Positions 1-64,000 of a stretch of 64,000 nucleotides of DNA are shown piece after piece. Positions within the stretch are counted from its first letter, which is position 1. The number at the start of each line of letters is the position of its first letter. This DNA is from Lampropedia hyalina DSM 16112. GTDB lineage: Bacteria; Pseudomonadota; Gammaproteobacteria; Burkholderiales; Burkholderiaceae_C. The position numbers were made by a program, and so were the translations under genes. The stretch covers positions 1 through 64,000 of the forward strand of contig NZ_FQUZ01000007.1 of the NCBI RefSeq assembly GCF_900129055.1, read 5' to 3'. The notes beneath the pieces were generated by a model. It was given only the letters and a program-made list of their open reading frames with translations. It had not been told where the DNA came from and made no database searches.

Positions 1-15
1 GCGTTTGATGTCCAC
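1..15 (-). CDS. tnpB: TnpB, first five codons only (partial)
   Basis: On the minus strand these 15 bases read GTG GAC ATC AAA CGC, the same first five codons (M-D-I-K-R) as the complete tnpB starting at 26479. The rest of the gene, if present, lies outside the window, so it cannot be said whether this copy is intact. Confidence 0.55.
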
Positions 16-134
16 GCTGGTATTGTTTCACTAAAAGATAGCTCCCATAGAAAGGAAGCGAGACAGGGGCACTCTGCGAGTGCCGCGCTATCCCTGCCCG
101 GCATGAAGGCCGGGGTTCTCGCGCAATCGGATGA
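1..134 (-). mobile_element. Left end of a TnpB (IS200/IS605-type) element, truncated by window edge
   Basis: This segment aligns almost end to end with the region just upstream of the intact tnpB at 26.5 kb. It has the same start-codon context, the same AAGGAAGCGAGA block, an identical hairpin at 68-84 (GGCACT, loop CTGCG, AGTGCC) and a second hairpin at 97-114. The shared block ends in GATGA at 130-134, as in the other copy. On the minus strand both copies therefore begin beside TCATC, which may be the target motif or the first bases of the element. The element body would lie left of the window. The two copies differ at many positions, so they are related insertions rather than a recent duplication. 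Confidence 0.75.
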
Positions 135-145
135 GCACAGAGTTT

Positions 146-637
146 TCAGGCTTCTCCTGCTGCACCCAGGGCGGCAGCGATCAGTGCCGGGGCGATGCGG
201 TAGCCATTGGCTTGCAACTGCTGCAACAGCGGGGCGAGTGCTGGTATTTTCCCTTGGCGGCGGGCCTGCACCAGCACGCCCAGTACACCGAAAAGCGGCA
301 GGCCCAGGCGGCGGGCGGCAGCGCGGCCACGGCGTTCATCCATCAAGAGGCTGCATCCCAGTGCGCGGGCCAGGCTGATGGCCTGGGCTTCACCTTCGTC
401 CAGGGCGACGACGGCCTGCGTGTAGATGGTGTCATTACGGTCGGGATGCACCCGCGCATGTTGTTGCACGAAGTCGGCAATGTCACGCGCACCGGGACGT
501 GCAAGGTCGCCACTGGTTTCCATCAGCACGGTCTGCGGCAGGTGGACGGTGCCGAATATTTCCGTGAGCAGCATCAGATGGCGGCAACCGGCCAGAGCAA
601 TCAGCGGGCCAGCGTCGGCGACGACAACAGGACGCAT
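146..637 (-). CDS. PIN-like toxin, DUF3368 family
   Basis: A protein of 163 residues that looks like a DUF3368/PIN-domain ribonuclease toxin. Acidic residues expected for metal binding are visible: D8 in VVADAGPLIAL, an E in LDEGEAQAISLA, and a D in LLMDERRGRAAA. The C-terminal half has the usual pattern GLPLFGVLGVLVQARRQGKI. It starts three bases after the stop of the antitoxin gene, so the pair is almost certainly one transcript with the antitoxin first. By family knowledge the toxin would cleave RNA when the antitoxin is degraded; its RNA target cannot be predicted. It sits against the end of a TnpB element, a typical position for a mobile addiction module. Confidence 0.85.
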   Translation of the reverse strand: MRPVVVADAGPLIALAGCRHLMLLTEIFGTVHLPQTVLMETSGDLARPGARDIADFVQQHARVHPDRNDTIYTQAVVALDEGEAQAISLARALGCSLLMDERRGRAAARRLGLPLFGVLGVLVQARRQGKIPALAPLLQQLQANGYRIAPALIAAALGAAGEA

Positions 638-640
638 GGA

Positions 641-988
641 TCAATCCCCGGTGTTTGGGGGCAATACATCAAATCCAGCGAGTTCTTCGCCCAGTTCGGC
701 GGGATCGTAATCGACCACGGCAATACCCTGGGAACTGACGTAGGCGAGAAAGTCGGCCAGCTTCATACCGGCGAGCCGGGCGGCACGACCGGGCGGCAGA
801 TCACCACTTTGGAAGAGCCGCGTTGCCAAGGCGACATGCACGCCTGCACGCAGCAGTTCTTCGGTAAAGGGAACACCGACAAACAGCGGCTGACCATGCC
901 GGGTGACGAGCGAGAGCTGCCCCTGCTCGGCCGTGCGGCTGAGTTCACCGGAGCGTTCACGCAGTTCGCGGATGCTGAATGTTTGCAT
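641..988 (-). CDS. Antitoxin with Phd-like N-terminus and UPF0175 C-terminus
   Basis: 115 residues. The first 40 or so (MQTFSIRELRERSGELSRTA...) look like a Phd/YefM-type DNA-binding antitoxin fold. Residues from about 53 (ALATRLFQSGDLPPGRAARL, then DFLAYVSSQGIAVVDYD) match the UPF0175 pattern, a small helix-turn-helix-like family usually paired with DUF3368 PIN toxins. I chose the start at 988 because a strong ribosome site, GGAGG, lies seven bases before it; an ATG five codons upstream would overlap that site. The gene is followed three bases later by the toxin. The 86-base gap to the divergent hlyD gene probably holds the autoregulated promoter. Confidence 0.85.
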   Translation of the reverse strand: MQTFSIRELRERSGELSRTAEQGQLSLVTRHGQPLFVGVPFTEELLRAGVHVALATRLFQSGDLPPGRAARLAGMKLADFLAYVSSQGIAVVDYDPAELGEELAGFDVLPPNTGD

Positions 989-1074
989 GGCAAAAACCTC
1001 CATTTGTGGACACACATTGTAGATCAACTCCTCAATATATATGGGCGTAACCCGAACGAACCAAGGAGACGTGC

Positions 1075-2406
1075 ATGAGCGCGGAATTGCGCATAGACCC
1101 GACGGATGATCTGTTGTCGGTGGATGACCGCCACTTTGTGCGGCTGGGCTGGTTGATCGTACTGGTCGGCGTGGTGGGTTTTCTGGGCTGGGCCATGCTG
1201 GCACCACTGGATGCCGGTGTGCCAGTCGATGCCAAGGTGGTGGTCAGCGGCAACCGCAAGGCGGTGCAGCCCATCAGCGGCGGCAAGGTGCAAAGCATTC
1301 TGGTCACTGAGGGCCAGCGGGTGCAGGAAGGCCAGGTGCTGGTGGTACTGGAGCCGAACGTGGCGAGCAACCAACTGGATTCCTTGCAGTTCCAGTTTCT
1401 CAGCAGCCTGGCGACGGAAAACCGCCTGATGGCCGAGCGGGACGGCCTGAACGACATCCGCTTCGATGAACGCCTGCTGCAAGCCGAGCGCGAGGGCAAC
1501 TTGCAGGCCGCGGAGATCATCCAGGCGCAGCGGCAGTTGTTCGACAGCCGCCGCAGCGCCCAGCAGGCCACCCTGGGCGGCCTGGAAGCCACGTTGCGCG
1601 GCCTGCGCGAGCAAAGCGACAGCCTGCAACGCATCCTGCAATCGCGCCGCAGCCAGCGCGAGACCTTTGAGCACCAATTGGCCGGGCAGCGTTCCTTGGC
1701 CGATGACGGCCTGCTGGCACGCAACCGCCTGCTGGAATCCGAACGCCAATACCTGCAACTGGCCGGTTCCGTGGCCGATGACCAGGGCCGCCTGGCGCAG
1801 TTGCAGGGCCAGGTGCAGGAGTACCAGTTGCGCCTGATCCAGCAGCGTGAGGATTACCAGAAGGAACTGCGCACGGCGTTGGCCGAAACCCGCACACGCA
1901 CCGCCGACCTTGGGTCGCGCCTGGACAGCGCGCAGTACGAAGTGACCAACATGCAGATCGTCGCGCCCACCGAGGGCATCGTGGCGGGCCTGGCGGTCTT
2001 TACCCAGGGCGGCGTGGTCAGCGCAGGCGACAAGCTGATGGACATCGTGCCGCTGGACCAACCCTTGCTGGTGGAAGGCCGCCTGCCGGTGCAGGAAGTG
2101 GACAAGGTTCAAACCGGCCAGCCGGTGGAGCTGGAGTTTGCCGCCTTCAACCGATCTTCCACCCCCAAGCTGCCGGGCACGGTCAAGACGGTTTCCGCCG
2201 ACCGGCTGGAAGATCCGCAGGGTATGCCGTACTACCACATTGAGATCAGCGTGGATGACCTGGACAACCGTGAGGTGCTGCCGGGCCTGCAATTGCAGCC
2301 GGGCATGCCGGTGACCGCCTTCGTCAAGACGGGTGAACGCACCATGATGAGCTACCTGCTCAAGCCGCTGCGTGACCGTACCCGTCTGGCACTGACGGAG
2401 GAATGA
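1075..2406 (+). CDS. HlyD-family type I secretion periplasmic adaptor
   Basis: 443 residues. It has a short cytoplasmic N-terminus, one membrane anchor at about residues 24-42 (LGWLIVLVGVVGFLGWAMLA), a lipoyl half-motif (SGNRKAVQPISGGKVQSILV), a long periplasmic coiled coil over about residues 100-280, and a beta-barrel C-terminus ending in the PGMPVTAFVKTGERT signature of PrtE/HlyD proteins. Such adaptors link an inner-membrane ABC exporter to a TolC channel. The start has a good ribosome site (AAGGAG, six bases upstream). The next gene overlaps the stop by four bases (ATGA), so the two are translationally coupled. The ABC exporter that normally precedes this gene is missing here; a toxin-antitoxin pair and a transposon end occupy that place. 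Confidence 0.93.
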   Translation: MSAELRIDPTDDLLSVDDRHFVRLGWLIVLVGVVGFLGWAMLAPLDAGVPVDAKVVVSGNRKAVQPISGGKVQSILVTEGQRVQEGQVLVVLEPNVASNQLDSLQFQFLSSLATENRLMAERDGLNDIRFDERLLQAEREGNLQAAEIIQAQRQLFDSRRSAQQATLGGLEATLRGLREQSDSLQRILQSRRSQRETFEHQLAGQRSLADDGLLARNRLLESERQYLQLAGSVADDQGRLAQLQGQVQEYQLRLIQQREDYQKELRTALAETRTRTADLGSRLDSAQYEVTNMQIVAPTEGIVAGLAVFTQGGVVSAGDKLMDIVPLDQPLLVEGRLPVQEVDKVQTGQPVELEFAAFNRSSTPKLPGTVKTVSADRLEDPQGMPYYHIEISVDDLDNREVLPGLQLQPGMPVTAFVKTGERTMMSYLLKPLRDRTRLALTEE

Positions 2407-3881
2407 TGAGCCGCAGCCACACACTCAAGCTGATTATTGTCGCGCCTCTGGCTTTCTATCTGTACGTCGATGGCATGCCCACGGTATTGGCCCAGGCCAC
2501 ACCCGCTACGGCTTCGCCTTTGCATCAATTGCAAATGGCATCACCACCGCAAGGGGTTGGGCAGGCCTCAACCGCCTTGGCCAGCCAATCGCCATCGCTC
2601 GATCTGGTTCAGGCTTACGAGCGCATGCTGCTCAACGACCCGCAGGTGTTGAGTGCCCGCGCGGCCCGTGACGCTGGGCGGGATAGCGGCAACATTGCCC
2701 GTGCCGCCTTGCTGCCACAGGCCTCGATCAACTACCTGCGCAACCGCACCAACCAGACCGAGTACTACGACAGCACCACGACTGCCGGCCGGCAAAGCAT
2801 TGAGGACAGTTTCTATGGCCGCCGCGCCGGCCTGACCATTGAGCAGACGCTGTTCGACTATTCGGCCATCAGCACCTATCGCATGGGCAAGACCCAGGCT
2901 GAATATGCCGAGGTGCAGTACCGCTTGCAATTCCAGCAGCAGGCCGTGGCCCTGATCGACGCCTACCTGAATGCCTTGCTGGCCCGCGATTCGCTGGAAC
3001 TGGCCCGCCAGCAATTGCGCGTGTACCAGGACATGCTGCGCGGCAACGAGCGCATGATGGCCCAGGGTGAAGGCACCCGGATCGACATTCTGGAGACCCG
3101 CACGCAGTTGGGCGCCACCCAGTCGGAACTGGTGACCTATGAGAATGCGCTGGCCGACCGATTGCGCGAGCTATCGGCCCTGCTGGGAGGGCCGGTCCAT
3201 GCCCACGAGCTGATGGACATCAACCAGACGGCCATGCTGCCCGCCTTGCCCGATGGGGACTTGGCGGTGTTGCTGGGCGATGCCCAACAGCAGAACCCGG
3301 AAGTCCAGGCCGCACGCCTGGCGGTGCGCTACAACGACCTGACCGTGGAGCGCGAGAAAGGCCAGTTCATGCCGCGCGTGTCGCTGTATGCCTCCCATGA
3401 GCGCATCGTCTCGGACACCATCAACAACAAGGGCCGCGACTACAAGAGCAACACCATCGGCCTGCAGGTCTCGATTCCGTTGTTCAGCGGCGGCTCCAGC
3501 TACTACAGCACGCGCCAGGCCAGCAACCGGCTGACCCAGGCCAGTTACGACCTGGAGCGCACCACCCAGACCACCGCCACCACCCTGGAGCAGTACTACC
3601 GGGTGTTTGCCACCAGCACCGAGCGCGTGAGCACGCTGCGCCAGAACGTGGCCGACAGCACCGCGCTGGTCGATGCCATGCGCAAGAGCGTGGCTGGCGG
3701 CGAACGCACCAATACCGATGCCCTGCATGCCGAGCGCCAGTCCTACCAGGCCCGGCAGGAACTGCTGCGCACCTACGTGGAGTGGTTCCAGGCCTACGCC
3801 AAGCTGCAGTTCTACGCCGGACGGTTCTCGGAGGACGACGTGCTGGTGTTGAACCGCCATTTGGTGGCGCAGAGGCAATGA
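2403..3881 (+). CDS. TolC-family type I secretion outer-membrane protein
   Basis: 492 residues, starting with a signal peptide that probably ends after VLAQA near residue 32. The mature part is the repeated helical outer-membrane-factor fold: two long repeats with Q- and R-rich heptads and the typical block IGLQVSIPLFSGGSSYYSTRQ split across a loop. It forms the exit duct with the HlyD-type protein encoded just upstream. Two in-frame ATGs are possible, at 2403 and 2406; the second has better spacing from the GGAGG at 2397-2401. No secreted substrate, such as an RTX protein, is encoded in the window. Confidence 0.92.
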   Translation: MMSRSHTLKLIIVAPLAFYLYVDGMPTVLAQATPATASPLHQLQMASPPQGVGQASTALASQSPSLDLVQAYERMLLNDPQVLSARAARDAGRDSGNIARAALLPQASINYLRNRTNQTEYYDSTTTAGRQSIEDSFYGRRAGLTIEQTLFDYSAISTYRMGKTQAEYAEVQYRLQFQQQAVALIDAYLNALLARDSLELARQQLRVYQDMLRGNERMMAQGEGTRIDILETRTQLGATQSELVTYENALADRLRELSALLGGPVHAHELMDINQTAMLPALPDGDLAVLLGDAQQQNPEVQAARLAVRYNDLTVEREKGQFMPRVSLYASHERIVSDTINNKGRDYKSNTIGLQVSIPLFSGGSSYYSTRQASNRLTQASYDLERTTQTTATTLEQYYRVFATSTERVSTLRQNVADSTALVDAMRKSVAGGERTNTDALHAERQSYQARQELLRTYVEWFQAYAKLQFYAGRFSEDDVLVLNRHLVAQRQ

Positions 3882-3943
3882 GAGGATTGCCCTGGGAAAT
3901 GGCGTGAGGGTGAAGTGGGCTGTGTCGGAACGCGGGTACGATC

Positions 3944-4657
3944 TCAGGGATGCAGCACTTCCAGCAGGCGATCCAGCCCGCCGCTGTTGATGGCGACCTG
4001 GGCCTGTGAACGCACGCGTGGCTTGGCGTGGAAGGCCACTGACAGGCCGACGGCCTGCATCATCGGAATGTCATTCGCTCCATCGCCCACGGCAATCGCC
4101 TGGGATGGGTCGATGCCCAGCAGCGAGGCCAGGTCCAGTACCGTCTTGCGTTTTTCTGCGCCGTCGCAAATATCGCCCCAGGCTTGATCGACCATGCGTC
4201 CCGTCAGGATGCCGTTCTTTAGTTCCAGCACGTTGGAGCGCGCAAAGTCCAGGCCCAGCTCGGCCTTGATGCGGTCGGTGAAGAAGGTGAACCCACCCGA
4301 GACCAGCAGCGTCTTCAGGCCAGCCTGCTGGCAGGCCTGCACCAGTTCGCGTGCGCCGGGGGTCAGATGCACCCGTTGTGCGTACACGCTCTCCAGTTGC
4401 GCCACGCTCACGCCCCGCAGCAACTGCACCCGCTGGCGCAGGCTTTCCTTGTAATCGCTGATAAGCCCCTGCATGGCCGCTTCGGTGATGGCAGCCACTT
4501 CGGCCTTTTTGCCCACCACATCGGCGATTTCGTCCACGCATTCGCTGGTCACCAACGTGGAGTCCATGTCGAATGCGATCAGGCGATAGTTTTTCAGTTG
4601 CAGGGGCAGGGCGATGTCCTGGACTTCCAGGCCGGGGGAAACTTCTTGTTTGCTCAT
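3944..4657 (-). CDS. serB: Phosphoserine phosphatase
   Basis: 237 residues of a haloacid-dehalogenase phosphatase that removes the phosphate from O-phosphoserine, the last step of serine synthesis. Motif I is FDMDSTLV (nucleophile D30, acid/base D32), motif II is LLVSGGF, and motif III is VGDGANDIPMM. The short N-terminal extension and the length fit the compact SerB of beta-proteobacteria without a duplicated ACT region. I placed the start at 4657 (MSKQEV); the frame stays open upstream, but that part has no family character. It is convergent with tolC and divergent from fabI. Confidence 0.92.
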   Translation of the reverse strand: MSKQEVSPGLEVQDIALPLQLKNYRLIAFDMDSTLVTSECVDEIADVVGKKAEVAAITEAAMQGLISDYKESLRQRVQLLRGVSVAQLESVYAQRVHLTPGARELVQACQQAGLKTLLVSGGFTFFTDRIKAELGLDFARSNVLELKNGILTGRMVDQAWGDICDGAEKRKTVLDLASLLGIDPSQAIAVGDGANDIPMMQAVGLSVAFHAKPRVRSQAQVAINSGGLDRLLEVLHP

Positions 4658-4959
4658 GGTGTGCCAATGGCAGGTTGTGGGGCGGCACGCTGTACGCGAC
4701 AGCGCGTGCCTGAGGTGAAACACATCGAAAAAAGCCACTGTCATGATACCAAATCCATACGATCCACCCAGCCGCCCGCAAGGGCACGTTGCGAATCCAC
4801 AAGGAAGTCACAATTGCCTGAGATGATGCGGCGCAACTACCGGAGACAGTGCCGACATGGTGTTACCATCCGTGGCATTTGTAGGGGTTTTCGCGTATTC
4901 CGGGCTTTTTTACAGGCTGGGGCGATGGCATTTTTTTCTATCAACATTGCGAGGTTTGC
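4658..4959. other. Divergent intergenic region between serB and fabI
   Basis: No gene is seen here. The serB-proximal part holds an imperfect hairpin at 4684-4710 (GGCACGCTGT pairing with ACAGCGCGTGCC, one bulge) that would lie in the serB 5' leader. The fabI-proximal part is AT-richer and must carry the fabI promoter, but no clear -35/-10 pair stands out. The fabI ribosome site is GCGAGG just before 4960. Confidence 0.5.
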
Positions 4960-5724
4960 ATGACATTTCTCAAGGGTAAAAAAGGACTGGTAGTCGGCAT
5001 TGCCAACGACCAGAGCATTGCATGGGGTTGCGCCAAGGCATTTCACGAGGCCGGTGCCGAGCAGGCCATCACCTGGCTCAACGACAAGGCACGCAAGTAT
5101 GTGGAGCCGCTGGCCCAGCAGGTCGAAGCCAGCATCACCGGCAATCTGGATGTCACCAACCCCGATGAAATGAAGGCGATTTTCGACACCATCGGCGAAC
5201 GCTGGGGCAAGCTGGATTTTCTGGTGCACTCCGTGGCATTCGCTCCCAAGGAAGACCTGCATGGCCGTGTGGTGGATTCGTCGCGTGACGGGTTCTTGCA
5301 GGCCATCGATATTTCCTGCCACTCCTTCATTCGCCTGACCCGGCTGGCCGAACCGCTGATGAAGAACGGCGGCACGGTGCTGACCATGAGCTATCTGGGA
5401 GCCTCGGAAGTCATGCCCAACTACGGCATGATGGGGCCAGTCAAGGCCGCGCTGGAGTCCAGCGTGAAATATCTGGCCGCAGAGCTGGGCGGCCAGGGCA
5501 TCCGGGTGCATGCCATCTCTCCGGGCCCGCTGGTCACGCGCGCTGCATCCGGTCTGGCCGGTTTCGATTCGCTGGTGCAGGAGAGCATTGACCGCTCACC
5601 GCTGCACAAGGCCCTGAACGTGGACGATGTGGGGCCGCTGAGTGCGTTCCTGGTCAGCGATGGTGCCAAGGCCATGACCGGCGGCCTGCTGTTCGTGGAT
5701 GGCGGCTACAACATCCTGAACTGA
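4960..5724 (+). CDS. fabI: Enoyl-ACP reductase (NADH), FabI
   Basis: 254 residues. It catalyses the last reduction of each fatty-acid elongation cycle and is the triclosan target in many bacteria. The N-terminus GLVVGIANDQSIAWG is the FabI cofactor loop. The catalytic residues Y145, Y155 and K162 sit in SYLGASEVMPNYGMMGPVK. The C-terminus MTGGLLFVDGGYNILN is standard. At the position of E. coli G93, a known triclosan-resistance site, this protein has alanine (HSVAFAPKE). Expression is probably from its own promoter, and a hairpin with T-run follows at 5781-5812. Confidence 0.93.
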   Translation: MTFLKGKKGLVVGIANDQSIAWGCAKAFHEAGAEQAITWLNDKARKYVEPLAQQVEASITGNLDVTNPDEMKAIFDTIGERWGKLDFLVHSVAFAPKEDLHGRVVDSSRDGFLQAIDISCHSFIRLTRLAEPLMKNGGTVLTMSYLGASEVMPNYGMMGPVKAALESSVKYLAAELGGQGIRVHAISPGPLVTRAASGLAGFDSLVQESIDRSPLHKALNVDDVGPLSAFLVSDGAKAMTGGLLFVDGGYNILN

Positions 5725-5771
5725 CGCATGCCTTGACCCGGTCGGATCATGGCCGGGGTTGCGCATTGTGC

Positions 5772-6464
5772 TCACGCATGGGGCGGCATTCCTGATGGGG
5801 ATGCCGCCTTTTGGCTTTCTGGGTTGCCGTCCCGTGCAGATGGGCTGGCCTGTGGCTGGAAGAACATCGGGTACAGCCGCTCGACCACCGGGCCGCTGAG
5901 GTCGAAGGCATGGCACTGGCCCAGATGTGGCGGTATTTGCAGCATGGTTCCCTGCTGGCGCAGGCGTTCGTAGTGGGCAATATTGTGTGGCGCAATGGTC
6001 TGGAATGCCACAGTGGCCATGTTGAACAGCAATTCGCGCATGTGCGTGCAACCTTCGACCTTGCCCAGATGTTCCTCGATGCTCTTGCGCCAGCCCTTGG
6101 CCATGCTGGAGCCGATCATGCGCCGCATGTGGCGGTCGGCACTCGTGCAATGGCCGTGTGGATGATCGGCCATGGCACTGACGATGTCCACCACCGTCAG
6201 TTGGGCATCGAAGGTGATGCGAATCAGCATTCGGTGCAAGGGGACATGGGCTGGCAGGGGGGCTTCGATGCCGTATTCAAAGTCGAAGGGCTTGGTGTCG
6301 AGCATCTGCGCTTCCACGTCCCACAGGCCATCCTCGCGCTGAAAACCCAGAAACTGGGTGGTGCGGCTGTGGGCCGGCTGGCGCGGCACCGGCGCGGGCA
6401 GCTCGGGTGTGAAATCCGGGGGCGTGGGAATCTCGTTCCTTCCGTTCAATCGTGGTCTGTCCAT
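5772..6464 (-). CDS. DUF2889-like protein of unknown function
   Basis: 230 residues with no signal peptide or membrane segment. The sequence resembles the DUF2889 family common in Burkholderiales: a beta-rich N-terminal half (GFQREDGLWDVEAQMLDTK...), a central ADHPHGHCTSADRHMRRMIG block, and a helical GCTHMRELLFNMATVAFQT segment with conserved Cys/His. No catalytic function is established for this family. The start at 6464 (MDRPRL) follows an AAGGGA ribosome site; an ATG 14 codons upstream is less likely. The last ten codons overlap the probable fabI terminator on the opposite strand. Confidence 0.75.
   Translation of the reverse strand: MDRPRLNGRNEIPTPPDFTPELPAPVPRQPAHSRTTQFLGFQREDGLWDVEAQMLDTKPFDFEYGIEAPLPAHVPLHRMLIRITFDAQLTVVDIVSAMADHPHGHCTSADRHMRRMIGSSMAKGWRKSIEEHLGKVEGCTHMRELLFNMATVAFQTIAPHNIAHYERLRQQGTMLQIPPHLGQCHAFDLSGPVVERLYPMFFQPQASPSARDGNPESQKAASPSGMPPHA
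5781..5812 (+). terminator. Probable fabI terminator, inside the 3' end of the DUF2889-like gene
   Basis: GGCGGCAT (5782-5789) pairs with ATGCCGCC (5801-5808) and is followed by TTTT. It lies 57 bases after the fabI stop and overlaps codons of the convergent gene. The T-run is short, so termination may be partial. Confidence 0.5.
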
Positions 6465-6568
6465 ATGTTTCCCTTTGTGTTCCCTGGCATTGTACGAAAG
6501 CCGCATTGGTATCTGCTGGCGCAGGGCGGGGCATAATCGGCCCCTTCACCTTGTGTTCACGCCCACCC

Positions 6569-7276
6569 ATGTCTGCTATCGACGCTGCTCCTGATTCTGC
6601 TCCCAAGCCCCAATGCCTGTATGAGGACAAGCATGTGCTGGTGCTGTTCAAACCCCATGAGCTGCTCAGTGTGCCGGGGCGCGGCGAGGAAAAGCGCGAC
6701 AGCCTGGCCTGGCGTGCCCAGCAGTACTGGCGCAATGCGCTGGTGGTGCACCGGCTCGATATGTCCACATCGGGCCTGTTGGTCATGGCGCGCAGCCCTG
6801 AAGTACACCGCAGCCTGTCGATGGCCTTTGCGCAGCGGCAGGTTCACAAACGCTATACCGCCGTGGTGCATGGCCGATTGCCATGGCCCGATGCCACAGA
6901 TGCCACAGATGCCACAGAGTGGCAGTTGATCGACAAACCCCTGATGCTGGACTGGGAGCGTCGCCCGCTGCACATAGTGGATACCGAGAACGGCAAGCCC
7001 AGCCAGACGCGCTGGCGCATTCTGCCCGATACCCCTGCCGATGCGCACTGGCCCGTGCCCCATACCCGCCTCGATCTGGAGCCGGTGACGGGGCGCACCC
7101 ATCAGTTGCGTGTGCATCTGCAAAGCATGGGCCACCCCATGCTGGGCGATCCGCTGTATGCGCAGGGAGCCGCTCTGGAGGCCGCACCGCGTTTGCTGCT
7201 GCATGCGCGCGAGCTGGGTTTCGATCATCCTGTCACTGGCAAGCCCTTGTTCTTCGAGTCTGCTGTGCCCTTTTGA
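6569..7276 (+). CDS. RluA-family rRNA/tRNA pseudouridine synthase
   Basis: 235 residues of the RsuA/RluA pseudouridine synthase fold, without an S4 domain. The catalytic aspartate is D64 in VVHRLDMSTSGLLV; the later RTHQLRVHLQSMGHPMLGD and LLLHARELGF blocks are the usual RluA motifs. Size and lack of an S4 domain resemble RluA itself (23S rRNA U746 and tRNA U32), but substrate cannot be fixed from sequence. The start at 6569 (MSAIDA) removes an upstream stretch without family character. A run of three perfect 9-base repeats encodes Asp-Ala-Thr three times in a surface loop. Confidence 0.85.
   Translation: MSAIDAAPDSAPKPQCLYEDKHVLVLFKPHELLSVPGRGEEKRDSLAWRAQQYWRNALVVHRLDMSTSGLLVMARSPEVHRSLSMAFAQRQVHKRYTAVVHGRLPWPDATDATDATEWQLIDKPLMLDWERRPLHIVDTENGKPSQTRWRILPDTPADAHWPVPHTRLDLEPVTGRTHQLRVHLQSMGHPMLGDPLYAQGAALEAAPRLLLHARELGFDHPVTGKPLFFESAVPF
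6890..6916 (+). repeat. Three tandem copies of GATGCCACA inside the pseudouridine synthase gene
   Basis: Three exact 9-base units keep the reading frame and encode the loop DATDATDAT. Slippage would change length by three residues per unit. Confidence 0.8.
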
Positions 7277-7395
7277 ACGCCATTGTCTCTGCAAGGCCTC
7301 AAATCCATATACGCTAAAATGCCCCGTCGGATTCGCTCCGGCGAGCACCTTGCGGCCAGTCTGCGCCGCCTCTTTTCTCCCTCCCGATAGCCAAC

Positions 7396-8325
7396 ATGTC
7401 CTGGATTGACAAACTTCTTCCCGCCAAACTCAGAACTTCCGAATCCGGCGAACGCCGCCAGATTCCCGAGGGGCTGTGGTCCAAGTGTCCGGTCTGTGAA
7501 ACGGTGCTGTACAAATCCGATCTGGAGAAGAACCAGAACGTCTGCCCGCACTGTGGCTACCACCACCGCATTGGTGCGCGTGAACGCCTGAACCTGTTTC
7601 TCGATGCCAAGGGCCGCTACGACATCGGGCAGGAAGTGGTGCCCACCGATGCCCTGAAGTTCAAGGACAGCCGCAGATACCCGGAACGCCTCAAGGAAGC
7701 CAAAAGCAACACCCAGGAAACCGACGCGCTGGTGGTACAGGGCGGAACCCTCAACGGCCTGCCAGTGGTGGTGGCCTGTTTCGAGTTCGATTTCATGGGT
7801 GGCAGCATGGGCAGTGTGGTGGGCGAACGCTTTGTGCGTGGCGTGCAGGCGGCGGCCCACAAGAAGGTGCCGTTCATCTGCTTCACGGCCACTGGTGGCG
7901 CGCGCATGCAGGAGGGGCTGCTGTCGCTGATGCAGATGGCCAAGACGAATGCGTCCCTGACACGGCTGGCGCAGAAAGGCCTGCCGTACATCAGCGTACT
8001 GACCGACCCTACCATGGGCGGGGTCAGTGCGGGCTTTGCGTTCATGGGCGATCTGGTGATTGCCGAGCCCAAGGCTCTGATTGGCTTTGCCGGGCCACGG
8101 GTGATCGAATCGACGGTGCGGGTCAAGCTGCCCGAAGGCTTCCAGCGTGCCGAATTCCTGCTGGAAAAGGGTGCAATTGACATGATCGCCGACCGGCGCG
8201 AACTGCGCACCATCATCAGCCAGAATCTGGCGATTCTGCAACGCCGCCCCACAGCGGCGGTGACTCCTTCTGCAAGCCCGTCTGCCGCCGTGCTGGAGCT
8301 GGCAGTCGAAAAGTCCAGCCCATGA
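7396..8325 (+). CDS. accD: Acetyl-CoA carboxylase carboxyltransferase subunit beta
   Basis: 309 residues. AccD pairs with AccA to move the carboxyl group from biotin to acetyl-CoA, making malonyl-CoA for fatty acids. A four-cysteine zinc ribbon is visible at C31, C34, C50 and C53, followed by the crotonase-like core with [32 protein letters not shown] and [16 protein letters not shown]. Length is normal for the family. The preceding gene is the pseudouridine synthase, about 120 bases away, rather than a trp gene as in some relatives. A strong terminator follows directly. Confidence 0.95.
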
Positions 8326-8349
8326 AACAAGGGGTTTCAGTGCCCCATA

Positions 8350-8387
8350 AAAAAGCCTTTCGGTTTTGATCCGAAAGGCTTTTTTGT
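8350..8387 (+). terminator. Rho-independent terminator of accD
   Basis: AAAGCCTTTCGG (8352-8363) pairs perfectly with CCGAAAGGCTTT around a seven-base loop and runs into TTTTTTG. The opposite strand also has a T-run (from AAAAAA at 8349-8354), so it could serve maeB, which ends at 8429 on the other strand. Confidence 0.9.
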
Positions 8388-8428
8388 TGTGTCAATCCAT
8401 GGGGCGGCGGTTCAGACCACCCGATGGG

Positions 8429-10741
8429 TCAGATGCTGCCAGCCTGCACATTGGCATTGGCAGCGGCCAGTGCCGTCATGTTCACGATGCGGCGCACCGT
8501 GGAGGAGGGCGTGAGCACATAGGCGGGTGCAGCGGCACCCATCAGGATCGGGCCGATGGTGGTGCCGTGGCCGCTGACTTCCTTGAGGACGTTGAACAGG
8601 ATGTTGGCCGAATCCAGGTTCGGGCAGATCAGGATGTTGGCATCCGATTGCAGCGTGTTGCCAATCAGCGTGCGGCTGCGCACTTCTGCCGACAGGGCAG
8701 CATCGCCGTGCAGTTCGCCGTCGCACTCGATTTCCGGGAAGCGTTGCTTGAACAGTTCCGTGGCCTTGCGCATCTTCAGCGCGCTGGGGCGCGACGAGGA
8801 GCCGTAGTTGGAGTGCGACAGGAAGGCCACCTTGGGCGGCAGGCCAAAACGCTGCACTTCGCGCACGGCCATCTGTGCAATGGAGACCAGGCCTTCTGGA
8901 TCGGGGTCTTCGTGGATGTAGGTGTCGGCAATGAACAGGGTGTGGTTTTCCAGGATCAGTGCGTTCAGCGTGGCCAGGCCCTCGGTGTCGTCGCGCACGC
9001 CAATCACATCCTTGATGCGGCGCAGGTGGTTGTCGAAGCGACCGATCATGCCGCAGAGCATGGCATCGGCATCACCCAGATGCACCATCAACGCGGCAAT
9101 GATGGAGTTGGAGCGGCGCACCGAGACCTTGGCGGCTTCCGGTGTCGTACCGTTGCGGCCCATGATGTGGTGGTAGGCCTCCCAGTACTGGCGGAAGCGC
9201 GAGTCGTTTTCAGGATTGACGATGTCCACGTCCTGACCGACCTGAAGGCGCAAGCCGGCTTTCTGGAGGCGGCTGGCAATGATTTCGGGGCGGCCAATCA
9301 GGATGGGGTGTGCCAGTCCTTCGTCCACGGCAGTCTGTGCCGCACGCAGTACCCGCTCGTCTTCGCCTTCGGCAAAGGCCACGCGGCGCAGTTGTGCCTT
9401 GGCGGCACGGAACACGGGCTTCATGAACATGCCGGTCTGATAGACAAAGCGGCTGAGGCTTTCGCGGTAGGCGGCGAGGTCTTCGATCGGGCGTGTGGCC
9501 ACGCCGGATTCGGCTGCGGCCTGGGCGACCGCAGGGGCAATGCGCAGGATCAACCGGGCATCGAACGGGGTGGGAATCAGGTAGTCGGGGCCAAACAGCA
9601 GTTCCTTGCCGGAGTAGGCGGCGGCGACTTCATCGCTGGCTTCGGCCTTGGCCAGTGCGGCAATTTCATGCACACAGGCCAGCTTCATGGCTTCGGTGAT
9701 CTTGGTCGCGCCGCAATCGAGCGCGCCCCGGAAGATGTAGGGGAAGCACAGGACGTTATTGACCTGGTTCGGGTAGTCGGAGCGGCCTGTGGCAATGATG
9801 CAGTCCGGGCGCACAGCCTTGGCCAGTTCCGGGCGGATTTCCGGCTCGGGGTTGGCCAGTGCCAGGATGATGGGCTGGCTGGCCATGGTTTTCACCATCT
9901 CAGCGGTCAGCACGCCAGGGGCGGAGCAGCCCAGGAACACGTCTGCACCATTGACGATGTCGGCCAGGGTGCGGGCATCGGTTTCGTGGGCGAAACGGGC
10001 CTTGGATGCGTCCAGGTTGCCCAGGCGAGCGGCGTGAATCACACCCTTGGAGTCGGCCAGGAAGATGTTTTCGTGCCTGACGCCCAGCCCTTCCATGACG
10101 GTGACGCAGGCAATGGCTGCGGCTCCTGCGCCGGAGACAGCGATTTTGACCTCATCGATTTTCTTGTTTACCAGCTCCAGCGCATTGACCAGCGCGGCGG
10201 AGGAAATGATGGCCGTGCCGTGCTGGTCGTCGTGGAACACCGGAATGTTCAGGCGCGCGCTGAGTTGCTGCTCGATGTAGAAGCACTCGGGGGCCTTGAT
10301 GTCTTCCAGGTTGATGCCGCCCAGTGTAGGCTCCAGCGCGGCGATGATTTCCACCAGCTTGTCGGGGTCGCGCTCGTTCAGCTCGATGTCGAATACGTCC
10401 ACACCGGCGAATTTCTTGAACAGGCAGCCTTTGCCTTCCATGACGGGCTTGCCGGCCAGCGGGCCGATGTCGCCCAGCCCCAGCACGGCAGTGCCGTTGG
10501 TGATGACACCCACCAGGTTGCCACGCGAGGTGTATTCGGCAGCCAGCGAGGGGTCGGCCTGAATGTCCAGACAGGGATAGGCGACACCGGGCGAGTAGGC
10601 CAGCGAGAGGTCGCGCTGGTTGGACAGTGGCTTGGTGGGGGTGACGGCAATCTTGCCCCGGCTGGGCGAGCGGTGGTATTCGAGGGCTGCCAGTCGCAGG
10701 GCTTGTTCAGCGTCGGAGAGGGTCTTGGATTCTTGGTTCAT
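8429..10741 (-). CDS. maeB: NADP-dependent malic enzyme with C-terminal phosphotransacetylase-like domain
   Basis: 770 residues, the usual length of two-domain MaeB. Residues 1 to about 430 are the malic enzyme: oxidative decarboxylation of malate to pyruvate, with [31 protein letters not shown] and the dinucleotide motif [11 protein letters not shown] near residue 200. The remainder resembles phosphotransacetylase and in E. coli acts as a regulatory domain that binds acetyl-CoA rather than an active enzyme. It is a single-gene unit between terminators. It probably supplies pyruvate and NADPH during growth on organic acids. Confidence 0.95.
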
Positions 10742-10973
10742 ACAGGTTCCAAACTAACGAAAAAACGAAGAGGCACGGTGGAGTGCGGGAGCCTGCACCG
10801 TCAGCCAAGGGGCACCATTCTTACAGGGAATGCGACCGTGGGGGTTCTTGTAATTAAAAATTTTGAATGCAAACCGCGTAAACCCCGAGCATTCGGCATG
10901 GTGGTGTGGGTTGGGAATAGAGGGAACGGGCACAAGCCATTTGCCACGCGTGCGACAAAAACGAGCCATGCCC

Positions 10974-11002
10974 CAAAAAAGAAGGCGTTGCAATGCAACG
11001 CC
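10974..11002 (-). terminator. leuA terminator
   Basis: A perfect palindrome, GGCGTTGCAATGCAACGCC (10984-11002), lies 15 bases after the leuA stop. On the minus strand it is followed by TTCTTTTTT. Confidence 0.85.
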
Positions 11003-11016
11003 CTGGACAGATTTCT

Positions 11017-12702
11017 TTAGGCAGAAACGATGGTGGTCGGTTGCAGGCGCGTGAGGTCAATGCCCGCCCGTTCTGCCCCCGACAGAATCGCCTTGATGGA
11101 GGCCGTGACGATGTTGGGGTTTTGCCCCACGCCCCAGACGCGCTGGCCGTCCACGCTGACGTCCACATAGGCGATGGCCTGGGCATTCGCTCCTTCGCCA
11201 ATGGCGTGTTCCGCATAGTCCAGCACCTTGATCTCGCGGCCAGATGCCTTGGAGAGTGCGCCGATGAAGGCATCGATCGGGCCGGAACCCTGGCCTTCGA
11301 TGGTCACGCTGCTGCCGTTCTTGCGCACGCTGGCCGTGATGCCGGTCTGCGCACCATCGCCTTCGAGCTGGTAGGACGGGGCCGACTCTGCCAGATGGTA
11401 TTCACGCTGGAAAATATCCCACAGGTGCCTGGCCTGCATTTCCGTGCCTTCGGCATCCATGGCCTTCTGCACCACCTGGCTGAATTCGATTTGCAGACGG
11501 CGCGGCAATACCAGCTTGTATTCGCTCTCCAACAGATAGGAGATGCCGCCCTTGCCGGACTGGCTATTGACGCGGATCACTGCCTCGTAGCTGCGTCCCA
11601 GGTCCTTGGGGTCGATGGGCAGATAGGGCATGTCCCAGATGTCGCTGTCCTTGCGCGCCGAGAATGCTTTCTTGATGGCATCCTGGTGCGAGCCGGAGAA
11701 CGAGGTGAACACCAGATCGCCCACATACGGATGGCGCGGATGCACCGGCAACTGGTTGCAGTGTTCCACGGTGCTGCGGATGGCATCGATGTCGGAAAAG
11801 TCCAGTTGCGGATCCACGCCCTGTACATACATGTTCAGCGCGATGTTCACCAAATCGAGGTTGCCGGTGCGCTCGCCATTGCCGAACAGACAGCCTTCGA
11901 GGCGGTCGGCTCCTGCCATCAAGGCCAGTTCTGCCGTTGCCGTGCCAGTGCCCCGGTCATTGTGCGGATGCACCGACAGGATGATGGAGTCGCGGCGTTG
12001 AATGTGGCGGTGCGTCCACTCCACCATATCGGCGAAGATGTTGGGGGTGGAATGCTCCACAGTGGTGGGCAGGTTGATGATGCACTTGTTATCGGGTGTG
12101 GGCTGCCAGACATCGGTGACGGCATCGATGACGCGGCGGCTGAACTCCAGCTCGGTGTCCGAATACATCTCTGGCGAATACTGGAACACCCATTGCGTGC
12201 CCGGATGCTGGGCGGCGATTTCCTGGAACAGGCGTGCGTTGCTGCTGGCCAGTTCCACGATTTCATCTTCGTTCATCCCCAGCACCACATTGCGCATGAC
12301 CGGGGCCGTGGCGTTGTAGAGGTGCACGATGGCACGGCGCGCGCCCTGCAAGGCCTCGAAGGTGCGCCGCACCAGATGCTCGCGTGCCTGGGTGAGCACC
12401 TGCACGGTCACATCGTCGGGGATGAGGCCGTCCTCGATCAGCTTGCGGGCAAAATCGAATTCCACCTGGGAGGCGGATGGGAAGCCGATTTCGATTTCCT
12501 TGAAACCAATGTCCACCAGCGTCTGGAACATGCGCAACTTGCGCTCCACATCCATCGGCTCGATCAGCGACTGGTTGCCGTCGCGCAAGTCCACGCTGCA
12601 CCATACGGGTGGCTGGGTGATGGTGGCATCGGGCCAGGTGCGATCCTGAAGGCGCACGGGGGCGAAGGGGCGGTATTTGGTGGCGGGGTTTTTCAACATC
12701 AT
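11017..12702 (-). CDS. leuA: 2-isopropylmalate synthase
   Basis: 561 residues. It condenses acetyl-CoA with 2-oxoisovalerate, the first committed step of leucine synthesis, and is normally inhibited by leucine through its C-terminal regulatory domain. Visible motifs are [11 protein letters not shown] at the N-terminus, the metal-binding [22 protein letters not shown], and [12 protein letters not shown]. The long form with N-terminal [17 protein letters not shown] fits the LeuA type of about 560 residues found in beta-proteobacteria and actinobacteria. Two adjacent ATGs (12702 and 12699) are possible starts. Upstream lie a leucine-rich leader peptide and a hairpin, so transcription attenuation by leucine supply is likely. 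Confidence 0.95.
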
Positions 12703-12755
12703 TTGGAGCAGTCCTGAACTGTGGTCTGAAACGACCAGCGACCCTTTCAATGGCG

Positions 12756-12795
12756 GAAATGCAAATCGGCCCGTCGCTGGTGCTAACGGGCCGAT
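12756..12795 (-). terminator. Attenuator hairpin in the leuA leader
   Basis: On the minus strand ATCGGCCCGT (12795-12786) pairs perfectly over ten bases with ACGGGCCGAT (12774-12765) around an 11-base loop and is followed by TTTGCATTT, a weak T-rich tract. It lies between the leucine leader peptide and leuA. A stretch overlapping the end of the leader (ACGGGC at 12840-12835) can pair with GCCCGT of the hairpin's first arm, giving a possible antiterminator. The structure is seen directly; the mechanism is inferred. Confidence 0.7.
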
Positions 12796-12823
12796 GAAAG
12801 AGGCACTTGACGCCAAGCGCACA

Positions 12824-12880
12824 TCAACAACTTCGCCCGTGGAGCGAAAGTAGCGATAGCGATTGCGTGAAGTTTTGCAT
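12824..12880 (-). CDS. leuL: Leucine leader peptide (leuL-like)
   Basis: An 18-residue open frame, [18 protein letters not shown], ends 121 bases before leuA. Four of its residues are leucine, encoded by CTA, CTA, CTT and CTC and never by CTG, which dominates elsewhere in this GC-rich window. Clustered, poorly used codons of the pathway's own product just before a terminator hairpin are the hallmark of ribosome-mediated attenuation: leucine shortage stalls the ribosome and should let leuA be transcribed. The leader lacks an obvious ribosome site, and the frame stays open upstream to 13009, so the exact start is uncertain. Confidence 0.72.
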
Positions 12881-12978
12881 GGCGTGCAATATAGCACAAA
12901 AACGGCACTTCCTTCGTGGGAGGGGTTGCAGGCTGCGAGCACTTGGGAAGTCTCCTGCCATGTTTTTTCCTGGCGGGG

Positions 12979-12996
12979 TTGTCATAAAACCGTCGC
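12979..12996 (+). promoter_or_regulatory. Candidate Pho box upstream of ppk
   Basis: TTGTCAT, AAAA, CCGTCGC resembles two PhoB half-sites (consensus CTGTCAT, four bases, CTGTCAY). The first half matches at six of seven positions, the second at five of seven. It lies about 60 bases before the ppk start, and ppk belongs to the Pho regulon in several proteobacteria. Confidence 0.45.
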
Positions 12997-13058
12997 AATT
13001 CAAATTCATTTCAATGTCAGAATAAGCCGTTTGAAATCATTACCCAGCATGGAGCCTC

Positions 13059-15635
13059 ATGGTCACTAAAACGTCAGCTGCCACGGCCAAGGCAGTTCCC
13101 GCAACGTCTTCCAAAACCACTGCAAAAACCACCCCTGCGCCCCGGAAAACCACTGCCGTGCGCCGCACCCGGGCCAGCCTCCCTGCGACACCACCATCTT
13201 CCGATGCCAAGCCTGTGACGGCATCGGCTCCTGCTCCGGCCCCGAGAAAACGCCGCACTCGCACCAGTGCACCGGCTACGCCAGCGGCTGTGGTTATCGC
13301 TTCCGTTCCCACTCCCACATCCGCCCCCGTTCCGGTTGCCACGGTGAACAGCGAAGCCCTGCCGGTGGCCAAGAACCCTTCCGGCGATATCGCGGGCGCG
13401 CTGGATACCGTGCGCGAGCTGCAAGCCAGCTCCGGCTCGCTCTGGAGCCTGAAAAGCCGCCAGCAGATTCAGGCCGAGGCCGAGCTGATCGTGCATCTGG
13501 AACGCCCGGCCCACATCCACTGGCTCGATCGTGACCACAGCATTCTGGCCTTCAACGAGCGCGTGTTCGACTGGGCCACCCGCGCGGACGTGCCGCTGCT
13601 GGAGCGGCTGCGCTATCTGACCATCGTATCGTCCAACCTCGACGAGTTCTTTGAGGTGCGCGTGGCCGATCATCTCGAAGCCTTTCTGGACGGCGTGCTG
13701 GACGACGAGTATTCGGTGGAGAGCTACCGCAAGATTGCCCGCAAGGCGCATGAACTGGTGCAGCGTCAATACACGCTTTACAACCAGGTGCTGATGCCCG
13801 AATTCATCGGGCAGGGCATCGAGATCATCTCCCACGGCAAGCGCAATGCGGCACAACGCCGCTGGGTGAGTGATTATTTCGACCGCGAAGTGCGGCCCCT
13901 GCTCACGCCGGTGGCACTCGACCCGGCACACCCTTTCCCCCAGGTGGCCAACAAGTCGCTGAACTTCATCGTGCGGCTGGAAGGCGAGGATGCCTTTGGC
14001 CACACCAACGAGATTGCCATCGTCAAGGTGCCGCGCGTGCTGCCTCGCTTCGTGCGCCTGCCCGATTCGCTCTCCGGTGGCAAGGGCAAGATCGGGGTCA
14101 TCAGCCTCTCCAGCATGATTCGCGCCCATCTGGCCGAGATGTTCCACGGTCGCAAGGTGGTGGAATACTCGCAGTTCCGCGTCACGCGCCATTCCGATCT
14201 GGCTGTGGTGGAAGGCGAGGTGCAGAACCTGCGCACCGCACTGCGCAAGGGCCTGCAACATCGCCATTTCGGCAAGGCCACGCGCATCGAGGTGTCGTAC
14301 AGTTGTTCCGAGCAGGTCGCCAGCCTGTTGCTGGCGCAGTATGGTCTGCCCGATGAAGCCCTGTTCCGCGTGCGCGGCCCCGTCAATCTGGTGCGCCTGA
14401 CGCAGGTGATCGACCTGCTGGACGATGAACGCACCGACCTGCTGTTCCCCAAGTGGATTCCGCAGTGGCCGCGCTCCCTGAAGAACAGCGAGAACCTCTT
14501 CACCCGCATCCGCCAGCGGGATGTGCTGATTCACCAGCCTTTCGAGAGCTTCGATGCCGTGGTCGAGTTGCTGCGCCAGGCGGTCAAGGACCCTTCCGTG
14601 CTGGCCATCAAGCAGACCGTGTACCGCACCGGTTCCGATTCGGCCATGATGGATTTGCTGCGCGAAGCCGTGCGCAAGGGCAAGGAAGTCACCGCCGTGG
14701 TGGAGCTGAAGGCGCGTTTTGACGAAGAAAACAACATCAACTGGGCCGAGGCCCTGGAATCGATTGGTGTGCAGGTCGTGTACGGCATCGTGGGGCTGAA
14801 GACCCATGCCAAGATGCTGCTGATTACACGGCGTGAACCCTTGGGGCTGAAACGCTACGGCCATCTCTCCACCGGCAACTACAACCCCAAGACGGCCCGG
14901 CTCTACACCGACCTGAGCTACTTCACCGCAAACGATGCCATCACCGCCGACATGGATTCGGTGTTCACCCTGCTGGCCAGCCAAGGCACACTGCCGCCGC
15001 TCAAAAGCCTGCTGGTGGCTCCGTTCACGCTGCAAAAATCCATGCTCGATGCCATCGACCGTGTGCGCGAAGCCGCAGCAGGTGGACAGAAGGCGCGTAT
15101 CGTCGCCAAGATGAATGCCCTGACCGACTGGGTGCTGGCAGCGGCCCTGCACAAGGCCGCCCAGGCAGGCGTGCAGGTGGATCTGATCGTGCGGGGAGCC
15201 TGTGTTCTGCCCGCCCAGACTGTGACGGACAAGGGCGGCAGCATCCGCATTCGTTCGATTGTGGGGCGTTTTCTGGAGCACAGCCGTGTGTTCTACTTCC
15301 AGGCCGGGGAGCAGGAAGACCTGTACCTCTCCAGTGCCGACTGGATGAACCGTAACATGAATCGCCGCGTGGAACTGGGCTGGCAGGTGACAGAACCGGC
15401 ATTGCGCCAGCGCATCATCGACGAATGCCTGATCTCGTATCTGCTGGACGACCGCGATGCCTGGGTGCTCAAGGAAGATGGCAGCTACCAACGCCTACAG
15501 GGTGACAGCATCAATGCCAGTGCCCAGCAAGTGCTCGCCCACTATTTCAGCACCGCGCCCGTGGTGCGCACACGCGGTGGCCACCCACAGGTGCTGGAGC
15601 AGCAGCCCCCGAGCGGTGGCAAGAAAACCTCCTGA
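13059..15635 (+). CDS. ppk: Polyphosphate kinase 1 with long low-complexity N-terminal extension
   Basis: 858 residues; PPK1 is usually near 690. The enzyme reversibly polymerises the terminal phosphate of ATP into polyphosphate. The recognisable protein begins near residue 145 (QAEAELIVHLERPAHIHWLD) and continues through SSNLDEFFEVRVADH, IKQTVYRTGSDSAMM and two phospholipase-D-like active-site regions with histidines, GLKTHAKMLL (near residue 583) and GRFLEHSRVFYF. The first 140 or so residues are rich in Ala, Pro, Thr, Lys and Arg (KTTAKTTPAPRKTTAVRRTR) and resemble histone-H1-like tails. There is no good internal start that would remove this tail, so it appears genuine. A Pho-box-like site precedes the gene and a terminator follows. 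Confidence 0.93.
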   Translation: MVTKTSAATAKAVPATSSKTTAKTTPAPRKTTAVRRTRASLPATPPSSDAKPVTASAPAPAPRKRRTRTSAPATPAAVVIASVPTPTSAPVPVATVNSEALPVAKNPSGDIAGALDTVRELQASSGSLWSLKSRQQIQAEAELIVHLERPAHIHWLDRDHSILAFNERVFDWATRADVPLLERLRYLTIVSSNLDEFFEVRVADHLEAFLDGVLDDEYSVESYRKIARKAHELVQRQYTLYNQVLMPEFIGQGIEIISHGKRNAAQRRWVSDYFDREVRPLLTPVALDPAHPFPQVANKSLNFIVRLEGEDAFGHTNEIAIVKVPRVLPRFVRLPDSLSGGKGKIGVISLSSMIRAHLAEMFHGRKVVEYSQFRVTRHSDLAVVEGEVQNLRTALRKGLQHRHFGKATRIEVSYSCSEQVASLLLAQYGLPDEALFRVRGPVNLVRLTQVIDLLDDERTDLLFPKWIPQWPRSLKNSENLFTRIRQRDVLIHQPFESFDAVVELLRQAVKDPSVLAIKQTVYRTGSDSAMMDLLREAVRKGKEVTAVVELKARFDEENNINWAEALESIGVQVVYGIVGLKTHAKMLLITRREPLGLKRYGHLSTGNYNPKTARLYTDLSYFTANDAITADMDSVFTLLASQGTLPPLKSLLVAPFTLQKSMLDAIDRVREAAAGGQKARIVAKMNALTDWVLAAALHKAAQAGVQVDLIVRGACVLPAQTVTDKGGSIRIRSIVGRFLEHSRVFYFQAGEQEDLYLSSADWMNRNMNRRVELGWQVTEPALRQRIIDECLISYLLDDRDAWVLKEDGSYQRLQGDSINASAQQVLAHYFSTAPVVRTRGGHPQVLEQQPPSGGKKTS

Positions 15636-15648
15636 ATGGCGTGACTGG

Positions 15649-15678
15649 AAGCGGGAAACATGGGTTTCCCGCTTTTTT
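15649..15678 (+). terminator. Terminator of ppk
   Basis: AAGCGGGAAAC pairs with GTTTCCCGCTT around a short loop (ATGG region) and runs into TTTTTT. It begins 14 bases after the ppk stop. Confidence 0.85.
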
Positions 15679-15704
15679 CTGACGCGCCCCTGATCTTTTC
15701 GGTT

Positions 15705-17087
15705 TCAATGCGCAGCGTTGCCGATCTGCGCATCGGGTTTGACGCTGTGCACCAGGGCCAGGAAGGCACTGCGGATGCGCTCCAGGGCTTCGGGGGTCTG
15801 GCCTTCAAAACGCAGCACCAGCACTGGCGTGGTGTTGGACGCACGCACCAGACCGAAGCCGTCCGGCCAGTCGGCACGCAGGCCATCTATGGTGCTGACC
15901 TTGGCGGGAGCCGGGAAGTGTGCTCTCTCCACCAGTTGCGCCACCAGTGCGTGGGGTTCGCCTTCGGCGCAGGCGATGTTCATTTCCGGCGTGGAATGGC
16001 TGCTGGGCAGGGCGTTGAGCACGGCACTGGGGTCGGGGTGGCGGCTGAGGATTTCCAGCAGGCGCGTGCCGGCGTAGGTTCCGTCGTCGAAGCCGTACCA
16101 GCGTTCCTTGAAGAAAATGTGGCCACTCATCTCACCGCCCAGCGGGGCACTGGTCTCGCGCATGCGTGCCTTGATGAGCGAGTGGCCGGTCTTGAACATC
16201 ACGGGTATGCCACCGGCCTGTTCGATGGCGGGGGCGAGTTGCTGGCTGCACTTCACGTCGAAAACGATTTCGCCGCCGGGCACGCGCGAGAGCACGTCCT
16301 GCGCGAACAGGATGATCTGGCGGTCGGGGAAGATGTTCTGGCCGTCCTTGGTGACGATGCCCAGGCGGTCGCCGTCGCCGTCGAAGGCCAGTCCCAGTTC
16401 GGCAGCGCTGTGTTGCAGTGCGGCGATCAGGTCTTGCAGGTTCTCGGGCTTGCTGGGGTCGGGGTGGTGATTGGGGAAGTTGCCATCGACCTCGGTGAAC
16501 AGTTCAGTGACGGTGCAGCCCAGTGCGCGGAAGATCGCCGGGGCAGTGGCTCCGGCAATGCCGTTGCCCGCATCGACAACGATGTGCAGCGGACGTGTAA
16601 GCTGGATGTCCGAGGCAATGCGCTCCAGGTAGGCAGGAAAGACATCGGCTTGTGTCACGGTGCCGGTTCCGGGCAGTGACCAGTCTTCGCGTTCGATGCG
16701 CTGGCGCAGTTGCTGGATTTCGTCGCCATAGATGGCTTTGCCTGCCAGCACCATCTTGAAGCCGTTGTAGTCCTTGGGGTTGTGGCTGCCGGTGATCTGG
16801 ATGCCGCTGTGCGCCAGGGTGCTGGCGGCGAAGTAAAGCATCGGAGTGGTGACCATGCCCACATCAATCACGTCGATGCCGGTTTCCGTCAAACCCTGAA
16901 TCAGGGCCTGTGCCAGTTCCGCGCCGCTGAGGCGGCCATCACGCCCGACAGCGACGGTTTTTTCGCCGGCAGCCAGTGCGGCCGTGCCGAAGGCCCGGCC
17001 CAGATGGAGGGCCGTGGCGGCGTTGAGGGTGCTGGGCACGATGCCCCGGATGTCGTAGGCTTTGAAGATGGAGGCTGGGACTTGCAT
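15705..17087 (-). CDS. Phosphomannomutase/phosphoglucomutase (AlgC/ManB type)
   Basis: 460 residues of the alpha-D-phosphohexomutase family, which interconverts hexose 1- and 6-phosphates for exopolysaccharide and lipopolysaccharide precursors. All four active-site signatures are present: phosphoserine loop ITGSHNPKDYNGFKM with S101, metal loop FDGDGDRLGIV, sugar loop GGEMSGHIFF, and phosphate loop VRASNTTPVLVLRFEG. The length matches P. aeruginosa AlgC. The start at 17087 (MQVPASIFKAYDIRG) puts the family's KAYDIRG motif at its usual place near the N-terminus. It is convergent with ppk. Confidence 0.93.
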   Translation of the reverse strand: MQVPASIFKAYDIRGIVPSTLNAATALHLGRAFGTAALAAGEKTVAVGRDGRLSGAELAQALIQGLTETGIDVIDVGMVTTPMLYFAASTLAHSGIQITGSHNPKDYNGFKMVLAGKAIYGDEIQQLRQRIEREDWSLPGTGTVTQADVFPAYLERIASDIQLTRPLHIVVDAGNGIAGATAPAIFRALGCTVTELFTEVDGNFPNHHPDPSKPENLQDLIAALQHSAAELGLAFDGDGDRLGIVTKDGQNIFPDRQIILFAQDVLSRVPGGEIVFDVKCSQQLAPAIEQAGGIPVMFKTGHSLIKARMRETSAPLGGEMSGHIFFKERWYGFDDGTYAGTRLLEILSRHPDPSAVLNALPSSHSTPEMNIACAEGEPHALVAQLVERAHFPAPAKVSTIDGLRADWPDGFGLVRASNTTPVLVLRFEGQTPEALERIRSAFLALVHSVKPDAQIGNAAH

Positions 17088-17231
17088 GGGGTAAGGGAAA
17101 GGTTTTGGGGAGGGTATCCGTGCCACAGCCCCGGTGTGCCGTGCCGTGGGGCGCGACACACCGGGGCTGGTGCATGAGGGCAGCCGCCATCGGAGTGGGT
17201 GTAACCGGGCGGGCAGATGGAGATGGGCGGC

Positions 17232-19580
<2,349 letters not shown>

Positions 19581-19788
19581 GTGATGAACTCCTTGTGCTT
19601 GCTGATAAAAAGAAAAGCGGGGTGTTGGGAGGGTAGATGCGGCCTGTGCGTCACGGTTTCAATGCAGGCCACAGCAATCTTTGTGCCCATTCTGCCGAAA
19701 ACTGCGGAGGCCGGGGAAAAGCCATGCCGTATTCCATGCCATTGGCCTGCCGTTGCATGTCATCGTTCGGGTGGGTGGGCATATATCG

Positions 19789-20163
19789 TCACTCCTGTGC
19801 CGGTTCGGCCACGCATTGCAGCGGATGCCCGGCCTGGGCGGCGGCATCCATGACCAGCGCGACCTTGGTGTGGGCGATGTCGCGGGTGTACACGCCGCAG
19901 ACCCCGCGCCCTTCCATGTGCACCTTCTGCATGATCATGTTGGCGGTGTGTTCATCCTTGTTGAAGAAGCTTTGCAGCACATCGACCACGAATTCCATCG
20001 GGGTGTAGTCGTCGTTGAGCATGACGACCTGGTACATCGGTGGAGGCGGGGATTTCTGGAGCTTGCGCTCCAGTACCACGGCTGCCTCGTCCGCATGCCT
20101 GGGATGGATGGCAGGGGGAGTGCGGGGGGCTTTGGGCGGAAGGGATGCTGCGAGGTGAACCAT
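19789..20163 (-). CDS. clpS: ClpS adaptor for ClpAP
   Basis: 124 residues. ClpS delivers N-end-rule substrates to ClpA. The conserved core is [20 protein letters not shown], then [20 protein letters not shown] and [19 protein letters not shown], containing the N-degron pocket (the NDDYTPM segment) and the ClpA-contact helix. It has a longer N-terminal tail than E. coli ClpS, rich in Pro and Ala. It sits directly upstream of clpA. Confidence 0.94.
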
Positions 20164-20320
20164 GTTTCAAGCTGTGCCCGGCGTGAGCAGGCGACAAGGG
20201 AAGGCGGGAGGAGGGCCATTGGCCCCGTTTCCGAGCGAATTCGGATGAAATCCATTCTAGCAAGCATTTGCCCCGCATTCAGGCCCTTGGGAAGGGCTGT
20301 CTGATGACACGCCCTTGGGC

Positions 20321-21181
20321 TTACCAGGGTCGCCGCAGGCGTTTTTTCAGGGACTGGGCCGGTTTTTTGCGGGATGGGGTGCGTGTGCGCGGTGCAGCCA
20401 ATGGCGCGGGGGAAGTGGCATCGAAGCTGAATTCGGCCAGCAGGGGCAGGTGGTCGGACATGCGCCGCCAGATTCTGCCGCGTGGCACGAACATGCCGCG
20501 CGGAGTGAGGCCACGCACGAAGATGCGATCCAGTTGCACCACTGGCAGCACCGATGGGTAGGTGAAAAAACGCCCCTGCTCAAATTCCCGAAATCCACTG
20601 GTGCGCAGGAGCGCGCTGGTCTGCTCGCCCCAGTCGTTGAAGTCCCCGGCCACCACCACGGCGGCATCGGCGGGCACTTCGTCGCGCACGAACTCGTGAA
20701 TCATCTCCACCTGCCGGATGCGGCTGATGTGAATCAGCCCCAGATGCACGACCAGTACATGCACGGGGCTGCCGCCGACGTTCAGCTCCACATGCAGAAT
20801 GCCGCGCTGCTCCAGCCGGTGGTCGGAGATGTCGCGCTGCTGCGAATGCACCACGGGCCAGCGCGAGAGCAGGGCATTGCCATGCTCGCCGTGGCGCGTG
20901 ACCGCATTCGTGTGGTACACGGCCTCATAGCCTTCGGGTGCGAGAAAGTCCGCCTGCGGAATGCTGGGCCAGTCGGCAAAGCGCAGTTGTTCGCGCAGAT
21001 TCATCTTGCGCACTTCCTGAAGGCAGACGATGTCGGCATCGAGCTGTTCGATGGCCAACCCCAGATTGCCGATCTCCAGCCGGCTCATGCGCCACAGTCC
21101 CTGCACACCCTTGTGGATGTTGTAGGTGGCAATGCGCAGCACCTCGGGGCGCAGGGCATCTTCGGCCACGGTGGCATTCAT
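20321..21181 (-). CDS. Endonuclease/exonuclease/phosphatase family protein
   Basis: About 286 residues of the EEP (DNase I-like) fold. Motifs are LRIATYNIHKGVQG with the catalytic Asn, CLQEVRKMN with the metal Glu, VVVAGDFNDWGEQ with Asp-Asn, and MSDHLPLLAEF with the final Asp-His pair. Members include nucleases, phospholipases and phosphatases, and the substrate cannot be read from sequence. No signal peptide is apparent. The start is uncertain: 21181 (MNATVAE) keeps the usual short distance to the first motif, while 21217 (MHPVLSD) is also possible. The basic C-terminus (TPSRKKPAQSLKKRLRRPW) is unusual and might bind nucleic acid or membrane. It is divergent from folB. Confidence 0.82.
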   Translation of the reverse strand: MNATVAEDALRPEVLRIATYNIHKGVQGLWRMSRLEIGNLGLAIEQLDADIVCLQEVRKMNLREQLRFADWPSIPQADFLAPEGYEAVYHTNAVTRHGEHGNALLSRWPVVHSQQRDISDHRLEQRGILHVELNVGGSPVHVLVVHLGLIHISRIRQVEMIHEFVRDEVPADAAVVVAGDFNDWGEQTSALLRTSGFREFEQGRFFTYPSVLPVVQLDRIFVRGLTPRGMFVPRGRIWRRMSDHLPLLAEFSFDATSPAPLAAPRTRTPSRKKPAQSLKKRLRRPW

Positions 21182-21332
21182 CGGGGGAGAAAGCGGGTCG
21201 GACAGGACGGGGTGCATGACTGGCAGTGTACTGTGCGATGCCGCATGGCACATGGCAGAAGCGTGACCGCCGCTAAAATCAGGGCGTGTGCGGCTTTTTT
21301 GCATCGGGTTCTGCCCGTCACTTTCCAACACC

Positions 21333-21704
21333 ATGAAACAGATCAAAGGTTCCCAGATTCTGACCCTGACGGGTTTGCGCTTCGATGCCAATCTCGGCAT
21401 CCTCAGCCACGAACGCAGCGCGCCGCAGCCGATTCAGGTCGATGCCGAACTGCACCAGGGCACCCAGCCGCTGCTGCCCAGCGACGACGATATCCACAGC
21501 GTACTGGACTACCGCAAGGTGCGCCAGATCATCATCGACGAATGCACGGTCGAGCACATCAACCTGCTGGAGACCCTGATTGGCCGCGTCTCGCACCGGC
21601 TGATGCAATTGCCGGGCGTGCTGGGCGTGCGCGTGAAGATTGCCAAGCTGGAGATTTTCGACGACTGCGAGGTGGCCATTCGCATGGAAACCGGGCAGTG
21701 GTAA
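21333..21704 (+). CDS. folB: Dihydroneopterin aldolase
   Basis: 123 residues, the normal FolB length. It converts dihydroneopterin to 6-hydroxymethyl-dihydropterin in folate synthesis. The N-terminal ILTLTGLRFDANLGILSHER, the middle VLDYRKVRQIIIDE and the HINLLETLIGRVSHRLM helix match the family. The lysine in VRVKIAKLEIFDDCEVA corresponds to the catalytic residue. The start at 21333 follows a short stretch without family similarity. It is convergent with hemW, with only 16 bases between the stops. Confidence 0.88.
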   Translation: MKQIKGSQILTLTGLRFDANLGILSHERSAPQPIQVDAELHQGTQPLLPSDDDIHSVLDYRKVRQIIIDECTVEHINLLETLIGRVSHRLMQLPGVLGVRVKIAKLEIFDDCEVAIRMETGQW

Positions 21705-21720
21705 AAACTCCCCTGATGTA

Positions 21721-22944
21721 TCAGGCCGACCGGGTTTGCGGCAGAAACAGGCTTTGCAGGTTGCTGAGGAAGTCGAAGCCGCGTGTGGTGGGCTGGATGT
21801 GGCCATCTGGATGCCGCTCCAGCATCTGTAGCGACAGGGCGCGATCCAGACCGGACTGGATGCTCGACAGGGGCAGGCCGGTGCGGGACTGGAAGTCCTG
21901 AAGCTGGAAGCCGTCTTTCAGGCGCAGTGCGTTGAGCATGTATTCAAAGGGCAGGTCGGCGCGGGCAATGTCGTGCTCCTGGGCGATGGCCTGCTGCTGG
22001 CGGGCGGCCTGCATATAGCGTTGCGGGTCGCGCACGCGCACCTGGCGCACGATGCGGTGGGCAAAGCTGAGTTTGCTGTGCGCACCCGCGCCAATGCCCA
22101 GATAGTCGCCGAATTCCCAATAGTTGCGGTTGTGCAGGCACTGGTGGCCGGGCTGGGCGTAGGCAGACACTTCGTAGCGTTGCAGGCCCTGCTGGCCGGT
22201 GGCCTCGGTGATGTGGTCGAGCATGGCGTAGGCGGTGTCTTCGTCGGGCGTGGGCGGCGGGTATTTGGCGAAGTAGGTGTTCGGCTCGATGGTCAGGTGG
22301 TAGATGGACAGGTGCGGCGGCTGGCAGGCCAGTGCGGTGGCGACTTCGCCTGCCAGCATTTCCGGGGTCTGGCCGGGCAGGGCGTACATCAGGTCGAGGT
22401 TGAAGGTCTCGAAGGACTCGCTGGCTTCGTGGACGGCGGCCCGTGCCTGTTCGGCATTGTGGATGCGGCCGATTTTTTCCAGCAGCTTGTCGTCGAAGCT
22501 CTGCACGCCGATGGACAGGCGCGTGACCCCGGCCTGACGGTAGGCGGCGAAGCGGTCGGTCTCGAATGTGCCGGGGTTGGCTTCGAGTGTGATTTCACAG
22601 CCGGGCATCAGCCGCAGGCGTGCGCGCACGCTGGCGATGAGCTGATCGACCTGTTCGGCAGACAGCAGGCTGGGGGTGCCGCCGCCCAGGAAGATGCTGA
22701 CGACACTGCGCCCCCACACCAGCGGCAGGGCCGCATCCAGGTCGGCCTCCAGGGCTTGCAGGTATTCGGCCATGCGTGCCTGGCTTTGCGCCAGCGGCTG
22801 CCCCAGCGTGTGGGAGTTGAAGTCGCAGTACGGGCATTTGCGGATGCACCAGGGCAGGTGGATGTACAGGCTCAGCGGCGGCAGTTCGGTCAGTTGCAGC
22901 AGGCCAGGGCGCATGTAGTGCCGGATGTCCACGATGGAGGGCAT
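21721..22944 (-). CDS. hemW: Radical SAM heme chaperone HemW
   Basis: 407 residues. The radical-SAM cysteines are C33, C37 and C40 in HLPWCIRKCPYCDFNSH, the HemW pattern with Phe following. GGGTPSLLSAEQ, the SIGVQSFDDKLLEKIGR segment and a C-terminal HemN-like wing domain follow. HemW was long called oxygen-independent coproporphyrinogen oxidase, but the HemW subgroup is now understood to carry heme. It lacks the N-terminal extension typical of true HemN. It is a stand-alone gene here, convergent with folB. Confidence 0.9.
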   Translation of the reverse strand: MPSIVDIRHYMRPGLLQLTELPPLSLYIHLPWCIRKCPYCDFNSHTLGQPLAQSQARMAEYLQALEADLDAALPLVWGRSVVSIFLGGGTPSLLSAEQVDQLIASVRARLRLMPGCEITLEANPGTFETDRFAAYRQAGVTRLSIGVQSFDDKLLEKIGRIHNAEQARAAVHEASESFETFNLDLMYALPGQTPEMLAGEVATALACQPPHLSIYHLTIEPNTYFAKYPPPTPDEDTAYAMLDHITEATGQQGLQRYEVSAYAQPGHQCLHNRNYWEFGDYLGIGAGAHSKLSFAHRIVRQVRVRDPQRYMQAARQQQAIAQEHDIARADLPFEYMLNALRLKDGFQLQDFQSRTGLPLSSIQSGLDRALSLQMLERHPDGHIQPTTRGFDFLSNLQSLFLPQTRSA

Positions 22945-23067
22945 GGTCGGAATGTGGGGTAGGTGGGAGGGACTGGCATTGTACGGAAAGGATGCCCGGC
23001 AAGGTCAGGGACGGTCTGCAAAACCCGTTGCGCGGCCTGCATCCCGCTGGCTGTGCTCACTGTGCGT

Positions 23068-25107
23068 TCACTGCGGCAGGCCGTCGTGCAGGGCGTGGTA
23101 GATTTGCTCGGCCAGTTTGCCGGAGATGCCTTCCACGCTGGCAAGGTCGGCCACGCTGGCCTGGGCCACGCCGCGCACGCCGCCAAAGCGTTGCAGCAGC
23201 CGGGCGCGGCGTTTCGCACCAATGCCGGGAATGTCTTCCAGGCTGCTGCTGCGGGTGCGCACGCTGGCGCGGCGGGCACGCATGCCGGTGATGGCGAAGC
23301 GGTGGGCTTCGTCGCGGATCTGCGCCACCAGCATCAGGGCGGCAGAGTCGGGTGGCAGGCTGATCTTGGGTCGGCCATCGGCGAAGACCAGTTCTTCCAG
23401 CCCTACCTTGCGGCCTTCGCCTTTTTCCACGCCGACGATGCGGCCAATGTCCAGCCCCAGTTCGGCAAAGACTTCCCGTGCCATGCCGACCTGCCCGCGT
23501 CCGCCGTCGATCAGCACCAGATCGGGGAAGGTATCGCTGGCATGGGGTGTGCCATCCGTCGGCTGGTGCAGGGTTTCGGCCAGCCTGCTGTAGCGGCGCA
23601 GCAGCACCTGGCGCATGGCGGCGTAGTCGTCGCCGGGGGTGATGTCGCTGATGTTGTAGCGGCGGTACTGGCTGTTCTGCATCTGGTGCTGCTGATAGAC
23701 CACGCAGGAGGCCTGGGTGGCTTCCCCGGCGGTGTGCGAGATGTCGAAGCATTCCACGCGCCAGTCGTGCAGGGCGGCATCGTCCAGCGGCAGTTGCAGC
23801 ACGTCGGTGAGGGCGCGGGTGCGTGCCTGTTGCGAGCCTTCCTCGGCCAGCAGCCGCTGGAGTTGCCAGCGGGCATTCTGCTGGGCCATGTCCAGCCAGT
23901 TGCGCCGCTTGCCGCGTGGCTGGTGGATGGCGTGCAGCGATACGCCGTGCTGCTGGCCCAGCAGGCGCAGCAGGCCCTTGTCCACCGGGACGCTGGTGAT
24001 GATGACGGGCGCGGGCGGATAGCTCAGGTAGTGCTGGGCGATGAAGGCTTCCAGCACCTGTTGAGCGGCACTGCGGGCCGCAGCGGCGGCATCGGTGTCG
24101 CCGTCGCTGGTTTCGGTGCGGTCGCTTTCGGTCTCTGCCTCTGTCTGTGGCAGCTCGAACTGGGTGGCCGCTTCGATCTGGCTGGGGAAGTAGGCGCGGT
24201 CTCCCAGATGGCGGCCACCGCGCACCATGGCAAGGTTCACGCAGGCCTTGCCGCCCTGGAGCTGCACGGCGAGGATGTCCACGTTCTGGTCTTCGGGCGT
24301 TTCGATGGCCTGCTGGTGCAGCACCTGGGCGAGGGAGGCGATCTTGTCGCGCACCTGGGCGGCAAGTTCATACTCCATTTTTTCCGCGTGTTCCATCATG
24401 CGCGCTTCGAGCTGGCGCAACAGGGTGTCGGTCTGGCCGCGCAGCAGCGATTCGGCGGCCTGCACATCGGCGGCGTAATCGGCTTCGCTGATGTGTCCGA
24501 CGCAGGGGGCGGTGCAGCGTTTGATCTGGTAGAGCAGGCAAGGCCGGGTGCGGTGGTTGAACACGGTGTCTTCGCAGGTGCGCAACAGAAAGACTTTTTG
24601 CAGCAGTTCGATGGTCTGCTTGACCGCCCAGCCATTGGGGTAGGGGCCGAAGTAATGGTGGCGGGTGTCGGTCGCGCCCCGGTAGTAGCTGATGCGCGGG
24701 TACTGGCTGGCCGTGCCGGACTGGCTGCTGTGGCGTGCGGAGGTGCGGGCGGAGATTTTCAGGTAAGGGTAGCTTTTGTCGTCCCGGAACAGGATGTTGT
24801 ACTTGGGGTGCAGGGTCTTGATGAGGTTGTTTTCCAGCAGCAGGGCCTCGGCCTCGGAGCGCACCACGGTGGTTTCGAGCCGGCTGATTTTCGAGACCAT
24901 GTGGCCGATGCGCGTGCCGCCGTGGTCGCGCTGGAAGTAGCTGGAGACGCGCCGCTTCAGGTGGTTGGCCTTGCCGACGTACAGCAGTTGCCCGCTGGCA
25001 TCAAAGTAACGGTACACGCCCGGCAACGCGGGCAGGGCGGCCACCTGTTGCAGCAGCGCGGGGTCGTGGGCGGCAGGGCGGTTCGGGTCGGATGCGGGTG
25101 GGGGCAT
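23068..25107 (-). CDS. uvrC: Excinuclease ABC subunit C
   Basis: 679 residues. UvrC makes the 3' and 5' incisions in nucleotide excision repair. Domains in order: a GIY-YIG nuclease at about residues 20-100 ([26 protein letters not shown]), a cysteine cluster ([20 protein letters not shown]), the UVR motif, the RNase-H-like second nuclease with [15 protein letters not shown], and a C-terminal helix-hairpin-helix pair ([19 protein letters not shown]). An insert of about 20 residues ([17 protein letters not shown] region), rich in Glu, Thr and Asp, lies before the second nuclease. The partner gene uvrA is 8.5 kb away. Confidence 0.95.
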
Positions 25108-25285
25108 GGCATGGGATTGTGCCGCATACGGCGAATCGGGGACGGCATGTGCAGGGCATGGCTCATGGATGGCTGTCGGGATGCTGCGTCATATGGCTGC
25201 CATGCGCGTGCCACAGTGCTGTCATGCCATCGCGGCATGGTGCGGTGTTGGTGCTTCCATATTGCAGTGCAACAAAAAGAATCCC

Positions 25286-25430
25286 TTGACATCCTCCCCT
25301 CCCTAAAGACAGGGGATTCCCGCTTCACAGAACCGTGCCCATGCCTCAAAAAGCCACAGGACTTACCGCTTCTCCACGGGCTGACACCGCCAGTCCGGCG
25401 GCCAGTACGTTGCGCGCAGCGTTCACGTCC
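25286..25430 (-). ncRNA. Candidate omega RNA (guide RNA) of the TnpB element
   Basis: In characterised TnpB elements the guide scaffold spans the 3' end of tnpB and the right end of the transposon, and the guide is read from flanking host DNA just beyond the terminal TCAA. Here that region is intact, with a right-end hairpin (TCCCCT/AGGGGA) just before the end. The guide would be the minus-strand sequence just below 25286, beginning GGGATTCTTTTTGTTGCAC. The 5' boundary is a guess. Confidence 0.45.
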
Positions 25431-26479
25431 CGGTCGTGGTGTTCTCCACATTCCGGGCACGTCCACTGCCGCACATTCAAAGGCATCTTTGGCATGGTGT
25501 ATCCGCAGTCCGAGCAACGCTTTGACGAGGGATACCACTGGTCGATTCCTACCAGTTCACGGCCATACCAGTGGGCCTTGTATTCCAGTTGCCGCACGAA
25601 ATCCGACCAGCCTGCATCGGCAATGGATTTCGAGAGATGGCGGTTTTTCTGCATGTTCGAGACAGACAGGCTTTCCACGGCGATCACTTGGTTTTCGTTT
25701 ATCAGCCGGGTGGAAAGCTTGTGCAGGAAATCCTTGCGCGAGTCTGCGATCTTGGCGTGCAGTCTGGCGACTTTGAGCTTGGCTTTTCTTCGTCGGTTCG
25801 ATCCTTTGGTTTTCCTGGCAAGACGGCGTTGCAGCTTTGCTAGCTTCGCCTGGTTCTTGCGGAACGTATTCGGTGCAGCGACTTTCTCGCCGGTGGAGAG
25901 GATGGCGAAGTGAGTCAGGCCCAGATCAATACCTACCTTGCCGGATGCTTCAGGCTTCGCAGCCACGGCATCGTCACACAGCAGGCTGACGAAGTATCGG
26001 CCTGCCGTGTCTTTGGAAACGGTGACGGTGGTGACCTTGGCGGCCTTGGGAATCGGGCGCGACCAGCGAATGTCCAGCGGAGCATCCATCTTCGCCAGCT
26101 TCAAGGCCGAGCCGTCCCAGCGAAATGCGCTGGTGGTGTATTCGGCAGACTGCTTTCCGTCCTTGCGTTTGAACTGCGGATAGCGGGCGCGTCTGGCGAA
26201 GAAGTGGCCAAAGGCGGTTTGCAGATGGCGCAAGGCCTGCTGCACCGGGACGCTGGAAACCTCGTTGAGCCATTCATATTCCGGCTGCTTTTTCAGGGCA
26301 GTCAGGGCCGCAGACGTGGCGTGGTAACCGACACGCTCTTGCCGTTGCATCCACGCATCGGTGCGCAAGCGCAACATGTGGTTGTAGGCAAAGCGCGCGC
26401 AGCCGAACGTGCGAGCAAGGATTTGTTCTTGCTCGGGCGACGGGTAGAACCGGAATCGGTAGGCGCGTTTGATGTCCAC
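25346..26479 (-). CDS. tnpB: TnpB, RNA-guided nuclease of an IS605-type element
   Basis: 377 residues starting at GTG (MDIKRAYRFRFYPSPEQEQ). It has the N-terminal helix-turn-helix typical of OrfB proteins and a RuvC-like nuclease with all three acidic residues in place: D185 (KVGIDLGLTHFAI), E269 (VIAVESLSVSNM) and D351 (HDRDVNAARN). The zinc-finger cysteines are C322, C325, C341 and C344. The gene has no frameshift or internal stop, so an active nuclease is plausible. TnpB proteins of this family are RNA-guided DNA endonucleases, ancestors of Cas12, that help retain their transposon. The GTG start is supported by the other copy, which keeps GTG GAC ATC AAA CGC. Confidence 0.92.
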   Translation of the reverse strand: MDIKRAYRFRFYPSPEQEQILARTFGCARFAYNHMLRLRTDAWMQRQERVGYHATSAALTALKKQPEYEWLNEVSSVPVQQALRHLQTAFGHFFARRARYPQFKRKDGKQSAEYTTSAFRWDGSALKLAKMDAPLDIRWSRPIPKAAKVTTVTVSKDTAGRYFVSLLCDDAVAAKPEASGKVGIDLGLTHFAILSTGEKVAAPNTFRKNQAKLAKLQRRLARKTKGSNRRRKAKLKVARLHAKIADSRKDFLHKLSTRLINENQVIAVESLSVSNMQKNRHLSKSIADAGWSDFVRQLEYKAHWYGRELVGIDQWYPSSKRCSDCGYTMPKMPLNVRQWTCPECGEHHDRDVNAARNVLAAGLAVSARGEAVSPVAF

Positions 26480-26532
26480 TCGCGCATTATTCACTTGAAA
26501 GATAGCAAATTTCAGAAAGGAAGCGAGAGAGG

Positions 26533-26579
26533 GGCACTCTGCGAGTGCCGCGCTATCCCTGCCCGCCGTGAACGACGGG
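26533..26579 (-). repeat. Paired hairpins of the TnpB element left end
   Basis: The first hairpin (26533-26549) is GGCACT, loop, AGTGCC and is identical to 68-84. The second (26562-26579), on the minus strand CCCGTCG, TTCA, CGGCGGG, corresponds to 97-114 (CCCGGCC, TTCA, TGCCGGG). In the fifth pair of the second hairpin both sides change between copies (U-G versus G-C) yet pairing is kept. These are probably the structures recognised by the transposase. Confidence 0.7.
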
Positions 26580-26596
26580 GTTTCTCGCGCTATCTG

Positions 26597-27793
26597 ATGA
26601 CCAGTACCCTCGATCTTGTGTACATCAATGCCGGTGGCGGGCACCGTGCCTCTGCCCTGGCACTGGAGGCGATCGCGCTGGAGCAGCGACGGCCCTGGAA
26701 CATTCGCTTGGTGAACCTGTTCGAGGTGCTCGATCCGGCCCACCGCTTCGAGTCCCTGACCGGCTTCAAGCCGGAAGACATGTACAACAAGCGATTGGCG
26801 CGGGGCTGGACGCGCAGCATGGGGCAGGAGCTGAAGGTCTTGCAGCAATTGATCCGCCTGAGCCACCCGCGTCTGGTGCAACGCCTGTGTGCGCATTGGC
26901 AGGACAGCCCGGCGGACATGGTGGTATCGCTGATTCCCAATTTCAACCGCGCCATGCTGGAGGGCCTGCGCCGCAGTGGCTCGCAGGCCCCTTATGTGAC
27001 GGTGATGACGGATTTGGCCGATCTGGCACGCGGGCATTTCTGGATCGAAGCGGCCCAGGCAGGCAATCCGCAGCATCTGGTCTGTGGCACCGACAGGGCC
27101 GTGCAGCAGGCTCTGGCACTGGGGCATGGAGCCGATTATGTGCATGCCACCTCGGGCATGCTGGTGCGCCCGGAATTCTATGGCCACTCTGTGCGCGAGC
27201 GGGAGCCATTGATGCGCCATTACGGCCTGGACCCGCAGCGGCCCACCGGGCTGGTGCTGTTCGGGGGGCATGGTTCGCGGGCCATGCTGGACGTTGCCCG
27301 CAAGCTGCCCGAGGTGCAATTGATTCTGCTGTGCGGCCACAATCAGGCTCTGGCAGAAGCCTTGCGCAAACTGCCCGCCCAGGCTCCCCGGCTGGTACAG
27401 GGATTCACCAGCGATGTCCCCGGCTTCATGCGGATGGCGGATTTCTTCATTGGCAAGCCGGGGCCGGGCAGCATCAGCGAGGCCCTGTGCAGTGGCCTGC
27501 CCGTGATGGTGCTGCATGGCAGCAATACCATGCCGCAGGAACGCTACAACGTGCAATGGGTGGTGGAGCAGGGCGTGGGCCTGGTCTGCAAGGGACAGCG
27601 GGGCATTGCCACGGCGGTGCAGGCCATGCTGGCGCAGTTGCCCGTTTTGCGCCAGCGGGTGGCGGCGATGAACAACCGCGCCCTGTTTGAAGTGCCCCAG
27701 ATACTCGCGCAGATTCTGCAACAGGCGCGGCCAGTTCCAGCCCCAGCCCATGCGCAGGCTGCGGTCGAGTGGGTGGATACCGCGCTGCATTGA
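26597..27793 (+). CDS. Glycosyltransferase, MGDG synthase/MurG-like fold
   Basis: 398 residues. The N-terminus TLDLVYINAGGGHRASALAL is the signature of monogalactosyldiacylglycerol-synthase-like glycosyltransferases. The C-terminal half (GLVLFGGHGSRAMLDVARKL, GFTSDVPGFMRMADFFIGKPGPGSISEAL, GLPVMVL) is a GT28-type nucleotide-sugar binding domain. A role in glycolipid or cell-envelope sugar transfer is inferred; donor and acceptor are unknown. The gene is unusual in that its start codon lies exactly at the left end of the TnpB element. The bases before it (TCTCGCGCTATCTG) are transposon sequence with no clear ribosome site, so the native promoter and leader appear to have been displaced. The next in-frame ATG is much further inside the conserved domain. 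Confidence 0.82.
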   Translation: MTSTLDLVYINAGGGHRASALALEAIALEQRRPWNIRLVNLFEVLDPAHRFESLTGFKPEDMYNKRLARGWTRSMGQELKVLQQLIRLSHPRLVQRLCAHWQDSPADMVVSLIPNFNRAMLEGLRRSGSQAPYVTVMTDLADLARGHFWIEAAQAGNPQHLVCGTDRAVQQALALGHGADYVHATSGMLVRPEFYGHSVREREPLMRHYGLDPQRPTGLVLFGGHGSRAMLDVARKLPEVQLILLCGHNQALAEALRKLPAQAPRLVQGFTSDVPGFMRMADFFIGKPGPGSISEALCSGLPVMVLHGSNTMPQERYNVQWVVEQGVGLVCKGQRGIATAVQAMLAQLPVLRQRVAAMNNRALFEVPQILAQILQQARPVPAPAHAQAAVEWVDTALH

Positions 27794-27856
27794 CGGGCCG
27801 CACTTTCCAGCAGAGTTTTGCAGACCTCCCCTGGCGGTGGGATAATTCATCCCATC

Positions 27857-28675
27857 ATGACCATTACTCTCAAAACCGAAGCAGACTTGCCTGGCCTGCG
27901 CGAGGCCTGCCGCAAGGCTTCCGAAGTGCTGGATTTTCTGACACCGCACATTCAGCCCGGCATCTCCACCCTGGAAATCGATCAGCTCGCCGCCCAGTGC
28001 ATGCAGCAACTGGGCGTGCGTTCGGCCACGCTGGGCTACAGCCCCGGGCCGGAATATCCGCCCTATCCCGGCTCGGTCTGTACCTCGCCCAACCATGTGG
28101 TCTGCCACGGCATTCCCAGCAGCAAGCCCCTGAAAAAGGGTGACATCCTGAACGTGGATGTCACCGTCATCACTCCCGAAGGTTGGTATGGCGACAACAG
28201 CCGCATGTTCGAGGTGGGTGAAGCCTCGATTGCGGCGCACCGTCTGTGCCGCCTGACCTTTGAAGCCATGTGGATCGGCATCGTGCAGGTCAAGCCCGGC
28301 AAGACGCTGGGAGACGTGGGCCACGCCATCCAGAAATTCGCCGAAGGCCACGGCCTCTCGGTGGTGCGGGAGTTCTGCGGCCACGGCATCGGCCGCAACT
28401 TCCACGAAGACCCGCAGGTGCTGCATTACGGTCGCCCCGGCACGATGGAAGTGCTGGAGCCGGGCATGGTGTTCACCATCGAACCCATGCTCAACCTGGG
28501 TCGCAAGGAGATCAAGTCTCATGGGCGCGATGGCTGGACCATCGTTACCAAGGACCATAGCCTGACGGCGCAATGGGAGCACCAGCTCATTGTCACCCCC
28601 ACGGGCTACGAGGTGCTGACGCTCTCGGCTGGCTCGCCCGCATTGCCCGATTTCGTCACGGCCACCAAGACCTGA
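27857..28675 (+). CDS. map: Methionine aminopeptidase type I
   Basis: 272 residues. It removes the initiator methionine from nascent proteins. The five metal ligands are D101, D113, H176, E209 and E241, and H84 is the conserved active-site histidine (NHVVCHGIP). Length fits the short bacterial type Ia form, without the N-terminal zinc finger. It lies 14 bases before glnD in the same direction, as in many beta-proteobacteria, and the two are probably cotranscribed. Confidence 0.95.
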   Translation: MTITLKTEADLPGLREACRKASEVLDFLTPHIQPGISTLEIDQLAAQCMQQLGVRSATLGYSPGPEYPPYPGSVCTSPNHVVCHGIPSSKPLKKGDILNVDVTVITPEGWYGDNSRMFEVGEASIAAHRLCRLTFEAMWIGIVQVKPGKTLGDVGHAIQKFAEGHGLSVVREFCGHGIGRNFHEDPQVLHYGRPGTMEVLEPGMVFTIEPMLNLGRKEIKSHGRDGWTIVTKDHSLTAQWEHQLIVTPTGYEVLTLSAGSPALPDFVTATKT

Positions 28676-28689
28676 GAACCTGATCCACC

Positions 28690-31320
28690 ATGACCGCGCA
28701 GTCTGTTGCCTTCTCGTCGCACGAGCCACTTGCCACCCTGCGCGAAGCCTATCGCCAATCCAAGAAAGACACCATCGCCCCTTTGATGGAAGGGCTGGTG
28801 ACGCGCAGACGCATTCCCGCCTTGCTGGGCAGGCTGGCTTCCCATGCCGATGCCCTGCTGCTGGCCCTGTGGCGCAAGGCTGGATTGCCCGATGGGTTCT
28901 GCCTGGTGGCGGTGGGCGGCTTTGGCCGCAAGGCACTGTTTCCCGCTTCCGACGTGGACGTGCTGCTGCTGATTCCCGGCCCGACCGCCCTGGCCGACGA
29001 TGACCCATTGCGCCCCCGCATCGAGACGTTCGTCAGCAGTTGCTGGGATGTGGGCCTGGAAATCGGCTTCAGCGTCCGCACCGTGGCCGAATCGCTGCAC
29101 GATGCCGCTGCCGATGTCACGGTGCAGACGGCCATGCTGGAAGCCCGCCCGGTCTGCGGTGACGCTGCCTTGTTTGCCGGTTTTCGCCAACGGTTTCTGG
29201 AGCAGATCGATCCGTTGAGTTTTCTGCATGCCAAGACCTTGGAGATGCGCCAGCGGCACAGCCGCTACGAAAACACCCCGTACGCACTGGAGCCTAACTG
29301 CAAGGAATCTCCGGGCGGGCTGCGCGATCTGCAAATGATTCTCTGGGTGGCGCAGGCCGCCGGGCTGGGCGGCACCTGGAACGAACTGGCCGCCAACGGC
29401 ATCGCCACCGAGCTGGAAGCCGCCGAACTCACCCGCACCGAGGCCGATCTCAGCCTCATCCGTGCCAAGCTCCACGCCCTCACCGGGCGGCACGAAGACC
29501 GCCTCCTGTTCGATCTGCAAGCCACCGTGGCCGAGGCGTTTGGCTACAGCTCCAGCAACCCGCGCGGCAAGAAACTGCCAATGCGAGCCAGCGAACAACT
29601 GATGCGGGCCTATTACTGGTGCGCCAAGGCCGTCAGCCAGCTCAGCCAGATTCTGTTGCTCAACATTGCCGAACGGCTCCAGCCCAGCGTGCACCGGCTG
29701 CGCCCCCTCAACGACCGATTTTTCGACAAGGCGGGCATGATCGAGGTGGCTACCGACGACCTGTACGAGCGCAATCCCCACGCCATTCTGGAAACCTTTC
29801 TGCTCTATGAAACCCAGGTGGGCCTGAAAGGCTTGTCGGCACGCACGCTGCGCGCCCTCTACAACTCGCGCGATGTGATGGATGGGGCCTTTCGGCGCGA
29901 CCCGGAAAACCGCCACCTGTTCATGCAGATCATGCAGCAGCCCGCAGGCATTACCCACGCGCTGCGTCTGATGAACAACACCTCGGTGCTGGGGCGGTAT
30001 CTGTGGCCGTTTCGCCAGATCGTCGGGCAGATGCAGCACGACCTGTTCCATGTGTACACCGTCGATCAGCACATCCTGATGGTGGTGCGCAATATGCGCC
30101 GCTTCTTCATGCCCGAACACGCGCACGAATACCCGTTCTGCTCGCATCTGGCCGCTGGTTGGGAGCAGCCCTGGATTCTCTATGTGGCCGCGCTGTTCCA
30201 CGACATTGGCAAGGGCCGGGGAGGCGACCATTCCGACATTGGCGCGCACGAAATGCAGAAGTTCTGCCGCCAGCATGGCATCGGCCCGGAAGACACCGAC
30301 CTGCTGGTGTTCCTGGTGCGCGAACACCTGCGCATGAGCCAGGTGGCGCAGAAACAGGACTTGAGCGATCCCGACGTGATCGGGGAGTTCGGCCGCTGTG
30401 TTGGCAACGAACGCTACCTCACCGGCCTGTATTTGCTCACTGTGGCCGATATCCGTGGCACCAGTCCCAAGGTCTGGAACGCCTGGAAGGGCAAGCTGCT
30501 GGAAGACCTGTACCGCGCCACCGCCCTGATGCTGGGGGGCATTGCGCCCGACCCCGATGCCGAGATCGAAATGCGCAAGCGAGAAGCCAAAGTGCTGCTG
30601 GCACTGGAGAACATTCAGGCCGATGATCTGGCGCGATTCTGGAGCGGGCTGAACCTGAGCTACTTCATGCGCCACAGTGCCGATGAAGTGGCTTGGCATG
30701 CCCGCCATGTGCTGCTACCGCCGGTGCAGCCGGACAGCCCGCTGGTGCGCGCCCGCAAGTCCGTGGTGGGCGAAGGCATCCAGATCTTTATTTACACCCC
30801 CGATCGCACCGACCTGTTCGCCCGCATTTGCAGCTACTTCGATCAGGCCGAATACGAAATCCTGGATGCGCGCATCCACACCACCGGGCAGGGCCACGCG
30901 CTGGATACCTTCCAGATTCTGCTCGAATTCAGCACCGAAACGCCCGAGCAGACCGCCCAGCATCTGGAGTATGGACTGGCCCACTATCTGGCCAGGGAAG
31001 CACCGCTGCCCCAGCCCAGTTCCCGCCGGGTGTCGCGCCGCGTCAAGAACTTTCCGGTGCCCACCCGCATCCAGTTGGAGCCGGACGACAAGGCACAGAA
31101 CTGGCTGCTGAACATCTCCGTCTCCGACCGGCCAGGCCTGCTGTACTCGATTGCCTGGACGCTGGCGCAGTTTCACCTCAGCATCCTGCTGGCCAAGATC
31201 ACCACGCTGGGTGAGCGCGCGGAAGACAGCTTCCTGATCGAAGGCGATGCCCTGCGCGACCATCAGTTGCAACTGGAGTTCGAGCGCGAACTGTTGCGCC
31301 GCTGCGCACCTCCGCTCTGA
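28690..31320 (+). CDS. glnD: [Protein-PII] uridylyltransferase/uridylyl-removing enzyme
   Basis: 876 residues. GlnD senses glutamine and adds or removes UMP on PII proteins, and so sets NtrB/NtrC and glutamine synthetase activity. The nucleotidyltransferase motif is VGGFGRKALFPASDVDVLLL (residues 75-94). The HD phosphohydrolase domain carries LFHDIGKGRGGDHSDIGAHE near residue 503. Two C-terminal ACT domains start near residues 697 and 813. All parts are intact. It connects to the probable sigma-54/NtrC control of the urea genes in this window. Confidence 0.96.
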   Translation: MTAQSVAFSSHEPLATLREAYRQSKKDTIAPLMEGLVTRRRIPALLGRLASHADALLLALWRKAGLPDGFCLVAVGGFGRKALFPASDVDVLLLIPGPTALADDDPLRPRIETFVSSCWDVGLEIGFSVRTVAESLHDAAADVTVQTAMLEARPVCGDAALFAGFRQRFLEQIDPLSFLHAKTLEMRQRHSRYENTPYALEPNCKESPGGLRDLQMILWVAQAAGLGGTWNELAANGIATELEAAELTRTEADLSLIRAKLHALTGRHEDRLLFDLQATVAEAFGYSSSNPRGKKLPMRASEQLMRAYYWCAKAVSQLSQILLLNIAERLQPSVHRLRPLNDRFFDKAGMIEVATDDLYERNPHAILETFLLYETQVGLKGLSARTLRALYNSRDVMDGAFRRDPENRHLFMQIMQQPAGITHALRLMNNTSVLGRYLWPFRQIVGQMQHDLFHVYTVDQHILMVVRNMRRFFMPEHAHEYPFCSHLAAGWEQPWILYVAALFHDIGKGRGGDHSDIGAHEMQKFCRQHGIGPEDTDLLVFLVREHLRMSQVAQKQDLSDPDVIGEFGRCVGNERYLTGLYLLTVADIRGTSPKVWNAWKGKLLEDLYRATALMLGGIAPDPDAEIEMRKREAKVLLALENIQADDLARFWSGLNLSYFMRHSADEVAWHARHVLLPPVQPDSPLVRARKSVVGEGIQIFIYTPDRTDLFARICSYFDQAEYEILDARIHTTGQGHALDTFQILLEFSTETPEQTAQHLEYGLAHYLAREAPLPQPSSRRVSRRVKNFPVPTRIQLEPDDKAQNWLLNISVSDRPGLLYSIAWTLAQFHLSILLAKITTLGERAEDSFLIEGDALRDHQLQLEFERELLRRCAPPL

Positions 31321-31439
31321 GGTCCGCGCGGGATTTACCCAAACTTTACCCACGCGAAAACACCGCATGATCTGCCTGCGGCATATTCGCCGTGGCCATT
31401 TCTGGAAAATGGCGACTTCGATGTGAACGGCCCAATGCC

Positions 31440-32225
31440 ATGACAAGCAAGATTTTGATGATTGAGGACGATACGCGTCTGGCCGGCATGGTGACGCAAT
31501 ACCTGGGGCAGTCGGGCTTCACCGTCTGGCACCAGCCCGATGCGGCCAGCGGGCTGGCCGCCCTGGGAGCCGTGCCGGGCATGGTGCAACAGGGCATGTC
31601 CGCGCTGGCCGGCCCCGCCGTGCCAGCCATTCCTGCCATGCCCGATCTGGTCGTGCTGGACCTGATGCTGCCCGACATGGATGGCCTGGATGTCTGCCGC
31701 CGCATTCGCGCGCTGCCCGATGCACGCGGCCAGCTTCCGGTGCTCATGCTCACGGCCAAGGGCGACCCGATGGACCGTGTCATCGGGCTGGAGCTGGGGG
31801 CCGACGATTACCTGCCCAAGCCCTTCGAGCCACGCGAATTGCTGGCACGCATACGCGCCATTCTGCGCCGCCAGCCGGGCACCTCGGCCCTGTCGCCACC
31901 GCTGCTGCCCACTGCCGATGCCATGCGCTTTGGATCGCTGGAGATCGACCGCAGTGCCCGCACCGTCACCGTCGCCGGGGAAGTGGCGGAACTGACCTCC
32001 TACCAGTTCGACTTGCTGGTGGCACTGGCCGAACGGGCCGGGCGGGTGCTGACCCGCGACCAGATCATGGAAGTGGTGCGCGGGCGGGAGCTGGAAGCGT
32101 TTGACCGCTCCATCGACGTGCACATGGGGCGCATTCGCGCAGCCATCGAAACCGACCTCAAGAAGCCCCGCCGCATCCTCACGGTGCGCGGCGTGGGCTA
32201 TGTGTTTGCCAAACAGCAGGACTAG
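31440..32225 (+). CDS. OmpR-family response regulator with an enlarged receiver domain
   Basis: 261 residues with a receiver (acidic pocket D10/D11, phosphoacceptor D74 in LVVLDLMLPDMDG, T105, K127 in YLPKPFEPREL) and a C-terminal winged-helix DNA-binding domain (LTSYQFDLLVALAERAGRVL, then RSIDVHMGRIRAAIE, RGVGYVF). The phosphorylated aspartate is usually near residue 52; here about 22 extra residues (GAVPGMVQQGMSALAGPAVP and a little more), rich in Ala, Pro, Gly and Met, lie between the second helix and the third strand. The start at 31440 gives the normal N-terminus MTSKILMIEDD. It is followed 43 bases later by its sensor kinase gene. Confidence 0.92.
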   Translation: MTSKILMIEDDTRLAGMVTQYLGQSGFTVWHQPDAASGLAALGAVPGMVQQGMSALAGPAVPAIPAMPDLVVLDLMLPDMDGLDVCRRIRALPDARGQLPVLMLTAKGDPMDRVIGLELGADDYLPKPFEPRELLARIRAILRRQPGTSALSPPLLPTADAMRFGSLEIDRSARTVTVAGEVAELTSYQFDLLVALAERAGRVLTRDQIMEVVRGRELEAFDRSIDVHMGRIRAAIETDLKKPRRILTVRGVGYVFAKQQD

Positions 32226-32268
32226 CAGGACGGATGGCCGCTGCCTGCCCAAGAGAACCGAACCCCGC

Positions 32269-33528
32269 ATGGCCTGGATGAACAACCCCTTTTCCAAACG
32301 CATGTACCTGCGCATCTGGCTGGCGGTGGTGGGCTGCGTGGCCGTGCTGCTGCTGGTCATCGGCTGGGCCTGGCAGGTGGCCGAACACTACAACACCCAG
32401 CAGGAAGCCGCCCAGGTGGTGCAGGGCCGCGATCTGGCCATGCTGTCTGCCGACGGCCAGCAGGTTTTGCACCGGGGACAGGCCCTGCCGCAGTCCACAC
32501 CGGAGCCGGGATTTCGCCTGCGCTGGGTACAGGAGAACGGGCAGGAGTACCTGCTGCACTTCAGCCCCCGCAGCAGCGAACGCGAGCGACCCCCGCGCCC
32601 GCCGCACGATGGGCTGGCTTTCTGGATTCGCCCGCCTTTTGGCTTCCTCTGGCTGCTGGGCGTGGTAGGGCTGGCCGTCATCGTCGGGGTGTTTCCCGTC
32701 ATCCGCCACCTGATGAAGCGGCTGGAAATGCTGCGCCAGGGCGTACAGCAGTTTGGCGAGGGCGATCTGGGAACCCGCATTGCCGAGAAGGGCACGGACG
32801 AAGTGGCGGAACTCTCGCGCCAGTTCAACCGCGCTGCCGAGCGCATCGAAACCCTGGTCAATTCCCACAAAACCCTGCTCGCCAATGCCTCGCACGAATT
32901 GCGCTCCCCACTGGCGCGCATCCGCATGGGGCTGGAACTGAGCGGAACGGCCCAGACGCAGACGGGCGTGAGCGGTTTGGCTGAAATCCAGCGCAATATC
33001 GCCGAACTCGACCAGTTGATCGACGAAATCCTGCTGGCCAGCCGCCTTGACCTGACCGAGCACCGCCCCGAAACCCTGGAGCCTGTCGATGTGCTGGGGC
33101 TGGCAGCCGAAGAAGCCGCCCGCATCGGCGCGGAACTGGACGTGCTCACCCCGGTGGCGGGCACCGATGTCTATGGCGATGCCAAGCTGCTGCGCCGGGC
33201 CATTCGCAACCTGCTGGAAAACGCCCGCCGCTACAGCCAGGGCGGGATCGAACTGGTGCTGCAAAGCGACCCCACGGCCATCGTGATGCGCATCATGGAT
33301 CGCGGGCCGGGTGTGCCCGAAGCCCACAAGGAGCGCATTTTCGAGCCGTTCTACCGCGCCCCCGGAGCCAGCGAACGCTCGGGCGGCGTGGGGCTGGGCC
33401 TGTCGCTGGTGCGCACCATCGCCCAACGCCACCACGGCCAGGTGCACTGCGAAGACCGACCCGGCGGAGGAGCTGTGTTTGTGCTGACTCTGCCGCCAGC
33501 CCGTGGGGTGGATGTTGCACGGGATTGA
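32269..33528 (+). CDS. Sensor histidine kinase (HAMP, HisKA, HATPase), RstB/CpxA-like
   Basis: 419 residues. It has two transmembrane segments (about residues 13-35 and 124-146) flanking a small periplasmic domain of about 85 residues, then a HAMP linker (EMLRQGVQQFGEGDLGTRI), the dimerisation helix with phosphorylated H209 (NASHELRSPLARIRMG), and the ATPase domain with RNLLENARRYSQGG, MDRGPGVPEAHKERIFEPF and VGLGLSLVRTIAQRHHG. The periplasmic domain has an Arg/Pro-rich end (SSERERPPRPPHDG); its signal is unknown. The start at 32269 was chosen over 32278 because an AAGAGA ribosome-like site lies upstream. It forms one unit with the response regulator. Confidence 0.92.
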   Translation: MAWMNNPFSKRMYLRIWLAVVGCVAVLLLVIGWAWQVAEHYNTQQEAAQVVQGRDLAMLSADGQQVLHRGQALPQSTPEPGFRLRWVQENGQEYLLHFSPRSSERERPPRPPHDGLAFWIRPPFGFLWLLGVVGLAVIVGVFPVIRHLMKRLEMLRQGVQQFGEGDLGTRIAEKGTDEVAELSRQFNRAAERIETLVNSHKTLLANASHELRSPLARIRMGLELSGTAQTQTGVSGLAEIQRNIAELDQLIDEILLASRLDLTEHRPETLEPVDVLGLAAEEAARIGAELDVLTPVAGTDVYGDAKLLRRAIRNLLENARRYSQGGIELVLQSDPTAIVMRIMDRGPGVPEAHKERIFEPFYRAPGASERSGGVGLGLSLVRTIAQRHHGQVHCEDRPGGGAVFVLTLPPARGVDVARD

Positions 33529-33663
33529 ATCGTTTTGGATCGTTCCTATGCTCCTGCGTAGGAACGCCTTCCCCGCCGCTCCAGCGGCATGCCGGGGTAC
33601 AGACGCTGGAGCGTCCCGATACCGTTCCTACGCAGGAGCGTAGGAACGATCTAAACGATCCAA
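33529..33663. repeat. Large palindromic intergenic repeat
   Basis: The two outer arms (about 33529-33566 and 33624-33663) are inverted copies of each other with only a few differences. Each arm itself contains the palindrome GTTCCTA(C/T)GCTCCTGCGTAGGAAC in short form. Two small hairpins lie between them (GCCGCTCCAGCGGC near 33577 and GACGCTGGAGCGTC at 33602-33615). It sits between convergent genes and could act as a two-way terminator. The left half recurs at 49242-49300. It resembles the REP/MITE-type repeats common in proteobacteria. Confidence 0.8.
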
Positions 33664-33670
33664 AGTATCT

Positions 33671-36600
33671 CTACCGCCCCAGCACTGGCGCAATTGCCTC
33701 GCCGGTGAAGCTGGCCTTTTTCACCACGTCTTCCGGTGTGCCGGCAGCGACGATCTGGCCGCCGTTGCGGCCGCCATCGGGGCCGAGGTCGATGATCCAG
33801 TCGGCTTCGGCGATCACGTCCAGGTCGTGTTCGATGACGATGACGCTGTGGCCGCCATCGACCAGGCGGTGCAGCACATGGATGAGTTTTTCCACATCGG
33901 CCATGTGCAGGCCGACGGTGGGTTCGTCCAGCACATAGAGGGTGTGCGGGGGGCGGTTGCCGCGCCGGGTGATGTCGTCGCGCACCTTGGTCAGTTCCGT
34001 CACCAGCTTGATGCGCTGCGCTTCGCCGCCCGACAGCGTGGGGCTGGGCTGGCCCAGCGTCAGGTAGCCCAGCCCTACGTCCTGCAACAGTTGCAGCGGG
34101 TGGGCAATGGTGGGCATGGACGCAAAGAATGCCACGGCCTCATCGACTTCCATCTGCAAAATGTCGCCAATGCTTTGGCCACGCCACGTCACCGAGAGGG
34201 TTTCGGGGTTGAAGCGTGCGCCGTGGCAGACCTCGCACGGTTCCTTCACATCGGGCAGGAAGTTCATTTCGATGGTGCGCATGCCCTGGCCTTCGCAGGC
34301 GGGGCAGCGGCCGTCGCCGGTGTTGAACGAGAAGCGGCTGGCCGTGTAGCCGCGTGCCTTGGCTTCCAGCGTGTCGGCAAAGAGCTTGCGCACGGTGTCC
34401 CAGAAGCCGATGTAGGTGGCCGGGCAACTGCGCGGGGTTTTGCCGATGGGGGTTTGATCGACTTCCAGCACGCGGGCAATCGGTTCGCAGCCTTGCAGGT
34501 CTTGCAGGTGCTGCAAGTGGGGTTGCACTCCGGTGGATGCCAGCGTCTCCCGTCCCGCCTGGGTGGCCTGCAAGGCGACGATGCGGGCGACGTTGGCCAG
34601 CAGCACATCGCGCGCCAGCGTGGATTTGCCCGAGCCGGACACGCCGGTAATGGCCACCAGTCGTCCCAGTGGAACCCAGGCCTGCACTTTGTGCAGGTTG
34701 TGCAGCGTGGCTCCGCGCAGGCGCAGGGCGGCTTGATCGGCCTGCACCGGGCGGCGTGCCTGCAAAGGGTGGCGCATGGGCTGGCGCAGGTACTGGCCGG
34801 TGATGGAGTCGGGGTGTTGCGCCACGTCTGTCGGGCGGCCCTGGGCGACGATCTGGCCGCCGCGCACACCCGCGCCGGGGCCGACGTCGATGAGGTGGTC
34901 GGCACGGCGGATGGTGTCTTCGTCGTGCTCCACGACCACGAGGGTGTTGCCCTTGTCGCTGAGGGTTTGCAGCGCGTCCAGCAGGATGCGGTTGTCGCGT
35001 GCGTGCAGGCCGATGGTGGGTTCGTCCAGCACATAGCACACGCCTTGCAGGTTGCTGCCCAGTTGCGCGGCCAGGCGAATGCGCTGCGCCTCGCCGCCGG
35101 AGAGGGTGGGCGCGCCGCGATCCAGCGTCAGGTAGCCCAGGCCGACCTGTTCCAGAAATTGCAGGCGCGAGCGGATTTCGGGCAGCAGATCGCGGGCAAT
35201 CGCGGCTTCACGCCCCTGCAATTGCAGCGCGTCAAACCAGAGGCGCAGATCACCGACACTGCGCTGTGCCAGCTCGGTGATGGCCGTGCCGTGAAAGTAC
35301 ACGGCGCGGGCGGTGGCGTTCAGGCGCGTGCCGTGGCAACTGGGGCAGGGGGTGTGGCCCACGCCATCGGCATCGGGTTCGTCGAAGGCGCGTTCGCGCC
35401 CATGCGCATCTTTCTGCGGCAGGGAATCGTCGAGTGCCTTGCGCTGCTCCCGCGTGAGCACCACGCCCGTGCCCACGCAGTCGGGGCACCAGCCGTGGGA
35501 GCTGTTGTAGGAGAACAGGCGCGGATCCAGCTCGGGGTAGGACGTGCTGCATACCGGACAGGCGCGCAGGGTGGAATGGGTTTCCACCACGCCAATGGCG
35601 GCGGTGGACTGGCCGTCGCGCAGGGCTTCGGACAAGCCATCCAGATGGCTGATGACCTGCACGATACCCTTGCCGTGGTGCAGGGCCTGGGTCAGTTGTT
35701 CGCGCAGCAGGCTCTCGTGTTCCGGGCCGATGTCGAGGCTGAAGATGGGCAACTGAATGTGGTGTTCACGGTAGCGGTCGAGTTTGGGGAACGGGTCGGT
35801 GGGCACGAAGTGGCCATCGACGCGCAGGTGGCTGTGGCCGTGCTGGCGTGCCCAGGTCGCCAGTTCCGTGTAGATGCCCTTGCGCCCCGACACCAGCGGA
35901 GCCAGCAGGCCAATGTGCTGGCCGGCATGGTGGCGCAGAATGTGCGCGACGATGGCATCGGGCGATTGCGGCCGCACCGGAGTGCCGTCGTGGATGCAGT
36001 GCTGCACGCCCAGCTTGACGTAGAGCAGGCGCAGGTAGTGCCAGATTTCCGTGGCCGTGCCGACGGTGCTTTTGCGTCCACCGCGTGAGAGCCGCTGCTC
36101 GATGGCAACGGTGGGCGGGATGCCGTGGACGGCATCGACATCGGGGCGGCTGGCGGGCTGCACGATGCTGCGGGCGTAGGCATTGAGCGATTCGAGGTAA
36201 CGCCGCTGGCCTTCGGCAAACAGGATGTCGAAGGCCAGCGTGGATTTGCCGGAGCCGGACACACCGGTGATGACGTTGAATTGCCCGCGCGGAATGTGCA
36301 CGCTGAGGTTCTTCAGGTTGTGCTCGCGGGCGTGGATGATGTCGATGCAGGCGTTGGGGCTGGGGCTGACCGCGTAGTGGCGTGTGGCTTCGGCGGCGTG
36401 CAGCGGCGTTGCCAGGGCGTGCGCGTAGTCGCGCAATGCGGCAGCGGTGTGCGAGCTGGGGTGCTCGCTGAGTTGCCGGGGTGTGCCTTCGGCCACCAGC
36501 CTGCCACCCGCATCGCCCGCATCGGGGCCGAGGTCGATGAGCCAGTCGGCCGCGCGCATCACGTCCAGATTGTGTTCGATGAGGATGATGGAGTGGCCCA

Positions 36601-39478
36601 CGTCCAGCAGTTGGCGCATTGCCTGCATCAGCTTGGCAATGTCGTCGAAATGCAGCCCGGTGGTGGGTTCATCGAACAGGAACAGCGTGCCCTTGCGTGC
36701 AATGGGTTGGCGGCTTTTGCTGGCAGTTCTGGCGGCATCGGCCAGAAAGCCCGCCAGTTTCAGGCGTTGTGCCTCGCCGCCGGAGAGGGTGGGCACGGGC
36801 TGGCCCAGCCGGATGTATTCCAGCCCGACATCGGCAATCGGTTGCAGCGCGCGCACCACTTCGGCATCGTCGGCAAAGACCTGCACGGCCTGTGCCACGG
36901 TCAGCTCCAGCACATCGGCCACGCGGTAGCCCTGTCCCCGGCGATCGATGCGCACTTCCAGCACTTCGGGGCGGTAGCGACTGCCGTGGCATTCCGGGCA
37001 GCGCAGATAAACGTCGGAGAGAAACTGCATCTCCACATGCTCGAAGCCACTGCCGCCGCACACCGGGCAGCGTCCGTCACCGCTGTTGAAGCTGAACTTG
37101 GCAGTGCTGTAGCCGCGCTGCTGTGCCAGCGGAGCCTTCGCAAACAGCTTGCGCACCGCATCCCACGCGCCCACATAGCTGGCCGGATTGGAGCGGGCGG
37201 TCTTGCCGATGGGCGATTGATCGACGAACACCGCCCCCGAGAGCTGCTCTGCACCGATGAGGGCGCGGTGCGCGCCGGGCGTGTCGCTGGCCTGCCCGAA
37301 GTGGCGCAGCAGGGCCGGGGCGAGAATATCCTGCAACAGTGTGGACTTGCCGGAGCCGGACACCCCCGTGACCACCACCAGCCGTTGCAGCGGAAAATCC
37401 ACGCTGAGGTCTTGCAGGTTGTGCGCGCGCGCGCCTTCCAGCCGCAGCCGGGGCGTGTGCGCATCCACCGGGCGATGGCCGCCATCGGGAATGTGCTTGC
37501 GCCCACCCAGGTAGTCGCCGGTGAGCGTGTGGCTCTGGCGCAGGGCGGCGGGGGAGCCGTCGAACACGATCTGCCCGCCGCCTGCACCTGGCTCTGGCCC
37601 CATGTCGATGATGCGGTCGGCGGCCAGCATCACGGCCGGGTCGTGTTCCACCACCACCAGCGTGTTGCCTGCGTCGCGCAGGCGCAGCATGGCCTGGTTG
37701 ATGCGCTGCATGTCGCGCGGGTGCAGGCCGATGCTGGGTTCATCCAGCACGAACAGGGTATTGACCAGCGAGGTGCCCAGCGCGGTGGTGAGGTTGATGC
37801 GCTGCACTTCGCCGCCGGAGAGCGTGCGGCTTTGCCGGTCCAGTGTCAGGTAGCCAATGCCCACTTCATTCAGAAAACGCAGACGGGTGCGGATCTCATG
37901 GAGCAGCATCTGGGTGGCCTGTGCCTCGGCACTGCGGTCATCGTCTGGCGGTTGCAGCGTATCGACGAAGCGTGCCAGTCGCGACAGCGGCAGGCCCATC
38001 AGGTCGTGCAGGCACAGGCCGGGCAGGCTCTCGCGCTGGGCCTCACTCCATGCCACGCCTTCGGGCTGGAAGCGCGGCTGGCCCTGCAAGGCGGCATCGG
38101 CAGCGGCATGGCTGCCCACACGCCACAGCAGGCTTTCGGTTTGCAGGCGTGCGCCACGGCAACTGGGGCAGGTCGTGTAACTGCGGTATTTGGAAAGCAG
38201 CACGCGAATGTGCATTTTGTAAGCCTTGCTCTCCAGGTACTCGAAGAAGCGGGCAATGCCATACCACTGGCGGTTCCAGTGGCCATCGCGGTAGTCGGCC
38301 TCACCGTGCAGCACCCAGTGCTGTTGCGCGGCGGTGAGCTGGCTCCACGCCGTGTCGCAGGGAATCTTCCAGGTGGCGGCATGGCGCAGCAGATCGTCCT
38401 GCACTTCCTTCCAGGCAGGAGTCTGGATGGCCTTGATGGCACCGTCGCGCAGGCTCAGCCGTGCATCGGGAATCACCAGCCCCCAATCGACCCCGATGAC
38501 GCGGCCAAAGCCCCGGCACGTCGGGCAGGCCCCTGCCGGCGAATTGAAGGAAAAGCGCGAGGGCGTGGCCTCGTGGTAGCGCAGGCCGCTCTGCGGGCAA
38601 TGCAGCCCTTGCGAGAAGTGCAGCACTTCGGCCTCTGCCGGGGGCGAATCAGCCGCCCCCTGCACATGCACGGATAGACGGCCATTGCCGCGCCGAAAGG
38701 CCACTTCCAGGGCTTCGATCACGCGGGTGCGGTCGGTGTGCAGGCGGCTGGCGCGCAGGCGGTCGGCCACCACGTCCAGTACCTTGCGTGTGGTGGGCAC
38801 GCTGGCCTTGGCCTTGCCGCTGGATTTTTTGCTGGTACTGTTGGCAGAAGTTGCGGTGGGTGTAGGTGCGTCCACCGTCACCAGGCGTTCGGCCTGAATG
38901 CGTGTGAAGCCACTGGCCGACAGCCATTGCTGCATCTGCTCGTCGCTGGTGTGGGCGGGCAGCTCCACGGCAAAGGTGATGACGAGGCGGGCATCCTGAC
39001 CGGTGGCCTCGCAGGCATCGAAACGCTGCGCCAGCGCGTCGAACACGCTTTGCGGGGTATCGTGCTGCACGGGCAGGGCGGTGTCGCGGTCGAACAGCCG
39101 GGCGGTGCGGGCGAACAGCAGCTTGAAGTGATCGTTCAGCTCCGTCATCGTGCCCACCGTGGAGCGGGACGTGCGCACCGGATTGGTCTGGTCGATGGCA
39201 ATCGCAGGCGGCACGCCTTCGATGTGATCCACCGCAGGCCGGTCCATGCGATCCAGAAACTGCCGCGCATAGGCGGAAAAGGTCTCTACATACCGCCGCT
39301 GGCCTTCGGCATACAGCGTATCGAACACCAGCGAAGACTTGCCACTGCCGCTGGGGCCGGTGACCACCGTCAGTTCCCCGGTGCGGATGTCCACGTCCAG
39401 ATTCTTCAGATTGTGCTGGCGCGCGCCACGGATGCGGATGGTGTTGCCAGGGGCTGGCGGCTTGGATGGGGAAGGCAT
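33671..39478 (-). CDS. uvrA: Double-length excinuclease ABC subunit A (tandem UvrA)
   Basis: 1935 residues, about twice a normal UvrA (about 940). Four Walker A motifs are visible: GPSGSGKSS (from residue 41), GVSGSGKST near 702, again near 1070, and again near 1609. Each half also has ABC signatures (LSGGEVQRINL, LSGGEAQRLKL, LSGGEAQRIRL, LSGGEAQRIKL) and CXXC zinc modules. Each half is therefore a complete two-ATPase UvrA, and the chain resembles a covalent UvrA dimer. UvrA finds damaged DNA and loads UvrB. Such tandem forms are known in some beta- and gamma-proteobacteria, and many of those organisms also carry a normal UvrA. The start at 39478 is preceded by no clear ribosome site; 39526 is an alternative. 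Confidence 0.9.
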   Translation of the reverse strand: MPSPSKPPAPGNTIRIRGARQHNLKNLDVDIRTGELTVVTGPSGSGKSSLVFDTLYAEGQRRYVETFSAYARQFLDRMDRPAVDHIEGVPPAIAIDQTNPVRTSRSTVGTMTELNDHFKLLFARTARLFDRDTALPVQHDTPQSVFDALAQRFDACEATGQDARLVITFAVELPAHTSDEQMQQWLSASGFTRIQAERLVTVDAPTPTATSANSTSKKSSGKAKASVPTTRKVLDVVADRLRASRLHTDRTRVIEALEVAFRRGNGRLSVHVQGAADSPPAEAEVLHFSQGLHCPQSGLRYHEATPSRFSFNSPAGACPTCRGFGRVIGVDWGLVIPDARLSLRDGAIKAIQTPAWKEVQDDLLRHAATWKIPCDTAWSQLTAAQQHWVLHGEADYRDGHWNRQWYGIARFFEYLESKAYKMHIRVLLSKYRSYTTCPSCRGARLQTESLLWRVGSHAAADAALQGQPRFQPEGVAWSEAQRESLPGLCLHDLMGLPLSRLARFVDTLQPPDDDRSAEAQATQMLLHEIRTRLRFLNEVGIGYLTLDRQSRTLSGGEVQRINLTTALGTSLVNTLFVLDEPSIGLHPRDMQRINQAMLRLRDAGNTLVVVEHDPAVMLAADRIIDMGPEPGAGGGQIVFDGSPAALRQSHTLTGDYLGGRKHIPDGGHRPVDAHTPRLRLEGARAHNLQDLSVDFPLQRLVVVTGVSGSGKSTLLQDILAPALLRHFGQASDTPGAHRALIGAEQLSGAVFVDQSPIGKTARSNPASYVGAWDAVRKLFAKAPLAQQRGYSTAKFSFNSGDGRCPVCGGSGFEHVEMQFLSDVYLRCPECHGSRYRPEVLEVRIDRRGQGYRVADVLELTVAQAVQVFADDAEVVRALQPIADVGLEYIRLGQPVPTLSGGEAQRLKLAGFLADAARTASKSRQPIARKGTLFLFDEPTTGLHFDDIAKLMQAMRQLLDVGHSIILIEHNLDVMRAADWLIDLGPDAGDAGGRLVAEGTPRQLSEHPSSHTAAALRDYAHALATPLHAAEATRHYAVSPSPNACIDIIHAREHNLKNLSVHIPRGQFNVITGVSGSGKSTLAFDILFAEGQRRYLESLNAYARSIVQPASRPDVDAVHGIPPTVAIEQRLSRGGRKSTVGTATEIWHYLRLLYVKLGVQHCIHDGTPVRPQSPDAIVAHILRHHAGQHIGLLAPLVSGRKGIYTELATWARQHGHSHLRVDGHFVPTDPFPKLDRYREHHIQLPIFSLDIGPEHESLLREQLTQALHHGKGIVQVISHLDGLSEALRDGQSTAAIGVVETHSTLRACPVCSTSYPELDPRLFSYNSSHGWCPDCVGTGVVLTREQRKALDDSLPQKDAHGRERAFDEPDADGVGHTPCPSCHGTRLNATARAVYFHGTAITELAQRSVGDLRLWFDALQLQGREAAIARDLLPEIRSRLQFLEQVGLGYLTLDRGAPTLSGGEAQRIRLAAQLGSNLQGVCYVLDEPTIGLHARDNRILLDALQTLSDKGNTLVVVEHDEDTIRRADHLIDVGPGAGVRGGQIVAQGRPTDVAQHPDSITGQYLRQPMRHPLQARRPVQADQAALRLRGATLHNLHKVQAWVPLGRLVAITGVSGSGKSTLARDVLLANVARIVALQATQAGRETLASTGVQPHLQHLQDLQGCEPIARVLEVDQTPIGKTPRSCPATYIGFWDTVRKLFADTLEAKARGYTASRFSFNTGDGRCPACEGQGMRTIEMNFLPDVKEPCEVCHGARFNPETLSVTWRGQSIGDILQMEVDEAVAFFASMPTIAHPLQLLQDVGLGYLTLGQPSPTLSGGEAQRIKLVTELTKVRDDITRRGNRPPHTLYVLDEPTVGLHMADVEKLIHVLHRLVDGGHSVIVIEHDLDVIAEADWIIDLGPDGGRNGGQIVAAGTPEDVVKKASFTGEAIAPVLGR

Positions 39479-39875
39479 GGCAGGTCGTGGATGGAATTCT
39501 GGAAAGAGCCAAGGGATTGTAGGCATTTTGCCCAAAGCCTTCAGTTCCCTTTCCCGTACGGTCATGCCGCTGTGCGCGAGCAGCACCACAAGCGGGCATG
39601 GCGGGGTGGCAGGGTTTGATGCAGCATTACCGTTATCCATTTTTTGGATAGTCGATATTCTTTTTTGAATGGAACTTATCTTTTGATTTATCTTAGACTT
39701 GCAGCGGCTTTGGCTGCCGTGTATCCGGTGGAGCAAAGTCTTTGTCATCTGTCAGTAGCCACACTCGGACTCTTTCGGGAACAGCCAGGACTGCATCGCT
39801 GATCTGCGTGCGCAAAGCCCATGGGCTGGAGCAGCAACAGCATTGGTTGAGCCCGCTTTTGGAGTGAGTCCAGCA
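39479..39875. promoter_or_regulatory. uvrA/siderophore-receptor intergenic region with an AT-rich segment
   Basis: No convincing gene is seen. A markedly AT-rich block at about 39630-39705 contains the inverted repeat TATCC (39634-39638), seven bases, GGATA (39646-39650), followed by T-rich sequence. It could hold an operator and the promoter of the receptor gene. An iron-regulator (Fur) site would be expected for such a gene, but nothing here matches the Fur consensus well. A GGAG ribosome site precedes the receptor start. Confidence 0.4.
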
Positions 39876-42071
39876 ATGAAGAGAACGCTACTTTTTTCCG
39901 CAGTGCTGATGGCATGCGCCAGTTATGCACAAGACCATGCGCAGGGCACGGAGCCTGGCGATGGCATCCACCGGCTTGAAACGGTCACCGTGACCGGCGA
40001 AGGCATGGCCGAAGCCAGCACCGAGTACGTGGATTCCTACCGCGCCGAGGCGACTTCGGCCAGTACCAAGATTTCCACTTCGCTGCGGGAGATACCGCAA
40101 TCCGTCACCGTCATCACGCAGGAGCGCATCAAGGATCAGAACCTGCGTACTGCGCAGGAGTATTTCCAGTGGATTCCGGGTATGGGCAATGTGCTCAACC
40201 AGGAGGGCTTTGTCAATTTGCGCGGCTTTTCGGCGCAGACCACCGTCAATGGTGTGCCCACGGGAGGGCTGGTGGGGCGAACACACGCCGATATTTCCGC
40301 ATTCGACCGCATCGAGGTCATCAAGGGCCCGTCTGGATTGATGACCGGCAATGGCTCGCCTGGCGGCAGCATCAACTACCAGTTCAAGAAACCCACCGCA
40401 CAGTTCAGGGCCGAAGGCACACTGGCTGCGGGCAGTGACAGCGCGCTCAACACCGGCCTGGACGTGGGCGGCAAGCTTCTGCCCTCCGGGGTGCTGCGTG
40501 GCCGTGCCGTACTGTTCAAGGATCAGCGGGATGAGTATGTCAATGTGGAAGAGCGCGACCGAACCTCCATTTATGGCGTGCTGGAGGCCGATCTCACGCC
40601 TGGCACGATCGCCTCGCTTGGCTTCTGGCGGCAGGAAAACACCGCGAAACAGAGTTTCCGGCAGGGCCTGCCTGCATACACCGATGGTGGCTTGCTGTGG
40701 GATGTGGATCCGCGAACATCCATGACCCAGGATTGGGCCGACTTCAGGTTCAAGGCCACATGGTGGCTGGCCGATGTGGAGCATTACTTCAATGACGAAT
40801 GGAGCATGAAGCTGTCCTACCGCGATGGCGAGACCGGCCATCCCGCTTATTATTCCGCGCCGGGTGCATCGCGCGGTGGCAGCGGCTGTGGGGCCAATGC
40901 CTCTTTCTCCGGCATTGATCGCAACAATCCTGCTTCTGCGGTGCGCTGTTTCACGACCGAGTTCTGGACCGATGACCAGAAGCATCGCGATGTGGATGCC
41001 TTCCTTGCAGGCAAGCTCGATCTGTGGGGCCAGCGGCATGACGTGGTGGTGGGCGCGAACTGGGAACGCAACACCTTCACCCGCGTATTGGGTTCATCCT
41101 TCCCGCAGTACGATTTCCGCAACGATTATTTCAACCCGAATCCGCATGTGATCGATGCGCCGCCGATGTCTGGCACGCCGACATCCAGCAGCAGCGTCAC
41201 GCGCAAGCGCGGAATTTACACACGCGCTACCGTGCGCATCAATGACTGGCTCAAGGTGCCAGTGGGTGGACGCTGGAGCTGGGTCACCAACTCGGACGGC
41301 TCACATCCCGCCAGAGCCGAATTCACCCCCTACCTCGGCCTGGTGGCAGACATCAACCGCCACTGGACGGTGTATGGCAGCTACACCGAAACGTTCAACC
41401 CCAGCACGGCCCGCTCCTGGGTGGCTGAAGGCCATTCAGGCAATCTGCTGCCGCACCAGTTCGGCGAGCAGTTCGAGCTTGGCGTCAAGACCTTCTGGTT
41501 CGACAACCGTTTGACGGCAACGGCCGCAGTGTACGAATTGACGCTGGAGAACACATCGCGGGCAGACCCCGATCACACTGGTTTTTCCCTGCCTACGGGT
41601 GAGCAACGCACGCGCGGTGTCGAATTCGACGTGCATGGGCAGGTGCGCCCCAACTGGTCGGTCGGTACGGCGTATGCCTATGCAGATGCGAAATACGTCA
41701 GTGCCGATGTCGGTCAGGGCCAGCGCGTGGCCAATGCGCCCACGCATTCGGCCAACCTGTACACGAACTACCGATTCAGCGATCAAGGCCGCCTGCGCGG
41801 CCTGAGCATGGGCGGCGGCGTGCGTTATGCCGGAAAAATATATGGCAGTCTGCCGGGCGGTCGCAGTGGCCCCGGCCCGCGTCTGGAGGCTCCGGGCCAC
41901 ACTACTGCCCACTTGCGCGCTGGCTACCGCATCAACCGCCATACTGAACTGAGCGTGAACGTCGATAACGTCTTCGACAAAACCTACTGGCAGGAACTGG
42001 GTGGCCTGACCGGCCAGAACTTCTATGGCATAGGCCGTACCTGGATGGCTACCTTGCGCGTCAATTACTGA
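39876..42071 (+). CDS. TonB-dependent siderophore receptor
   Basis: 731 residues. A signal peptide (MKRTLLFSAVLMACASYAQ) is followed by a probable TonB box (LETVTVTGEG), the plug domain (IPQSVTVITQERIKDQNL, VNLRGF, AFDRIEVIKGPSGLM) and a 22-strand-type barrel ending in the expected aromatic terminus (GIGRTWMATLRVNY). The plug pattern and FDKTYWQELGG are those of ferric-siderophore receptors such as FhuE/FpvA-like proteins; the ligand is not identifiable. A periplasmic binding-protein gene follows but is broken, and no permease or ATPase genes are next to it, so import through the inner membrane must rely on genes elsewhere. Confidence 0.92.
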   Translation: MKRTLLFSAVLMACASYAQDHAQGTEPGDGIHRLETVTVTGEGMAEASTEYVDSYRAEATSASTKISTSLREIPQSVTVITQERIKDQNLRTAQEYFQWIPGMGNVLNQEGFVNLRGFSAQTTVNGVPTGGLVGRTHADISAFDRIEVIKGPSGLMTGNGSPGGSINYQFKKPTAQFRAEGTLAAGSDSALNTGLDVGGKLLPSGVLRGRAVLFKDQRDEYVNVEERDRTSIYGVLEADLTPGTIASLGFWRQENTAKQSFRQGLPAYTDGGLLWDVDPRTSMTQDWADFRFKATWWLADVEHYFNDEWSMKLSYRDGETGHPAYYSAPGASRGGSGCGANASFSGIDRNNPASAVRCFTTEFWTDDQKHRDVDAFLAGKLDLWGQRHDVVVGANWERNTFTRVLGSSFPQYDFRNDYFNPNPHVIDAPPMSGTPTSSSSVTRKRGIYTRATVRINDWLKVPVGGRWSWVTNSDGSHPARAEFTPYLGLVADINRHWTVYGSYTETFNPSTARSWVAEGHSGNLLPHQFGEQFELGVKTFWFDNRLTATAAVYELTLENTSRADPDHTGFSLPTGEQRTRGVEFDVHGQVRPNWSVGTAYAYADAKYVSADVGQGQRVANAPTHSANLYTNYRFSDQGRLRGLSMGGGVRYAGKIYGSLPGGRSGPGPRLEAPGHTTAHLRAGYRINRHTELSVNVDNVFDKTYWQELGGLTGQNFYGIGRTWMATLRVNY

Positions 42072-42142
42072 GCATTTCTGCCCCGCGCCCCGCTGGGCGG
42101 GAGTCTGCACATCACATTCAAGAATCCAAGGAGAGACACACC

Positions 42143-42959
42143 ATGAAAGCATTCAACGCATTGAGGCATCCTCTGGCCGCCCTGAGTCTGGCCGTGGGTG
42201 CGGCAACACTGGCACTGCCACTGGCAGCACAGACACGGGCCAGCGATGCCCCACCTGTTGCCGCTGCGACTGCCAGCCGCACCTTTCACCATGCGCAGGG
42301 CCAGACCACCATCGCTGCTGTGCCGCAGCGCATTGCGGTACTGGATCTGGCTGCACTGGACATCCTCGACGGTTTGGGTGTCGAAGTCGCTGGTGTGCCC
42401 ACACTGGAGGCGCAATACTGGCCGGACTATCTGAAAAAATACAGTACCAGCCAGTTCACGCCTGTGGGCGATCTGTTTCAACCCGATCTGGAGGCATTGA
42501 AGAAACTCCAGCCTGATCTGGTCATTCTGGGGGGCCGTTCTGCCAGCAAGTTCCAGGAAGTCAGTGCAATTGCGCCAACCATCGACCTGTCCAGCGGCAG
42601 TACCGCATTTGTGCCCACGGTGGCGCAGAACATCCTGCTGCTCGGGCGCATCCTGAACCGCGAGCCACAGGCCAGCGAGCGGGCCGAGAGCCTGCTGCGC
42701 CAGGTGCGTGAACTGCATGCTCCAGCGCGAGCCTGACTGGCTGTTCGTGATCGACCGCAGTGCCGCATTCGGTGAACGAGCCAATGCTGCGGCGGTATTG
42801 CAGGCCAGTGCGGCCATCACGGGCAGTCAGGCGTGGCAGCGCAAGCAGGTGCTGCACTTCGATGGGCGCGAGTGGTATCTGGCTGGTGGAAGCCCGAGCG
42901 CGGTGGAGCGCGCGATTCGCCAGTTCAGCCAGGCACTGGATGCCGTGGAGCTGAAGTAG
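42143..42959 (+). pseudogene. Siderophore ABC transporter substrate-binding protein, internally deleted and frameshifted
   Basis: The first part (42143-42736) encodes a signal peptide and the N-terminal lobe of an iron-siderophore binding protein of the FatB/YclQ type (TFHHAQGQTTIAAVPQRIAV, LQPDLVILGGRS). It then runs into a stop after RELHAPARA. The C-terminal lobe continues in another frame (from about 42708 to 42959) with LQREPDWLFVIDRSAAFGER and FDGREWYLAGGSPSAVERAI. Homologues have about 60-65 residues between these parts (the strand containing the LFGPGSRFG-like motif), which are missing here. I infer a deletion of roughly 190 bases, not a multiple of three, joined near 42715. The ribosome site AAGGAGA is intact. 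Confidence 0.8.
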
Positions 42960-42967
42960 GCACAGTG

Positions 42968-42991
42968 GCTGGCGGTACTCACACCGCCAGC
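42968..42991. terminator. Hairpin between convergent genes at the end of the urt operon
   Basis: GCTGGCGGT pairs perfectly with ACCGCCAGC around six bases and includes the urtE stop codon. Neither side has a T-run, so it may be only a pause site or a processing structure. Confidence 0.35.
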
Positions 42992-43677
42992 AACCGGCGC
43001 ACTTCCTCGCTGCCCATGTCGGCGTGGGTGCCCTGGGTGACCACTTCGCCCCGGTTGAGTACCACGAAGCGGTCGGCCAGTTCGTGGGCGAAGTCGAAAT
43101 ACTGTTCGCACAGCAGGATGGCGATATTGCCCCGCGCCTTGAGCATCTGGATGACGCGGCCGATGTCCTTGATGATGGAGGGCTGAATGCCTTCGGTGGG
43201 TTCGTCCAGGATGATGAGGCGGGGTTCGGCAACCAGGGCGCGGGCAATGGCCAGTTGCTGTTGCTGCCCGCCGGAGAGATCGCCGCCGCGCCGCGCCAGC
43301 ATGGTCTTGAGCACCGGAAAGAGTTCATGGACTTCTTCCTTGATGTGCCGTGCCTTGCTGGCCGGAAAGCGGGCCATGCCCATCAGGATGTTTTCTTCCA
43401 CGGTGAGCCGCGCGAAGATGTCGCGCCCCTGTGGCACATAGGCGATGCCCAGCGCGGCACGCTGGTGGGGCGGCAGTTTCGAGATGTCCACGCCATCGAA
43501 GTGGATGTGGCCGCTGGCGACGGGCAGAACGCCGGTGAGGCATCGGAGCAGTGTGGTCTTGCCCACGCCGTTGCGCCCCAGCAGGGCCATGCACTCGCCG
43601 CTTTGCACGTTCATGGAGACGCGGCGCAGGGTGTGGCTGCTGCCGTAGTATTGGTCGATTTGGGTGACTTCCAGCAT
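42979..43677 (-). CDS. urtE: Urea ABC transporter ATP-binding protein UrtE
   Basis: 232 residues. Walker A is LLGRNGVGKTTLL, the signature LSGGQQQQLAIARALV, and Walker B LIILDEPTEGIQPSII, which is characteristic of UrtE (LivF-like) proteins. It is the second ATPase of the urea importer and the last gene of the urt operon. The start at 43677 (MLEVTQIDQYYG) was chosen because the preceding codons have no family character. Confidence 0.93.
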   Translation of the reverse strand: MLEVTQIDQYYGSSHTLRRVSMNVQSGECMALLGRNGVGKTTLLRCLTGVLPVASGHIHFDGVDISKLPPHQRAALGIAYVPQGRDIFARLTVEENILMGMARFPASKARHIKEEVHELFPVLKTMLARRGGDLSGGQQQQLAIARALVAEPRLIILDEPTEGIQPSIIKDIGRVIQMLKARGNIAILLCEQYFDFAHELADRFVVLNRGEVVTQGTHADMGSEEVRRLLAV

Positions 43678-43749
43678 GGTTTTTTTGCCTGTGGTTGGGT
43701 GGGTGTCAGTGTGGCCGGACGGGCAGGATTTCATTCAGAAGCCGCTTCA

Positions 43750-44595
43750 TCACCGCCCCAGATACACTTCGATGACCCGTTCGTCGTTCTGCACCTGCTC
43801 CATCGTGCCTTCGGCCAGTACGGAGCCTTCGCACAGCACCGTGACCTTGCCTTGCTGGGCGATCTGGGCGACGAAGTCCATGTCGTGCTCCACGACCATC
43901 AGCGAGTGCTTGCCCTTGAGCGAGTTGAACAGTTCGCCGGTGCGTTCGGTTTCGGCATCGGTCATGCCGGCCACTGGCTCGTCCAGCAGCAGCAGCCTGG
44001 GTTCCTGCATCAGCAGCATGCCGATTTCCAGCCATTGTTTCTGCCCGTGCGAGAGCAGGCCCGCCGTGCGCTGGAACTGGGCAGAGAGGCCGACGGTTTC
44101 CAGCACTTCGCCGATGCGGTCGGCCTGTTCGCCGCGCAGGCGTGCGCCCAGTACCGGCCAGACGCGCTTGTCGGCCTTCATCGCCAGTTCGAGGTTCTCG
44201 AAGACGCTGTGCGCCTCGAACACGGTGGGCCGCTGGAATTTGCGGCCAATTCCGGCGTTGGCGATCTGTGTTTCGCTCAAGGTGGTCAGGTCGATGTTCT
44301 GGCCGAAGAATGCCGTGCCGCTGCTGGGGCGGGTCTTGCCGGTGATGATGTCCATCATCGTGGTCTTGCCCGCGCCGTTGGGGCCGATGATGCAGCGCAG
44401 TTCCCCTACGCCGATGTCCAGCGTGAGGTTGTTGATGGCCTTGAAGCCGTCGAACACCACGTTCACGCTGTCCAGGTAGAGGATCACGCCGTGGCGGGTA
44501 TCGACTTCGCTGCTGGCCGCGCGGCCATAGCTGGCATGGCCGCCCAGTTCGTGTTCCGGGTTCATGATGAGGGTGGTGGGGCCGTCGTCACGCAT
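43750..44595 (-). CDS. urtD: Urea ABC transporter ATP-binding protein UrtD
   Basis: 281 residues. Walker A is CIIGPNGAGKTTMMDIITGK. The signature LSHGQKQWLEIGMLL replaces the usual LSGGQ, which is typical of UrtD. Walker B is LLLLDEPVAGMTDAE. The first 35 residues are a tail often found in this family. It overlaps urtC by eight bases, showing tight coupling. Confidence 0.94.
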   Translation of the reverse strand: MRDDGPTTLIMNPEHELGGHASYGRAASSEVDTRHGVILYLDSVNVVFDGFKAINNLTLDIGVGELRCIIGPNGAGKTTMMDIITGKTRPSSGTAFFGQNIDLTTLSETQIANAGIGRKFQRPTVFEAHSVFENLELAMKADKRVWPVLGARLRGEQADRIGEVLETVGLSAQFQRTAGLLSHGQKQWLEIGMLLMQEPRLLLLDEPVAGMTDAETERTGELFNSLKGKHSLMVVEHDMDFVAQIAQQGKVTVLCEGSVLAEGTMEQVQNDERVIEVYLGR

Positions 44596-45733
44596 GGGTT
44601 TGCTCCTTGTCCTTGTTGCGCCGGTTCAGCAGCTTGCGTGCCAGGCCCACGATGCCCTGCGGCAGGAAGATCGTCACCAGCACGAACAGCGCGCCCAGTG
44701 CGTACAGCCAGTATTCCGGCATGGCGGTGGTGAACCAGGTTTTCAGGCCATTGACCACGCCTGCGCCGATGAGGGGGCCGATGAGTGTGCCGCGCCCGCC
44801 GGTGGCCACCCAGATGACCATTTCGATGGAGTGGGCCGGGGACATTTCCGAGGGGTTGATGATGCCCACCTGCGGCACATACAGCGCGCCCGCAATGCCG
44901 CAGAGGATGGCCGACAGCGTCCAGATGAACAGCTTGAAGCCCAGCGGTTCGTAACCGATGAAGCGCACCCGCGCTTCGGCATCGCGCACGGCGGTGAGCA
45001 CGCGCCCGTAGCGCGACTGCACCAGCGCGCGCGCCAGCACCAGCGTGCCCAGCAGCACGGCCAGCGTGAGCCAGAACAGCGCGGCACGGGTGCCGGGAGC
45101 CGTCAGGTCCAGCCCCCAGATGGAGCGAAAATCCGTGAAGCCGTTGGTGCCGCCAAAGCCCGTCTCGTTGCGGAAGAACAGCAGCATGGCCGCAAAAGTC
45201 AGGGCCTGGGTGATGATGGAGAAGTACACGCCCTTGATGCGGGAGCGGAATGCGAAATAGCCGAACACGAAGGCCAGCAGGCCCGGCACCAGCACCACCA
45301 GCAGCAGTGCGTAGGCAAAGTGCTCGGTGAAGCTCCAGTACCAGGGGTAGTCCGTCCAGCCCAGAAAGGACATGAAGCCCGGCAGGCCGGAGCCGCCCGC
45401 CTGTGCCGCAGCGGCAGCGGTGGCGCGCGTCAGGTACATGCCCATGGCATAGCCGCCCAGCGCGAAGAAGATGCCATGCCCCAGCGAGAGAATCCCGGCA
45501 TAGCCCCACACCAGATCGAGGGCCAGCGCGGCCAGCGCGTAGCACATGAACTTGCCCAGCAGGGCGACGGTGTGCGCCGGAACGTGCAGGGCATGGCCCG
45601 CCGGAAACAGCAGGTTGCACAGTGGCAGCAGGGCCAGCACGGCCGCAACGCTGGCAATGCCCGCCCACATGCGCGGCGAGAACAGCGGCTGGCGCGTCAG
45701 GGCCAGCATTTCGGAGGTCGTCGGTCGGGTCAT
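44588..45733 (-). CDS. urtC: Urea ABC transporter permease UrtC
   Basis: 381 residues with about ten membrane segments, LivM-like. Motifs typical of UrtC include LDLVWGYAGILSLGHGIFFALGG and FGGTNGFTDF. It pairs with UrtB to form the membrane channel. It overlaps both neighbours (urtB by four bases, urtD by eight). Confidence 0.94.
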   Translation of the reverse strand: MTRPTTSEMLALTRQPLFSPRMWAGIASVAAVLALLPLCNLLFPAGHALHVPAHTVALLGKFMCYALAALALDLVWGYAGILSLGHGIFFALGGYAMGMYLTRATAAAAAQAGGSGLPGFMSFLGWTDYPWYWSFTEHFAYALLLVVLVPGLLAFVFGYFAFRSRIKGVYFSIITQALTFAAMLLFFRNETGFGGTNGFTDFRSIWGLDLTAPGTRAALFWLTLAVLLGTLVLARALVQSRYGRVLTAVRDAEARVRFIGYEPLGFKLFIWTLSAILCGIAGALYVPQVGIINPSEMSPAHSIEMVIWVATGGRGTLIGPLIGAGVVNGLKTWFTTAMPEYWLYALGALFVLVTIFLPQGIVGLARKLLNRRNKDKEQTHA

Positions 45734-47391
45734 TCCACACTCCTGCCCTTGGGGGCAAACAAACCTTGGGGGCGTTTCTGGATGAACAGCACGATCAGCA
45801 CCAGCACGGCAATCTTGGCCAGCACTGCCCCGGCAAACGGCTCCATGAACTTGCTGATGCTGCCCAGCGCGAATGCGGCAATCACCGTGCCCGCCAGTTG
45901 GCCCACGCCCCCCAGCACCACGACCATGAAGGAGTCGATGATGTAGGCCCGCCCCAGGTCAGGCCCGACGTTGCCCAATTGCGACAGGGCCACGCCGCCC
46001 AGCCCGGCAATGCCCGCGCCCAGGCCGAAGGTGAGCATGTCGATGCGCCCGGTGGGCACGCCCACGCAGTCGGCCATGCGGCGGTTCTGCGTGATGGAGC
46101 GCACGAACAGGCCCAGCCGCGTGTGGTTCAGCAGCAGCCAGACGAACAGCACCACCAGCAGCGAGAACACGATGATGGCCAGCCGGTTGTAGCTGAGCAC
46201 CAGCCCGTTCATGACTTCCACACCGCCGCTGAGCCAGCCGGGGTTCGCCACTTCCACGTTCTGCGCTCCGAACAGGCTGCGCACCGCCTGCATCAGCACC
46301 AGGCTGATGCCCCAGGTGGCCAGCAGTGTCTCCAGTGGGCGGCCATAGAGCCAGCGGATGACGGTGCGCTCCAGCACCATGCCCACGCAGGCGGTCAGGC
46401 AGAACGCCACGGGCAGGGCGGCCAGCACATACCAGTCCAGCCACTGCGGTGCCCACTGGCGGAAGGCCAGTTGCACCAGCCAGGTGGCATATGCGCCGAT
46501 CATCAGGAATTCGCCGTGCGCCATGTTGATGACTCCCATCAGCCCGAAGGTGATGGCCAGCCCCAGTGCGGCCAGCAGCAGCACGCTGCCCAGGCTCAGG
46601 CCGTAGAACAGATTGCCGGCCCATTCGATCTTCTTCAGGTGCGCATCCAGTTTCTGCACGGCCTGCGCGGCGGCGGTGCGCACGGCCAGGTCGGGTTCGT
46701 GGAACTGGCCTTCGGCATTCTTTTCCAGCATGGCGGCCAGTGGTGCGCGGAACGATGCTTCCTGCGCATGGGCCAGCAGATTGACGGCATGCAGCCGTGT
46801 CGAGGCATCGGGGCTTTGCAGTTCCAGGCTGGCCACGGCGATCTGCAAGGCTTTTTTCACGGCGGGGTCTGGCTCGGTGGCCAGGGCCACGTTCAGTTGC
46901 GGCAACAAGTCAGCGTCCTGACTGTGGCGCAGTTGCCGCGCCGCTTGCAGGCGGGTGGCGGTATCGGTGGCGTGCAATTGGGCGGTGGCCAGCGCACTGG
47001 CCAAGGCACGGCGCAGGCGGTTGTTGATGGTGATGCGCGTGGCCGTCTCGGGCAGGGTGGCGGCGGTGCCATCGGCTGTGGTGACGGCATCGCCCGCGCC
47101 CGACTGCAACCAGAGCTGGCCTGCGGCCGGGTCGGCATACAGCCTGCCTTCGTGCAGGGCCTGCAATACCACGATGGCCTGCGGGTCGCTGCTGCGCCCC
47201 AACTGGCCGATGGCCGCCAGCCGCTCGTCATTGCTGGCAGCGGCCAGCGCGGCCAGGGTGCGCGGCTCCAGGGCGGCATGGCCGGGCAATGGCCACAGGC
47301 TCACCAGTGCCAGCAACAGCGCGGCCAGCCACGCCGGGGCAAGCCGCAGCAGGGGTCTGCGGAGGTGGGGGATGGGAAGGTGCATGTTCAT
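45730..47391 (-). CDS. urtB: Urea ABC transporter permease UrtB
   Basis: 553 residues. A signal-like segment and a periplasmic region of about 230 residues (DERLAAIGQLGRSSDPQAIV, HEAT-like helices) precede the LivH-like permease part with GVINMAHGEFLMIGAYATWL, the usual UrtB layout. The C-terminus GTVIAAFALGSISKFMEPF is also typical. The start at 47391 (MNMHLPIP) is preferred to a longer frame. A gap of about 90 bases separates it from urtA. Confidence 0.93.
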   Translation of the reverse strand: MNMHLPIPHLRRPLLRLAPAWLAALLLALVSLWPLPGHAALEPRTLAALAAASNDERLAAIGQLGRSSDPQAIVVLQALHEGRLYADPAAGQLWLQSGAGDAVTTADGTAATLPETATRITINNRLRRALASALATAQLHATDTATRLQAARQLRHSQDADLLPQLNVALATEPDPAVKKALQIAVASLELQSPDASTRLHAVNLLAHAQEASFRAPLAAMLEKNAEGQFHEPDLAVRTAAAQAVQKLDAHLKKIEWAGNLFYGLSLGSVLLLAALGLAITFGLMGVINMAHGEFLMIGAYATWLVQLAFRQWAPQWLDWYVLAALPVAFCLTACVGMVLERTVIRWLYGRPLETLLATWGISLVLMQAVRSLFGAQNVEVANPGWLSGGVEVMNGLVLSYNRLAIIVFSLLVVLFVWLLLNHTRLGLFVRSITQNRRMADCVGVPTGRIDMLTFGLGAGIAGLGGVALSQLGNVGPDLGRAYIIDSFMVVVLGGVGQLAGTVIAAFALGSISKFMEPFAGAVLAKIAVLVLIVLFIQKRPQGLFAPKGRSVE

Positions 47392-47484
47392 GGTGCAAAA
47401 GCCTGGGCGAGCGAAACAGGAAGTCCGTGCCGTGCCCACGGGGTCTGCCGGACCGGGGTGGGCGGTGGCACGGTTCAGGCCGGC

Positions 47485-48747
47485 TTATTTCGCCGGAGCC
47501 TTGTCGGATTTTTTCTCGTTGCCCGGCAGGTACGGACTCCAGGGCTGGGCGCGGATCGGGCCGTCCGTCTTCCAGACCACATCAAACTGGCCATCCTCGC
47601 GGATTTCGCCGATATAGACGGGTTTGTGCAGGTGGTGGTTGCTCTCGTCGAACTTCACCGTGTAGCCGCTGGGCGAGGCAATGCTCTGGCCACCGATGGC
47701 TGCGATCACCTTGTCCACTTCGGTGCTGCCCGCTTTCTCGACGGCTTGCTTCCAGAGGTTGATGCCGATGTAGGTCGCTTCCATCGGGTCGTTCGTCACC
47801 ACGGATTCGGCCTTGGGCAGGTTCTTGGCCTTGGCATAGGCCTTCCACTTGCTGATGAAGGCGGCATTGGTGGGGTTGTCGATGCTCTGGAAGTAGTTCC
47901 ACGCGGCCAGATGGCCTACCAGCGGCTTGGTATCGACACCGCGCAGTTCCTCCTCGCCCACCGAGAAGGCGACCACGGGCACGTCGGTGGCCTTCAGCCC
48001 CGCATTGCCCAGCTCCTTGTAGAACGGCACGTTGGAATCCCCATTGATGGTGGAGACCACGGCGGTCGGGCCACCGGCGGCAAAGCGTTTGATGTCGGCG
48101 ATGATGGTCTGGTAGTCCGCATGGCCAAACGGCGTATAGACCTCCATGATGTTGGCATCGGTGATGCCCTTGCTGTGCAGGAAGGCACGCAGAATCTTGT
48201 TGGTGGTGCGCGGGTACACATAGTCGGTGCCCAGCAGCACAAAGCGTTTGGCCCCGCCGCCATCCTCGCTCAGCAGGTATTCCACGGCCGGGATGGCCTG
48301 CTGGTTGGGGGCCGCGCCGGTGTAGAACACATTGCGCTCCAGCTCCTCGCCCTCGTACTGCACGGGGTAGAACAGCAGGCCATTGAGTTCCTTGAACACC
48401 GGCAGCACGGCCTTGCGCGAGGCCGAAGTCCAGTTGCCGAACACCACGGCAACTTTTTCCTTGGCCAGCAGTTCACGGGCCTTTTCGGCGAACAGCGGTT
48501 CACTGGAGGCCGGATCGACCACCACGGCTTCCAGCTTCTTGCCCAGCACACCGCCACTGGCGTTGATCTCGTCGATGGTCATCAGCGCGACATCCTTCAG
48601 GGCGGTTTCCGAGATGGCCATCGTGCCGGTCAGCGAATGCAGGATGCCGACCTTGATGGTGTCCTGCGCATGGGCCGAGAGCGTCAGGCCGGATGTGGCC
48701 AGAATGCCTGCGACCGTCAGTTGCTTGAGGATGAATCTGCGTTGCAT
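47485..48747 (-). CDS. urtA: Urea ABC transporter substrate-binding protein UrtA
   Basis: 420 residues. The N-terminus MQRRFILKQLTVAGILATSG has a twin-arginine-like pattern and cleavage after SAHAQ. The mature part (IKVGILHSLTGTMAISE, GWTS-like NWTSASRKAVLPVFKE, FYPVQYEGEELERNVFYTGA) is diagnostic of urea-binding UrtA within the LivJ-type family. It is the first gene of urtABCDE. The operon starts from a sigma-54 type promoter about 105 bases upstream, pointing to nitrogen-limitation control. Confidence 0.95.
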   Translation of the reverse strand: MQRRFILKQLTVAGILATSGLTLSAHAQDTIKVGILHSLTGTMAISETALKDVALMTIDEINASGGVLGKKLEAVVVDPASSEPLFAEKARELLAKEKVAVVFGNWTSASRKAVLPVFKELNGLLFYPVQYEGEELERNVFYTGAAPNQQAIPAVEYLLSEDGGGAKRFVLLGTDYVYPRTTNKILRAFLHSKGITDANIMEVYTPFGHADYQTIIADIKRFAAGGPTAVVSTINGDSNVPFYKELGNAGLKATDVPVVAFSVGEEELRGVDTKPLVGHLAAWNYFQSIDNPTNAAFISKWKAYAKAKNLPKAESVVTNDPMEATYIGINLWKQAVEKAGSTEVDKVIAAIGGQSIASPSGYTVKFDESNHHLHKPVYIGEIREDGQFDVVWKTDGPIRAQPWSPYLPGNEKKSDKAPAK

Positions 48748-48851
48748 GGTGTGTGCCTTTCAATCAGGGGGAAGCCATTGGATGGGGATGCGGGCGGGTG
48801 TTGCAGCCAGGTGAAAACACTGTGCCGAGAACCCCCGTGCCATGCCGGTTA

Positions 48852-48867
48852 CGCAAATCGTGTGCCA
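48852..48867 (-). promoter_or_regulatory. Sigma-54 (-24/-12) promoter of urtABCDE
   Basis: The minus strand reads TGGCACACGATTTGCG, matching TGGCAC, five bases, TTGC exactly at the GG and GC positions. Transcription would begin about 12 bases after the GC, leaving a leader of about 90 bases before urtA. Confidence 0.75.
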
Positions 48868-48880
48868 TGTTGCTTGGCTG

Positions 48881-49212
48881 CCGTCATTTCGGCCTTCGCC
48901 CACTGCTGTCCGGAATATTGTGAGAGGGCTGCCAATGGTGCCATTGCAACTGCCCCCAACACACAAACCGCCGTCATTCCGGCGCAGGCCGGAATCCAGT
49001 AACACATTGTTTCATTGGGACATATCGGTGTTTTTTGCAACGTCGTCACTGGATTCCGGCCTGCGCCGGAATGACGGTGCTGGGTAGTTTGATGAAGTGT
49101 AAAAATTGGAATCTGAGTTTGCCTGAAGCGCAGTAAATCCAGCCATAACAAGGCATTGAGAATGCACGCCTGAATTTATTCCGGACAGCAGTGGGCCTTC
49201 GCCGCAATGATG
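48881..49212. repeat. Nested inverted-repeat block (MITE-like)
   Basis: The inner pair is a perfect 30-base inverted repeat, 48971-49000 against 49048-49077, beginning CCGTCATTCCGGCGCAGG and ending ATCCAGT, around a 47-base centre. The outer pair is a perfect 20-base inverted repeat, GCCCACTGCTGTCCGGAATA at 48898-48917 against 49177-49196, extended outward with mismatches by CCGTCATT-like ends. The inner unit has the same layout as the copy at 55909-56016, including a shared TGTTTTTT stretch before the right arm. Confidence 0.85.
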
Positions 49213-49241
49213 GTGCAAGATCAGTTCACGAATGGTGGAGA

Positions 49242-49300
49242 TTGGATCGCTCCTGCGCTCCTGCGCAGGAACGCCGCTCCCGCCGCTCCAGCGGTATGCC
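49242..49300 (+). repeat. Half copy of the palindromic repeat seen at 33529-33663
   Basis: About 59 bases align with the left half of that element: TTGGATCG, TCCT.GCTCCTGCG.AGGAACG, and CGCCGCTCCAGCGG.ATGCC, with about eight differences. The right half is absent. Confidence 0.7.
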
Positions 49301-49561
49301 ACCACATGGCGCACGCAGGGGGTGCTGTCTGCCTTGAACTGGTGCGCCCATGCACCAAAAACGCCAGCACAGCACGGGCAGGCCGATACCTGACCAGACC
49401 ATGCCAGCCGAACGAACGCATCAGTCCTACAGCAGCGGCGACCGTCGCTGTGGATTCAGATACATATTGTTGTTTGCAAAGGATTTATAGGGGTTTTTGG
49501 TGTTTTCTGCATGCCGTGGCAGGCAGGGGTGTGGCCATTGGATTGCCGGTTCGCAGTGCGG

Positions 49562-49577
49562 TGGCACAGCTTTTGCA
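49562..49577 (+). promoter_or_regulatory. Sigma-54 (-24/-12) promoter of the urea carboxylase operon
   Basis: TGGCACAGCTTTTGCA matches TGGCAC, five bases, TTGCA exactly. Transcription would begin near 49588, about 30 bases before the allophanate hydrolase start, which has its own AAGGA ribosome site. Confidence 0.8.
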
Positions 49578-49617
49578 CAGGGTCTTGCCACTGGTATACA
49601 AGAAAGGATTCCGCCGC

Positions 49618-51456
49618 ATGCCTTCCCCCATCTCCCTCTCTTTGCCCACCACCGGCTGGACGCTGGCGCAGTGGCGCGATGCCTATGCCCACGGTGCGGA
49701 ACCGGCCCGTCTGCTGGCAGCACTGCGTGCGGGTCTGCTCCCGGACGATCCGGCCTGGATCAGCCTTGCCAGCCCGCAACAGCTCGATGCGCAGTGTCGG
49801 CATCTGCAAGCCCTGCTGGAGCAGGCCGGTGGCGATCCAAGCCGGTTGCCGCTGTATGGCGTGCCCTTTGCCGTCAAGGACAACATCGATGCGGCGGGCT
49901 GGCGGACCACTGCCGCCTGCCCCGCATTCGCCTACACCGCGCAGCACGATGCCCTGGTCGTGGAGAAGTTGCGTGCGGCGGGGGCCATTCTGATCGGCAA
50001 GACCAACCTCGACCAGTTCGCCACCGGGCTGGTGGGCACGCGCTCCCCGTATGGTGCCGTGCCCAATGCGTTTGACCCGGCCTATATCAGCGGTGGTTCC
50101 AGTTCCGGCTCGGCCAGTGTGGTGGCGCGTGGGCTGGTGCCGTTCGCGCTGGGCACGGATACCGCCGGTTCCGGGCGTGTGCCAGCGGCCTTCAACAATA
50201 TCGTGGGCCTCAAACCCACCAAGGGCTGGGTCAGCAATACCGGGCTGGTGCCTGCCTGCCGCACGCTGGACTGCATCACGGCCTTTGCCCTGACCGTGGA
50301 AGATGCCGCGCAGGCGGTGCGCATTTTCTCGGGCTACGACCCTGCCGATGCCTACAGCCGTCCGCGTCCGGCGGTCACGCCGGCACCGATGCCCGCCCAG
50401 CCGCGTCTGGCCGTGCCCACTGCGCCTGCATTCTTTGGCGATGAGTTGGCTGCCGAACACTTCGCCCAGGCACTGGCGCAGTTGCGGGCGCAGGGGGCCA
50501 CGCTGGTGGAGATCGATTTCAGCCCCTTTGCCGAACTCGCAGCCCTGCTGTACCAGGGGCCGTGGGTGGCCGAGCGGCAGGTGGCCATGCAGCCCTGGCT
50601 CGATGAACGGCCCGATGCCATCGACCCCGTGGTGCGGCAGGTTGTGCAGCAGGCCAGCGGTTATACGGCTGCCGATGCCTTCCGGGCCGAATACCGCCGC
50701 GCCGCACTCAGCCGCCAGATTCAACAGCTTCTGGCGCAGGTGGATGCGCTGGTCGTGCCTTCCACGCCCACCATCTTCACCATCGAGCAGTTGCGGCAGG
50801 AGCCGGTGCAGCGCAATTCCGCGCTGGGCACTTACACGAATTTCACGAATCTGGCCGACCTGTGCGCGCTGGCATTGCCTGCCGGTCTGCGCAGCGATGG
50901 CCTGCCAGCAGGCATCACGCTGATTGCCCCGGCCTGGCACGACGGCACATTGGTGGATTTCGGCCTGCGCTGGCAGGCGAAGCAAGGCCTGCCAGCAGGC
51001 GCGCCGGGGGTGGTACAGCCACTGGCCGATTCGGCCACGCCCCCGGCCAATCCGCTGGACGAGCGGCAGGAGATTGTGCTGGCCGTGGTGGGCGCACACC
51101 TGCGCGGCATGCCGCTGAACCACCAGCTCAGCAGCCGCAAGGCACGTTTTCTGGAGGAAACGCAGACCGCGCACGGCAGTTACCGCCTCTACGCCCTGCC
51201 GGGAACCACGCCCCCCAAACCCGGCCTGCGGCACACGCCGGGGCAGGGCGCGGCAGTGGTGGTGGAGCTGTGGGCACTCACGCCCCATGCGTTTGGTGAA
51301 TTCACCGCCGAAGTGCCTGCACCGCTGGGCATCGGCAACGTGGTGCTGGCCGATGGCCGCAGCGTCAAGGGCTTCATCTGCGAACCCGCCGCGCTGGAAG
51401 GGGCCACCGACATCACCGCGTTCGGCGGCTGGCGGGCCTATCTGCAAAGCCTGTGA
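49618..51456 (+). CDS. atzF: Allophanate hydrolase
   Basis: 612 residues. It hydrolyses allophanate, made by urea carboxylase, to ammonia and carbon dioxide. The N-terminal amidase-signature domain has the Ser-cisSer-Lys triad: K87 (GVPFAVKDNID), the GGSSSGSAS loop at 159-167, and the nucleophile S185 (GTDTAGSGRVPA). The C-terminal domain of about 170 residues (from LNHQLSSRKARFLEETQTAH) is the separate allophanate hydrolase C-domain. The start at 49618 is set by AAAGGA nine bases upstream. The urea carboxylase gene follows after 45 bases. Confidence 0.95.
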   Translation: MPSPISLSLPTTGWTLAQWRDAYAHGAEPARLLAALRAGLLPDDPAWISLASPQQLDAQCRHLQALLEQAGGDPSRLPLYGVPFAVKDNIDAAGWRTTAACPAFAYTAQHDALVVEKLRAAGAILIGKTNLDQFATGLVGTRSPYGAVPNAFDPAYISGGSSSGSASVVARGLVPFALGTDTAGSGRVPAAFNNIVGLKPTKGWVSNTGLVPACRTLDCITAFALTVEDAAQAVRIFSGYDPADAYSRPRPAVTPAPMPAQPRLAVPTAPAFFGDELAAEHFAQALAQLRAQGATLVEIDFSPFAELAALLYQGPWVAERQVAMQPWLDERPDAIDPVVRQVVQQASGYTAADAFRAEYRRAALSRQIQQLLAQVDALVVPSTPTIFTIEQLRQEPVQRNSALGTYTNFTNLADLCALALPAGLRSDGLPAGITLIAPAWHDGTLVDFGLRWQAKQGLPAGAPGVVQPLADSATPPANPLDERQEIVLAVVGAHLRGMPLNHQLSSRKARFLEETQTAHGSYRLYALPGTTPPKPGLRHTPGQGAAVVVELWALTPHAFGEFTAEVPAPLGIGNVVLADGRSVKGFICEPAALEGATDITAFGGWRAYLQSL

Positions 51457-51501
51457 TTTCGCTGCATTCATGTACCCCATTCCATTCGGAGAACTGCTGA
51501 C

Positions 51502-54500
51502 ATGTTCCATACCGTTCTGATTGCCAACCGGGGCGAGATCGCCGTCCGCGCCATTCGCACCCTGAAGAAACTCGGCATCCAAAGCGTGGCCATTTATTCC
51601 GATGCCGACCGCAACGCCGAGCACGTTCAACTGGCCGATGTGGCCATCGCGCTGGGGGGGGACAAACCCGCCGACAGCTATCTGCGCATCGACAAAGTCA
51701 TCGATGCCTGTCGGCAAACCGGGGCGCAGGCGGTTTTTCCTGGCTATGGTTTCCTGTCGGAAAGCACCGAGTTCGGCAGGGTGTGCGAGGAAAATGGCAT
51801 CGTCTTCATCGGCCCGACAGCGGTGCAGATCGAGGAGTTTGGCCTCAAGCACCGTGCCCGCGAACTCGCCGCTGCCGCCGGTGTGCCGATGACCCCCGGC
51901 ACGGGCCTGCTGGCCAGCATCGATGAGGCCCTGACGCAGGCCGACCGCATTGGCTACCCGGTCATGCTCAAGACCACGGCAGGCGGCGGTGGCATTGGCC
52001 TGACGCGCTGCAACTGCGCCGACGATCTGCGCAAGGCATTCGAGAGCGTGCAACGCCTGGGCGAGACGTTTTTCCGCGACGGGGGCGTGTTCATCGAACG
52101 CTTCGTCGATCACGCCCGCCATGTGGAAGTGCAGATTTTTGGCGATGGCAAGGGCCGTGTGGTGGCACTGGGCGAGCGCGATTGTTCGGTGCAACGCCGC
52201 AACCAGAAAATCATCGAGGAAACGCCCGCGCCCCATCTGCCGCAGGCCACGCGCGAGGCCCTGCTGCAAGCGGCGGTGCGGCTGGGCGAATCCATCCAGT
52301 ACCGCAGTGCGGGCACCGTGGAGTTCGTCTATGACGCTGCGCGCGATGCATTCTATTTTCTGGAAGTGAACACGCGCTTGCAGGTGGAGCATCCCGTCAC
52401 CGAAGCCGTCACCGGGCTGGACCTGGTGGAGTGCATGCTGCGCGTGGCGGCCGATGCGCCGCTGGACTGGGGCGCGCTTTCGCGCCCGCCGCAGGGCGCG
52501 GCCATCGAGGTGCGGCTGTATGCCGAAGACCCGCTGAAGAACTTCCAGCCCTCGCCCGGCACGCTCACCGATGTGCATTTTCCCGATGGTGTGCGGGTCG
52601 ATGGCTGGGTGGGCACTGGCACGGAGGTCGCGCCGTTCTACGACCCGATGATTGCCAAGATCATCGTGCGTGGCCAAGACCGTGCCGATGCCCTGGCCCG
52701 CCTGCAAGCGGCCCTGGCCGAGACCCGCATCCACGGCATTGCCACCAATCTCGATTACCTGCGCCAGATCGTGGCCGCCCCGCGCTTTCTGCAAGGCGAG
52801 ATCAGCACCCAGTTTCTGAACGACTTCCACTTCGTGCCGCACATTGTTGAAGTGCTGGTGGCCGGAACCGCCACCAGTGTGCAGGACTACCCTGGCCGCG
52901 AAGGCTACTGGGACATTGGCGTGCCGCCGTCCGGCCCGATGGACGACTACGCATTGCGCATGGCGAACCGGCTGGTGGGCAATGCCCCGCAGGCGGCCGC
53001 ACTGGAATGCACGCTCAACGGCCCCACGCTGAAGTTCCATTGCGATGCCATCGTGGCCCTGACCGGCGCGAACACCCCGGCCACGCTGGATGGTGACGAA
53101 TGCCCGCTGTGGAGTGCGTTCGACGTGAAGGCCGGGCAGGTGCTGAAGCTGGGCAAGGTGCTGTCGGGCTGCCGCAGCTATGTGGCGGTGCGCAATGGCA
53201 TCGACGTGCCGCTGTACCTGGGCAGCCGCGCCACCTTCGCGCTGGGACAGTTTGGCGGACACGCCGGGCGGGTGTTGCGCACTGGTGACACGCTGGCCAT
53301 TTCGCAGCCGCAACTGCCGGCCTGCACCACGCCCGCGCCAGTGGCGCAACCCGAGCGGCTGGATGCGCAACTGGTGCCGACCTATCCCAGCCACTGGCAT
53401 ATTGGCGTGGTCTATGGCCCGCATGGCGCACCGGACTTTCTCACGCCCGAAGCCATTGACATGTTCTTCGCCACCGACTGGCAGGTGCATTACAACTCCA
53501 ACCGGCTGGGCATCCGGCTGGTCGGCCCCAGGCCCATCTGGGCACGCAGCGACGGTGGCGAGGCCGGGCTGCATCCTTCCAATGTGCACGATTGCGAGTA
53601 CGCCATCGGCAGCATCAATTTCTCCGGCGACACGCCCATCATCCTCACCCGCGACGGCCCCAGCCTGGGCGGCTTCGTCTGCCCGGTGACGATCGCCAAG
53701 GCCGAGCTGTGGAAGGTCGGGCAGGTCAAGCCCGGCGATACCATCCGCTTCCAGCCGCTGTCCTGTGCGCAGGCCGTGGCCTTGCAACAGCGGCAGGAAG
53801 CGGCGATTGCCACGCTCCAGGCCCCACCCGAAGGCATTGCCAGCCTGCCGCTGGCGGCTCCGGATGCGCTGGAGAGCACGATAGTGGCCAGCCTGCCCGC
53901 CAGCGGGCACCAGCCGCGCATCACCTACCGCCAGGCGGGCGACAGCTACCTGCTGCTGGAATACGGCGAGAACGAGCTGCACATTGCCGCGCGGCTGCAC
54001 ATTCACCTGCTGATGCAGCACTTGCAGGCCCAGCCGATTGCGGGCGTGTTCGAGCTGTCGCCCGGCGTGCGTTCGCTGCAAGTGCGCTACGACAGCCTCA
54101 CCATCGGCCAGCCGGAACTGGTGGCGCGGCTGCTGGAGATCGAGAAACAATTGCCTGATGTCACCACCGTCACCGTGCCCACCCGCGTCGTGCATCTGCC
54201 GGTAGCCTGGGAAGACAGTGCCACGCTGGGAGCGGTGCAACGCTACCAGGAAACCGTCAAGCCCCAGGCCCCGTGGCTGCCGAACAATGTCGATTTCATC
54301 CAGCGCATCAACGGGCTGGACAGCCGCGAGGACGTGCGCCGCATCTTCTTCGAGACCCGCTACCTTGTCATGGGGCTGGGTGACGTTTATCTGGGTGCAC
54401 CCTGTGCCGTGCCGCTGGACCCGCGCCATCGCCTGCTCACCTCCAAGTACAACCCGGCGCGCACCTTCACCGCCGAAGGCACGGTGGGCATTGGCGGCGT

Positions 54501-55125
54501 GTACATGTGCATCTATGGCATGGATTCGCCCGGCGGCTACCAGTTGGTGGGGCGCACCGTGCCGATCTGGAACAAGTTTCTGAAGAACCCCGTGTTCCAT
54601 GCAGGCCAGCCGTGGCTGTTGCGCTTTTTTGACCAGGTGCGCTTCTACCCGGTCAGCGAGGCGGAACTCAACCAGTTCCGCGAGGATTTCCGCGAAGGCC
54701 GCGCCACCGTGCGCATCGAGGAGGAAACCTTCGACTATGCCGTCTACCGGAAATTCCTTGCAGACAACGCTGCCAGCATTGCTGCGTTCAAGGAACGGCA
54801 GGCCCGCGCCTTCACCGACGAAGTGGCCCTGTGGCAGGCCGACGACATGACCGCCAGCGAGCCGCCTGCGGTCGAGACCAGCACCGTCACCCTGCAAGAT
54901 GGCCAGAGCCTGATCGAAGCCGACCTGTCGGGCAACATCTGGAAAGTGCCGGTATCCAGCGGACAAAGCGTCAAGGCCGGGGATACCCTGCTCATCGTCG
55001 AAGCCATGAAGATGGAAATTCACGTCAGCGCACCAGCCGATGGCACAGTGGTGGACATCCTCTGCCAGCCTGGCCGCCCCGTCAGCAGTGGCGATGCCCT
55101 GCTGGTCTTTGCGGCAGCGGCCTGA
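51502..55125 (+). CDS. uca: Urea carboxylase
   Basis: 1207 residues. It uses ATP and bicarbonate to carboxylate urea to allophanate. Order of domains: biotin carboxylase (FHTVLIANRGEIAVRAIRTL, KTTAGGGGIGLTRC, FLEVNTRLQVEHPVTEAVTG; about residues 1-450), a carboxyltransferase resembling the KipI/KipA pair (RDGPSLGGFVCPVTI region), and a C-terminal biotin domain with the biotinylated K1170 (VEAMKMEIHV). Some enzymes of this family prefer guanidine; those usually come with carboxyguanidine deiminase genes and a guanidine riboswitch. Neither is seen here, and the neighbour is a urea importer, so urea is the likely substrate. Confidence 0.95.
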   Translation: MFHTVLIANRGEIAVRAIRTLKKLGIQSVAIYSDADRNAEHVQLADVAIALGGDKPADSYLRIDKVIDACRQTGAQAVFPGYGFLSESTEFGRVCEENGIVFIGPTAVQIEEFGLKHRARELAAAAGVPMTPGTGLLASIDEALTQADRIGYPVMLKTTAGGGGIGLTRCNCADDLRKAFESVQRLGETFFRDGGVFIERFVDHARHVEVQIFGDGKGRVVALGERDCSVQRRNQKIIEETPAPHLPQATREALLQAAVRLGESIQYRSAGTVEFVYDAARDAFYFLEVNTRLQVEHPVTEAVTGLDLVECMLRVAADAPLDWGALSRPPQGAAIEVRLYAEDPLKNFQPSPGTLTDVHFPDGVRVDGWVGTGTEVAPFYDPMIAKIIVRGQDRADALARLQAALAETRIHGIATNLDYLRQIVAAPRFLQGEISTQFLNDFHFVPHIVEVLVAGTATSVQDYPGREGYWDIGVPPSGPMDDYALRMANRLVGNAPQAAALECTLNGPTLKFHCDAIVALTGANTPATLDGDECPLWSAFDVKAGQVLKLGKVLSGCRSYVAVRNGIDVPLYLGSRATFALGQFGGHAGRVLRTGDTLAISQPQLPACTTPAPVAQPERLDAQLVPTYPSHWHIGVVYGPHGAPDFLTPEAIDMFFATDWQVHYNSNRLGIRLVGPRPIWARSDGGEAGLHPSNVHDCEYAIGSINFSGDTPIILTRDGPSLGGFVCPVTIAKAELWKVGQVKPGDTIRFQPLSCAQAVALQQRQEAAIATLQAPPEGIASLPLAAPDALESTIVASLPASGHQPRITYRQAGDSYLLLEYGENELHIAARLHIHLLMQHLQAQPIAGVFELSPGVRSLQVRYDSLTIGQPELVARLLEIEKQLPDVTTVTVPTRVVHLPVAWEDSATLGAVQRYQETVKPQAPWLPNNVDFIQRINGLDSREDVRRIFFETRYLVMGLGDVYLGAPCAVPLDPRHRLLTSKYNPARTFTAEGTVGIGGVYMCIYGMDSPGGYQLVGRTVPIWNKFLKNPVFHAGQPWLLRFFDQVRFYPVSEAELNQFREDFREGRATVRIEEETFDYAVYRKFLADNAASIAAFKERQARAFTDEVALWQADDMTASEPPAVETSTVTLQDGQSLIEADLSGNIWKVPVSSGQSVKAGDTLLIVEAMKMEIHVSAPADGTVVDILCQPGRPVSSGDALLVFAAAA

Positions 55126-55144
55126 TGGGTCGGGAAAGGTCGCC

Positions 55145-55873
55145 ATGAACACTGCCGCCCCGCGCCTGCGGCTGCGCATGCAGCAAAAGGCCAGTGCCAC
55201 GCCCAGCCTGGCCGAACAGGTCTATGCGCACCTGAAGCACGACCTGTTCGAGCTGGCCCTGTTGCCGGGCGAGCACTTCAGCGAAACCGAGCTGGTGCAG
55301 GCCCTGGGCGTGAGCCGCACCCCCGTGCGGCAGGCCTTGCAGCAACTGGCACGGGAAGGCTTTGTGCAGGTCAGCCAGCGCAATGGCTGGCAGGTGCGGC
55401 CTTTCGACTTCGAGCGGTTCGAGCAGTTGTACGACGTGCGCATCGTGCTGGAGCTGGCAGCAGTGGAACGCCTGTGTGCCTTGCCCGATGTGGCCGAACA
55501 GGCCGAGCTGCAACAATTGCAGCGCGCCTGGCAAGTGCCGCTGGCCGAGCGTCTGCCCGCCTGCCGCGAAGCCGCGCTGCTGGACGAGGCATTCCATTGC
55601 ACACTGGTACAGGCCACCGGCAACGCCCAGATGGCCGAAATCCACCGCGACATCACCGAGAAAATCAGCATCATCCGCCGCCTCGACTTCACCCAGCGCG
55701 CCCGCGTCGATACCACCTACGAGGAACACGCAGCCATTCTGCAAGCGGTACTGCGCCACCGCAGCGACAGTGCCCGCAGCCTGTTGCGCGCACACATCGA
55801 AGCCAGCAAGGCCGAGGTGCGCAAGATCACACTGCACCACCTGCACACTGCCCGGGCCGGGCTGAAATCGTAA
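55145..55873 (+). CDS. GntR-family regulator, FCD (FadR/VanR) type
   Basis: 242 residues. An N-terminal winged helix (LAEQVYAHLKHDLFELALLP, SETELVQALGVSRTPVRQAL) is followed by an all-helical FCD ligand domain with metal-binding acidic/histidine positions (LLDEAFHCTLVQATGN, EEHAAILQAVLRH). It lies 19 bases after urea carboxylase in the same direction and is probably cotranscribed. It likely senses a metabolite and controls this operon, but the effector is unknown. The first 20 residues are an extra basic segment (RLRLRMQQK). Confidence 0.9.
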   Translation: MNTAAPRLRLRMQQKASATPSLAEQVYAHLKHDLFELALLPGEHFSETELVQALGVSRTPVRQALQQLAREGFVQVSQRNGWQVRPFDFERFEQLYDVRIVLELAAVERLCALPDVAEQAELQQLQRAWQVPLAERLPACREAALLDEAFHCTLVQATGNAQMAEIHRDITEKISIIRRLDFTQRARVDTTYEEHAAILQAVLRHRSDSARSLLRAHIEASKAEVRKITLHHLHTARAGLKS

Positions 55874-55885
55874 ACCTAATCCGAG

Positions 55886-56033
55886 TGGCACTTACTTAAG
55901 CCTGTTTCCCGTCATTCCGGGCTTGACCCGGCAATCCAGTGACAAAGCAAGCCAAGAGAAACGAATGTGTTTTTTCTCCATGTCGTCACTGGATTGCGGC
56001 CTTCGCCGCAATGACGGCGTTCAGTAAGTGCCA
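55886..56033. repeat. Second copy of the MITE-like inverted repeat
   Basis: The inner arms at 55909-55943 and 55984-56016 share the layout of 48971-49077: CCGTCATT... ATCCAGTGAC facing GTCACTGGATTGCGG... AATGACGG. The arms differ at their hairpin cores (GGGCTTGACCC versus GCGGCCTTCGCCGC). A flanking inverted repeat, TGGCACTTACT (55886-55896) against AGTAAGTGCCA (56023-56033), marks the probable outer ends. It lies between convergent genes. Confidence 0.8.
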
Positions 56034-56039
56034 TTCGCC

Positions 56040-56819
56040 CTAATCCAGCAGGTCGGAGTAATCACCATGGCCATAGCCGTCCAGTTGCTCCCAGGGCAGG
56101 GCTTCGGGGGCGTCGATGGCTTCCACGCTGAGGCGGTAATAGGTGGTGTCGTGCGGGCCACGGCGCAGTACCCGCAGTGGGTATTGCTTTTCGGTGTCCC
56201 AGGCGACTTCGGTCATGCTTTCATCGGCAAAGCGGCGGTAGAGCTGAATGCCGTCCTTGGGTTGGCCGATCGGGTGCAGGCCTTCCAGCGAGCTGGGCGG
56301 GATCACCCAGTAGGTGGCATCCCAGGAGCCGTTGTAGCCCACATTGCCCTGGTGTGCGGTTTCCACGTCGATCAGACGCTGCATCTTGCGCATGACCACC
56401 TGAACCTGGATTTGCCCATCGTTCAGGCGTTCTACCAGAATGGGTGCATCCTGTGCCTCGGTGTGGGCGTGGCCTGCATGGGGGCCTGCGGCCTGCGATG
56501 CGAGGTGGCCGTGTGCCAGGCTGTCCTGAATGGACTGCGGCACGTCTTTTTCCACCCAGACCTTGTTGCCCTGGCGGTGCATCCGCTTGGTGTAGCTGAC
56601 TTCGCGCTGCACACTGTCACTGCCGATGGTGATGGTGTGGTATTTGAGCAGCAGATGGGCGTCGGGTGCGGAAGGCGACAGGGCTGCGGCAGGTGAGCCT
56701 GCACAGGCCAGTGCCACTGCCCACATGACGCAGCGACCGTGGCGCACGGGGCGGTGCAGCCATTGCGTTGCAGAAAACCAGGCCCTGTTGAAGGTGCTGA
56801 ACATGCGATTCCAAACCAT
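56040..56819 (-). CDS. Secreted protein of unknown function with a His-rich segment
   Basis: 259 residues that I do not recognise. An N-terminal basic region and hydrophobic stretch (HGRCVMWAVALACAGSPAAA, near residues 28-47) look like a signal peptide. The mature part contains HGHLASQAAGPHAGHAHTE, a histidine-rich loop that could bind metal. The rest looks beta-rich with many aromatic residues (NVGYNGSWDATYWVIPPSSL, DTTYYRLSVEA). It follows the alkaline phosphatase genes on the same strand but beyond a terminator, so cotranscription is uncertain. ATG at 56804 is an alternative start. No catalytic motif is visible. Confidence 0.75.
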   Translation of the reverse strand: MVWNRMFSTFNRAWFSATQWLHRPVRHGRCVMWAVALACAGSPAAALSPSAPDAHLLLKYHTITIGSDSVQREVSYTKRMHRQGNKVWVEKDVPQSIQDSLAHGHLASQAAGPHAGHAHTEAQDAPILVERLNDGQIQVQVVMRKMQRLIDVETAHQGNVGYNGSWDATYWVIPPSSLEGLHPIGQPKDGIQLYRRFADESMTEVAWDTEKQYPLRVLRRGPHDTTYYRLSVEAIDAPEALPWEQLDGYGHGDYSDLLD

Positions 56820-56828
56820 CGAAACTAT

Positions 56829-56870
56829 ATAAAAAAAACAAAAGAGGCCATGCCGTTGCCGGTATGCCTC
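56829..56870 (-). terminator. Terminator after the alkaline phosphatase genes
   Basis: On the minus strand GAGGC ... GCCTC (56870-56844), with inner CCG/CGG pairing, is followed by TTTTGTTTTTTTT. It lies about 57 bases after the phosphatase stop. Confidence 0.75.
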
Positions 56871-56927
56871 TGCCGTGGCGGGACTGGGAGGCCGCCTTGT
56901 CTGGAGACCGTCCCAAGTCCAACAGGA

Positions 56928-58439
56928 TCACAGACCCGAAGCAGCACGCACTTTCTCGAACACCTTGGTGTTGTCGTAAGTGCCCTTGAAGTGCTGGGAA
57001 CCTGCTCCACCGGCGTACAGCATCACGTCGCCACCACCGTGGGTTTCGGAGCCGGGGCCACCGCGCAGTTCGATGCCGACTTCCTGGAGGAAGTTATCGG
57101 CTGTGGTATCGACATTGCTGAGGTCCTGGCGTGCGGCACTGCGGGCAGGCGAGAGGAAGGGCTGGCCGTCGTCGCTGTTGATGGCTCCCTCGGCGGCACG
57201 TCCGCCGTTGCCGAACACCAGCGTGGTGTAGGGCTTGCCATCGGAGGCCTTGACCACGTCACCGCTGCTGTAGTCGTGTACCAGACCGAGGATCGGGTTG
57301 CCGATCTTGGTGTAGCCGTTGAAGGCCATCGCATGGTCATGGTCGGCGGTGACGACGATCAGGGTGTTTTGCAGGCCGGGGTCTTTCTGGCCCATGAAGT
57401 CCAGGGCCTTCTGTACCGCTGCGTCCAGTGCGAGGGTGTCTTCCAGCGCGCGCTTGGCATTGGAGCCGTGCAGGGCGTGGTCGATGCGGCCGCCTTCGAC
57501 CATCAGGAAGAAGCCGTTGTCATTGCGGCTGAGCACTTGCAGGGCCTTCTCGGTCATCTGCGATAGGCTGGGCTCGTTCTTCTGGAGCTTCACGCGATCC
57601 AGTTCATAGGCCAGTTCGCTGTTGGCGAAGATGCCCAGCAGCTTGCTGGTGTTGCTCACATCCAGGCTGGCCAGTGCGGAGCCGGAGTCCACATACGCAT
57701 AGCCCTGTGTCTTCAGGTCTTCGACCAGATTGCGCTCGTCGGTGCGGCGGCTGCTGGCATACACCGACTTGGGCAGGTAGTTGCGCCAGCCGCCACCGAG
57801 CATCACATCAATGCCGTTCTTCAGGCGCGGGTTGAACTCGGGGTAGCCCGGCACGGACTGTTCGGCAATGGTGTTGTAGGCATTGCGGTTGCAGACGTGG
57901 GCGTAGGTGGTGGCAGGCGTGGCATGGCCCAGACGGGTGTTGGAGACCACGCCGGTGGAGCGGCCCTTGTCGATGGACAGCTCCAGCAGGGTTTCGGCTG
58001 CCTGGCCATTGCCTGTCGGACAGGTGGTGTCCTCGCCGCTGATGTACTGCGAGCCATCAGGGGCATAGGCCAGGGTTTCTGCGGACATGGAGATGACTTC
58101 GTTGTTCATCTTCACGCCGGTCATGTAGGCGGCCATCGACGGGGCACTGTCGGTGGTCTGGCCGTCGCGCGAGAAGGTCTTGATGCGACCGGCATGGCCC
58201 AGGTTCTGCATCGCCAGCTTGGCGCGTTCGGGCGATTCCAGGCTGGCTCCGTTGGCGAGTTCCTTCTCGCCCTTGTAGATGCGCGAGGCGGTGATGGTGA
58301 CCGGCCCCATGCCGTCGCCCAGGAAGAAGATCACGTTTTTGGCGGTGGCGGTGTTCTGTGCCAGGCTGCCGGTGGCCGTGCCCAGCAGGGCCAGGCCCAG
58401 TGCCAGTGCCACGGAGGTCTTGCGGGTGTTGGTGTTCAT
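56928..58439 (-). CDS. phoA: Alkaline phosphatase (PhoA family), secreted
   Basis: 503 residues. The signal peptide MNTNTRKTSVALALGLALLG... is cleaved near SLAQ. Active-site features are D42 (FFLGDGMG), the nucleophile S98 in TDSAPSMAAYMTGVK, VEGGRIDHALHG for the metal ligands, and VTADHDHAMAFNG. It releases phosphate from organic esters in the periplasm. The start at 58439 follows AAGGAA. It lies 35 bases downstream of a second phosphatase gene and should share that gene's Pho-controlled promoter. A terminator follows. Confidence 0.93.
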   Translation of the reverse strand: MNTNTRKTSVALALGLALLGTATGSLAQNTATAKNVIFFLGDGMGPVTITASRIYKGEKELANGASLESPERAKLAMQNLGHAGRIKTFSRDGQTTDSAPSMAAYMTGVKMNNEVISMSAETLAYAPDGSQYISGEDTTCPTGNGQAAETLLELSIDKGRSTGVVSNTRLGHATPATTYAHVCNRNAYNTIAEQSVPGYPEFNPRLKNGIDVMLGGGWRNYLPKSVYASSRRTDERNLVEDLKTQGYAYVDSGSALASLDVSNTSKLLGIFANSELAYELDRVKLQKNEPSLSQMTEKALQVLSRNDNGFFLMVEGGRIDHALHGSNAKRALEDTLALDAAVQKALDFMGQKDPGLQNTLIVVTADHDHAMAFNGYTKIGNPILGLVHDYSSGDVVKASDGKPYTTLVFGNGGRAAEGAINSDDGQPFLSPARSAARQDLSNVDTTADNFLQEVGIELRGGPGSETHGGGDVMLYAGGAGSQHFKGTYDNTKVFEKVRAASGL

Positions 58440-58474
58440 GTCGAAATTCCTTGGTGTGTGAAGGTGTTGGCGGT

Positions 58475-59896
58475 TCACTTCAGGTCGATGGCGGTCTTGA
58501 CCAGGCCGAACACGTCGGTGTTGGTCAGCGTGCCACGGAAGTTGTCCGCACCCAGGCCCTTGGCTCCCAGGAACACATCGCCGCCACCGTGGGTTTCCAC
58601 TTGCAGCGGAATCACGGCTTCTTGCAGGTAATTGGGGTTTTCCATGTCGGCGGCGGTGAGCGGCGCGCGTGCATCAGGGCGATTCGGGCCGTTGCCGAAG
58701 CCCAGAATCGTGTAGCTGTTGCCGCTGATGTCCTTGGACTCGCTGCCATTGACGTAGTTGTTCACCAGGCCCAGCACACCGGGCTTGCCCGGCTCGGTCT
58801 TGCCGGTGCGCGCGGCATAGCCGTTCATTTGCAGGGTGTGGTCATGGTCGGCAGTCACCACCACCAGGGTGTTTTGCAGGCCGGGGTCGATGGTTTCCAG
58901 CTTGGCCAATGCGGTCTTGATGGCTTCGTCAAAGGCCACGGTGTCCTGCAATGCCCGGCGGGCATTGGTGGCGTGCAGCGCGTGGTCAATGCGCCCGCCT
59001 TCCACCATCAGGAAAAAGCCCTTTTTCTGGGCCGCCAGCACGTCGATGGCCTTGGCGGTCATCTCGGCAATGCTGGGTTCCTTGGTCGGGTCGCGGTCCA
59101 GGTCGTAGCTCATGTCGCTCTGTGTGAACAGGCCCACGACCTTGCGGCCATCGGTGGGCAACTGGTCGAAACCGGCACGGTCGGTGGTGACCGTGTAGTT
59201 GGCTTTCTTCAGCTCTTCGAGCAACTGGCGTTTGTCGTTGCGGTGGCCGCCTTCTTCCTTGGGCACGAAGTTGCGGATGCCACCACCCAGCACCACGTCG
59301 ATGCCGTCGGCCAGCTTGGCGTTGTAGCCCTGGCCACCGGGCACGAGGGCTGCGGCAATCGTGTTGTAGGCATCACGGTGGCACACATGGGCGTAGGCGG
59401 TTGCCGGGGTGGCATGGGTCACGCGGGTGGTGGTGACGATGCCGGTGCCGTAACCGGCGGCTTTCATCTGCTCCAGCAGGGTATCGACGGGCTGACCATT
59501 GCCGGTAGCCGGGCAGGTGCTGTCGCTGTCCTGTACATAGGCCTTGCCCTGGGCATCGACCGCGCTGGTGTCGGCGGACATGGAGATGACCTCGTTGTTC
59601 ATCTTCACGCCGGTCATGTAGGCGGCCATCGACGGGGCACTGTCCGTGACCTGACCGTCGCGCGAATAGGTGTGGACGAAGGCGGTTTCCGGCAGGGTGT
59701 CGATGGTCAGTTCACCGTCTTCGCCTACGGCGTAGATGCGCGCAGCGGTCAGTGTGGTGATGCCCATGCCATCGCCCAGGAAGAACACCACGTTTTTCTG
59801 TGGGGCAGGGGTGCTGGCATGGTCGTCGTTGCTGCCGCAGGCGGTCAGTGCGATGGCCGCACCCAGCAAGGTGGGGTAAAACAGTTTCTTGTGCAT
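58475..59896 (-). CDS. Alkaline phosphatase, predicted lipoprotein
   Basis: 473 residues of the same family as the downstream gene: FFLGDGMGITTLTAARIYAV, nucleophile S86 in TDSAPSMAAYMTGVK, VEGGRIDHALHATN, VTADHDHTLQMNG. It differs by having a lipobox, LTAC with C20, so the protein should be lipid-anchored rather than free in the periplasm. The two paralogues share long identical stretches around the active site, indicating a tandem duplication followed by divergence in localisation. The upstream Pho box at 59970-59987 predicts induction by phosphate starvation. Confidence 0.93.
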   Translation of the reverse strand: MHKKLFYPTLLGAAIALTACGSNDDHASTPAPQKNVVFFLGDGMGITTLTAARIYAVGEDGELTIDTLPETAFVHTYSRDGQVTDSAPSMAAYMTGVKMNNEVISMSADTSAVDAQGKAYVQDSDSTCPATGNGQPVDTLLEQMKAAGYGTGIVTTTRVTHATPATAYAHVCHRDAYNTIAAALVPGGQGYNAKLADGIDVVLGGGIRNFVPKEEGGHRNDKRQLLEELKKANYTVTTDRAGFDQLPTDGRKVVGLFTQSDMSYDLDRDPTKEPSIAEMTAKAIDVLAAQKKGFFLMVEGGRIDHALHATNARRALQDTVAFDEAIKTALAKLETIDPGLQNTLVVVTADHDHTLQMNGYAARTGKTEPGKPGVLGLVNNYVNGSESKDISGNSYTILGFGNGPNRPDARAPLTAADMENPNYLQEAVIPLQVETHGGGDVFLGAKGLGADNFRGTLTNTDVFGLVKTAIDLK

Positions 59897-59969
59897 TGGA
59901 ACTCCAGTAATTGAGTTGATGGCAAGGGAAACTCCCTCATCAAAACGGACTGGAATTTAAAAAATACCA

Positions 59970-59987
59970 ATGACAGGGCCATGACAG
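59970..59987 (-). promoter_or_regulatory. Pho box of the phosphatase operon
   Basis: On the minus strand CTGTCAT, GGCC, CTGTCAT: two perfect PhoB half-sites with the standard four-base gap. It is followed by TGGTATTTTTTAAATT, which offers a -10 element at about the right distance. The site lies 74 bases upstream of the start at 59896. Confidence 0.9.
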
Positions 59988-60137
59988 AGGCTGCGGGAAA
60001 ATCCCCGATTGGGGTTATCTCCCATCCATGCGGTGTATTTTGTGAACGATTTTTTTGGATTATTTTTGATAATGAAAAATCAAATATTGGGGTGTCGTAT
60101 TATTGATTTTTGAAGATCGTTAATATCCTGCACTATT

Positions 60138-61568
60138 TCATTTTCGGTTCTGGCCCAGCGCAACGGGCAGCAAGACCAGAATGCCGGTGAAGAAAAAGGC
60201 CATGCCGGTCGAGAAAGCCACAGAGTGTTTCTCCACTTCGACATAGCCATCCCCAAAGATGGACGAGAGAATCGAGTAGCAGGCCATCACGCCACCGATG
60301 CCCGCACAGAGCAAGGCGTTCGAGACGGCTGGGTGTGGGGAGCGCAGGGCCGCCAGCAGCAGCAGGGGGGCCGCCGCGAACACTGCGATGAAGCCCCAAA
60401 GGGAACTGTGGGGGTTCCAGTCGTGGAATCGCTTCAGCATGTAGGACGTGGAGGTCTGCTGTGCCAGGGCCAGCGTGGCAGCATCGACAACGGCCCCCTT
60501 TTCCTGATAGCCCAGGTTTTCCGGGTAAAACGGGTACAGCTCCCGCATTCCCTTGACGAAGGGCCGCCAGAATGTGCCGGGGTCAGTGGCAAACAGCGGC
60601 AACAGTTTGGCCCGGCTGACGTGGGCGATTTCCGGGCAGACATCCCGGATGGATATTTCGGTCGCATACCAGTTGAAGCCAATCGCCTGTTCGCATCGTT
60701 CGGGCAGATTCAGTATCTTCAGTGCCTGCTTTTTGTCCTGGGCTTCGGGCAGCACCGTCCACATGAAGGTGTTGGTCTTGTTCGCATAGCTGATGCCGGA
60801 ATTGTTTTTGGCCGAGATATTCGAGTATTCGGTATAAATGAACGGCAGCAGCACGGCCAGACCGAGCAGGGAGGTCGCAAACTTCCATTTCCGGTACTGG
60901 AAGTGGTACACGGCCGCGCCCAGCACGGCCAGAAAACAGGCCAGCGGCATGTATTGCTGCTTGGCCAGGCCCAGTGCCACGATGGATGCCATGAACAGCA
61001 GCCACCAGCGCGGCCCGGAAAATCGCTCGTGGCTGTTGATGCTCAGCAGCACGCCCACACTGAAGAACGCTAACATCAACACCTGAAACTCCAGATAGAG
61101 GGTATTGACGTAGAGCAGGTTGTAGAAATCGCTGAACACCAGCAGGAAGGCGATCGACAGCAGCCAGCGGGTGGGGAGCAGGTTGCGCTTGAGCAGGAAA
61201 ATCGCCATGGCAAAAATCGCCAGAATCTTGATGGCCGACACATAGCGAATATCCAGCGGGCTGCCCAGGCGGGTGGTCAGTGCGGCCAGATGGACAAATG
61301 AATTGCCTGTCGAGCGCAGGCAGAGGTCCTTGCGCCTTTCGCCATCATTGACGAATGATTTGACGAAGGACTCGTGATTGCCGTCGAATTTTTCCTTGCC
61401 CTCGTACTGAATCCAGATTCCAGTGCAACTGGACTGGCGGATGAAATCCCAGTTGTTGCCATAGCCCATGGCGGACGAGCCAAAGACCACAAAAAAGACT
61501 TTCCATGCCACCGCCGCAAAGGCAAGCACGAAAAATACCTGGAATATCTTGGGATGCAGCGATTTCAT
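60138..61568 (-). CDS. Multipass membrane protein, possible GT-C arabinosyltransferase
   Basis: 476 residues with about 10-12 predicted membrane segments, starting with FQVFFVLAFAAVAWKVFFVV. A periplasmic-looking loop early on contains NNWDFIRQSSCTGIW, and a large loop after the middle contains several cysteines (PERCEQAIGFNWYATE, VCPEIAHV). This layout, with acidic and aromatic residues in the first loop, is that of GT-C lipid-phosphosugar-dependent glycosyltransferases, but no family motif is conclusive. It begins 12 bases after the DprE2-like gene. I infer that it transfers the sugar made by the DprE1/DprE2 pair. It seems AT-richer than its neighbours, as does the downstream gap. Confidence 0.7.
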   Translation of the reverse strand: MKSLHPKIFQVFFVLAFAAVAWKVFFVVFGSSAMGYGNNWDFIRQSSCTGIWIQYEGKEKFDGNHESFVKSFVNDGERRKDLCLRSTGNSFVHLAALTTRLGSPLDIRYVSAIKILAIFAMAIFLLKRNLLPTRWLLSIAFLLVFSDFYNLLYVNTLYLEFQVLMLAFFSVGVLLSINSHERFSGPRWWLLFMASIVALGLAKQQYMPLACFLAVLGAAVYHFQYRKWKFATSLLGLAVLLPFIYTEYSNISAKNNSGISYANKTNTFMWTVLPEAQDKKQALKILNLPERCEQAIGFNWYATEISIRDVCPEIAHVSRAKLLPLFATDPGTFWRPFVKGMRELYPFYPENLGYQEKGAVVDAATLALAQQTSTSYMLKRFHDWNPHSSLWGFIAVFAAAPLLLLAALRSPHPAVSNALLCAGIGGVMACYSILSSIFGDGYVEVEKHSVAFSTGMAFFFTGILVLLPVALGQNRK

Positions 61569-61580
61569 GCCGGTTCGGAT

Positions 61581-62333
61581 TCAGATATTGGTTTTGTGGA
61601 ACAGAAAGCGCGGCATCAGCTTGATGACCGCCATGATGAACCGCCACTTGGCCGGGGTGTACCGCACGGGGGTGCCGTGGTCGATGGCTTGCAGAATGTC
61701 GGCGGCCACCTGTTCCACGGGAGCCAGTGCCGGGCCTTTGCCCTGGAGGTGCGCGGTCATCGGCGTTTGCGTGGGGCCGGGCTTGATGAGCACCACCTTG
61801 ATGGCGGTGGCTGCGAAGCGGTGCTGCATGCCCTCGGCATAGCGGCTGACCAGCCCCTTGGCGGCACCGTAGCTGTAGTTGGACTTGCGCCCCCGGTCGC
61901 CTGCCACGGAGCCGATGATGGCCAGCGTGCCCTGCTGCTGTTTTTCCAGGTGCAGGGCAAAGGCTTCGGCAAACAGCACGGGCGATACGCCATTGATCTG
62001 GAGGGCCGCATTGCAGATTGCCAGATCGGTCTGGCATTGCTGCTGCTCGGGCAGTGTGCCGTGCGCGATCAGCACAATGTCGATGCGACCCCCGGAGGCA
62101 ATCGCATGGGCCGCATCGCCAATGGCCTGGGGGTCCAGAAAATCGCAGGTGCGCACTTCCACCTCGGATTGGGGGCTGCGCACGCGCAGGTCGTTGGCAA
62201 TGCGTTCGAGTTTGCCGCTGTCGCGGCCCAGCAGCACCAGTTGTACCGGTGCGCGCTGCACCCACAGGCGGGCACAGTGTTCGGCCATGGCAGAGCTTGC
62301 GCCGACGATGACGATTCTTTGGGGGGAATTCAT
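61581..62333 (-). CDS. dprE2: DprE2-like decaprenylphosphoryl-2-keto-ribose reductase (SDR)
   Basis: 250 residues of a short-chain dehydrogenase. The cofactor loop is IVIVGASSAMAEHCARLW, and the catalytic residues are S142 (IIGSVAGDRG), Y155 and K159 (YSYGAAK). The C-terminus (VRYTPAKWRFIMAVIKLMPR) with a hydrophobic helix is the DprE2 pattern. In mycobacteria DprE2 reduces the 2-keto intermediate made by DprE1 to give decaprenyl-phosphoryl-D-arabinose. It begins 11 bases after the DprE1-like gene on the same strand, so the epimerase function is inferred for the pair. Confidence 0.85.
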   Translation of the reverse strand: MNSPQRIVIVGASSAMAEHCARLWVQRAPVQLVLLGRDSGKLERIANDLRVRSPQSEVEVRTCDFLDPQAIGDAAHAIASGGRIDIVLIAHGTLPEQQQCQTDLAICNAALQINGVSPVLFAEAFALHLEKQQQGTLAIIGSVAGDRGRKSNYSYGAAKGLVSRYAEGMQHRFAATAIKVVLIKPGPTQTPMTAHLQGKGPALAPVEQVAADILQAIDHGTPVRYTPAKWRFIMAVIKLMPRFLFHKTNI

Positions 62334-62344
62334 GGAAGCTTTCT

Positions 62345-63682
62345 TCAGTCGATGAGTCTGCGCGAGAGGCTGGAGCCGATGCCGGGGTCGCGCAGGGGCA
62401 GAAATTCGGGCAGGCGCGGGTAGCCCGTCTGGAACAGGGCGCGGGACATGCGCGCATCCTTGGCCGGGTAAATGCGACCCCCGGCTTCGCGCACGATGGC
62501 ATCCAGCCGCTCCAGCAGGGCCAGGGTCGGGGTATCGTGATTGGGAAAGTCCAGTGCCAGGGTGGTGGCACCGGGCAGTGGAAAGCCCAGCATGCCCAGC
62601 GAGGCTTGCGGGCCGAAGGTCTTGAGCACAGCCAGGAAGGAGCCGCTGCCGCTGCGGGCAATCTCCTGCAACATGGCGTGGGTGGCCGCTTGGGCGTGTG
62701 CGGCGGGAATGGCACTCTGGTACTGGTAGAAGCCCTTGGGGCCGTACATGCGGTTCCATTCCAGCAGGCCATCGAGCGGGTAGGAGTATTGCTCGTAGTG
62801 AACGATGCCGATGTCCGCCCGCGCCTTGCGGGCATTCAGGCGGTAGTACATCTCGTTGAAGGGTTTCAGCGACAGCCCATTGACCAGCGAAAACGGCGGG
62901 GTGAAGGGCAACCGGCGTTCCCTGGGGTGGGGCAGTGGCACATCGGGGCGTGCCTGTTGCAGTGGCCGCGCGCGCATGAACAGGCCACGCTGCTGGCTGG
63001 AGAGGCAGTCGATCCAGGATACGGTGTGTTCCCAGTCCTGTTCGGAGTCATGGGCCAGCCGGAAGAATTCGTCCAGCCCGGCATAGGGAACCGTCTGCGC
63101 TTGCAGCCACGGCCCGGCCACGCGCCGCAGGCGAATGGTCGCTTCGGTGATGACCCCCGTCAGCCCCATGCCGCCGACGGTGGCCGCAAACCATTGCGGC
63201 GTGCGCTCCCGGCTGCATTCCAGCACCTGCCCATCGGTGCGCACCAGGGTGAAAGATTGCACATGGTGGCCGAAAGAACCCTGAACGTGGTGGTTCTTGC
63301 CGTGTACGTCATTGGCAATCGCGCCGCCCACGGTGACGATCTGGGTACCGGGCGTGACGGGCAGCATCCAGCCCTGCGGGACGAACACGCGCTGAATGTC
63401 GCGCAGCAGCACACCAGCTTCACAGCGCAGGTCGCCGGTGGCGGCATCGAAGGCCACGAAGCGATTCATCCCGCTGGTCTGCCACAGGGTGCCGTGCGGA
63501 TTGAGGCCCACATCGCCGTAACTGCGCCCCATGCCGAAGGCCAGACCCGGCAGGGAGCTGTGGCCGATGTACCGGGATGCAGTGGCGGGGTCGTCCAGAG
63601 CCACACACTGGTGCGGCATCGCCCACAGGCGGCCCCAGGAGGTGACGCTCTGTACCTGTGCTGCCATGTCACGCTCTTTCAT
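62345..63682 (-). CDS. dprE1: DprE1-like decaprenylphosphoryl-ribose oxidase (FAD)
   Basis: 445 residues, close to mycobacterial DprE1 (461). FAD-binding motifs are FGMGRSYGD (Y55), PVTPGTQIVTVGGAIANDVH and GKNHHVQGSFG (residues 109-138), and ATVGGMGLTGVITEATI. The substrate domain has EWNRMYGPKGFYQYQ and IYPAKDARM with K408, matching the catalytic lysine K418 of M. tuberculosis. At the position of Cys387, the residue modified by benzothiazinone drugs, this protein has alanine (A376 in TTLALDFP). The start overlaps the stop of the upstream gene by four bases. Confidence 0.87.
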   Translation of the reverse strand: MKERDMAAQVQSVTSWGRLWAMPHQCVALDDPATASRYIGHSSLPGLAFGMGRSYGDVGLNPHGTLWQTSGMNRFVAFDAATGDLRCEAGVLLRDIQRVFVPQGWMLPVTPGTQIVTVGGAIANDVHGKNHHVQGSFGHHVQSFTLVRTDGQVLECSRERTPQWFAATVGGMGLTGVITEATIRLRRVAGPWLQAQTVPYAGLDEFFRLAHDSEQDWEHTVSWIDCLSSQQRGLFMRARPLQQARPDVPLPHPRERRLPFTPPFSLVNGLSLKPFNEMYYRLNARKARADIGIVHYEQYSYPLDGLLEWNRMYGPKGFYQYQSAIPAAHAQAATHAMLQEIARSGSGSFLAVLKTFGPQASLGMLGFPLPGATTLALDFPNHDTPTLALLERLDAIVREAGGRIYPAKDARMSRALFQTGYPRLPEFLPLRDPGIGSSLSRRLID

Positions 63683-64000
63683 GGTGTATTGGTTCCCAGA
63701 ATGAGATGTCCGATGACATAGGTTGCATCCCCGCCTTCGGCCACGATGCGCAGGCGGTCAGCCACCGGAGTGCCGGCGGGCACTGACAGTCGGTGGCGTG
63801 CCATGCCAGCAGTGTAGGCCGGTTCCATGCGTGCCACGACATGCCATCGGCCAGCCGATTCCACCAGGATGGTATAGCGGTCGTTGTTGTCGAAACTGAC
63901 GTCGATGCTTTGGAACGCCTGTGGCTGCTCCAGCAGCACGTCGAGGCTGTGCTCGAACCGGTGGTTGCCCGGCGCGTTGTGCGGTGTGCCGTCTTCCACG
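63679..64000 (-). CDS. C-terminal part of an unidentified protein upstream of dprE1 (partial)
   Basis: The last 107 codons of a gene that continues beyond the right edge. The visible part is beta-rich and soluble (FQSIDVSFDNNDRYTILVES, RHRLSVPAGTPVADRLRIVA), like the C-terminal jelly-roll or carbohydrate-binding-like domain found on some membrane glycosyltransferases. A GTG near the edge could be read as a start, but the frame continues through the edge and there is no start context. Its stop overlaps the dprE1 start (ATGA), so it belongs to the same operon. Confidence 0.6.
   Translation of the reverse strand, partial: VEDGTPHNAPGNHRFEHSLDVLLEQPQAFQSIDVSFDNNDRYTILVESAGRWHVVARMEPAYTAGMARHRLSVPAGTPVADRLRIVAEGGDATYVIGHLILGTNTP

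Follow-up and report, generated by a model that had tools for sequence, protein, structure and literature searches.

The stretch of DNA analysed here (64,000 nucleotides, referred to as the window) ends inside a divergent gene set that spans 7.3 kb in full. Four genes lie on the minus strand within the window, separated by 12 and 11 bases and by one 4-base overlap. Their coordinates agree with an earlier reading of the sequence alone, which had described four minus-strand genes with gaps of 11-12 bases or four-base overlaps. The GtrA, UbiA and PAP2-like/DUF212 genes are located beyond the window edge; UbiA starts about 2.1 kb beyond it and is adjoined by the phosphatase candidate (Table 1). 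Elsewhere the genome encodes pseudopilins that resemble a type II secretion set by eye, and its gene content is of the Gram-negative kind.

Table 1. Features of the gene set, in window positions or contig C25 coordinates
Feature	Position	Strand	Length	Family matches
WsfD-like membrane protein	60138..61568	-	476 aa	NCBIfam NF051875
DprE2-like short-chain reductase	61581..62333	-	250 aa from its ATG	PF00106, NF005489, NF053786
DprE1-like FAD oxidase	62345..63682	-	445 aa	NF053785, solved DprE1
AftB-like protein, C-terminal part inside window	63679..64000	-	cut by window edge	
AftB-like protein, whole gene	C25:63679-65631	-	650 aa	
GtrA flippase candidate	C25:65612-66007	-		NF037976 184.5 bits, cut-off 50
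UbiA phosphoribosyltransferase	C25:66066-66947	+		NF008978 222.7 bits, cut-off 207
PAP2-like/DUF212 phosphatase candidate	C25:66980-67411	+		PF02681 111 bits, cut-off 26.5

Homologues of the donor pathway

The best NCBIfam model for the FAD oxidase is DprE1 (NF053785) at 335 bits, below the curated cut-off of 500, and the next family reaches 54 bits. C. glutamicum alone among 14 control genomes passes the NF053785 cut-off. Solved DprE1 chains match the oxidase at 5e-67 and the next family at 2.5e-10. A hand-read alignment shows that the oxidase keeps the equivalents of K418, K367, F369 and Y60 as well as HGKNHH and QYQ, and that C387 of DprE1 corresponds to Ala376 and N385 to Thr; we take all of these to be DprE1 active-site residues. 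The short-chain reductase matches PF00106. Its best NCBIfam model is the unnamed SDR family NF005489 (237 bits, cut-off 267), followed by the DprE2 model NF053786 at 144 bits against a curated cut-off of 250. The DprE1/DprE2 identity of the pair is not attributed to chance because of the NF053785 and NF053786 scores and the match to solved DprE1. The possibility that the oxidoreductases are merely generic was rejected, as the oxidase score lies far above those of the next families. These scores do not place the enzymes outside the DprE1 and DprE2 clades, as they had been named at the outset, although each scores below its curated cut-off.

UbiA passes the decaprenyl-phosphate phosphoribosyltransferase model NF008978 and misses the sister models NF008977 (223.8 bits, cut-off 234) and NF008976 (165.5 bits, cut-off 474). 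Every PDB match to UbiA at E ≤ 1e-3 is a decaprenyl-phosphate phosphoribosyltransferase, with 8j8j the best at 1.6e-39. The prenyltransferase on which the sequence-only reading depended is present in the genome, close to the other genes and of the phosphoribosyltransferase kind. The phosphatase expected to the right of the window has a candidate in the PAP2-like/DUF212 gene beside UbiA. This gene was found by a homology scan plus reading of the DNA, and the view that the set lacks a phosphatase was rejected.

The same components were surveyed at 64 DprE1 loci, using gene calls from a crude script. A DprE2-like reductase occurs in 62 and UbiA in 47, counted within the fetched stretch. The 47 UbiA-bearing loci divide into 26 with a HAD domain (fused or adjoining), 5 with DUF212 and 16 with neither; HAD and DUF212 never occur together (raw P 0.013). 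L138 is a sixth UbiA-DUF212 pair. GtrA is found in 15 of the 64 loci and a PF03706-like protein, defined by likeness to the L054 protein, the single one scanned, in 24, with no overlap (raw P 2.5e-4). Tests on the DprE1 tree gave four independent pairs for GtrA versus PF03706-like and two for HAD versus DUF212 (starred branches), with a median p of 0.5.

The AftB-like and WsfD-like membrane proteins

AftB is the mycobacterial transferase of terminal β-D-arabinofuranose, a retaining enzyme with a β-(1→2)-D-Araf product. The only PDB match to the 650-aa protein is AftB 9dlf, at 5e-17 with the single sequence and 7.3e-36 with profile A2. The NF041481 model scores 68.9 bits over residues 31-259, below its cut-off of 1050. 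The catalytic and donor-contact residues reported for AftB are D62, T91, E172, R221, T274 and R372 (PMC12041299), and in a hand-read alignment these correspond to D41, T70, E140, R181, T235 and R310. Both the DD-motif catalytic Asp and all five donor-contact residues are thus kept, a feature largely common to the wider family. All 12 alignment rows with letters retain D62, E172 and R221, and 10 of the 12 retain R372; most of these proteins are not encoded beside DprE1, and the residues may therefore mark the superfamily rather than arabinose use. In the alignment, R372 and T91 are missing from the AftB-like protein of L041, whose gene adjoins DprE1. What had been seen within the window as an unknown β-rich C-terminus is the end of an AftB homologue.

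Kelly et al. 2024 (PMC11127046) describe related pentofuranose systems, including the three-component system of Citrobacter youngae O1/O2 with GT136. By that description, the Citrobacter system resembles the present set in its polyprenyl phosphoribose synthase, flippase and periplasmic GT-C with a β-rich C-terminal domain, and differs in having MATE instead of GtrA, a UbiA fused to HAD, and the ORF13 epimerase in place of DprE1/DprE2. By homology, the UbiA, GtrA and AftB-like genes make up the three components of that paper in one locus. The described GT136 motif D31-x-x-E34-Y35 compares by eye with D41-A-A-I-T in the AftB-like protein, and an assignment to the GT136 kind was rejected on this difference in active-site order.

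The WsfD-like protein passes NF051875 (137 bits, cut-off 80), a model named as a hexose transferase. A Pfam scan assigned it to no family, and its profile retrieved no related protein from the solved structures (best E 0.82). It is probably of the GT-C kind and a second candidate glycosyltransferase. L107 encodes a homologue close to DprE1/DprE2, while L032 (65 bits, below the cut-off) and L093 (by likeness to L032) have more remote relatives of the protein. The earlier proposal that this multipass protein is the arabinose transferase stands insofar as it is a candidate, but there are two candidates and the AftB-like protein is the one related to a mycobacterial arabinosyltransferase.

Co-occurrence of AftB-like and DprE1 genes

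Co-occurrence was scored at cut-offs set for this analysis (AftB-like, 1e-8 in the order and 1e-15 in the phylum; DprE1, 1e-40). DprE1 is present in 6 of 7 AftB-like genomes of the order sample versus 40 of 399 (P 5e-6). The association persists when the genome analysed here is left out (5/6, P 4e-5) and when counted by genus (4/5, P 1.3e-3). In the phylum sample, DprE1 homologues occur in 53 of 398 genomes and in all 4 with an AftB-like gene (P 3e-4), or 3 of 3 without the present genome (P 0.002).

Physical linkage varies. An AftB-like gene is near the core in L070, as is a weak match in L041, and in L136 the gene is about 8 kb from DprE1. In genomes G227, G237, G277, G322, G444, G590 and G648 the two genes either sit on separate contigs or have over 800 kb between them. 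L032 has the gene order seen here without an AftB-like gene, and a 537-aa protein of L051 is a weak BLAST match to the AftB-like protein that the profile scan does not return. Absences in L031, L035 and other loci mean little because these loci end at contig edges, and the DprE1 assignment of L125 is doubtful (35% identity, long branch). A scan of genome contigs with the AftB-like protein recovered one relative, in a Ventosimonas MAG. Nine plasmid records carry weak AftB-like matches, including Leptospira (8e-18); only Salipiger is also found among the best 20 of 64 DprE1 records.

Proposed pathway and alternative readings

The gene set quite probably makes and uses polyprenyl-phosphate D-arabinofuranose. 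What the sequences show is the genes with their order, homology, conserved donor-site residues and co-occurrence; the individual reactions, a D-arabino product, its flipping, and the nature of acceptor and linkage are predictions. The PAP2-like DUF212 protein would take off the 5-phosphate. C2 would then be oxidised by DprE1 and reduced by DprE2 to the other configuration, yielding polyprenyl-P-D-arabinofuranose on a lipid that is probably undecaprenyl. GtrA may assist transit to the periplasmic face, where the AftB-like protein would move arabinofuranose onto a surface glycan or protein, perhaps binding the acceptor through its C-terminal periplasmic part. The WsfD-like protein could attach the first arabinose or add another sugar. 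The donor half of this scheme, a polyprenyl-phosphate arabinose as the sequence-only reading proposed, is well supported by DprE1, DprE2, UbiA and the phosphatase candidate.

D-arabinofuranose is usually regarded as a mycobacterial signature. The mycobacterial DPA pathway (Rv3806c, Rv3807c, DprE1/DprE2 and Rv3789, which we take to be a GtrA-family protein) together with AftB has homologues here of UbiA, DprE1, DprE2, GtrA and AftB, and the AftB donor-site residues are common to both. In contrast to mycobacteria, the host is presumably Gram-negative, the phosphatase candidate is a DUF212 protein, and one AftB-like and one WsfD-like protein are present. To our knowledge, the AftB-like gene would be the first candidate outside Actinobacteria for terminal β-D-arabinofuranose. 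An AftB homologue in the operon makes β-linked D-arabinose possible. We regard as tentative the further idea that a Gram-negative bacterium uses its own DprE1/DprE2 pathway to supply an AftB homologue with donor, and that this homologue places a terminal β-D-arabinofuranose resembling that of mycobacteria on a surface glycan.

A lipid-linked D-arabinose pathway in Gram-negatives is already known (PMC12369383, PMC11127046). The AftB homologue in a Gram-negative D-arabinose operon, and with it the possible β-linkage, is new here; among the papers that literature searches listed, no title or abstract opening mentions such a homologue, or DUF212, in an operon of this type. The frequency of DprE1 homologues in the phylum sample suggests that lipid-linked D-arabinose may be widespread beyond the mycobacteria. 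Transferases in such systems may be exchangeable, and flippases and phosphatases perhaps also. The AftB homologue offers an enzyme for studying retaining GT-C chemistry, and arabinose epitopes common to mycobacteria and bacteria with such an operon become a possibility.

The acceptor could instead be a type IV pilin, with the operon transferases doing the work of TfpW, but this appears unlikely. The precedent is P. paraeruginosa PA7/Pa5196, which carries D-Araf on pilin through PSPA7_6245-6251 and TfpW (PMC12369383, PMC11127046). As described there, PA7 shares a Gram-negative host, a phosphoribose synthase, a phosphatase and further D-Araf synthesis genes with the present set, whereas the set here has an AftB-like protein and no pilin gene nearby, and a search of the genome with a putative TfpW gave no match. 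L034 and L037, two relatives from one genus, carry in this order a PF00114 pilin, a 630-670-aa many-helix protein (by hydropathy count), a TfpX/TfpZ-like accessory (NF041437 150.7 bits in L034, cut-off 200), GtrA, DprE1 and DprE2. In L095, L101 and L102, pilin-like genes are separated from the core by some kb, and the one in L101 is ComP-like. However, PF00114 has no match in the present genome (E. coli alone matches among the 14 controls), and the L034 many-helix protein, whose TfpW identity is unproven, has none in a search run without a positive control. The pilin-like gene nearest to the set is about 26 kb past its end. The earlier suggestion of pilin as an acceptor thus finds no support in this genome, though the L034/L037 module adjoins a pilin gene.

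It is quite improbable that polyprenyl-P-arabinose is the donor but that arabinose transfer falls to a gene elsewhere, with both membrane proteins drawing on other lipid-linked sugars. The hexose transferase name of NF051875 and the spread of the AftB donor residues through the wider family fit this account, as does the L063 AftB-like relative, which by eye sits in an apparent polysaccharide synthesis/export cluster with no DprE1 adjoining. The genome-wide co-occurrence of AftB-like and DprE1 genes and the tight, overlapping spacing of the genes argue against it. Least probable, and very unlikely in our judgement, is a lipid-linked pentose destined for a lipid or secreted small molecule rather than a surface polymer. 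In its favour, a Burkholderia stagnalis plasmid carries UbiA, FAD-oxidase, SDR and GtrA genes beside one for an isonitrile synthase. That locus has no sugar transferase annotated by name, although it contains an 811-aa hypothetical protein, whereas the present set encodes two large membrane proteins with sugar transferase relatives; a Salipiger set, moreover, adjoins polysaccharide export genes.

Gene set and probable donor pathway

The gene set lies on contig C25 (NZ_FQUZ01000007.1) of the 3.18-Mb genome, which extends to 131 kb and allowed the sequence beyond the window edge to be read. Gene calls on the window confirmed the four minus-strand genes, with gaps of 11-12 bases or four-base overlaps, described in the sequence-only reading. 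The UbiA-like gene that it sought to the right of the window is present there on the plus strand, followed by a PAP2-like gene. Past the set are SnoaL-like and short-chain dehydrogenase genes that appear unrelated. Within the set, G+C is lowest in the WsfD-like gene (0.57). Of the 1.5-kb stretches tried in the window, the one starting at 60001 is poorest in G+C (0.552; mean 0.632), and these values hint at a foreign origin of the WsfD-like gene.

Features of the gene set, its surroundings and the related loci
Feature	Location	Strand
GtrA, AftB-like, DprE1, DprE2, WsfD-like (in this order)	C25 66007 down to 60138	minus
UbiA, then 143-aa PAP2-like protein of PF02681 (DUF212)	C25 66066 to 67411	plus
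Two tandem overlapping genes adjoining the operon, alkaline phosphatase-like (recognized by eye)	C25 56928-59896	
Closest AftB-like relative, Ventosimonas MAG	L070:3739-5375	
Pilin, many-helix protein, TfpX/TfpZ-like accessory, GtrA, DprE1, DprE2	L034:4921-10698	
The same row of genes	L037:5145-10928	
Short pilin-like ORFs (L005, L077)	C25 ~93.8-94.8 kb	
Short pilin-like ORFs (L078)	C36	
Short pilin-like ORFs (L074)	C47	

DprE1 matched NF053785 with 335 bits (next family among NCBIfam models, 54 bits) and solved DprE1 chains in the PDB at 5e-67 (next family, 2.5e-10). An alignment read by hand shows that it keeps the K418, K367, F369 and Y60 places and the HGKNHH and QYQ stretches, with alanine at the C387 place and threonine at the N385 place; these are active-site positions in DprE1. 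DprE2 is a short-chain reductase whose top NCBIfam match is an unnamed SDR model, the DprE2 model being second. Both proteins fall below the NCBI cut-offs, and the one for DprE1 is passed only by C. glutamicum among 14 control genomes. Of the three models for decaprenyl-phosphate phosphoribosyltransferase, UbiA exceeds the cut-off of one, and this enzyme is its only solved relative at E≤1e-3. The genome encodes three UbiA proteins in all, and the two outside the set fit the general Pfam model much better. The gene set very probably makes a lipid-linked D-arabinose donor.

The pilin of P. paraeruginosa carries α-1,5-linked D-arabinofuranose, produced by a gene set that includes ubiA (PMC12369383, PMC11841053). 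DprE1/E2 homologues figure in pentofuranose systems that Kelly et al. report for glycans containing Araf (PMC11127046). In a literature search covering neither preprints nor most subscription journals, no title or abstract beginning reported an AftB homologue in a comparable Gram-negative operon. As a pathway the set is well supported and ordinary in kind, and the AftB homologue is its one unusual part.

The core module in relatives

The family draw contained DprE1 in 25 of 200 genomes, our own counted. Sixty-four DprE1 loci were compared: the window, the Ventosimonas locus L070, 24 loci from the family draw and a further 38 from the order draw (L004, L031-L054, L070, L089-L126). A DprE2-like reductase is present in 62 and UbiA in 47. 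GtrA (15/64) and PF03706-like membrane proteins (24/64) never share a locus, as if the two types replaced each other as flippases of one lipid-linked sugar, and 25/64 have neither. Of the 47 UbiA-bearing loci, 26 carry a HAD domain, either as a fusion with UbiA or beside it, 5 have DUF212 as a neighbor, none has both, and 16 have neither in the fetched stretch; DUF212 may be the 5-phosphatase. Interchangeability of the flippases and phosphatases is a hypothesis, because the 64-protein DprE1 tree cannot test the pattern with relatedness removed. The window-type arrangement of divergent UbiA-DUF212 and GtrA-DprE1-DprE2 recurs in five loci (L032, L042, L090, L095, L138). The context of the core varies: in Salipiger it adjoins polysaccharide export genes, whereas on a Burkholderia stagnalis plasmid (L129) UbiA, FAD oxidase, SDR and GtrA genes lie close to an isonitrile synthase gene.

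The AftB-like protein

M. chubuense AftB was the sole PDB match to the single AftB-like sequence (5e-17), and AftB was again the sole match to a profile of five relatives (7.3e-36); this second match starts at the first helix region and extends to profile position 464, within the periplasmic part. The AftB model is matched by 11/14 alignment rows, some of which also match NF047440 or NF046093. All six residues given as catalytic or donor-contacting in the AftB structure paper have identical partners in the aligned protein (PMC12041299). As evidence for arabinose this match is less strong than it may seem: most rows of the wider family alignment also keep the six, and in the alignment used two are missing from the L041 row, whose gene neighbors DprE1 in another genus. 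The six do not distinguish a retaining from an inverting mechanism.

The order draw (399 genomes; cut-offs of our choice, AftB-like at E≤1e-8 and DprE1 at E≤1e-40) contained AftB-like proteins in 7, DprE1 in 40 and both in 6 (hypergeometric P 4.6e-6; own genome omitted, 4.0e-5). By genus, DprE1 occurs in 4/5 with AftB-like proteins versus 22/158 (P 1.3e-3). The lone AftB-like genome without DprE1, G528, is 87% complete. In the phylum draw (398 genomes; AftB-like by profile at E≤1e-15), 53 had DprE1 and 4 an AftB-like protein, all 4 with both (P 2.8e-4; own genome omitted, 0.002). These P values are guides because the draws overlap in some genomes and near relatives are non-independent. Of the 9 genomes drawn besides our own, 7 have the two genes on separate contigs or >800 kb apart. 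The genes are close in the window, in L070 and, with a weak match (3e-7), in L041, and a distance of ~8 kb separates them in L136. The AftB-like protein probably uses the lipid-linked D-arabinose donor; a β-linked product is doubtful.

The L070 AftB-like gene is spread over three frames and is either an assembly error or a decaying gene. Weak AftB-like matches occur in nine plasmid records, including Leptospira and actinobacteria. Two such weakly AftB-like proteins, from Rhodococcus ruber (H24) and Tsukamurella (H26), carry the annotation "flagellar motor control protein ZomB", a name that may be misleading.

Pilin and the acceptor

Pilin was among the acceptors suggested earlier. Searches of the genome gave no match to the classical pilin family PF00114 or to the many-helix protein beside the L034 pilin. 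The L034 and L037 rows of relatives are probable pilin arabinosylation loci. Outside the window, the pilin-like ORFs stop shortly past the N-terminal helix, and those of C25 and C36 encode ~62 aa. A second ORF, with an apparent signal peptide, comes after one of those on C25, a pair reminiscent of the split PilA-N/PilA-C of Geobacter.
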